Assembly: GCA_022925895.1 (NCBI GenBank) | Contig: JAKSYS010000543.1 | Location: 1 to 42,814 of the forward strand | Direction of reading: 5' to 3' | Length of the DNA: 42,814 nt | From: Fragilaria crotonensis | Taxonomy: Eukaryota > Bacillariophyta > Fragilariophyceae > Fragilariales > Fragilariaceae | Part shown: positions 1 through 42,814 of the stretch, piece after piece | Layout of the letters: each line of letters begins with the position of its first letter | How positions within the stretch are numbered: the stretch's first letter is position 1 | The notes under the pieces: generated by a model | The model's input: only the letters and a program-made list of their open reading frames with translations | What the model was told of the DNA's origin: nothing | The model's database searches: none | Made by a program: the position numbers and the translations under genes

Positions 1-8
1 ACAGGCGC

Positions 9-2807
9 ATGGCCTTCTTCGAGTTGATGGCACTTGCTCGTTTGCGCAATCGACAGCGATTCATTTGGTGGTCTGTGATCAACACCGCCATCTTCTACCA
101 AGCGGACGCCCAATCGTTGGTGAGCAATGTTACAAAGCTCTTCGGTCTCACCTGCACCTTTGGTACCTTGATGGACAAGACACTTCCAATGACTGAAGAA
201 GCCTCGTTCCGCCTGCGTGTTCTGGAGGCCTTAAACGATGAGGTTGTTGAGGTTTGTTTTGCCCCTGCTGAGCTCGACAATCGAACTCCTGTTCCGCAAC
301 GATTCAAATTCGTGATTATGGTGTTTGACAACACTCAGAAGAATTATCCTCTTAAATGGCAGCGTGGGGGACACACCTCGTACTTCCTCAAACTCACATC
401 TCGGATGTTCTGGAAACTGAACCAAGGTTTTTGGAAGACACAGGTTGTACCACAGCAGCATGTACCCCTGTCATATGTTGAGCAAGTAATCCCGTCGGCT
501 TTTGGGATGCCACCGTGGGAAGTGTTTGACATTTCGACTTACTTGACGGATCTCTTGGTCAGTCCCCACCAGCTGGAGCTTCCCCCAAACTTGTTGTCGC
601 CACCCGCCACCATCGACTTTACTGGTAAACGTGTTTGTGCCCACGAACGGCTCGTGTTCTATGCTGCTTCTTGTCGTTCTCTGTACCGTCACCTCAGTTT
701 GGCAAACGCAAACGCCTACGAATTCAGGCCATCTGTCATGTCCTCTTCACCAACGGTGGCTTCGGTTTCTGAACGTTTGTCAACGTGTCGTGGAGTGGGT
801 GGCCTCCTACGAACATCACCCTCCTTCCAGCAACGTATGGTTTCTGTTTATCGACCATCTACGCCGAAGCTAGCGCTGCTTGTATTACCAGTGCTCAAGT
901 TTGACGAGACCACACGCCTTGGGATGGCTAACGTTGTTGTGCAGTTGCTGAAGGATGCCTGTTTGTTGGTAGCGTCGGGGAACCCCGATCCCGCCATGCC
1001 CGATTGGGTGGTGCCTGCTGACATTGACAAGCGATATCTACTTGTTGCCGGTGATGGATTATCGCACGAGCGATGGCGGTCCTACAAGAAAGAACTCCTT
1101 GATCTACAGGAGAAGGGTATGAAATATGCTCAGCACTACCTTGTTTGTTCTGAAGTCATCAAGGCACTGGAGCGTTGTATTTTAGTTCCAGGGGATTTGC
1201 ATGCTTCCCTGTTCCACACCCTGGGACCGATCTACACTGTATTTTATGGTGCCTTCATTCAACCATTCCAGGTTGCGCTTGGTTGGAAGCACATTGACTG
1301 GCAGAAGGTAGAGCGCACGTACCAACAATCCTCAATCTTGGCACTGTCAATACTGGTTCGGGTCGAAGTTCGACTGATGGAGAGCTTTGTTCACAGTTTG
1401 AATGAAACTGAAGTTACCGGATATGTCACTCAACGTGACGATGGCGCTTCCCTGATAGCCTTTCTGGTCACTGGGTTTGAAAAATGGATAGTGTCAAAGT
1501 TGGAGAACACCACCGACAAATGGTTTCGCCTGGTCTTAAACTTCTTTGTGCAAAGTCGCGATTATCGCACTGTCCGTGAATCTATTCGGAATGGGGATAC
1601 CGTTATGTTGGAGGTTCTACACCAACGGTTCATATATATTTGGTGTGCTGTGAAGAAGCCTAAATGCTTTGAGAATGGGCTGACAACAACCGAAGAGTTG
1701 TATGCTAATGTGCCATTCTGGGTGCTGCAGATCATTCGTGACAATCGCACAGCTCGACTGTACGATGGTAAGGATCTATACAGTGGTCGTCCCACAGCTC
1801 ACCGTGCAATGGACGAATGCATGGAGATTGTGCAACATAAATATAAGTGCATGAACTTTCCTGGCAACGAAGATTCCTTCTATCGACACTCCTTCAACAT
1901 GTCGTTTGCACACAAGGCCGGGACGTTTGGGTACCACCAGTACTCATACCGGTACGATGTCGAGAGTATGGACGACTACAATAGTGGCGAATCGAAAGGG
2001 GATTGTGACAAGGCAGACCAAGGGCGGAAGAAGAAAGCAACTGTTGTCCCCAAGCGAACCCAGGAGAAGAAGCTCATTGATGAGATTCTCACGCTATCGG
2101 AAGTTATGATAGAAGACGGCGGGGCACGTGAATTGGATCCAAATCGCATCTGGAAGGTGCTTTCGCAAACGACCACTGTGTTGGACAAACGAGGGTCAAC
2201 ACCAGACAGAATGGAGAATGACGATGAGAATGAAGAAGGACTTGCCAATTCTGGAATTGCATCAGACCTTGAGGAATTGAGAACACGCGTACGAGCAACC
2301 AGACCTGACAACCAAGGTAGGGTTGAGGTGTCAGAGAGTCTGGACCACGTCGATAACGTGGCATTATCAACAGGGATGATTGACGATGAGGCCGATGTGG
2401 TGGATGTGGAGGTGGATGAACAAGGACTGGCGGACAACAGTGGACCTGGCAGCGATGAAACAGAAACTGTTGAGACAGGCGTAGAGCAGGACACCTCGAC
2501 AGAGGAAGAGGTGATGGTTGGAAAGAACGCTCGGAAAGTGAAGAAGGTAGCTCTCAGTCCACTGGCGACTGTGGATCTACATGAAGTGGGCAGAGCAAAG
2601 ATGATATCGATGGATTTACCAGCTCGACGGTATCGTCGAAAGATGCGAGAGGAACGGGAAAGAAAAGCATTGCACCAAAACCTATATGAATTCATGAATG
2701 GACTTACAAGTGAGACAGGTACATTGATGAACGAGTTGGAAGATGGGTCAAAGAGTAGAGAGTTGCGAGGTCGGTTCGACATTGCCAAACAGTTACGCAA
2801 CACCTAG
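9..2807 (+). CDS. DUF6589-like protein, probable mobile-element protein (5' end may be cut by the window)
   Basis: This is an uninterrupted frame of 932 codons. The ATG at 9 is the first in the window, but the two codons before it are open, so the true start may lie upstream. Residues 340-620 resemble the DUF6589 family of fungal and protist transposon-like proteins as I recall it: a GD-G-S-ER motif (D349), a PGDLH motif (D396, H398) followed by a hydrophobic helix, then a 'sRDY..vResIrnGD' block and a 'grPtahraMDEcmE' block near residue 600. The last 270 residues are charged and low in complexity (Asp/Glu-rich, then a basic RRYRRKMREERERK segment), as in DNA- or chromatin-binding tails. No signal peptide or membrane segment is seen. 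The 3' end lies 60 bp from the convergent helicase gene. The family assignment comes from motif memory. No biochemical function can be given. Confidence 0.6.
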   Translation: MAFFELMALARLRNRQRFIWWSVINTAIFYQADAQSLVSNVTKLFGLTCTFGTLMDKTLPMTEEASFRLRVLEALNDEVVEVCFAPAELDNRTPVPQRFKFVIMVFDNTQKNYPLKWQRGGHTSYFLKLTSRMFWKLNQGFWKTQVVPQQHVPLSYVEQVIPSAFGMPPWEVFDISTYLTDLLVSPHQLELPPNLLSPPATIDFTGKRVCAHERLVFYAASCRSLYRHLSLANANAYEFRPSVMSSSPTVASVSERLSTCRGVGGLLRTSPSFQQRMVSVYRPSTPKLALLVLPVLKFDETTRLGMANVVVQLLKDACLLVASGNPDPAMPDWVVPADIDKRYLLVAGDGLSHERWRSYKKELLDLQEKGMKYAQHYLVCSEVIKALERCILVPGDLHASLFHTLGPIYTVFYGAFIQPFQVALGWKHIDWQKVERTYQQSSILALSILVRVEVRLMESFVHSLNETEVTGYVTQRDDGASLIAFLVTGFEKWIVSKLENTTDKWFRLVLNFFVQSRDYRTVRESIRNGDTVMLEVLHQRFIYIWCAVKKPKCFENGLTTTEELYANVPFWVLQIIRDNRTARLYDGKDLYSGRPTAHRAMDECMEIVQHKYKCMNFPGNEDSFYRHSFNMSFAHKAGTFGYHQYSYRYDVESMDDYNSGESKGDCDKADQGRKKKATVVPKRTQEKKLIDEILTLSEVMIEDGGARELDPNRIWKVLSQTTTVLDKRGSTPDRMENDDENEEGLANSGIASDLEELRTRVRATRPDNQGRVEVSESLDHVDNVALSTGMIDDEADVVDVEVDEQGLADNSGPGSDETETVETGVEQDTSTEEEVMVGKNARKVKKVALSPLATVDLHEVGRAKMISMDLPARRYRRKMREERERKALHQNLYEFMNGLTSETGTLMNELEDGSKSRELRGRFDIAKQLRNT

Positions 2808-2867
2808 TAACAATATCTAGAAGAGTTTATCAAAAACACGTGTTCAAGGTACATCGTCGATTGGTGG

Positions 2868-4842
2868 TTACAAGGGTTGTGTTGTTGGAAGGCGATCCCA
2901 CATGGAGTCGTCAGTGAACAATGGTGAACAATCAGGGGGAGGGGAAAGAGGAATCCAAGCCACAAGTTTGGAAATTTGCTTGGTTGCATTGGCTTGATCC
3001 TCAGAAGTGTCGTCGGGAATGCATTGAACAATATGACAAATCCGAATCATTCGGACAGCCAAGAGGAGCATGAGAAGTCGTTTCACAACAGCCTTAGTTG
3101 GTTTTGCAGTAGCGTTGGAAGCAAACATAATCTTTTGGCAATCTGGATAATTGCATATCGCAGTAATCAATGTTTCGTTGCCATCTAAAGTAGGTTCAAG
3201 AAGCCGGTTCTCTCCAAAGAACAGATCAAGAAGTACAGCCTCCACTCCTGATCGAACCATGGGTTTGAAAGAGGCATGAACGGCCCCACCATCTAGACAG
3301 TACTGACAATGTGTTTGGCATGGGGTGAGCGTTAACGAAGATGGGTCTGTGAATGGGTTGGAGAGGCGACGCTCAAGAATACAATGCTGACAATCACGAG
3401 GGAGAACAAAGAACTCCAGCACTTCCAAGAACTCGTCAAGCTGTTGATTGGTGTATTCAATGAGCGTAATACGAAGTGATGCGAAGTCATGGATGTCAAT
3501 ACCCGCACCGCTCTGACCTTTGTATGCCCGAGTTACCAAATAGAGATAATCGTCTAAGTCAAAGCAAACCCAGTAGAAGTCTTCGGATCCGTCGGCACCT
3601 GGACGCCGCCCAGCACGACCTTTCTCTTGGAGAATGCAAAGAATGTTAGTTGGCATGTCGGACGAGAAGACCAAGTGAATGGAATCAGAGTCCCAACCAG
3701 CTGCGCCAAGAGAACGAGTGACGCTACAACCAACAGGCTTGAAGTTATGTAGAGAACTAGCAGGAAGGCTAGTAGGATTCAGAAATAACTCGGTTCTATG
3801 GAACTTCTGTTCCTTAGAGTAGGGACCGACAATGGTGATAATGTCACCGGAGAGATTGTGGGCGTCGAGATATGCAGTGATACCATCGCGAGCTCGCTCT
3901 ACATTGACACAGCGATTGCTGTAGTAGATGAACTTTTGTTGGTTGATTGTCAGAGCATCGATCATGGGCTTGAAGAGACGAATCGGCTGTGCATGAGGTT
4001 GGAAGTGAATGGTCTGCCGACGACACTGCATACCAAGAGCATCAGGCCAGAAGATATCCGCCGCATCGAAACGCAAGCCTGTAATGGACTCGAATTGGTG
4101 GAGAAGAGACTTGGTTGCACTTGCAGTCATGACTAGAACAGGACAGATGGTTTCGTTGCCATAAGCCTGATTGCTAGGTTGTCCAAGAAGCAACTTCGAG
4201 AACAAGACAGACTTCAAGGCGAGGAACTCCTTTCGGAAGTAGAGACCGAACTCGCAGAACAGATGCGCCTCGTCGACGCAAACTAGGCGAAGGAGATTCA
4301 AACTCAAGAGCCTATCAATAAAAACAATTGATGCTGGTCTATCGGTCAACATCTGAGGAGAGCAGAATATAACAACGCTAACGCTAGACGCATTATGTAT
4401 TATTCTGTCTTCGATGTCGGCGATGTTGTCGGCATGCTTGTACTGGTCATAATGGACAACAACAGTACCAGAGGAAACCTTGCGACTCTTGAGCTTGTAG
4501 GCTTGATCGGAATTGAGAGCCAGCAGCGGAGCGATAGACAAGGTGATGCCTGGCTCGCCCGATGCAAAGGCGTCACGAACAGCACTCTTACCGCCACCAG
4601 TGGGTTGGCAGAGAAACACAGGACGACACTTGACGTTGGAAGAGAGTTGCTGGAAGAGGTGAGTCAACACCTCTTTTTGGAAAGGAAATGGCTTGTAGCC
4701 AAAGAGCTCGTCGAACGCGGTATCGGCAAGCTGACCTGCAAGTTCGGAGATACGAGCGCTGCGAAAGAAGGAAGAGAGAAGGCAACGGTGAGTCGAAGCG
4801 TCGAAAACGATAAGGGAGAAGGCGAGAAACGACGTACCTCAT
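2868..4842 (-). CDS. RecQ-like DNA helicase (two exons, tiny first exon)
   Basis: This is an ATP-dependent superfamily 2 helicase of RecQ type, which would unwind DNA 3' to 5' in the nucleus. The main frame reads QPTGGGKS (motif I, about residues 53-60), VDEAH (motif II, about 163-167), MTASAT (motif III), CSVTRSLGAAGWDS (motif V) and QEKGRAGR (motif VI, about 379-386). A Cys cluster (CQHC, then C..HCQYC) follows, like the RecQ zinc domain. The long frame lacks an ATG. A 5-nt exon ATGAG (4838-4842), a 79-bp intron (4759-4837, GTACGT..TTTCGCAG) and exon 2 from 4758 restore MSARISELAG followed by FGYKPFPFQ, the usual RecQ N-terminal motif, giving 631 residues. The gene is convergent with the DUF6589-like gene, and both frames are clean. 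It could be a host RecQ, but the short C-terminus without a clear HRDC domain and the partner gene favour a transposon-borne helicase. Confidence 0.85.
4759..4837 (-). other. Intron of the RecQ-like gene, directly after the start codon
   Basis: On the minus strand the donor is GAG^GTACGT and the acceptor TTTCGCAG^C. The phase matches exactly: AG from exon 1 plus C from exon 2 gives Ser, and translation then reads into the conserved FGYKPFPFQ segment. The splice junction is inferred from sequence only. Confidence 0.7.
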
Positions 4843-5090
4843 GAAGCGTAATTAGTGATGGGCGAAAAACACGGTATCTTTTGGTGTTCACTAAATTGGC
4901 GATTGTGTGCTACCCTACAACAAGATATTCTATCCCGCAAGCCAGGCGGTATCAAGTGGGGAAAGAGAAGGTGATGGTGAGTCGAAGCGTCGAAAACGAA
5001 CGAGTAGAAGTCGAGAACGACGTACCTGACGATCAGGGATGAGCGATGACTACGGTATTTGCGTGAGTTGAGACATTCGGCGATTTGAGG
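4771..5090. repeat. Direct repeat of about 130 bp in the helicase 5' leader
   Basis: Two diverged copies lie at about 4771-4902 and 4960-5090. They share the 20-nt core AGTCGAAGCGTCGAAAACGA (4791-4810 and near 4981), an ACGTACCT block (a splice donor on the minus strand) and a tail ending in GGCGATT. The copy nearer the gene contains the start codon and intron donor. The distal copy keeps the donor-like site but has no ATG beside it. It may be a duplicated promoter or leader, or a subterminal repeat of an element carrying the helicase. The Copia target duplication begins just past the distal copy. Confidence 0.6.
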
Positions 5091-5096
5091 CTTAGC

Positions 5097-5439
5097 TGTT
5101 GTTAATCCGATTCGACCACAATACTATGAGGCCCTGAACCTTGTATTTGTCTTGTAGTGATTCTAACGGAGATACTAATGACAAGTAATGAAGTCAATCA
5201 AACTCACTCTTTACTCACTGGATTGTTTCGAAAGAATGATCTTTCGAAACACTTTATTATTCTTGCTATTCTTGCTGACCACACGTTCGTTAGGATCATT
5301 CCTGACCCTACCTTTTACGACGTCAGCCCACGAGACAGATGATGTCTCTCCGGTATCTATAGTTCCTCGTGTATGGTTACTGGCACTGTCACTCATGTAC
5401 TCGTTCATACCTAGGTCCGGTCGTTCTTTATTTCCAACA
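5097..5439 (-). repeat. 3' LTR (sense) of the Copia element
   Basis: It begins TGTTG and ends CAACA, and is 343 bp long. It matches the other LTR at 341 of 343 positions by eye, with no indels. On the minus strand it carries AATAAA (5253-5258), placed directly before the palindrome at 5225-5250. Confidence 0.95.
5225..5250. promoter_or_regulatory. Perfect 11-bp inverted repeat inside the LTR
   Basis: The arms GTTTCGAAAGA and TCTTTCGAAAC flank a 4-nt ATGA loop. The same structure is at 10960-10985 in the other LTR. On the sense (minus) strand AATAAA lies just upstream, so the hairpin sits where the transcript 3' end and the R region would be expected. Confidence 0.7.
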
Positions 5440-5448
5440 CGCTCCTCG
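5440..5448 (-). other. Weak candidate polypurine tract
   Basis: On the sense strand CGAGGAGCG directly abuts the 3' LTR. The position fits a plus-strand primer, but the purine run is short and interrupted. Confidence 0.3.
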
Positions 5449-5797
5449 GTCGGCATAGGTTGGGTGATGGCGAGAGTGTTCATGTGTTTGTAGCCCATGA
5501 TAACGTCCCGGAATTTCTTGAACAAAGCGCCTTGTAAAGGTTTAGTAAAAAAATCACCAACCATCTGTAGCGTTGGACAATGGCGGATAGTCATACCCTC
5601 GGTCTTGATCCGATCTTTCATCCAGAAGTATCGGATGTCAATGTGCCTGGACTTGGGACCGGCAGACATGCGTCCATTCGTCTCCAGCTTAATGGCACTT
5701 TCGTTATCCTGTTCGAGGATGTTCTCCTCAACCTTATAGCCCTGCGCCTCAAGGAAATTCTTCACCCAGATCGTATTCGGCAGGTAGTCACTCGCTC

Positions 5798-6085
5798 CTA
5801 CAAATTCAGCCTCGGTTGAGCTCTTTGTGTTGAGTTTCTGTTTCGTGGACTTACACAATATCCCACCCCGTCCGAGTGACAAAGTTCCCCAGTGTGGCTT
5901 CGCATATCTGGATGCACAGCATAGGAAGCATCTACCCATGTGCGGAGTCGATTCAAATCATCGGCGCCGATGGTGTACTCGATGTCCATGGATCCGCTGA
6001 TGTATTCCAGAACGCGTTTAAGTTTCAATTGGTCTTGCACCGTGCTTTTGGAAACTCGGGTACAGAGGAATGCGATGGCCAACAA
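5798..6085 (-). pseudogene. Copia segment linking RT to RNase H
   Basis: This frame continues the polyprotein after RT: LAIAFLCTRVSKST, then RVLEYISGSMD, then WVDASYAVHPDMRSHTG, which holds the first RNase H Asp. It starts in a different frame from the upstream RT. The break lies near 6095-6105, where the RT frame reads AKLLYVSY and the expected continuation 'RARVDLLLAIAF' is one base out of register. Confidence 0.75.
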
Positions 6086-7743
6086 CAGATCAACTCTTGC
6101 ACGTAGGATACGTACAGAAGCTTAGCGGACACACTGTGAAATGCCTCGCTTTCTTTCTTGCCCAGTCGCTTCGACTTCTCGTCTACTTCAAACAGGTTGC
6201 CATTCGCTGGCGTGGAAGCGGGTCTGGAAATAACTAGGCCTGACTCTGCAATAGCCTCGCTCAGGTAATCCTTCATCGTAATGATCGCGGTCTTCTCGTC
6301 GGTATATCGGATCTTCATTCCCAAGAAAACGTGTTCGCGACCTCTGGTGACCGTCATTTTATCAAACCGCCCCTCGATCTTGTGGATAATGTCGGTGACG
6401 ACATCGGGATCAACATGTGAGATTTTCATGTCGTCGACGTACCAGGCCACGGTGCACTGTTTTCCGTCAATCAAGCAGTTTGCGACGCATGGGTCATATG
6501 GATTCAGTTCGAAACCCATGTCTTTCAGGTTTTCAACAAATAACTTATACCATAATAGGGCCGATTTCACGCACCCGTAAAGTGCTTTGATAAGTCGGAC
6601 GTACAGTACTTCAACCCCGTTTTCCATTGTCACGAATTTCTCATGTTCGGGGTTCAATTGGCAGAGGATTCTGACCGACGCTCCTACGAACTTCATAATC
6701 ACAAAATCATCCATGAGGGCCTTCAGGTACGCACCGACCACGTCTGCGGTGGCCACGTCTCGAGCCTCGAAAGCTTCGATGATGATAGTCAGCATCAACG
6801 CATCGGTTGAAACGGTAGGGGAGGCGGTTTCGGACTTGTCGTAAAGGTTGCGTTGTGACCGTCCATCGGCGCATGTGCGACTTTTGAGCACTCCGTTTCG
6901 CTTCTCTTTGAATGTGTTTAGTGCCCGGATTGCTGCTTTCATCTGTTCCCTCGTGAGTTTTGAAGGGTCAAGCACTTCGTAGGCATCTAGGTCCTCCAGT
7001 TGCGAGAGTTCGGTCATGAGTGCAGCCTCGGCTGCCTTTCCGTGTTTGCGTAGACCAGCGCGTTCCGACATTTGTGTGCACGTAGTGGCCATGTGCATGA
7101 GCACGAAGTTGAATGCGAAACGTTGTCTGTCGTCCATGTTGATCAGTGATGCCTTCGTTAGCGCTTTCTGTAGCAGTTGTGTAGGAGGGTAGTAGGATTG
7201 TCCACCATGTGGGGCATCAATCGCGTCTTTGAAGGTGCCGCGGGTCACGGTCCTTGGTCGTAAGTAGTACGGTGGCACGCGTTCATCCGCGTGGTCCGCT
7301 CCTGTGTCGTGATCCGCTCCTTCATCTTGACCGTCTTCAGCGGGTTCGGGTGCGTTTGCGTTTGCGAGGTGTTCGGCCTCGTCTTCTGCAAATAGTTCGG
7401 CTTCGGCCGTTGGGTTCTCGTCAAGACTCCCAGCAGGGTGTTCTGAGTCGTCATCGAAAGGGTCGATGTCATCCTCATCATCAAAAGGGACAACGTCATC
7501 CTCATCGTCCTCGTTATCGGTACTGTCGGCGGCATCATTCGCTCCTTGGTCCGGGACAGCGGGGCCATCAAACAGGGGGGCGTCGACAGGGGCATAGAGA
7601 TCGTCAAGCTCGTGGAGGTCGATCGGGTCGTAATCGAGCGCGTCGAACGGGTCGTCAGCAGGGACGACGGTGGGGAGGGCGTAATCGACGTCATATTCTG
7701 TGTCATCGATGGGGTGATCGACGCCATTCGATGACGAAGCCAC
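6025..7743 (-). pseudogene. Copia reverse transcriptase segment
   Basis: This 572-codon frame begins with an Asp/Glu-rich linker (HPIDDTEYDVDYAL and further acidic runs) and the typical pre-RT stretch PPYYLRPR. The RT palm follows: ATADVVGAYLKA (first catalytic Asp), KALYGCVKSALLWYKL, DPCVANC and WYVDDMKISH (YVDD catalytic pair near 6431-6442), then KIEGRFDKMTVTRG and FLGMKI. These are standard Copia RT motifs and no catalytic residue appears lost. The upstream join to integrase is broken by a TGA at about 7753, where the expected PLIQERG sequence is one base out of frame at a C-run. Confidence 0.9.
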
Positions 7744-7804
7744 GCTCCTGGATCAGGGACGGCCTTCGTGGAGGGCCAGGGCCTCGACACGTGCGATGGC
7801 GGTG

Positions 7805-9019
7805 TCAGGCGTGGGCAGGACGGTCCATTGGTGGCGGGAGATGAGCGCCGGAGGCGAGAGAGGAAGTAGTAATCTCCTTGCGCATTTCCGGTGGGGCTGA
7901 GGGCGATAGCACCCAAAGAGCGACTGCGGGAGTGTTGGATGGAGCGTTTTCTTCAAAGACTTGCACATACGTCCCAAATTCCAAACGCATTGCGTGATAA
8001 TCGGGGCTAGCAGACCCGGTGACGATGGTCGCGGGACTCATCGTGGACGAGATGCCGTTGGCACGAGGGAATTGGTTGAGACAGCGGACGGAGTCGGAGA
8101 CCATGTGGGTGATCATGATACGGGGAAGTCGCTTGAAAGGGAGGCCATGTACGCTAGAACGGAGACGCTCCTTAATCGTTCGGATAGAACGTTCGATTTC
8201 ACCGACGTGACTGTCGGTGGTCACGATATTCATTTCTGTGGGACGTAGTTCCTCCCGGATACATTCGAATTCGCTATCTGCATGGACGTCACAGACGGTC
8301 AGGCCCCGGGACTGGTAGAGACTGATGACGGTCGAGACTTCTTGGAGGATCGTCTTGTGGGTACGGTCGGCGACCTGGCTGACGGTCCGGAAACCGATAC
8401 CACGCGAGATCGTGTGTAGGAAAGCTATTCCTTGCACAAAAAAGAAGTCGACGCAGAGCGTGACGTTGCAGTGATGTTCTGCGATTGGTGGAGGAAGTGG
8501 TACGGCCTCGAAGGTGGGCGCCCTCGGTGCCGCTGCTCCTCGGGTTGTCTTACCCTTGAGGGTGGCTACGTCGGGGCCATAGATGAGCAAAGCGCGATGT
8601 GCGTCATCAGGAGTCACGGGGCAGTTTCGGATCTGTTGCTTGATCAGAATAGAACGGAATTCGGCTTCGTCAGGGCGCCCGATCTTTCGGTATAGGTCGC
8701 GAGCGACGTCGGCAGCAGAGATCTGTCGACGTGAGAACAGCTTCTTCTGGTTTGCTACAGTCGATACCATGGTGTAGGCTGCAACATTATCGCTAATAGT
8801 GGGGCTGTTACGGACTGCCGTATCATAAACGTAGAGGCCAGAGCCGTGTTCGACAAATTTCATGATACTGCCGTCGAGGCGATGCACACACAACGCGGGT
8901 TCGGTAGAGGTGTCTAGGGTCACGCGACAAACCTTTCTGACGTCGGCTAGTGACAGGATGTTTGCAATCGATTGTGGATTATACCACACAATACCCAGGT
9001 TGTGGAAATCGCCGACCAT
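7805..9019 (-). pseudogene. Copia integrase segment
   Basis: The frame opens with NMVGDFHNLGIVWYNP, the post-protease region common in Copia, then the pre-integrase stretch ARDLYRKIGRPDEAEF with PDDAHRALLIYGPD. The catalytic core shows Asp in TLCVDFFFVQGIAF, Asp in VHADSEFE and Glu in HVGEIERSIRTIKER, so the DDE triad is present. The frame then slips. 'NTPAVALW' should continue as 'RSLGAIALSPTGNAQGDYYFLS', which is found one frame over (about 7860-7916), and 'ISRHQWTVLPTPDTAIARVEALALHEG' lies in the third frame (7753-7850). Confidence 0.88.
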
Positions 9020-9045
9020 ATTTGAGTCCTGGTGCCCTCCATTCG

Positions 9046-10407
9046 TTAGGCGCGCAATGTGTGAGTGCTCTTACGTATGTTGGTAAGCATGGAGGCATTG
9101 TTGAACACGGAGATGGTCGATTGGGAATCAAGTAGAATCCACTCTGGGTTGATTCGGAAGCATCGGCCTGCGCCATCATGTACGCATACTGCGTCAGGGT
9201 AGTGCCGCCGACGGATGTGGTTGCAGTCCCCTCGGGGCAGTTCGACGCATAGTGTCCAACGCTGTGACATTGATAGCATTCGATGCCATCGTGTGAGGCC
9301 GTTGTTGCCTGCCACCGATCCTTGTTGAGCGAAAGTCATTCCGCTCCCCGTGTCGGACCTGGTAGTGCCCGTCGCATTGGGGGCAGCCTGTTGTTGTCTG
9401 GGTCTCGTCGTGTTCTCCGGCGTGCGATAATTGACGAGCAGATTATATGCTGCAGTCACGTTGGATGGATACTCATCACGCCCCATCGCGTATTGATTGG
9501 AGAGGTGAGCTACGAGGGTTCCGTATCTGGAAGGATCGGATCCAGTGATCAATGCGATCGCCAACGTCTTTTCATAGGCTCTGGAGCGTCGATCGTCATT
9601 GGTGACTGCTGTCCCGTCTTCATTCACAGCAGGGATTAGTTTGTAGTTCACGGCGATGGTGCCGCCGTGATGATCAATCGTCACAGCCCATGCGCGGAGG
9701 TCTTCCAAGTATGAGGCTGGCGATTGTCCTACCTGTTGCTTGCAGTTCAGGAAACTGCGTTGGGCGTTCATGATGGAGATGAAACCATTTTTCTTCTCGT
9801 CGAATTGCAAGGTGATGGAACGAATCTGTTGGAGGAGCCAGAAGCAGTTGTTGATCTTCGTCTCGGATTTGAACTCCGTGAGGGACTTGAGTTTGTCCTT
9901 CATGGCTTCGCTACACTGGCCGAGTACAACGGCTTGTATAGTGGCAAGGTTTCCCTTGAATGCGCTCTTCCTCTTGACGAACTCACGTAGCTCCTGGTCC
10001 CAGATGGCCTTTTCCACGATGCTGGCTTCAGGGTCAAGTTCCACGGGCATTTCGAGCTGTGGGTTTTCCATCTCTTCCGAGAAGAGCGGAGTCAGATCCT
10101 CGGCGAACTTCAGGTTCTTCTTAACGTAGGCCTCGAGTGCTTCGCGCGTCTTTGCGAACTGACGTCGATCAGTTTGCTCCTCGAAGCATTCGAACACATT
10201 GGCGTTCATGCCCTCTGTGTCACCTTTGAAACCAGTTCGTGCTGGGCGGTTGTTTCCCCTTCCGCCTTGGGTGCGGTTATTGATGCGGTTTCCTCTTCCT
10301 CGATTGTTTCCTCGACCCGCCTGCCCGTTCCCGTTACTGGGTCCGGTCGCTCTGCTTGCGGCTTCCGTGACCCCGCTGATGGTCGAGTTGGCGACGGAGC
10401 TACTCAT
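9046..10407 (-). pseudogene. Copia Gag with zinc knuckle and protease, frame-broken
   Basis: The ATG at 10407 overlaps the stop of the leader ORF (ATGA). The N-terminus is rich in Arg, Gly and Asn (RGNNRGRGNRINNR, an RNA-binding style tail), followed by a helical Gag core. The CCHC knuckle (C-YQ-C-HSVG-H-YASN-C, 9237-9277) is read in a frame shifted from the main ORF, entered near 9285. The frame then returns near 9155 for the aspartic protease motif ILLDSQST (about 9115-9135) and FNNASMLTNIRKS. A further slip near 9050 separates this from the integrase frame. All domains are present, but three frame changes separate them. Confidence 0.85.
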
Positions 10408-10787
10408 CGAGTCTGAAGGCGGCGCACGTTATTCGGGGCTCGCCAGGTTCGCACTCCGTTGTCGGTCACGAAGTGTACTTGCTTGTTCGGTCCCTTGATC
10501 AGCACTTCTGTTACCGTGGCCGTTTTGCCTTCACTTTCGTTCCACTCCAAGCCGTTGTCCCAATTGGCCGGTTTATGGAGTTTGTTGACTATCCAAATTC
10601 TGTCTCCACGGGAAAATTCTCTCTTCGTTTCTCTCTCTTCGCTTGCAACGGCAACAGCTTCGTATGTAGCTTCCTCGCAGTCCTTCTCTGCGATTGCGTG
10701 TTCGAGCTGTTCCGTTAGTTCTGCCTTCTGTAGACTCAACACCTTCAATGCGTTTGTCAATTCTTGGATAGTTTTCTTCCTCTCCAT
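10404..10787 (-). CDS. Leader ORF upstream of Copia Gag (coiled coil plus small basic domain)
   Basis: From the ATG at 10787 this gives 127 residues. It starts 45 bp inside the 5' LTR border and ends in TGA, which overlaps the Gag ATG by four nucleotides (ATGA), an arrangement suited to termination-reinitiation. Residues 1-45 form a Leu-rich heptad stretch (MERKKTIQELTNALKVL..). Residues 60-125 read GDRIWIVNKLHKPANWD, then TATVTE, VHFVTDNG and TWRAPNNVRRL, like a small beta-barrel domain. The frame is open further upstream into the LTR but only with non-ATG starts. It is clean while the downstream Gag-Pol is broken. I know no function for it. Confidence 0.6.
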   Translation of the reverse strand: MERKKTIQELTNALKVLSLQKAELTEQLEHAIAEKDCEEATYEAVAVASEERETKREFSRGDRIWIVNKLHKPANWDNGLEWNESEGKTATVTEVLIKGPNKQVHFVTDNGVRTWRAPNNVRRLQTR

Positions 10788-10817
10788 GTAATCAGAACGT
10801 TTTTCAAGTTTCACACT

Positions 10818-10831
10818 TTCTTTCGAAACAA
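10818..10831 (-). promoter_or_regulatory. Candidate self-primer binding site of the Copia element
   Basis: On the sense strand the 14 nt directly after the 5' LTR read TTGTTTCGAAAGAA. This is exactly complementary to TTCTTTCGAAACAA inside the sense LTR (10958-10971, and 5223-5236 in the other copy). It does not look like the usual Copia primer site complementary to initiator tRNA-Met. Position and complementarity fit priming by the element's own RNA, as known for Tf1-type elements. This is an inference. Confidence 0.5.
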
Positions 10832-11174
10832 TGTTGTAAATCCGATTCGACCACAATACTATGAGGCCCTGAACCTTGTATTTGTCTTGTAGTGATTCTA
10901 ACGGAGATACTAATGACAAGTAATGAAGTCAATCAAACTCACTCTTTACTCACTGGATTGTTTCGAAAGAATGATCTTTCGAAACACTTTATTATTCTTG
11001 CTATTCTTGCTGACCACACGTTCGTTAGGATCATTCCTGACCCTACCTTTTACGACGTCAGCCCATGAGACAGATGATGTCTCTCCGGTATCTATAGTTC
11101 CTCGTGTATGGTTACTGGCACTGTCACTCATGTACTCGTTCATACCTAGGTCCGGTCGTTCTTTATTTCCAACA
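10832..11174 (-). repeat. 5' LTR (sense) of the Copia element
   Basis: It is 343 bp long, begins TGTTG, ends CAACA, and has two substitutions relative to the copy at 5097-5439. The palindrome is at 10960-10985. The target duplication TTAGC follows at 11175-11179. Confidence 0.95.
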
Positions 11175-11213
11175 TTAGCCCCGGGGTGAAGAAAAAGAGG
11201 CTCGAAATCGAGG

Positions 11214-11381
11214 GCCAAGAGACACTCTATATGTGCATCCGAATGTTTTGTTTCTGTCCGTGTATACTATATTCAATTCTCAACGCACAGACTCCGTGAC
11301 AATTTTTGTGGTAGTCATTTCTGTGTAGCCACGGTGGAAACAAAACGTTCGGGTGTACATATAGAGAGTGTATCTCTTTGC
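11214..11381. mobile_element. MITE-like foldback element
   Basis: Two imperfect inverted arms of about 45 bp (11218-11262 and 11330-11377) both contain ACACTCT..ATATGT, a CCGAA[T/C]G block and TTTTGTTTC. They flank a central spacer of about 67 bp and the piece has no coding capacity. It lies between the Copia 3' flank and the Harbinger left end. I cannot identify a target duplication with certainty. Confidence 0.6.
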
Positions 11382-11390
11382 CGTAACTAA

Positions 11391-11590
11391 GGCCCTCCCT
11401 TATCGAGGTCAAAACTCGAAGGTCAAAACTGACCCCCCAGTTTTGTTTTGAAAAAATTACCGGCCTTATCGGGAGCAAAGTTCGTGTCAAAACTAATTTC
11501 GTAGATTTTCAACTTTGTCCGTCAAAACTGGTTGACGAAGTTGGGGGTCAACTTTGACAACCAACTTTGCCGAACAAAGTTGACCTTTCT
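11391..11590. repeat. Left terminal and subterminal repeats of the Harbinger element
   Basis: After the terminal GGCCCTCCC, the motif GTCAAAACT occurs at least four times within 140 bp, together with inverted forms such as GGTCAACTTTGAC. Such subterminal clusters are commonly transposase binding sites. Here that role is inferred. Confidence 0.6.
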
Positions 11591-11725
11591 GAGTCGAGTC
11601 AATCGGAAAGCGTATCTTTCACATCGGAATCTTTTGCAATCGTCGCACAAAACGAGAACAAGAACAACAGCTGCCACCAACTACTTCATGCACATGTGAT
11701 CGTCAGCACAGTCCTGCTGAAGTTC

Positions 11726-13487
11726 ATGGGACAACTAATCAGTGTACCGGTGAGTTCAGATGCCGCATTCGCTTTGGATCGTCGACCAAAAACAATTTCA
11801 GAATGCATGGTGGGCGGGAAGATCAATGAAAGAATGTATCACGAGTTCAAGAAGAGATCATACGAGGAACTTGACCAGCATCTTGCTGATATGCTGTTCA
11901 CGAACTCCCTCCTACATGGGGAAGAAGAGCATGAAGGCAACGAAAATGAGCAGCAGCGTGTAACAACAACAAGGAAGGCAAAGAGAAGGAGAAAAGAAAA
12001 ACAAGTTGTGATGTATACAGACCCTTCTACTGGATTGCGGTGTCGATTGCACCCTAGGATGTCGTTGTGGTAAGTTTAACAAGTTATTCCTTTCCATTTC
12101 CGGAACAACACCCGTCTTTCCAGTATGTTCTAACACTTTTGCTGTTATTCCATTCCGCGACAGGTATAATATGTACGTAGAATCACCTTTCCTTGAAAGT
12201 CCTAGGTTCCATCGCATCTTTCGGAAACGTTTTAGGATGCCCTACAGATGCTTTCAAGAACTGGCTGCCATGCTTGCCGAGTCCCCACTTTTTGAACGGT
12301 GGAGAGACGGAAAAGCGGACGCCTTTGACCGACCAACAACACCTTTGCCGCTGCTTGTCCTATGTTGTCTTCGCTACATCGGACGAGGGTGGACGTTTGA
12401 TGACTTGTCAGAGAACACTGGGATCTCTGATGAAATCATACGAGTCTTTTTTCACCGATTCATCGAATTTGGTAGTACAGTCCTGTACAAGAAGCATGTC
12501 GTTGCTCCGGAATCTGCCGATGACGCTGCTGTTCACACAAAGGAATACGAAAAAGCTGGACTACCGGGTTGTGTTGGCTCGATGGATGCGACGCACATAC
12601 TCCTTGAAAAGGTTGAGTATCGGCTTCGTCAGAGTCACCTCGGATTCAAGAGCAGTCACACTTGTCGTACTTACAACATCACTGTGAACAACAGACGTCA
12701 AATTCTGGCAACGACAATGGGTCACCCAGCAAGGTGGAACGATAAAACCGTTGTGCTTTTTGATGATTTTGCGGTGGCATTGCATGAAGGGGAAAAACTT
12801 CAAGACGTCAGGTTTCACTTGTATGATCATGATGCATCTGGCAATGTTATAAAACAGACGTATGCCGGAGTTTGGCAGATTGTTGACAATGGTTATCTGA
12901 ACTGGTCAACGACTGTGCCGCCATTGAAAACATCGTGCAATCGCTCCGACATTCGCTTCTCAAAGTGGCTCGAGTCCATTCGGAAGGACGTCGAGTGTAC
13001 GTTTGGGATACTCAAAGGCCGCTTCCGAATATTAAAAACAGGTATTCGTTTGCTTGGACAAAAATCTGCTGATAAAATTTTTCTAACATGCTGCGCTCTT
13101 CACAATTGGCTGCTCAATGAGGACGGCCTCAGTGAAGGATGGGAAGATGGCGTGCCAAGTATCTGGGAAGGAAGCATTGGTTATCACGACGTTTGCGATG
13201 CTCAAGAACACCTTCCTGCCGCGGTACAGCGACTCATGTCTCCGACGCAATTGAGAACGTTCGATCTGTCTCGAGTTGGTTTGATGGGTGCTACTGACAA
13301 CGTTGTTTACCGTCACCGACAAGGGGACAATGACAACGATGACGCACAAATGTCTTGCAAGGTTGTCAAGAAGCTCAGCTTGAATTACTTCAGATCAAAG
13401 CTGATCAAACATTTCAGCATTGCGTTTCAAAGAAACGAAATCCAATGGCCAGGCAAACGGAATCAGCTGAACGAGTTGCCCTTCTAG
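11726..13487 (+). CDS. PIF/Harbinger transposase (two exons)
   Basis: This is a DDE endonuclease of the Harbinger type (DDE_Tnp_4 family), which cuts and pastes the element. Exon 1 ends at 12069 (TTGTG^GTAAGT) and exon 2 begins at 12164 (GCGACAG^GTATAAT). The join reads MSLWYNMYVESPFLES in frame. Catalytic residues are visible as Asp in GSMDATH, Asp in QIVDNGYL and Glu in KDVECTFGILKGRF, and the typical CALHNWLL ends the core. A helix-turn-helix-like YRCFQELAAML segment precedes it. The first in-frame ATG is 11726, giving 555 residues. The frame is open upstream to 11567, so an unseen upstream exon is possible. No frame break is present, so the enzyme may be intact. Confidence 0.9.
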
Positions 13488-13599
13488 TAGCTACTAAGAA
13501 TAGGATGCTTCTTTGTTGTCGCACATTACTACTAATTGAATCGTTTTTAGGTTCTACTATTACTTCGCTCTGCTTTTGTCATCGTTGTTTTTGTCTGCC

Positions 13600-13648
13600 G
13601 TTGTCAATCAGAGTCGTCATCATTCAGATGACTCTGATTAGCGACAAC
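13600..13648. terminator. Strong hairpin between the convergent Harbinger genes
   Basis: AATCAGAGTC (13606-13615) pairs with GACTCTGATT (13630-13639), and the outer arms GTTGTC and GACAAC extend the stem, with a 3-nt bulge. It contains the stop codon of the minus-strand gene and lies 110 bp past the transposase stop, so it may mark both transcript ends. That role is inferred. Confidence 0.5.
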
Positions 13649-15209
13649 GAAGGGAGGAGGACGAGGCTGAAAGCACTCGCGGATATCAACAGTGCAGTCG
13701 TAATATTCCTCGGTGCCTAATTCCTTCTCGGGCTCTGGCTCGTTTCGTCCGCCTTCTTCTTCATGACAAACAGCAGGGGAGCGATTGCGCTGTGAACTCG
13801 AAGTATCATACAACACTGATGTGGGAGTTGGGATCGAGACTCCTCTGGAACTTGCAGGCGTAGTAGAGCCTACGGTAGTACTGATAGATGAAGCACTGCT
13901 CTTCAAACGTTTGTTGTTGCTATCGTGAGATCCAAGGAGCGCATTGTTGATGAGTTCGTCACTAGTTCGGCGACGGTCTTCTATGAGACTCTGTTGCTCG
14001 GCAAACTCCGCCATCAATTTCTTTTTTGTCAGCCATAAGTTGTTTGATCTCCTTGAAGATATCGTCGTTCCGATCCGTTACTCCCCACTGCTTGGCGAGA
14101 TCCATATTAGTGTCAATTTGCGTTTGAATATGAAGAATCGCCGTAGAAAATGAATTATCAAGGCTTCTTCGGTCTTCCATTGAACGAGCTGACAGCAGCT
14201 TTGCAATCTCAATCTGTTGGTTGAGAGATTGTCCACCACGACGGAAAGGCGATGCTGGTAAAGCACCATCAGTGGTGGCTCGGCGACTAGAGCCTGCACT
14301 CGCTGCCTCTTTCTTTACTTGTCGCCTACTGTTTGCTCCCTTTTCTTCCTTCACGCTGTCACCGATCTGAAATTGTTTAGATTGGTAGACAGCACACTGC
14401 TGGGGATCCTCAATTATAAAGCCCCAAAGAAAAAATGCAATCATGCCAGAGAAACAATAATCCTCTGGCATTTCTTCGGGATTCACCACATCCAATTGTG
14501 AAGAAGGATCATGCTGGTGGTCATCTTTGTCGCCGGCTGTTGTCGACATAACATCGTCGTCGTCTTCGTTTTCACCACCACTCGAACCTCGAAGTTTTAC
14601 ATACATACATTCGCGAATGTAACGATGGTAATCTGCAATTGTTTTCCCTGATGGAAGATTTCCATCCTTGTACTCGCTATCGACACCTTTAGCACATGCA
14701 AGTGCCTTCCTCCCATTCCTCAACACTTCCTTGGCGCCTCGCATTATGGTTTTGTCGGAAACATGGACCGGGTTACTAAAATTCTTGGCAACCAACATTG
14801 ATGTGGTTATACCATCGGACTTATTTGCATAGACTGTGAGTTTGCCACCAGAGCTTTTCTGCGGGAAATAGCAATCCTTGAGTACCTTGTCGTACTCGTT
14901 CCGAGATGACCCGGCAACTGTCCCAAAACCAGACAATGTTGAGGCATTCCGGTCATCATTTGTGGCGACAGGGACATTGTCATACAAATGAGAAAACTGG
15001 TTGAGTCCCAAAACCATCTGCTCTGGGAGCGTCATGATGTCACTTGCACCGGTAACACCGATAATGCTTTCACGAAGCATTTGCCTCTGATCTTTCTCTG
15101 TCATGCTCCTAGCAGAAGAAAATACAACAGATTCATAGGCAGCAAAGAACATGGTTCTTTGTAACTCTTTCATTAGCTTGGACCCGCCAACAAACTTAAG
15201 GGACTCCAT
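13604..15209 (-). CDS. Second gene of the Harbinger element, unknown function, one frame break
   Basis: The first part (13962-15209, from the ATG MESLKFVGG) and the second (13604-14017) lie in two frames that meet at an A6 run on the coding strand (14022-14027). Removing one A would read 'ADKKLMAEFAEQQSLIEDRRR' continuously, giving about 530 residues. No MYB/SANT domain, the usual second Harbinger protein, is recognisable. Visible features are a Ser/Thr-rich region with acidic EDDDD, a conserved-looking MPEDYCFSGMIAFFLWGFI segment, Arg-rich patches, and a C-terminus rich in Pro and Glu. A DNA-binding partner of the transposase is the natural guess from position. The sequence itself does not show it. 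Confidence 0.6.
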
Positions 15210-15283
15210 CTTCTTCCTAGCATTCCTGTTTGATGATGTTGGCAACCATGGTGAAGAACAGCGACGGTGGAATTATACTACCT

Positions 15284-15301
15284 CCACTAAACATTTAGTG
15301 G
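15284..15301. promoter_or_regulatory. Short palindrome upstream of the second Harbinger gene
   Basis: CCACTAAA and TTTAGTGG flank a 2-nt CA centre, about 75 bp upstream of the minus-strand ATG at 15209. It could be an operator-like protein site. There is no direct evidence. Confidence 0.3.
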
Positions 15302-15359
15302 ATAAGTACCCGGAAAACCTCTGTTTTGTTTTGGTACCGGTAAGGGCGTTGAACAAGAT

Positions 15360-15425
15360 TTTTTCCAAAACCAAACTGGGGGGTCAGTTTTGACATGAAA
15401 AAATGGTCCTCGATAAGGGAGGGCC
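15360..15425. repeat. Right terminal inverted repeat of the Harbinger element
   Basis: Reverse-complemented, it begins GGCCCTCCCTTATCGAGG and continues with GTCAAAACTGACCCCCCAGT, matching the left end. It is followed by TGA, where TAA would be expected. Confidence 0.85.
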
Positions 15426-15907
15426 TGAATGGGAGAATTCCATACCGGTATGTAGTCGTACAGTACGTCGTAGTTCAGTTTTCAGTAGACAGTAGATATT
15501 GTTCCCTCTGCGTGTACCGACTGAGCGATCTTAAAAAACATTGTATATATCTTTGAATATATTTATTATAGAATGTTCGAATTACACGTATTAAAATACT
15601 CGGAGTACAAATCAACTTTTCCTACGAAATTCAGGTTGCTCCTTTGGAGACAGAAATACCCGACGCCGTATCAGTAGTCAGTAGAAGACAGTACTACCAT
15701 ACACTACTTCAGCTGATCCGGCGTGATCCGTGGAGCACATACTTCAGACGACTCCGGACGCGTTTTGGGGGGTGAGAGCAAGCGTTCAAGTTGTCTTCGA
15801 CACCACGCCGACCCAAGAGGGACCTGCGCGCGACTGAAGTTTGGTTTTATGGAACAACAAATCAACAGATCGTTCTCAGTCGTCATCACATCGTTTTCCA
15901 CGATATC
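15426..15907. other. Gene-free stretch upstream of the ERD2-like gene
   Basis: It holds an AT-rich segment near 15540-15610 (TATATATC, TTTATTATAG) that may belong to the ERD2 promoter. No convincing coding frame is seen. Confidence 0.4.
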
Positions 15908-17124
15908 ATGTCACTGAACCTATTTCGAGCATCCGGGGATCTCCTTCACATTATTGCAGTATGCATGATTCTTTATAGGTTATTCGTAAAGAAGAATGCG
16001 CAAGGTGAGGAACAAGTCGTTGTGTGTATACTATACTAGTCTCAAGTCACATGTCTCCAGCTTTCGCAGCTTTCACTCGGTCATTCTAACAATCTTTTGC
16101 TCAAAATAAAATCTGACACTATAGGAATTTCGCTCAAGACTCAAGTGGCGCTTCTATTCGTCAGCGTCACACGGTATCTGGACTTGTTCACAACATTTTA
16201 TAGTACCTACAACAGCATGCTGAAGATATTTTACATTACTTCATCGCTCTTCATTTGCTGCTCGATTTCATGCCTACACCAACTCAAATCGACGTACAGA
16301 CCTGATCAAGACATGGCTGCGGTTAAATCCTGGCATTATGTCATTGCAACGATTCTAACGTTCAGCTTCTCATGCCTTCTTATTTCGGATGCAACATTTG
16401 GCATTGATCCTTTAGAAATTTGTTGGACGGCTTCCATTATCTGGGAGCCGCTTGCTTTGATTCCTCAAGCCATTCTTTACCGACGTTATCGACAGGTCGA
16501 GGGACTGACCGGAGCATCATTTCTGTTCCTCATGGGGCTGTACCGGTTCCTTTACATTATCAACTGGATTGTCAGAGCCAACACAGAAAAACGGTATAAG
16601 CATCATCTCGTCGTCTATTTCGGTGGCGGAGCTCAAGTATTGATAGCGTCGTGTGCACTCTTTTGGCCAGACGGAACAAACGAAGGAGACCTGTCGGCAG
16701 CCCCTATTGTAACTCAAATATTTCAGTTTTGCCGAGAAGTACACTGTGGTATGCTTGGACTTCTGCTTTTATTCGGCATGATCTGTTATGCTTCGACCGC
16801 TGTACCGACGAAGAGTCTGCTGTGTTCGTGATCCTTGTTACGTTTGTGGGTCTTGCGCTGCTCCTTCTTACTCCTCCTGCCTGCTTCTTTTACATGTATT
16901 GTGACAATTCACGTACATCTACCGACGTTGGGAGAGACGATCATGATGAAGTCCTTGATGAACTGACCCTGCCCTTGGTGGAACCAACAAGTGCAGAAGG
17001 CACGGCAAGCGACGACGCAACGATTGTCGAGCTAACGTCCCAACCAACTGAATTGCAATCAGACACTGAATATGAATCTCCAACAACACCGCCGCATGTC
17101 GCAGTCAGGATTCAAGTAGTCTAA
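15908..17124 (+). CDS. ERD2: ERD2/KDEL receptor-like seven-helix protein with acidic C-terminal extension
   Basis: ER lumen retention receptors retrieve soluble ER proteins with KDEL-type tails from the Golgi. Exons are 15908-16004, 16125-16748 and 16814-17124. The first intron (AAG^GTGAGG, ATAG^GAATTT) restores NAQGISLKTQV, matching the ERD2 GIS-KSQ segment. Diagnostic blocks are LFRASGDLLHIIA, RYLDLFTTF, DPLEICWTASIIWEPLALIPQ and GLYRFLYIINWIVR, with the Arg, Tyr and Trp of the ligand pocket kept. The second intron (65 bp, GTATGC..GACGAAG) is less certain, but without it the frame ends early at 16831. With it the protein has 343 residues against about 215 in classical ERD2. The added part is one more hydrophobic helix (VFVILVTFVGLALLLL) and an acidic, Thr/Glu-rich tail of about 70 residues, probably cytosolic. 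Confidence 0.85.
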
Positions 17125-17839
17125 TGGTGTGCTCTGCGCCTACCAGGAAAGGAAGCAAATCGAAAATTGCAGGGGTTAAGCAATGCTGTCACTGCTCATC
17201 CAAAAATGATCGATTTTTACGTCCACCCATGAAGAGCGTGCGCACGTATGGTTTGGTGCCGAGTGTTGGCTGTCTTCGTCCGAACAATTATTCTCTCCCC
17301 ATTGTCTCTTCTGCGATGCGTACTTCAACAGTGTATAACTGAGTTACCACTCGACCCGTTATTGTCATCTACATCATCGTGTATCGTTTAGCATCAACAT
17401 ACTTAATCCTCGTTGCAATGACCACAATCAAAACCATCGTTAGTCCTACTAACGCAACAAAGCACATATGAGTGAACATGTTCATACGGTATCGTCTTCC
17501 AGGGGAATAATACAGTCTCTTTCGTTGCAAGCGTGAAAGGCAGTCTGCTTTTTACTACAGTACAGTGTCATACCGGTCGAGCGTCCTCCCATTTCACAGT
17601 TGTGCACCAGCACTTCAAGTTCCGCAATGATAGTGGTCCTCCAACCTTTGGTGATGTTGTCTTGACAGTATCTGTGCAAAGCGGTGGTGCAATATATCTG
17701 CTGCGCAGGGCTCTTTCTCATGTGTGAAACGACCATTGACACTTTGGTCGTTCAACAATGTTTACTTCAGTAGATATACATCACATTGACCCTTTGCTAG
17801 GCTGCGTTGACTACGTTACACAGTACAGAACGTTAATGC
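17125..17839. other. Intergenic stretch with one weak minus-strand ORF
   Basis: Between the ERD2-like gene and the 3' end of the first tweety-like copy. A minus-strand frame at 17482-17742 encodes up to 86 residues with several Cys (HRYCQDNITKGW, VHNCEMGGRS, NERDCI), but I see no homology and no splice context. Nothing else is supported. Confidence 0.3.
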
Positions 17840-20243
17840 TCAACTCAGGAGGAACTGCGATGGAATCAATTTACATATGATTAAAGGACAACCAAGACTT
17901 ATATGAACAATAAAACGCGCACGCATGTTAAAACGAGGTGTCTGGGGTGCTGTTGCCCTGCTCTGGTTGCGGGCGTATTCCTGTTCGAATCTGTACCGAT
18001 CCTCATCGTCGTCGTAGCCAGTACTTGTGTAAACGTCATCATCGTCCGACCGGAAACCCGACGCGAACGACCCATCATCAGGATCAGTGTCACGAATGTG
18101 GCCTGTGTAAGAACGTTCCACGCCTTCATCGTAATCGTCATCGTCCATCACGATCATCCTTGTAATTGCTTTCGTCGTCCTCAAGCTCGTCAACGGCCAA
18201 AGGAAGAGCGTAACATGATCATCAATGTTCCCATGAAGCCAACCACCAGGAATGCTATGTCGAATAGACAGACATAATGTTAGAATAGAGTACGAAAAGA
18301 AACCATGACAGTAATACAAATTGCAATTCAACGTACCTGCAAACGTCAGGTGACGCCTTTTATGGAATAATTGCATGTTCCATCGTAGACTGTGGATGTA
18401 TAGATAGGCACCAGATTATCGCAACTCAAAAGCTGTATCGTTTCTTCGGAACTGTTCTTCAAAATCCCCAGGTTGGTGGACATTTGTCCAGTCAGAGCAG
18501 CGATTTCTCAATGTTACCACCACACACTAGTTCCAAGCGATCCAATCAATGGTATTAATTGATGCATCGAGGGTGGCAACTTGAATATCGGCGTTGGCAA
18601 TTTGTTCAGCGTAGCCCTCAATGAAATAAAAGGGGTTGCCGGATGCGTCTGTGCACTGATTCGTGTAGTACTTAATGGCCTGGTATAGCACATCCGATGT
18701 ACTGTATCCTTGATTGATCAAAATGGCATCGACGGATTCGTTGGGTGTCATAGTGGTACCACCCGAGCAGAAGTCTGCAAGCAAACAATGTAAGAATTCT
18801 TGATCGAGAATGGCAAAATAATGTGTGCACTGCATGTCGGGAATGGTACGAAAGCCGCCGCCACGTACCTGCGTTGCCAACGGCCGCCAAGGAAACGGCA
18901 GAAGCAAGGCCGATCGAGAAGATTGTCATAACGATAAGTAGTGGTGTGAGGAACCAGCTGAGAATGCATTCGAAAACCTCATTGGATACATAGCATGTTG
19001 CCATAAGGACTCCGACAAGCATGAACGAAGGGACCAGTATCAAGGAATGAGAATGAGCAACGATTGCCAATCGTAGATAGCAATGTTGTTTGTAGCGGTG
19101 TCAATATCTTCCGTTAGCGCCTTGGCAGTGGCGATACCTTTTTGAAGACTCTGCAAGTCCCCACTGACGAAATCATTAAGTTGCTGTAGCAAATCAATGG
19201 CTGTTTGTGCCTGCGCTTCGAGGTCAATGTCAAACAGCTCTTGCAGACTATTCGAATTAGGGCACAAATTTCCCAGGTTTTCAATTAGAGTGGTACGAAT
19301 AGTTTTGGAACTGTCACCCACTACTTGTAAAGAGGATGCAATACGTTCCGCGCTGGATACGATTCCAGAAATTTCCTGGGGGAAGGTGAAAAAGAAGTTA
19401 GATGTAAAGGTTGGGTCCAGTATTTTGAGCAAGGCATGTTAGAATGGCCATGTGCCATGTATGTACTCAGTAGCACTAAACTCCAGTCGTAAGTACTCCA
19501 GTACAAACGTCAACAGTACACAAACTGTCACCGGTCCATGATTCAAAATGCCGCGATTGGTACAGGACAGTCCAATACACAAACATGCACCACCACCAGA
19601 AACAACTTACTTGGTTGCTATTGTCGACAGTTGTGAGAGTGTCTTGCAAGTTTGTAATCCCTTCCGTCACCAACAAGATTGTAAATAGCATGGATAAGAC
19701 CGCCGCCAGCGAAAAGACAATGCGGACGTGCGACGCTCGGGTGCGATTGGTGAATCGATGGCCGGCTAGAAATCCAGCACCTGGGGTGCATTTCAGAACC
19801 AGTAGAATAATGAACCAAATAACAAATACCGTCAATAGAAAACAACCAATAAAGAGCAAACCTTGTGCATAATCCGATACTTCTTGTTGATTGGAACTAA
19901 AGAGATCAGAGAAATCCGAAGAGTGACTGAAGCGTGGAACGGAACGCATATATGTAGTTTCTGGTACCTGTCGTTTACATGTGAGATGTGAGATAACGGA
20001 TTAGCGACATTGCAATAGACAAAGCAAGGACGCAGCTTGAAGGAGTGAAGGTACAGAGTAATGCCGCAGTGCATTATGTGCAATGCCTTGTCTAATGAGC
20101 TTGGACACGGACATGGACATGCGAATCATCATGGAAGCATACACTGTACATGTTCTTCAATCCTGCCAGTGACTCACATCTTGATACGGCACAAACTTTA
20201 CTGTGCTACCGAAGCCTCCCCCTGTAGTATTCGTTGTCGACAT
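17840..20243 (-). pseudogene. Tweety-like membrane protein, copy A (five exons, several frame breaks)
   Basis: Exons on the minus strand: 20178-20243 (ATG; MSTTNTTGGG), 19611-19967, 18869-19375, 18337-18774, and from 18254 down to about 17840. All junctions are GT-AG and the phases equal those of copies B and C. The layout fits the tweety (TTYH) anion-channel family: helices 1 and 2 (LLFIGCFLLTVFVIWFIILL; VFSLAAVLSMLFTILLV), a first luminal/extracellular loop of about 110 residues, helices 3 and 4, a second loop starting DFCSGG with YYTNQC, LLSCDNLVP and DGTC, then helix 5 (FLVVGFMGTLMIMLR) and a short acidic, Tyr-containing tail (DDDDYDEGV.., STGYDDDEDRY). Frame breaks lie near 19045, 18535, 18490, 18350 and 18190. 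Each is repaired by 1-2 nt, so this is either a decayed gene or a real gene with assembly errors. Confidence 0.65.
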
Positions 20244-22142
20244 GATTTTGTTGCAGCAATGACCTTTCAGTAATCAGCAATCAGCAATCTCAAATGGTAG
20301 ATCGGGAGACGGCGGCAGGGCGAAACAGCAAGATTGATGAAGTATTATAAAATGTCAGCAAAGAGGTGAACAAGCGCGTTCCAACCAATCACGAAACTTG
20401 AGTCCAAACTTCAAACCTTGTTCGTGGAAGGTTGAACTGTGTGTGGACTTGAAGGCAGTCGTCGTTCCGACAAAGGGAATGCGCAACAACGCAAGGTGAG
20501 CTGCCCATGCGTTTTAGTATACCTACCGTGTCACTCGTACTGGTCTACTACCGGTAGAGTAATGGAGTACTACTGTACCAGATTATTACTGTTGCAATGA
20601 ATGCTCTGCTGCAAGCCATATGTCATACACGACTTGTCGCTCATTTCTGACGACTCCACGAATGACAACGAGGCCGCCAACCACCAAACCGTTAAAGAAA
20701 AACATATTGTCCCATCAATTCCATACATTTCAGTTTTTGTTCATCAACGTCACCATTTCGTTGGTATTCAGCATAACAATCCAATTTACAAACCTTAATT
20801 CGTACGACAAGAGGACCTTGCAAAAGTCATTCCCGCGCATTGTTAGATGGGACTCGTCAGAATATGTCTTTCAAAGTTTGAAGTGGTGGTTCATGCATGT
20901 ATTACAATTCCCAATGCTAGTCAGACGCCCCTTCAATAATCGGAGTATTACGTATGGAAACTAGAAACACATACTCCAAATTCCAAATACTTCCGATGGG
21001 TGGACTGAACGTGATACACAGTGTTACTAACAGAGTGCCATTTTCGTCTGTACTCAACTTCAGTACATGTCGACTGTTTGTTCTTGGCGCCATTTCTCTA
21101 AAGTGAAACAGGGTTTTGAAATTGCAGCCAAGCGGAGCACATATTAACACACAAAGAAATGGATTGAAAGGACACAAAAAAATGTTTAAAAATATAGCTT
21201 TTTTATAGGAAGACATGCCAAGCTTGTTTCCCACATAATGAGTCAGATCGTATTCCCGCCCCAATTATGTTTGCCCTCAACGGCAGATGCTCCCATACCC
21301 GAGTACTTTTGGAGTTTGCAGTTTGCACTACGCGGTACTAATACACCTCTACTGTACTACTTGTACTACATGTGCAACAACGCCAATTTAGTCGTGACGA
21401 AAGCCACCATTCCGTCACATTGGCACAGCGAAGTGTTGGCAGGTCGCAGGGTCGAAGTCCAAATCCTTGGACCATCGTTATTGAGCGTCAGACATCACAC
21501 TACGGGTACCGGTATAGTACCTGGTAGTACGACTCATTCATCCACGTTTGACAAGGGAACACGAGCGCGATTTTTCTCTCCAGTCGTGCGTCCCTCCTCG
21601 TTCCGCCATGTTTCGAGCACACACCCGATCCGATGTAGATCCTACTGATCACCAACATGATCTTATGTTGGATACTATGCATCACATCAAAGGAATGAAG
21701 TGTCTACAGTCTACAGTACGAATTTGACATGGTGATGAGTGGCAAGAAACTACTCAGCACTACGGGTATTCGTCATTTTTGAAGACTATTGAACTCGGAG
21801 TAGGACCAACAACCAATACATACCAAGGGCTGAGAGTCCCGTCCTCGAAATGATAAACTGGCGAAGGTCAACGTATTGGACGGCTGATTATACTGTCTAA
21901 TACACAGCTGCAAAGTCTTGACACGTGCGGCTGTCTATTCTGCTGTTCAATGTAGGACTAGACGCCAAGGGCACCCCCGTTCATCAATTATTCAAAGTAA
22001 TCGGCAGAGCATTTGAGAGTCGATTAGGAAATCGTCACCAAACGAATGAATGAACATGATGTTCCTCATAATATTGATACTTCAAACTATGATAATCAGC
22101 TCGTTTTAAGACTCAATAGGAACTTGAGCAGCACGCCTGCAA
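20244..22142. other. Gene-free region of about 1.9 kb
   Basis: It separates the 5' end of tweety-like copy A from the 3' end of the coiled-coil gene. Only short, unconvincing frames occur (for example 20620-20964 and 21238-21648). There are several TACTGTAC-type short palindromic words near 20520-20590 and 21330-21370. I see no RNA gene or transposon end. Confidence 0.4.
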
Positions 22143-24724
22143 TCAATTAACCTGTGCAGGACGCTTTCTTTTCCAATTAAAGAAAAACTTGAATGGATTT
22201 CGACGCTTCTTTCGAACCGCCACTGGCTCTTCGGCCGATGTACAGTTTCGTTTGCATTCTTCTTCGAGGGCTGCAACCTTGGCCTGAAGCTCTTCTACAG
22301 ATATTGTCGATGCGTGCAACTTATCGCCGCACGCCTTCTTTTTGAAGATTTCATCCTTCACGTCCGACTTGCAATGCTTCCAAACTGCAGTCGTGTCAGC
22401 GTGCGCAAGTTGGGTCTCGCGCAAGACCTGCTTCAACGAGTTCATTTCCGACTCCTTGCTCGCAACAACATCCTGTAACGGAACCAGGACACTGGCGCAT
22501 GCCTGTGCTAGATCTCGATTGCACTCGCCTTCGAGGGCTGCAACCTTGGCCTGTAGCTCTTCCACAATTATTGTCGATGCGTGCAATTTATCGCCACAAG
22601 CCTTCTTTTTGAAGATTTCATCCTTCACGTCCGACTTGCAATGCTTCCAAACTGCAGTCGTGTCAGCGTGCGCAAGTTGGGTCTTGTGCAAGAGCTGCTT
22701 CAACGAATTGATTTCCTGTTTATCCCTGGCCGAATTCTTCATCAACGCATCGATTTCCGACTCCTTGTTCGCAACAACATCCTGCAACGGCTCCAGAACC
22801 CCAGCGCATGTTTGTGATTGGTCTCGATTGCACTCGCCTTCGAGGGCTGCAACCTTGGCCTGGAGCTCTTCCACAATTATTGTCGATGCGTGCAATTTAT
22901 GCACCACAAGCCTTCTTTGAAGATTTCATCCTTCACGTCCGACTTGCAATGCTTCCAAACCGCAGTAGTGTCAGCGTGCGCAAGTTGGGTCTTGTGCAAG
23001 AGCTGCTTCAACGAATTGATTTCCTGTTTATCCCTGGCCGAATTCTTCATCAACGCATCGATTTCCGACTCCTTGTTCGCAACAACATCCTGCAACGGCT
23101 CCAGAACCCCAGCGCATGTTTGTGATTGGTCTCGAGTGCACTCGCCTTCGAGGGCTGCAACCTTGGCCTGGAGCTCTTCTACAATTATTGTCGACGCGTG
23201 CAACTTATCACCGCATGCCTTCTTTTTGAAGATTTCGTCCTTCACGTCCGACTTGCAATGCTTCCAAACCGCAGTAGTGTCAGCATGCGCAAGTTGGGTC
23301 TTGTGCAAGAGATGCTTCAACGAATTGATTTCCTGATTATCCTTGGCCGAATTCTGCATCAACGCATCGATTTCCGCCTCCTTGCTTGCAACAACATCCT
23401 GCAAAGGCACCAGAACCCCAGCGCATGATTGTTCTAGATCTCGATTGCACTCGCCTTCAAGGGCTGCAACCTTCGCCTGTAGCTCTTCCACAATTATTGT
23501 CGACGCGTGCAACTTATTGCCACACGCCTTCTTCTTGAAGATTTCGTCCTTCACGTCCGACTTGCAATGCTTCCAAACCGCAGTAGTGTCAGCATGTGCA
23601 AGTTGGGTCTTGTGCCAGAGCTGCTTCAGCGCATTGATTTCCTGTCTATCCTTGGCCGAATTCTGCATCAACGCATTGATTTCCGACTCCTTACTTTCAA
23701 TATTGACCTGCAGCCTTACCAATTCGCTTGATCCTGCGGGCTCGTCACGTTGGCACTCAGCTTGCAGTGCTGTAAGATTTCCTTGAAGCTGCTCGACTAT
23801 TCGTTCTAGGGGATACAGCTTACTGCCACACGCCTTCTTTTTGAAGATTTCATCCTTGACATCCGACTTGCAGTGTTTCCAATCGGCAGTGGTGACTTCA
23901 AGTTTGGAGGTAGTGTCTGCAAGCAATCGCTTCATGGTCATAATATCGCGTTGGTACTGGATGGAATCCTTTTCAAGGTTGGATATTTGTGATTGGTACT
24001 CCTGCGCACCCTTTTGCAGATCAATAACATGAAGTCTGTATTTTTCACTTTCGTCCTTGGATAATTGTAATTCGTTCACTAGTTGCTTGTTTTCGTCAAG
24101 CAGTCCTTTCATTTTGTTTTGCAAGTCGGTAATTTGTCGATGTAGCTCCTCCATGTCCTTGGTTGGCACACCAGTACTAGCGCCGTTTGTGCCATTTGCC
24201 GCGCGGCAGGCATCTTCGGTTAAAAAGGCTACTGTCGACCATGTCGCCTTGCAGAGTGTCAAGTCCTGAATCAAATAACACTCGGTGCCAGAACAGGGTG
24301 ACATGCCGCAGATGCTGTAGCTCAACCCAATCACCCAAAACATTGCCAAAGTGGAAAAGATGTAAATGGAGAGACACCACTTTTCTCGGATATTCAAGTT
24401 CCCAACGTTGCTCAGAGCGTTCCAAGTCTTGCGACGACGGGAGACCTCTGTTTTGACAATGAGCGTATTCTTCGAGGAACTACTTGTAATTATTGAGTCA
24501 TCTCGAGCTTCCGAAACTTTAGTCATGACTTGAAGAGGAGTATTTGTCGTTTTTTGCTTCTTTTCCGCATAGCCTTCCGCTCCAGAAGGTCTCTTATTCT
24601 TCATGAATTCATCCATCTTCGTGCCTTTCCCTGGAAGTATCAACGAATTCTTCTGGCGATGTTGATGTTGTTGCTGCTGCTGCTGTAATGGAGTTCGTCT
24701 CTTGGTTCTCGTATCCACAACCAT
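22143..24724 (-). CDS. Type II membrane protein with tandem 103-residue coiled-coil repeats (one frame-break site)
   Basis: The ATG is at 24724. Residues 1-115 are a basic N-terminus with a Gln/His run (LQQQQQQHQH) and a KKQK-type basic patch. Residues 116-139 form one transmembrane helix (CLSIYIFSTLAMFWVIGLSYSI). The rest is a long coiled coil with a Cys-containing spacer before it. It contains six copies of WKHCKSDVKDEIFKKKACG, spaced 103 residues (309 bp) apart. One interval near 22430 is 14 residues (two heptads) shorter. The C-terminus is basic (KKRRNPFKFFFNWKRKRP). At 22896-22912 one repeat copy reads with +1 and -2 base changes, so the frame ends as KEGLWCINC and the remaining 254-codon part (22143-22907) is one frame over. 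No family is recognised. A Golgi or cell-surface tether-like role is only a guess from the architecture. Confidence 0.75.
22305..23900 (-). repeat. 309-bp tandem coding repeats
   Basis: There are six units containing the block for WKHCKSDVKDEIF. Units near 22600-22900 and 22910-23210 are almost identical in DNA, suggesting recent duplication or homogenisation, while the unit near 23860 is clearly diverged. Confidence 0.85.
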
Positions 24725-27677
24725 TACGAATCAGGTATTGCTGAACTTGTATAGCTGCAAACAGATCGCGTCTGGTGGCTGGTTGTATCTTCGTTGTCGT
24801 ATGTTAAACGACAGGTGTAACGAAATAGTTGTGAATGTGTTGCCAAGGCAAACGGTCATCATTCCCAGTGTCGCACTCAGAGTGTATAATATATAACTGT
24901 AACGGTCACTTTTTGGTTCGACCAATTGGAGTCGAGTACAGGTTCGAATCACTCGAATCACGTGTCGAACAATGGTCGAATCGGGATTTATCTGCGCACG
25001 ACGTTCAAGTACTACATCTTCAGAGCGAGGCGATGCTATCGAGTCGACAGTACCTCTGACGTATCTTGAGTGCTGTCTCCTCGCATGATATGTTCTGTAG
25101 ACCTAAGTGCAACCAGTACGATTATCCATCAAAGGTCAACATGCATGATCACAATATGATGATTTGTTGTCAGGAATCCTCTTCTGACAGCACATCTAAA
25201 TTCTACCACCAAGCATGCGATGACAATGTTTCTTGGATTAAGCAGCAGATGACAAATTAGGCGGATCTCTGCAGGATACAAAGGCTGCCATCATTCGGTA
25301 GTTAACTTGTTTTTCCATATGTTTGGGCCTGCTGGCACCAGTTTACAAGCTATATCGAGCTATTTAACCTCCTCCAGCAAGCAATTGCTGCTTGCTTTTG
25401 GTTCTCTTCAAGAAAGCGTGTGTAGTCGTCACACAAGAAGGTTGTTTTGGTAGTGGTAGGTACCCCTGTTAGCTGCTGGTGTCTTGTTCATGAAACATGA
25501 TGATGACAAGTTCAGGATGGGACAATCATCTACACATCTTTATGCAACAAAGTAGCTACTTCTCCGGTGGCCATCACTGTTAATGTGCTCTTCTATCACT
25601 ATGAAGAAGCAGATTGACAACACCAATTAAAGAAAAAGACGAGGATTCTAGCAGGCTCCCTGATTCCATTGGCAGAATAGACTGCACGTATTGCTAATGG
25701 AAAAGTTGCATTGTTTCCGGGGCATGTTCCAAGTCAGGAGGTACTAGTACTAAGTCTGGGTGTGCTATTGTACAGAGCTAGCTACTCATCTCTTTCCACA
25801 TGGTTATCCTTGAACTACTTAAACCCGCAATAGGAAGGCAGATGTGTTCTGTGACAGAGCACTTGAGCATGTGGTTCATCCTGAAGGAAAGGATTATTAT
25901 ATCTTCAATAGCAGAAGAAGGCGATGCTGCAGAGCAGCTGTAAGAAGACAGCTATAGTATGTGGACACGTGATTATTGTAATGTTTGACTCATGGTAACG
26001 GATGCTAGGGAATTAGTTAGGAAAACTGGAGCAGCCAGAGTGCACAGTAGGTGCTGACGTATACTAGACATTACTGTGGACAAAAGGGATTGATAGAACG
26101 GCGGCGGTATTGGGGGTTTAGGGGAATATAGCCTGAGGTGTACTGGGTAGCATACAGAAACTATGCAGTGACAAGTTGTTGCTTTAATCCTTGAGAGGAC
26201 GCGTAGAAGCAATTTCAGTCACTTAAAGCCAGCATGGCTTGTTGGTGACAGCAGGATTATTTGATTTGATCATCCAGCATGGCAGCACAAAGTAATTCTG
26301 AAAACAGGCAACAAGAATGACAGATGGATGTCATAAAAAAGTCTCAAGATATCTTGTTGAATGATAAGAGTTGCCTCCAAAATACTAGCCTGTTGACTTG
26401 AACCAGAGTTGGAAGTGAGGAGTTAGTTCCAGCGCTTTCATAATTCCAGTGCTGAGTACTAGGCCTGAAGCACCCTTGTGACTCGGCCCACGTAAGCAGT
26501 AGTAGCTCACCGGATCCGATTATCGGCAGGCGAAATGGAATCATCCAGTGACGAGGTGTTGGTGTAGCCCCCCTTGCTGGAGTCTGGGTATCACGGTGTC
26601 GTTGTATTGAAGGAAAGCACAGACCGTACGTGCCGTTAGTGGAACTTCAACTTTGGATACCCGGTTTCAATAAGCAATTCCTATGTCGACCAATACAGGG
26701 CTCTAGCTAGAATGACTTGAAGTCGGAGTTGGCCTACTAGACTGCAAGTTGAACATCAAAGAAAGATGGACATTGAACTCTGTTTTTTTTTGGCACTACT
26801 ACTCTATGGTCTACAAAGACCTCCCTCTCTCTTAGTTCTGCAGTACTCCAGTAGACCACAATGCGCTCCAGTTGTGGTATAGCGTGTGTAATAGATAGGG
26901 CAGCCCTTATGGCAAACTCGTTCACTTCTGATCAGAACACTGGAATTTCAATTCGAGTATGACCCCAAACAATGACTTCGCTGTTGCAAGCTTTGTTACG
27001 TTGTGGAAGTGTGAATGAAACCTTGCCCAGGACATCCAGAAACGTCATGATGCTCAGAAGACAATAAACGTTTCAAATACTATCCGCAATTGGATGCCGT
27101 ACTATAAGAAGGGTAAACTAAGTTCTATTGTCAGACATGTCAGTTCCAGCGCGATCCTCTGAAACGTTTTCAATCGGAAGTATTCCCCTTCACGAAAACA
27201 CATGTAGCTTTGACGTTTTGGCGACATAAGTCTGGCATGTCATTCCTTGTTTGTGATAGTGAAAAGTCCTCTGCGTGCTCGAAATTAGCTCCTGCGTTCG
27301 TCGTGGTACAATATACAAAATGGGCAATACTGATTTTCGCGGAGACATTTGCGTCAGTACTCGTGAGTTCAGTAGGATTTTGTCCATTTTTCTGCCGGAC
27401 GCACTGTACTTACAAGATTCCTTGTCCTGGACTTCTCCAGTTCTGTGGACTTCGTCTGCTGATTCCTACAGTCTGCCATAGTGCCGCATGTTTGCAACAT
27501 GAGTTTAGGCTACGCGTCATCTACGCGCGATCAATCTGCCACATAGACGTCTCGGACAGCGGAGTGTGGGCACAATAGTAATGAAAAGCACCTTTGCATT
27601 TTCGGTTTTTCAATCCAACCACGGTAGAGTATACGTTTCATCAAGCGTTCATTAACACCTTGTTGTCAAAAGTCATC
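24725..27677. other. Gene-free region of about 3 kb
   Basis: It lies between the divergent starts of the coiled-coil gene and the kinase gene. The first few hundred bases may hold the coiled-coil promoter. From about 25260 to 27590 no frame exceeds 122 codons and no terminal repeats, RNA genes or conserved motifs are recognised. It may be a decayed transposon, but I cannot show that. Confidence 0.4.
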
Positions 27678-29130
27678 ATGTCTCGTCGATCTGAAACGGG
27701 AAGAAATGGTAGCATAAGCGACTCTCTCCCGCAGACTCTGTCCGAACGCGGAACAGACATCCTAAAGGACGTCTTGAATTCTCCAATCTTCTCGTCAGGC
27801 CTTGTCAACGAGCAGGTTCCGTCATTCGCTCGCGATGGTAAGTTCGAAACAATCAACATCGGCTCATTCATTTCATGGAGGTCTCATTGATTCTTAACAC
27901 CATCATTACTCACAGACATCAAGCTCGGCGAGGTGCTTGGATTCGGAACCTTCGGGGTCGTACGAGAAGTCACTGAGATTCGATGCAGTCACGCGGTCAT
28001 CGGTAATGGCATGCCAAACACAGAGGCACTAGTTGATTCTTCATCCTTTCTTTACCTCAATGACACTCTTTCTGGCGATGCCCCTGCTGGAGCATCAGTA
28101 TCGCCGACTGGGGTGTCGCAGCATTTGAACCAAAATGATAGATTCGCCGTGACACGACTGCAAATGTCGACTCGATGCTTTCGAGGTGGTGATGCACGAT
28201 ACGCCCTGAAACACTTATTGCTCGAGGATGCCAACGAGAAGGAGAGTGATAACGCCCGAATTGATCTCGCAATTGAAGTCAAATATCTTCAAGTTCTATC
28301 CCATCCTCACATCATTAAGTTGCGAGGACTTTTCCAGACTGATGATCCATTTCATCTAGCATATTTCTTCATTATGGATCGGCTTTATGATACACTAGAA
28401 GACAAAATGAAAGAATGGACAGGTTGCCAGCGAAGCTTATGGAAAGAAACGTTCTCTTCTTGTTATGGAGATCCGATGGATCATGAGTATATTCCGGAGA
28501 AAGATTTGATGACGCAACGACTTCTAGTTGCCCACGACATCGCTTCAGCCTTTGATTACATGCATACCAACAAAGTGTTGCACCGGTGAGTCAAAATATC
28601 GTAAATTCAGGATCATCATGTCGCATACATCGACATGCATTCTCACTCTTTTGCTATGCAGTGACATCAAACCTCAAAATATGGGATTTGATGTTCGTGG
28701 CAACATTAAGGTGTTCGACTTTGGTCTCGCAAAGTCACTCGTCCCGGAACTCAAGCGCAATGTGGACTGCTATATAATTTGACAGCCAAGTCCGGCTCGC
28801 TACCGTACATGGCACCAGAGGTGGCCATGTCAAAACCATACAACGAGAAATGTGACGTGTATTCGTTCGGCATTCTCTTCTACGAAATCGTCGCATTGAA
28901 GCCTCCATTTTCGCAACATGTACTGAAGAATTATACTGCCAAAGTCTTGAAGGGTGGAGCGCGTCCTCCTATCAAACGCACTTTCCTCGTGCACCAAGAA
29001 AATTCTCAAGAGTTCATGGTCCGTGTCGCACACTAACCGACCAGACATGGCAACGATTGTCAAGCTAATTCAAAGCGACGTTGAGCTCTTGGAACAGGAG
29101 CCCTCGTCCACGCCCGGTCAAACCATATGA
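27678..29130 (+). CDS. Protein kinase (three exons, two frame breaks)
   Basis: Exons are 27678-27837, 27916-28585 and 28662-29130, with consensus GT-AG introns in matching phases (GATG^GTAAG, ACAG^ACATC; CACCG^GTGAG, GCAG^TGACATC). Kinase motifs are the Gly loop LGFGTFGVV, the beta-3 Lys in ARYALKHL, the helix-C Glu in AIEVKYL, HRDIKPQN (split by intron 2), DFGLAKS, a SLPYMAPE activation-loop end and CDVYSFGILFYEI. A Ser/Asn-rich insert of about 70 residues lies between the Gly loop and the Lys. The frame breaks at the (TA)3 run 28771-28776 (two bases too many before NLTAKSGS) and again near 28985. Beyond that, the expected SCTKKILKSSWSV..NRPDMATIVKL..EQEP continues to TGA at 29128-29130. It is probably a Ser/Thr kinase. 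Targets are unknown. Confidence 0.8.
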
Positions 29131-31156
29131 TGAATCTTTCCAAGCACAGTTTAAATGGTGGTCGTGATGACAAGTCGTCGTCACAAGGATTCGATGACGA
29201 TAAACACCCGGTGAAGGTACTTTCCGTGTTCTAAACGGAGACCCTTGACATCGTTGCAATTAACCGCGCAAACCCAAGTCTTCATACCCAACACGAATAA
29301 ATAGATTGCATTGTGAGCCTTTCTCCCAGTCAGTTTATGTACTTCATTTGGTTTTGTGCTTACGTAGGAAGGCATGAGTACACTTTTGTACCTCCGAGAC
29401 AGATGCAACACAACTCCTATCGTTGGAGAGTAGTCACTCTGCTGTATATGTGATGAATCCCTGAAAAAGACAATTCGCTCGATTTCTTGTCGTGTCGACA
29501 TTTTCTTATGCTGGCCGCATTATTCCGAGCGGATTAAATCCAAAAAGTACGTTGTGCTTTACATATGCGTCTCTGTTTGTGCGGGTATGCACTGATACTC
29601 TGATGCCATGGTTGTTCGTCTGATCTTCCATGATCGTGGGAGACCAAGCATTGTGGGCAGGGCATGAATCAATGCCTGCATACATCTATAGCTCGTATAG
29701 TCGGTCAACTACTCGCAACAGTACTGGAATATGTCAGGTGCTTCAAATCTCATAGTTTAGGTATTTACTTTCATCGAAGCTCTGAAAGGTGAAATGAAAC
29801 CCTTTGCCTCGTCTGGGGTCAGTTGAACACACGTATCCCTTCGTTGTCGCCGTCGCTGTTGTATCGATAATGGATGGTGATAATATGAGGTCCATGAGCT
29901 CAGAAAATGATACATCTTGGAGGCGCAAGGACGGCCTTTTCGACAAAGGAATGGAGACATGCGCACTGCTGCTAGTCAACGGAATGGCAGGTTCATGGCG
30001 TCGACTGGCGAACTTTCGCCGTTTGCATGGTCGACACTGACAGTCGTTAGTGGCAGTGCACACTGTCAACGATACGCGACACTTTGATTTGTTTTCTTAA
30101 TCTCCTGTTGCCTTTGGCCGTGACAGTTGTTTGATGGAGAATGATGAAGTCCAGATTGTCAAGTTCCATTATCATGTTGGTGGTTGCTGAAGGTCAGATT
30201 TGCGATTTTGATTCGTTTTGACCCGATTACATTGGATAGAAATTGTGATTCGAAAATTTTCAATACCAGGTGTGTCTTGTTACGATTTTTGGTATGATGA
30301 GACATGGGGTAGGAGTGTTTTATGATCACGTAGTTTTCGTGTGTTCGACGTTTCTCCAGAATTCCAATCATGTCCATGAGCCCATGTCTCGCAGAAGTCG
30401 TACGTTTCATCAAAACAGGGTCGATTCAGGCGCGATGTGCAATATGCAGCACTACCAACGCCGCACAACGAGAAGTCGGAAGTTTTGAGTGATGGTTCAC
30501 GGCATTTAATTGCTGATGCTGAACAGAACGATGTGCAAGTTGCGCGGAGTACTTGTACTCTAATGGCCATGGTGTGTTTGCACCATGAAGTGGCGGGTTT
30601 CATTGTTTCAATGTGGAGATCAGAGTCTGCGGAACACGAATCGCGTCACACTGTGACGTCACGGTATAGTCTCCTCGTGGTTGTTACATATCATATGTAT
30701 ATCATATATCATTGACATATGACCAGTGACATGTGACATGTGACCATGACGACGGTGCTTTGTGCTTTACCCTGCCACAGTGTGGCTTGTACAATACGGG
30801 ATACGGGGAACTGTGGTACTCCAGTACATCGGAGATCTTGGTAATAGTACATGTATATGAATGTATACTGCACAGTACACCGAATCTACCGGTAGGCATG
30901 GTATGGTAGTTCTTGCCGAGTATTCGGCGTACAGTACCACTTAACCACTGTACGCCAGTATGTCGTATGTTGCGTTACTGTATGCATATGCGTCTTGCTT
31001 TGAGCAGTTTTCCACAAGTAATGGAAGGGGCGAATTGCGTGACTTCCGTATCTTCAAGCAATCTCGACACTAAGGCGAGGTCAGTCGACACTCTCAACTT
31101 GTTGACATTGCCACATTCCTGGGAACTAACCTCGTCTCAACCAGGAGAAGACTATA
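29131..31156. other. Largely gene-free region of about 2 kb
   Basis: It separates the kinase from tweety-like copy B. Apart from one possible short gene (29743-30069, listed separately) it holds only AT-rich and CATATG/TGACATGTGAC-type short repeats near 30680-30745. Confidence 0.4.
29743..30069 (-). CDS. Possible short hypothetical gene or exon
   Basis: This minus-strand frame of 108 codons reads CKRRKFASRRHEP, then SSSAHVSIPLSKRPSLRLQDVSFSELMDLILSPS and GKGFHFTFQSFDESKY. The composition is protein-like (basic nuclear-style patch, then an amphipathic segment). It lacks an ATG at its start. A TTGACAG acceptor-like site directly upstream could join it to an unseen exon. No family is recognised. 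Confidence 0.3.
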   Translation of the reverse strand: MTVCTATNDCQCRPCKRRKFASRRHEPAIPLTSSSAHVSIPLSKRPSLRLQDVSFSELMDLILSPSIIDTTATATTKGYVCSTDPRRGKGFHFTFQSFDESKYLNYEI

Positions 31157-32159
31157 ATGGATAATTTTACCATGGATAATTCTACCATGGATAGCTTGAC
31201 AATACCATCACAGGTGTACTCACCGGTACGTCGTGAGCTTGCCGGATCTGTGTAAGCTGCGTCTCATTCTCATGTATGGGAGTACGCATTCTGTCCTGCG
31301 TCTCCTTTCCCATAATTCTGTGCCCTTCCTCTAACTCGTCCTTGCCGTCTGCTATCAGAATCCTGCCATCGAAATCTTGCGAAGTGCTCCAAGTATGGGT
31401 AGGAATGAAGAGTTTGCGCTCTTGGCCTCTGAGGATCAAGAAATAGATCGAATATACATCGGGACTGATGTTTCTCGGGTACTTCTATCTTGCCTTCTTT
31501 TTCGTATGGACTGGAGTCGTTTTGATGTTCAAATGCATGGGACCAGAAAAGGTTGGGTTCTGGTCAGGACACGCCATGCAGCCGATCGAAGTGCAACCCA
31601 AGTCATTCATCCGACGATATAGGATTATATTGGTTCGATCCGTCGTTGGTAAGGCAGCTTTGGTGTGGATAGCCTTCGTCATTGTCTTTTTGACTGTGGG
31701 ACTGAATGGTCTAAACGAAGCCAAGACGTTGTTCAAGGAGAGCTTCATTGTAAGTCAACCTCGAAATGCATTTGCAATCTCATTGCTCTAGTGACTATAC
31801 CGTACTGAAAATCCTGCGACATAGGAACTGAATACCGTGATTGATGCAGCCGCTGCGGCCAAGCAGAACTTCAATTCCAGACTGACGAAGCTATCGTGAT
31901 GAGGACAACGTGGTGTTGGACATGACAAGCTTTGCCGCTTACAGGACATCAGAAGGGCAGCAACGAAAGCAGCAGCATTCCACTCAGCATAGGGCTCGAC
32001 GCACAGCTCGCATCACATCTTCTGTGCGTCGGGCGAACACTGACGAGGAAACGGCGAGTAAGCTAGATGCTCTGTTTGCAAAGTTAGCATCTGAGTCCGC
32101 TGCAACCGATGCTCAAACTCCCACCCCAAGTCCAGTCAGAACAGCATCGAATCGTCCTG

Positions 32160-32490
32160 AAGGCAACGTGCACGGCAGAAATACGAATCGACCTATAAGT
32201 TTGAATCTCGGTTTCCTTGCTAACGCTCCTGTCGCCAATGTGGATGGCGCGAATACGAATCAACCTACAATTGTCTTGAATCTCGGTGATCTTGCAGACA
32301 TTCCCATTGCCAATGTGGATGACGCGAAAACGGATCAACCATTACTGGATCTAAGTTTTCTTTCAGTTACAGATGCACCCGTTGCCAATGTGGATGGAAC
32401 GAATACAGATCAACCATCAGATTTACGTTTGGCTTCCCCGACTGATCCTCCCGTGGCAAACTTGGGTGGAGCGGATACTGATCAACCTGT
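32160..32490 (+). repeat. Five tandem repeats of about 72-75 bp in the first loop of copy B
   Basis: Each unit encodes a variant of PVANVDGTNTDQP followed by L.L or S.TD spacers. Unit starts are near 32160, 32232, 32305, 32380 and 32452. Copy C keeps one to two diverged units. Copy A has none. Confidence 0.75.
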
Positions 32491-34218
32491 GTTTGATACT
32501 TCCTTCAATATCCCTTCTGAATCAGATCAGGCCTCGCCCGTTTCGACTGTTACCGTTTCTACCGAATTGAATCAGACGTTGGATCTCAGCGTCTTCGGCG
32601 ACTCTACAGGACTATTCGTCAACTCGACTGAGGATTTCGCTAATTTGATTGGTTTGAGTAGCTTTGCGGGAGATGACGCGTTCAAGGCCTTAATTCTGAA
32701 TGCTCTATTCTCCTTGATGATGCTCGATGACTTCATGGCAGCCGAACTTGAGGAGGATGAATGGCATCAATGCTACAACGGAAGTCGCCGAGATGTTGAA
32801 CGCAACAGCTTTGACTGTGAATCCTCCCAACGCTCTCGCGTATGTACTTGCCATTCCATGGTTGTTGGTGCCCTTCGTTTTGTTCATTGTTGTGGTGATG
32901 GCTGGGAGATCGAGGGCCAACGCGAAGATTTTGCCGCGTATTGCACGATATACGATGCCATTGCTTTGTCTCTTGACCATGGCGTCAACCGCTCTGGCAA
33001 TTATCATGTTAGCCTATGCGACCGCCAATGCTGGTAAGTCGTGTTTGTCATTGATCTATGGATATCCATTGTCATTGCTGTCGCGGCTCACTGAATGACT
33101 ACACGCATGTTCTTAGACTTTTGTTCGGGTGGTCAGAGCAACACTCCTGACGAAACAATTTTGGAAATGGTCTTAGCAAGGGGCTTCGAAGCAGACAGCT
33201 TGGTCTTCTTGGCAACAGAATACTATGTGTCACAATGTGATGCAGAATACCCATATGACTTTGTAGACACGTTCATGAAGGAACTTGAAACTGCCAGTTT
33301 AGCAATTTCGGCTGTGGAATCCGCCATTGCGACGAAAACTATGGAATCTATAGTTGCCGAATGCGGCTCTGACGCCGAGGGGATCGATTCTCTCCTGTCG
33401 GCTATGAACTCTCGCCTACTGGAGGTAGGGAGCGCTTTGGATGATGCTCTATCAAGTTTGTCGTGTGATTCGGTGGTACCGACGTTTACTAACACAGCCT
33501 ACGATGATGCATGTGATGTCAGTGTAAGCGGTCTTTACTACTGTTATGTGTGTAAGTTTCATCATGAATGGGTGGTTTCTTTCTCTATATTGACGCAACC
33601 TTTTGTTTTCGCTCTCACAAATGTTCTGCCTCTCCTTTCGGACGTTAGCATTCATCGTGATGGCGTTCACAGGCATGATAATGATAACCCTGCGCACGGC
33701 GTTTGTCCCCGTCACAGGTACACAACAAACGAAGGACGCTAAAGGTAATCTCAAGGGAAGGGCAATAGACGATATGGAGACTGGCAATCTTGACCAATCA
33801 GATGAGGATGTTGACTTTTCTGAGAGTGAATCAGATAGTGACGAAGACAAGGCCATTGATTCCGATTCAAGAGGGAAACAGAAAAGCGATTCTGATGAAG
33901 ATGACGGTTCAGAAAAGGATGAGAACTCAGATGACGATAATGGCAATTCGGAAGATGGTAATGACTCCGACAATGATCAAGATTCTGAAGAAGACGCAGA
34001 TTCGGAGAATGATGCCGGGTCGGAGAAAGATGGAACTTCTGACAATAAGGAGTCCTCGGATCAAGACGAAAGCTCTGACGATGATGAAGATTCAGGCGAG
34101 GAGGACTCCAAAACACATCAAGATTTGGACAAGGAAAGGTCTCATCGAAGGATGATTCGGACAACGAGGAAGACTCAGACAAAGAAGAAACGTCAAGTGA
34201 GGAAGAGGATTCTGACAA

Positions 34219-34700
34219 GGACTCTGACAAAGATGACGATGATGAGGACTCTGACAAAGATGACGATGATGATGAGGACTCTGACAAAGATGACGATGAT
34301 GAGGAGGACTCTGACAAAGATGACGATAAGGACGAGGACTCTGACAAAGATGACGACGATGAGGAGGACTCTGACAAAGATGACGATAAGGACGAGGACT
34401 CTGACAAAGATGACGATGATGAGGACTCTGACAAAGATGACGACCATGATGAGGTCTTTGACAAAGAGGACCATGATGAGGTCTCTGACAAAGATGACGA
34501 CGATGATGAGGACTCTGACAAAGATGACGATAAGGATGAGGACTCTGACAAAGATGACGATGATGAGGACTCTGACAAAGATGACGACGATGATGAGGTC
34601 TCTGACAAAGAGGACGATGATGAGGACTCTGACAAAGATGACGATGATGAGGTCTCTGACAAAGATGACGATGATGAGGACTCTGACAAAGATGACGATT
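34219..34700 (+). repeat. Seventeen tandem 27/30-bp units in the acidic tail of copy B
   Basis: The consensus core is GACTCTGACAAAGATGACGA. Every unit is 27 or 30 bp, so the acidic frame (DSDKDDDDE type, 9 or 10 codons) is kept through all units. Three units begin GGTCTCTGAC and one GGTCTTTGAC instead of GGACTCTGAC. Confidence 0.9.
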
Positions 34701-36323
34701 CTGAAGATTCGGAGGATGACGGGTCAGAGGAGGATGGTGATTCTGACAACAGTAAGTCCTCGGACCAAGACGAAAGATCTGACGACAATAAAGTTTCAGA
34801 CGAGGATTCAAAGAAGAAAAAGACTTCCGATGATGACTCGGACCATGATAAAGATGACGATTCTTCGGAAGACTCTGACAACCATCAAGATTCCGACGAC
34901 GATGAGGCTTCTAAGAAAGTTGACGGGTCGGAGAAGATGGAGATTCTAAGAACAATAAGTCCTCGGACCAAGACGAAAGTTCCGATGATGATGACGATTC
35001 AGAGGATGAAGAGGAATCGAAAAGGCTCAAGATTCGGACAATGACGACAGGACGTCAAAGAAAATGATGCCGACCACCAGGAAGACTCTGACGAAAAAGT
35101 TTCAGCTGATGAAGGGGTTCCGATGGTGACAAGGACTTAGTCAAAGATGATGACGGGTCAGAAGAAGATAGAGATGCTGACAAGTCCTCGGATCAAGGCG
35201 GAAGATCAGATGAAGATTCGGACGATGAAGAAAACTCCAAAAAGGCTAAAGATTCGGAAAATGACGAGGGCTCGTCAAGAGGTAATGATTCGGATGACGA
35301 GGAAGACTCTAGCAAAGAAGAAGTTTCAAAGGGGAAAACGGATGCCGATGCTGACACGGACTCAGACAAAGATGATGATGCTGATCAGAACTCCGACGAA
35401 GATTCGGAGAAGGATGCTAGGTCGGAGGAAGATGAAAATCTTGACAAGAATAAGTCGTCAGACCGTGACGAAACCTCTGACGATGATGAAGATTCGGCCG
35501 ACGAGGACGGCTCCAGAAGGCTGAAGATTCGGACGAAGATGAGAGCTCATCTGAAGATGATGGTTCGGACGACGACGAAAGTTCAAAAGAAACGGAGGAT
35601 GCCAAGGACTCAGACGAAAGTGACGATGATGATGAAACGAACTCTAACAAAGATGACGAGTCGATGACTCTGCAAAGAATTAGCCCTCGGACCAAAACGA
35701 AAGCTCTGACTATGGTGTAGATTCGAAGGACGAGGAAGACTCCAAGAAGGCAAAAGATTCGGACGAGGAAAGGGGATTATCAAGCGACAACGATTCGGAT
35801 AACGAAGAAGACTCATATGAAGACGAAGATTCTAAGAAGAAATAGAATTCTGATGATGGTATGGACTCATACAAAGATGACAATTCTGAGGGTCCTTCCT
35901 ACACGAGGATTGGGGAAAGGATGAGGGGTCAGAGATTAAGGACGTTGCAAAAATTCAGATTCTGATGATTCCAAGGATTATTGGAATGCTTCGAAAGGAC
36001 ATCAAATCCGACTCAGAACGGAGGAGAGGTTCGATTCTGACAAATTTCGCAGTCTCACGAATATGCTGCGTCGGTGATGAAAGGCGAAGATTCAGACAAA
36101 GAGACAGACTACAATTGATATCTTGGAAAGGCGATGCGGACGGCAACCGGACGTCAAGGGCTCCTCTGGATGTGATACACCCTGAGATGAGATAGACGCT
36201 GCGATTGGTGAAGCTTCTTTTGAAATTAGGATAGTCATTTCATTGCATGCGTAACGTGACGCACCAGTTGCTTTGAAGAATGACCACTTGTGGGGTTCTA
36301 AGCCGCCGAGACTTCCCTACCAA

Positions 36324-37791
36324 CTACTTCAGCATAGTAAGAAGCTGTGGCAACTTCTGGTTGAGCTGCCCATCTGTGTGCCACCACCGACCAAAGTCAG
36401 GGTAGCTATGAGGATTGTCATCTTCGTGTAACTTCGCGCAAAGGTCACAGAAACTCAAATTGTAAACGTCTCTGCCACCCACAACATGGTAATGGTCTTT
36501 CCACCAAAGGTAGGAGAGATATTCAGTAGCATTCTTGTCGAGTCTGTGGAGGAAATCAGCAAGCGCTTTCGGACTGCTATAATCGAGAACATTAATGAAT
36601 GAATGGGGAGGAGCTTGGAGCTGTAATGGCTTGTCCCAAAACGATAGGTACCAAGGTATCATTCATTCGCGAAAAGAACTTCTCCGTCACGTAGTCCTGC
36701 GCAAAGTTGTTCTCAAATGCCAAATAGAACTTGTAATCACGCATAACTTTCGAGTTGCAATTTTCCTCACCATCAACATTATCGCATGGAAAACTTCCAC
36801 ACTTTCCATAGACATCGACATCAATGTATTTCTTCAACTCTTGGACGAAATCTTCTCGATGAGAGTTGCTTACACAGCGCGATACCACCCATGCCACCTT
36901 CTTTGGTCGACGTGCTAGCCTACGAAAGCTCTCATCTTTGTTTGGCAAAACATTTCGTACGAAATGCGTCTCATTGTAATCGATAGGCCACGCAGATTGT
37001 TGAATTTGGATACCTTTCGGATTCCCTTCTTCCACTGGATCTACATTGGGGGCAATGAATGCATACGGTATTGGAACATCACTATCGATTCGATACGTCA
37101 TGGTATAGTTCCAGAAGGAATTGTAGCTCGCAGATGTCAATAGTGGGCCGTTTGGCGGCGGTTCCAGCATGAAGAATACAAATCTTTGATGTGGTTGTCT
37201 CCAAGTTTGAATGTAATCCATGTCCCCGGGGCTGAGATTGGCTTCGACTCCATGCATGACAATTGCATCAAACTTAGGCATTTCTTCAACCGAAGGAGAA
37301 TGCACCGGCCTGCTTGATGCAACACAAGATGTAATTCGGCATTTTGCAAATGAATCTTGTTCAAAGCCGACATGGAAATCTGTCCAATGCCAAAAGCTGT
37401 TGTAAAACAGGATTTTCTTGATTGGAGGGACCAGGGCCTCGTCCTGTGTGACCACATTCGGAGGAGCCGAGCTCCTATTCAAGGCATCTTCTTGACTTGC
37501 AATGACAGGTAGAGGTCTTGCATTTCCAGATGCTGCAGATGCTCCTGATGTTGATTCATTATATTGCAGTTTGAGAGGAGAGGGATCCTCGGCTGGCACG
37601 CCCTTGGGAACAACATCCAGGGTGGCAATATCTAGAAGGACCCAGCTCCTATTGGTGGCATTTTTTCCACTCGTTACAACAGGTTGCGCCTCGTTGAATT
37701 TGCCAAGGCGTTTACTATTACGAAGGGTGAGACAAAGGAGCAATCCCACGCAAACAACTGTCGCTGATCGGGTTCTTCCATTGCCTTTCAT
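36324..37791 (-). CDS. GT10 fucosyltransferase (alpha-1,3/1,4 type), one frame break
   Basis: This is a Golgi type II enzyme that would transfer fucose from GDP-fucose to glycans such as N-glycan core or antennae. The ATG is at 37791. Residues 8-24 form a signal anchor (SATVVCVGLLLCLTL), followed by a variable stem with Asn-rich sequons. The catalytic domain shows FFMLEPPPNGPLL, then the GT10 block RRPKKVAWVVSRCVSNSHREDFVQEL, DVDVYGKCG and the fucosyltransferase signature FYLAFENNFAQDYVTEKFF, with the conserved Arg, Glu, Asn and Lys visible. After LVPIVLGQAI the frame slips near 36612-36620, and QAPPHSFINVLDY..LASFL-type sequence continues one frame over to the TAG at 36324, with EYLSYLWWKDHY. 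Repaired length would be about 490 residues. No introns are needed. Confidence 0.88.
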
Positions 37792-39445
37792 GTCGTATTA
37801 TTCGCAGGGACCAGTGGAAATGAGCACGAATCACTTCCCGCTCTCAGTGTAATGATACATGTACTTCAAGCGAACCCTATGACATAATGCTAATCGTACA
37901 GTAGTAGTACCAGTAGTCTAAATTAGTAACGAAGAACAGATTAGCATTCGCGAGTATGGGCGTGGGCGGATTCTGCGCTTTTTTTCCCCCCTTTCGTACT
38001 GGAGTTTGGAGTACTCGGATTCTGTTTTTAACATTTGACAATCCGCCAGTAACGAAAACAAGTAATGATGCGACTAGGTAGGAATAGACTAGTCACGAGC
38101 AATATCAAGCTACCTGCATGGTAGCTGAACTTGCTTTCTGAATGATATCTCATAGGCCGAGCCATATCAGGTAGTATAGTTCGGCCAGTGTATTGGGAAC
38201 AGTAGCACAATCCAACAGTAGCGCAGCACTGTATCAATACCTCCTCAGGTCATGCATCGTTGCATGGGTTCACGAAGGTTCTTCCCAAGACCTGAAAGGG
38301 TTGTTCTCCTTCAAACCCGCTTCCATCTCAGTTGGACCTAAGTCAACGGCGAGTGGGATTGAAGTCGGGAAATATACCTGCTCGAGCGAGATGTCTCCTA
38401 CTAGTAGGAGGCTCCGTCCGATCAGCCCAAGATGGAACCTTCAAGTTCGAGTTATAGCAATCGAACATATAACTCGGACCTTGAACTCGACCCCCGCTGG
38501 GGCAGTACCACAAGCCATAGCAGGAAAAGAAAAATAAAGGGATGGTGGGTGGGAAATAAAAAGCTGCTTGATGGCCTAGCACGCGATAGGCCTTGGATGT
38601 ACGGTCCGGAGATAAAGGCTGCTAGAACCAAAAAGAGTGAGCGATGAATCGCTCTGATGTCTTCCTGCTGGGACTTGATACCAAGCATTCGAAGTAACTA
38701 GTAATCAGCTTTTGGCAAAGCTGGTGGGTAGATTCTTCATAGGACTCGGTTTCCGACTTGGAAGACATCCTTTACGTAACCTGATGGCTGGTCGGTAGCT
38801 TTGGATGAAAGCCACGAATTCCTTGTCGGTAAACTCAATTCCTCAACGCGTTCGTAGTACACCAGTGGCAAGTACATCCCAGTGTGACCTTCGAAACGAT
38901 TATGAATGAGTTAGACCATACTGACACTTTGATTAAGTCGAATCGTACTTGTATGTAGTTACCGGTGTACCGTCTCCTGTGCAACAGTATCCAACTTGAC
39001 CTGCAGGTACGCGTACATGTACTCGAGCAACCGATTGCCACTCACTAAAATAAATCGAGTCTTTCGGAGAGACACAACATCGATGTATCAATTGCTGTCA
39101 GGCGAAGGGCGAAGTATCCGTATCGAAGGAGATGCGTCGAGGATACGTTCAGTACTGGTACACCAATTCCGTGAGTACTGTCAATGTAGTATCGTTGGTC
39201 TTGTTTTGTCGGTCGGCGGCCAGAACACGTCGGACTCCTTCCTCGTTGAGCAGTTTTCACATGTATGCTCACATGAGCACATTGCGTGACGGTGTATCTA
39301 TGAATGGTCGATCATCTCATGCAACACTGTGAAAGCCGACACATCATCATGCTTCGCTTATACTATATGGCGTTGACATCATATATCAGACCAAGCGCAT
39401 TCACAACATAGAGCATAGAGAGAAAAATTCACAAGAGTGATTATC
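37792..39445. other. Gene-free region of about 1.65 kb
   Basis: It separates the fucosyltransferase start from tweety-like copy C, and the two genes diverge from it. Only short shadow frames occur. I see no transposon ends or RNA genes. Confidence 0.4.
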
Positions 39446-40257
39446 ATGGATAATTTTACCATGGATAATTCAAGTAATACGGATGGTTTTACCACGATAA
39501 CTCCACCATGGAGGGTTAACCATACCGATGCAACTTTTCACACCCGTAAGTCATGATCATACTTCATGCGTGTATGTCACGAGGTCCAAGTTCTTCTACG
39601 CAACTCACTTCTCATGTTTCTGCATCCTTCGTATTCAATCCCACCCTCTATAAGAACTTTGCAATCAAAATCATGCGACTTGCCCCTAGCATGGGGAACT
39701 CAAAAAGTTTGCACTCTTGGTCTCGGAGGATCCTAGTGACAAATTCGAATACACTTCGGGGTTGGTGTTTCTCGGGTCGTTCTATCTGGTCTTCTTTTTC
39801 ATGGACCCTCGTCCTTATTCTTTGCAAATGGATGGGACCATGTCGGCCTCTGGTCAGGACACGAAATGCAACCAGTGGAAGCAGGGACAAAGTCATACCT
39901 TCAAAGATACAAGGTAAAAATTGTACGAGCCATCTTTGGCTTGGCAGCTTTCTTGTGGATGGTGTTTGTCATAGTATTTTTGGCCAAGGGACTGAATGGT
40001 CTAGAAGAAGCCAAGGTTGCATACAACGCTCGACAGTAGTAACAATGTCGCAACCAAGTATTTGCAAACGGATCAACACTCAACATACCGCTGCACAGGA
40101 AATGTTCTTGGTGATTGATGCCGTCGCTACCGCTCATGCAGAACTTCTTAATCAAACTGACTCGGCTACTGCAATGAGGGATGATTTTGTGTTAATATGA
40201 CCACCTTTTGCGGCGGACAGGGCAGCATAAGCAACGGTGGCAACGGTAGCAGCGGTA

Positions 40258-40300
40258 TCAACAGCACAAGCAGCAGCAGCAGCAGCAGCAGCAACATCAA
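40258..40300 (+). repeat. CAG microsatellite coding for poly-Ser in copy C
   Basis: A run of AGC/CAG units lies within the first loop of the tweety-like protein and reads as SSSSSSSS between Asn/Thr residues. Confidence 0.8.
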
Positions 40301-41954
40301 CAACACAAGCAGCATCCCATTCAGTTTAGGGGCGCGACGACGCATTGCTCAGAACGCCACTTCTGCGCCGCAGGTGAACGCTGATGAGGCAACGGCGAAT
40401 CAGTTCGCGTCTCTCTTTTCAGATCTCGCAGCTGAGAACATTACAACCGATGCCAAAACACCCGCCCCGAGCCCTATCGGTTCCGGCTCGCGAAGTGGAG
40501 TCAATACGGATCAGCCTGTTTTTGTCTTGAATCTTCCTGTCGACAACGTCAATGACGCCAGTACGATCTTCCAGTATTAGATCTTAACTTCAATCTCCCA
40601 CCGAATCAGATGAGACGTCAGCTATTTCGAATGTCAGTGATTCTACAGACTTTAATCAGACGTTGGATCTCAGTTCCTTTGGCGACTCGATGGGACTGTT
40701 CGTCAACTCGACAGAGGCATTTGCTGATGCAATTGGATTGAGTCCATTTACTGGTGACGAAACACTCAAGGCCTTAATTCTGGATGCTCTGTTTTCAGTG
40801 ATGATGCTCGATGATTTTGTCGCAGCCGAACTCGACGAGGGGATGAAGGGCATCAATGCTACAATGGACGTCGCCGAGATGTTGAATGCAACGGCCGTGA
40901 GTATTAATCCTCCAAACACAGTAGCCTACGTTCTTGCCCTCCCCTGGATGGTGGTACCCTTGGTGTTTTTCATCCTTGTGGTGATGGCTTGGAGATTGAG
41001 ACCGAATTTAAATCTTTTGCAGCGTATTTCGCGGTATGTGCTGCCACTGCTTTGTCTGCAAACCATGGCGTCAACAATACTGGCAATCATCATGGTAACC
41101 TATGCGATCGCCAATGCTGGTAAGTAGTGTTCGTCATTGATCCGTGGCTCCATTGTCGTTGCTGTTGTGGTTAACTGAATCGACACGTCCTTAGACTTTT
41201 GCTCAGGTGGCCAGACAACACTCCTGACGAAACAATTTTGGAAATGGTGTTAGCAAGGGGCTTCGAAGCAGACAGCTTGGTCTTTTGGCAACAGAATACT
41301 ATGTGTCACAATGTGATGCAGAATACCCATATGACTTTGTAGACACGTTCATGAAAGAACTTGAAACTGCCAGTTTGACAATTGCGGCTGTCGAATCCGC
41401 CATTGCGACAAAAACTATGGGATCCGTCGTCGCCGAATGCGGTACGGACGCCGTGGGGATCGATTCTCTCCTGTCGGCGATGAACTCTCGCCTTCTGGAG
41501 GTGGGAATGCATTCGATGATGCACTATCAAGTTTGTCGTGTGATACGGTAGTGCCGACATTTACCAGCGCTGCCTATGATGCTGCATGTGATGTCAGTGT
41601 GAATGCTGTTTACTATTCGTATGTGTGTAAGTTTCGATCATGAAATGGGTTGGGTTTGTATGTCAATAACGACGCAAATCTTTGTTTTTCTCGCTCACAA
41701 TATCTTCCTGCTATTTTGGACGTTTCGTAGCATTCATCATGATGGCGTTCACGGGCATGATCATGATATCCCTCCGTACAGCGTATCGTCCTGTTGAGGA
41801 GAGGAAGAGAGAGCTAAAGGAGTTGTTGGCCAAACGGGCTGCAGCGTTGAAGGAACAAAGGGCGAGACAAAAGCTGCGGCAAAGAGAGAAAGAAGGCGGC
41901 CAAGGCGAAAGCCAAGAAGAAGGCCAGAAGCCTTGAAGATGTTGAGTCTGCCAC

Positions 41955-42375
41955 TGTTGACGATTCTGATGAAGATTCGGACTCCGATAAAGATTCTGAC
42001 TCGGATGAAGACTCTGACTCTGATGACGACTCGGACTCTAACAAATCATCGGACTCTGATAAAGATTCGGACTCTGACAAATCATCGGACTCCGATAAGG
42101 ACTCGGACTCTGACAAATCATCGGACTCCGATAAGGACCCGGACTCTGACAAATCATCGGACTCCGATAAGGACTCGGACTCTGACAAATCATCGGACTC
42201 CGATAAAGATTCGGACTCCTGACAAATCATCGAACTCCGATAAGGATTCGGACTCTGATAAAGATTCGGACTCTGATAAAGACTCGGATTCCGACAAGGA
42301 CTCAGACTCCGATAAGGACTCGGATTCCGATAAAGATTCAGACTCTGATAAAGACTCGGATTCGGACGACGACTC
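41955..42375 (+). repeat. Ser-Asp repeat tail of copy C
   Basis: It consists of 18- and 36-bp units such as GACTCTGACAAATCATCG and GACTCCGATAAGGACTCG, coding DSDKSS and DSDKDS. One extra C at about 42219 shifts the frame once inside the array. Confidence 0.85.
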
Positions 42376-42403
42376 TTCAGTGACGATTCTTCCGAGTTCA
42401 TGA

Positions 42404-42559
42404 CGAATTTGCTTACCATCCTTTAGAGTTCCAGGTTTCGTACTCACACTGAGTGTTTCGCTATAGACGCCGGAACGCAATGGCTCGTTCCCAGTTTTTA
42501 CCAAAAGTCATCTCCAACTGATACTTTGAAGCGTTGAAGGTCTGAGTACTCTTGCATTC
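42404..42559. other. Short spacer between two convergent genes
   Basis: It lies between the stop of tweety-like copy C and the 3' end of the next minus-strand gene. No feature is seen. Confidence 0.4.
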
Positions 42560-42814
42560 TCAATTAGGAAGTTCAGACTGCACGACAAAGGACCATGTGC
42601 GACTAGCTAGCATAGCAACGTACTCTGTAGGAAATCTTCTTGAATGCACCAATGTCGACTTCTTGAAAACCCATGCAGCTTCGAGGTACCTATCGACGAT
42701 GAAATCCGTTACCAAGAAGGAGATTTCCCCGTAGCTATATTGGGTGATTGTCAAGTCGCAACGTGAACAATTAGTGGAAGAAGCCGATTGGATACATCTA
42801 GCTAGTAGAATGTA
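42560..42814 (-). CDS. C-terminal end of an unidentified gene, cut by the window
   Basis: This minus-strand frame is open from the window edge to a stop at 42560 (84 residues visible). It reads ISFLVTDFIVDRYLEAAWVFKKSTLVHSRRF, PTEYVAMLASRTWSFVVQSELPN. The composition looks like a folded protein, and the RRFPTEY..LASR-W ending is reminiscent of the end of a glycosyltransferase or similar enzyme. That is a weak impression, and no family can be named with confidence. Confidence 0.4.
   Translation of the reverse strand, partial: YILLARCIQSASSTNCSRCDLTITQYSYGEISFLVTDFIVDRYLEAAWVFKKSTLVHSRRFPTEYVAMLASRTWSFVVQSELPN

Follow-up and report, generated by a model that had tools for sequence, protein, structure and literature searches.

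RESULTS

Architecture of the Copia element

The window, by which we mean the whole 42,814-nt stretch of Fragilaria crotonensis DNA analysed here, carries a Copia element on the minus strand of the contig. The element has a pair of LTRs, each 343 bp long with TG...CA ends and 99.4% identical to each other, and is bounded on either side by the target-site duplication GCTAA (Table 1). Its reverse transcriptase (RT) matched RVT_2 (PF07727, E 6.4e-17), which, together with the TG...CA LTR pair and the target-site duplication, assigns it to Ty1/copia (Pseudoviridae); the RT is of the RVT_2 type and not of the Ty3-like type found in Tf1/sushi chromoviruses. Upstream of the RT ORF, in the position of an integrase, lies a putative 404-aa ORF without a Pfam match. 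The ORFs of the element other than RT had no Pfam family match at E 0.01, and an Rfam search of the window gave no match. An ATG with similar-looking codons soon past the primer site was also seen by eye at L009, L012 and L021, comparable to the small first ORF of the window. Adjoining the Copia element, positions 11390-15426 of the window resemble a DNA transposon, with inverted repeats of 67 nt (84%) enclosing a 438-aa ORF (12171-13487, plus strand) and a 427-aa ORF (13962-15245, minus strand).

Table 1. Features of the Copia element, in positions of the window
Feature	Position	Strand	Remarks
5ʹ LTR	10832..11174 (11174-10832 read in sense)	-	343 bp, TG...CA; flank GCTAA 11175-11179
3ʹ LTR	5097..5439 (5439-5097 read in sense)	-	99.4% identical to 5ʹ LTR; flank GCTAA 5092-5096
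Primer binding site, 14 nt, TTGTTTCGAAAGAA	10818..10831	-	Abuts LTR end; complement of 10958-10971
Proposed self-primer segment, arm Aʹ, TTCTTTCGAAACAA	10958..10971	-	Putative RNA 5ʹ end or nt 2-15
TCA ahead of Aʹ	10972..10974	-	With 10971-10968 = TCATTCT, fits YCAYTYY; A 10972 = putative +1
Upstream arm A	10975..10986	-	12-bp hairpin with 10959-10970, loop 10971-10974
Copy of the 14-nt segment in 3ʹ LTR	5223..5236	-	Both hairpin arms would be in RNA there
Small first ORF	10404..10787	-	Begins at first ATG past primer site; no Pfam match
gag-position ORF, 453 aa	9046..10407	-	No Pfam match; named by position only
Integrase-position ORF, 404 aa	7805..9019	-	No Pfam match; named by position only
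Reverse transcriptase ORF	6025..7743	-	RVT_2, PF07727, E 6.4e-17
RNase H-position ORF	5211..5939	-	Extends into 3ʹ LTR; no Pfam match; named by position only

The primer site is an exact complement of an LTR segment

The sequence-only reading of this DNA had pointed out that the 14 nt immediately inside the 5ʹ LTR are perfectly complementary to 14 nt within the LTR, and this proved exact. Directly after the terminal CA of the LTR, TTGTTTCGAAAGAA (10831-10818, minus strand) is complementary at every position to TTCTTTCGAAACAA (10971-10958), and a 15th pair also forms between 10957 and 10832, the last base of the LTR. When the 14-mer was sought in the window at up to one mismatch, three matches were obtained, namely the primer site and the two LTR copies, against a mean of 0.02 in shuffled sequences. 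Among 5000 dinucleotide-shuffled LTRs none reached 14 nt, the longest exact complement being 12 nt in one shuffle. The fold of a 181-nt RNA of the window was mildly stable (z -1.53; 16 of 200 shuffles folded equally well), and the primer helix was present in both the MFE and the centroid structures.

The palindrome that had been noted beside the segment is real and corresponds to a 12-bp hairpin of 10986-10975 with 10970-10959, closing a TCAT loop. The neighboring AATAAA is present as described, at 10992-10987, but is not conserved, being found within the 66 nt before the segment in only 6 of 31 elements, and we rejected it as part of the unit. A direct repeat relating the primer site to the upstream arm A was likewise rejected as a real relation, as arm A drifts (for example, in L020 and L021) while the primer site and Aʹ stay matched.

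Related elements in the F. crotonensis genome

Relatives were collected from one 62-Mb F. crotonensis genome, whose diatom origin is borne out by 19 silicon-transporter family matches, 18 of them above the family cut-off (best E 4e-193). A DNA search led to 19 places. With the motif TCTCGAAACAATYCMR, allowing at most one mismatch, 130 places were found, of which 100 were listed, and the reversed pattern used as a control gave eight. The 19 LTR matches and 60 further stretches were inspected for an LTR end followed by the site, and 31 rows were obtained, 11 from the former (including the window and a near copy, L023) and 20 from the latter. The eight LTR matches and 40 stretches that gave no row appear to be 3ʹ LTRs, solo LTRs and unrelated matches. 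These 31 rows, 30 of them distinct, come from a single genome, include some close copies and were chosen partly by searching for the complement. We therefore also used a criterion independent of the complement, namely two same-strand motif matches 2.9-6.1 kb apart, that is, an element with both LTRs. There were 25 such pairs among the 100 listed places, which with the window and C471 made a set of 27 elements.

The site was present in all 27 elements of the complement-independent set, with 14 Watson-Crick pairs in 22 of them. All 14 pairs were kept through two G-U wobbles in the 5ʹ LTRs of L103 and L110 and through one in L015, and L054 and L062 had one mismatch each. In all 31 rows the site abutted the CA of the LTR. 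Two elements, L103/L135 (C327) and L110/L134 (C445), had different versions of the segment in the 5ʹ and 3ʹ LTRs, the 5ʹ version being accompanied by a matching upstream arm, which could reflect old divergence or recombination between elements.

RT-based relatives were found neither in viral contigs nor in prokaryote contigs, and the DNA pattern had no match in viral contigs. The primer-site pattern occurred in five prokaryote contigs (titled as Bacteroidales, Odoribacter and Prolixibacteraceae MAGs), which we took as unrelated. In an unrooted RT tree, the window, L023, L022 and L013 (the last being the RT that belongs with the site in L016), all of this clade, fell on one side of a branch with 100/100 support, far from the 30 others.

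The segment and the site change together

In the 30 distinct rows, pairing was seen in 418 of 420 helix cells (99.5%), compared to 92.5% with shuffled partners and 40.5-54.3% with partners slid by one to three columns; the shuffles take no account of relatedness, whereas the slid controls preserve it. Changes on both sides were found at six of the 14 pairs, in 28 cells, and covariation was 0.234 versus 0.089, with 0/500 shuffles as high for either measure. One of five covariation measures, further pair types, was unremarkable (62/500 shuffles as high). With the alignment alone as input, RNAalifold predicted the helix together with the 15th pair. A conserved second U5 helix, which Tf1 reportedly needs, was considered and rejected, as RNAalifold showed only two 3-bp helices besides the main one.

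Seven main variants of segment and site were distinguished, one being that of the window. The others were TTCTCTCGAAACAA/TTGTTTCGAGAGAA, TTATCTCG.../...CGAGATAA, CTTTCTCGAAAC.../...CGAGAAAG, CTTTCTCGCAAC.../TTGTTGCGAG..., ...CTCAAAACAA/TTGTTTTGAG... and ...CTCGCGAAACAA/TTGTTTCGCGAG.... The CTTTCTCGCAACAA type constitutes a natural family distinct from the window type.

Changes were further counted on a tree built from U5 and the leader with both segments excluded, on which several branches are long or weakly placed, making the counts approximate. At position 3 there were five changes in the arm, five in the site and five jointly (5/5/5), and positions 5, 6 and 9 each had 1/1/1. Positions 1 (3/4/4), 8 (1/2/2) and 7 (2/1/3, wobble or decay) were out of perfect step, and position 2 had 0/1/1. 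On the tree, the arm and the site change together at most varying positions, and at the level of sequence this joint change argues strongly for use of the pairing. The compensatory changes that the sequence-only reading had proposed to look for in related copies were clearly found, both in the six double-changed pairs and as joint change on the segment-free tree.

Comparison with tRNAs and with other Copia copies

The sites were compared with 28 tRNA genes of 15 kinds from 26 stretches. These were the 28 of 63 genome tRNA matches that lie off C880 and C881; the set leaves out the 35 matches on these two contigs, taken as organellar, and the initiator tRNA gene, for a likely copy of which 27 letters are known. 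For the seven site variants, the best match among the 28 genes was 8-9 of 14 positions, the same as for permuted controls, and against tRNA 3ʹ ends with CCA the best was 9 of 14. Four tRNA-Met-type motifs were sought in seven loci of the window clade and none was found. A tRNA primer was accordingly rejected for lack of an above-chance match among the 28 genes, and a tRNA match kept in place of the complementarity, the outcome named beforehand as contrary to self-priming, was not seen in this set.

The other Copia copies of the same genome differed. Initiator-tRNA-Met-type sites were present in the 5ʹ regions of nine of ten such copies, so that the expectation that Copia elements normally use tRNA-Met held within this genome and contrasts with the window clade. 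GGTTATGAGCCC was found in three of the ten and CGCTTCCTCTGCG in six; the tenth, L154, had neither motif. An LTR pair was found for seven of the other copies, with the tRNA-type motif sitting at the LTR end, and the longest LTR complement of the site was 4-8 nt in these seven. The complements of the two motifs lie within an initiator-tRNA-like sequence, CAGAGGAAGCGTGTTGGGCTCATAACC, which occurs once in the genome and was found with a pattern derived from GGTTATGAGCCC and CGCTTCCTCTGCG themselves.

From the layout of a tRNA, we take GGTTATGAGCCC to be of the half-tRNA type, with the cut at the anticodon; a primer for CGCTTCCTCTGCG would presumably end past the D arm. At L145, L146 and L151, GGTTATGAGCCCAAG is located at the LTR end, as in the half tRNA-iMet type. 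At L147-L150, L152 and L153, CGCTTCCTCTGCG is complementary to the initiator-tRNA-like sequence over at least CAGAGGAAGCG, and the primer of these six would end after the D arm, not at the anticodon or the CCA end.

The LTR hairpin and the presumed RNA start

The segment Aʹ folds with an upstream arm in 31/31 rows, with 8-13 of its 14 bases paired. Folding was performed row by row and not by column, the loop and the register varying in the alignment. In several rows the pairing of the arms was maintained via G-U wobbles, which points to a hairpin that acts as RNA rather than DNA. In the 3ʹ LTR of the window, the segment is closed in a hairpin of -15.5 kcal/mol (z -5.86). The hairpin of the window contains the palindrome TTTCGAAA, whereas most rows do not retain it (CTCGAAA and others) but keep the complementarity.

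Immediately before Aʹ, all 31 rows have an A, and in 25 of them the triplet is TCA. The surrounding sequence matched YCAYTYY, described as the oomycete initiator (PMC3599244), exactly in 21 of the 31 rows and not in the other 10. Position 15 of the site is A or G in every row and never T, which would pair with the A before Aʹ, so on this side the complementarity stops after 14 nt in every row. This constant end fits a primer whose 5ʹ end would be at Aʹ or one base before, and together with the initiator-like sequence it suggests an RNA start near 10971/10972. U5 of the 31 elements also has a largely conserved motif around GTTTGATTGACTT (~10938-10926, minus strand), located ~34-46 nt past the presumed RNA start.

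DISCUSSION

What was directly observed here, namely the complementarity, its position and conservation, the compensatory double changes and the lack of an above-chance match to the tested tRNAs, is best explained by a diatom Copia clade whose reverse transcription is self-primed in the manner of Tf1. We put the probability of this explanation at roughly 0.87. The self-priming proposed for this element in the sequence-only reading is thus supported by the covariation (418/420 paired) and by the tRNA comparison (best match 8-9/14). In the mechanism that we envisage, transcription would begin inside the LTR, probably at the A of TCA (10974-10972), and the first ~14-15 nt of the RNA would fold back and pair with the primer binding site at the border of the LTR and the internal region, ~140 nt farther downstream. 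RNase H would, as in Tf1, cleave the RNA past the helix; the freed 3ʹ end would be extended, and minus-strand DNA would begin exactly at the LTR end. Plus-strand DNA copying the attached primer would then rewrite the binding site from the RNA start, and because of this rewriting the segment and the site would stay in step.

Priming by a tRNA or tRNA fragment outside the tested set, with the LTR match as a by-product, would make the clade resemble the nine of ten other Copia copies here that have tRNA-Met-type sites, and the tested set, with 15 kinds, is incomplete. We nevertheless consider it very unlikely: the best tRNA match was no better than that of permuted sequences, and since each of the seven site variants complements its own LTR segment, each variant would call for a tRNA of its own. 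Chance, or shared ancestry of the repeats without function, could be invoked on the grounds that copies from one genome are related and that the shuffles ignore relatedness, but this is extremely improbable in view of the paired changes at six positions, the joint change of arm and site at most varying positions of the tree, and the slid controls, which keep relatedness and yet pair at only 40.5-54.3%.

The complementarity might instead serve another RNA role, such as dimerisation, packaging or a promoter hairpin, with something else as the primer. The doubling of the segment as a hairpin arm in 31/31 rows and the palindrome TTTCGAAA in the window hairpin would be in keeping with such a role. 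The partner, however, sits exactly where a primer site is expected, abutting the LTR CA in 31/31 rows, and the palindrome is lost in most rows with the complementarity retained, leaving little room for this explanation. Self-priming could also occur in trans, through a 14-nt piece from another RNA of the family, be it the partner RNA within the particle or its 3ʹ LTR copy. The 3ʹ LTR holds the same segment, cis and trans look alike in sequence, and in L015, L103 and L110, whose LTRs have diverged, the 3ʹ segment is the better fit to the site. Against this, the 3ʹ copy is predicted to be shut in its hairpin (-15.5 kcal/mol, z -5.86, in the window) and the predicted fold contains the cis helix, and we regard priming in trans as rather unlikely, with the cis reading preferred.

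Going by the sequence, both hairpin arms would be in RNA only at the 3ʹ LTR, and because of this the hairpin is proposed to hide the 3ʹ copy. We offer tentatively, as possible rather than probable, a reading in which the hairpin is a switch that depends on the start: arm A would cover Aʹ in DNA and in the 3ʹ LTR of the RNA, a start in the loop would uncover the 5ʹ Aʹ alone, and only a true 5ʹ end would reach the primer site.

In Tf1, the first 11 nt are described as pairing with the primer binding site, with an RNase H cut between nt 11 and 12 (PMC7175516), and Tj1 has been proposed to work like Tf1 (PMC4600332). Like Tf1, Tj1 and sushi, the diatom clade has a primer site whose complement lies in the LTR, where the RNA presumably starts, and no match to the tested tRNAs; its site is located at the LTR end. 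Unlike them, the window element is a Copia element (RVT_2) and not Ty3-like, the complementarity spans 14 nt rather than 11, and the presumed RNA start divides an LTR hairpin of which the segment forms one arm; for the diatom clade the mechanism is a prediction from sequence. The sequence-only reading had called such self-complementarity a hallmark of Ty3-like elements. The likeness to the Tf1 type stands, but the restriction to Ty3-like elements does not, as self-priming is also predicted in plants, for the TAR lineage of Ty1/copia (Houba and Osr-1), from blastn matches of 10 bp or more, according to the accessible text of PMC6317226. TAR shares with the diatom clade the Copia superfamily and an LTR segment complementary to the primer site; it is a plant lineage whose prediction is described as blastn-based, whereas a compensatory-change test was applied here. 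In the fungal GalEa Copia elements, a conserved hairpin site is described as replacing the primer binding site, and a complementary U5 repeat was not detected by its authors (PMC5445492, accessible text). GalEa and the diatom clade are both Copia without a tRNA-type primer binding site and with a hairpin involved, but the hairpin is at the position of the primer binding site in GalEa and in the LTR in the diatom clade. The CoDi lineages are diatom Ty1/copia elements, reported with TG...CA LTRs in most families (PMC2806351), and the present element resembles them in both respects. By word search, the main text of the CoDi paper does not discuss the primer site, tRNA, priming, hairpins, palindromes or polypurine, and its single PBS denotes a buffer (PMC2806351); a literature search that stopped short of most subscription papers found no report of self-primed Copia elements in diatoms.

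In the sources accessible to us, self-priming has been shown for the Ty3-like Tf1, and for Copia it is a prediction in one plant lineage. Here, compensatory changes provide strong sequence evidence for it in a diatom Copia clade, with tRNA-type Copia elements of the same genome as a control. This suggests that self-priming arose, or was retained, in at least two deep branches of the LTR elements. The seven natural primer/site pairs constitute a set for testing how an element picks its own RNA end. If the hairpin does act as a switch, the element would mark its own full-length 5ʹ end as the primer, while the identical 3ʹ copy would stay silent. One diatom genome would then contain three ways of priming Copia: by the element itself, by a half tRNA-iMet cut at the anticodon, and by an iMet fragment ending past the D arm.
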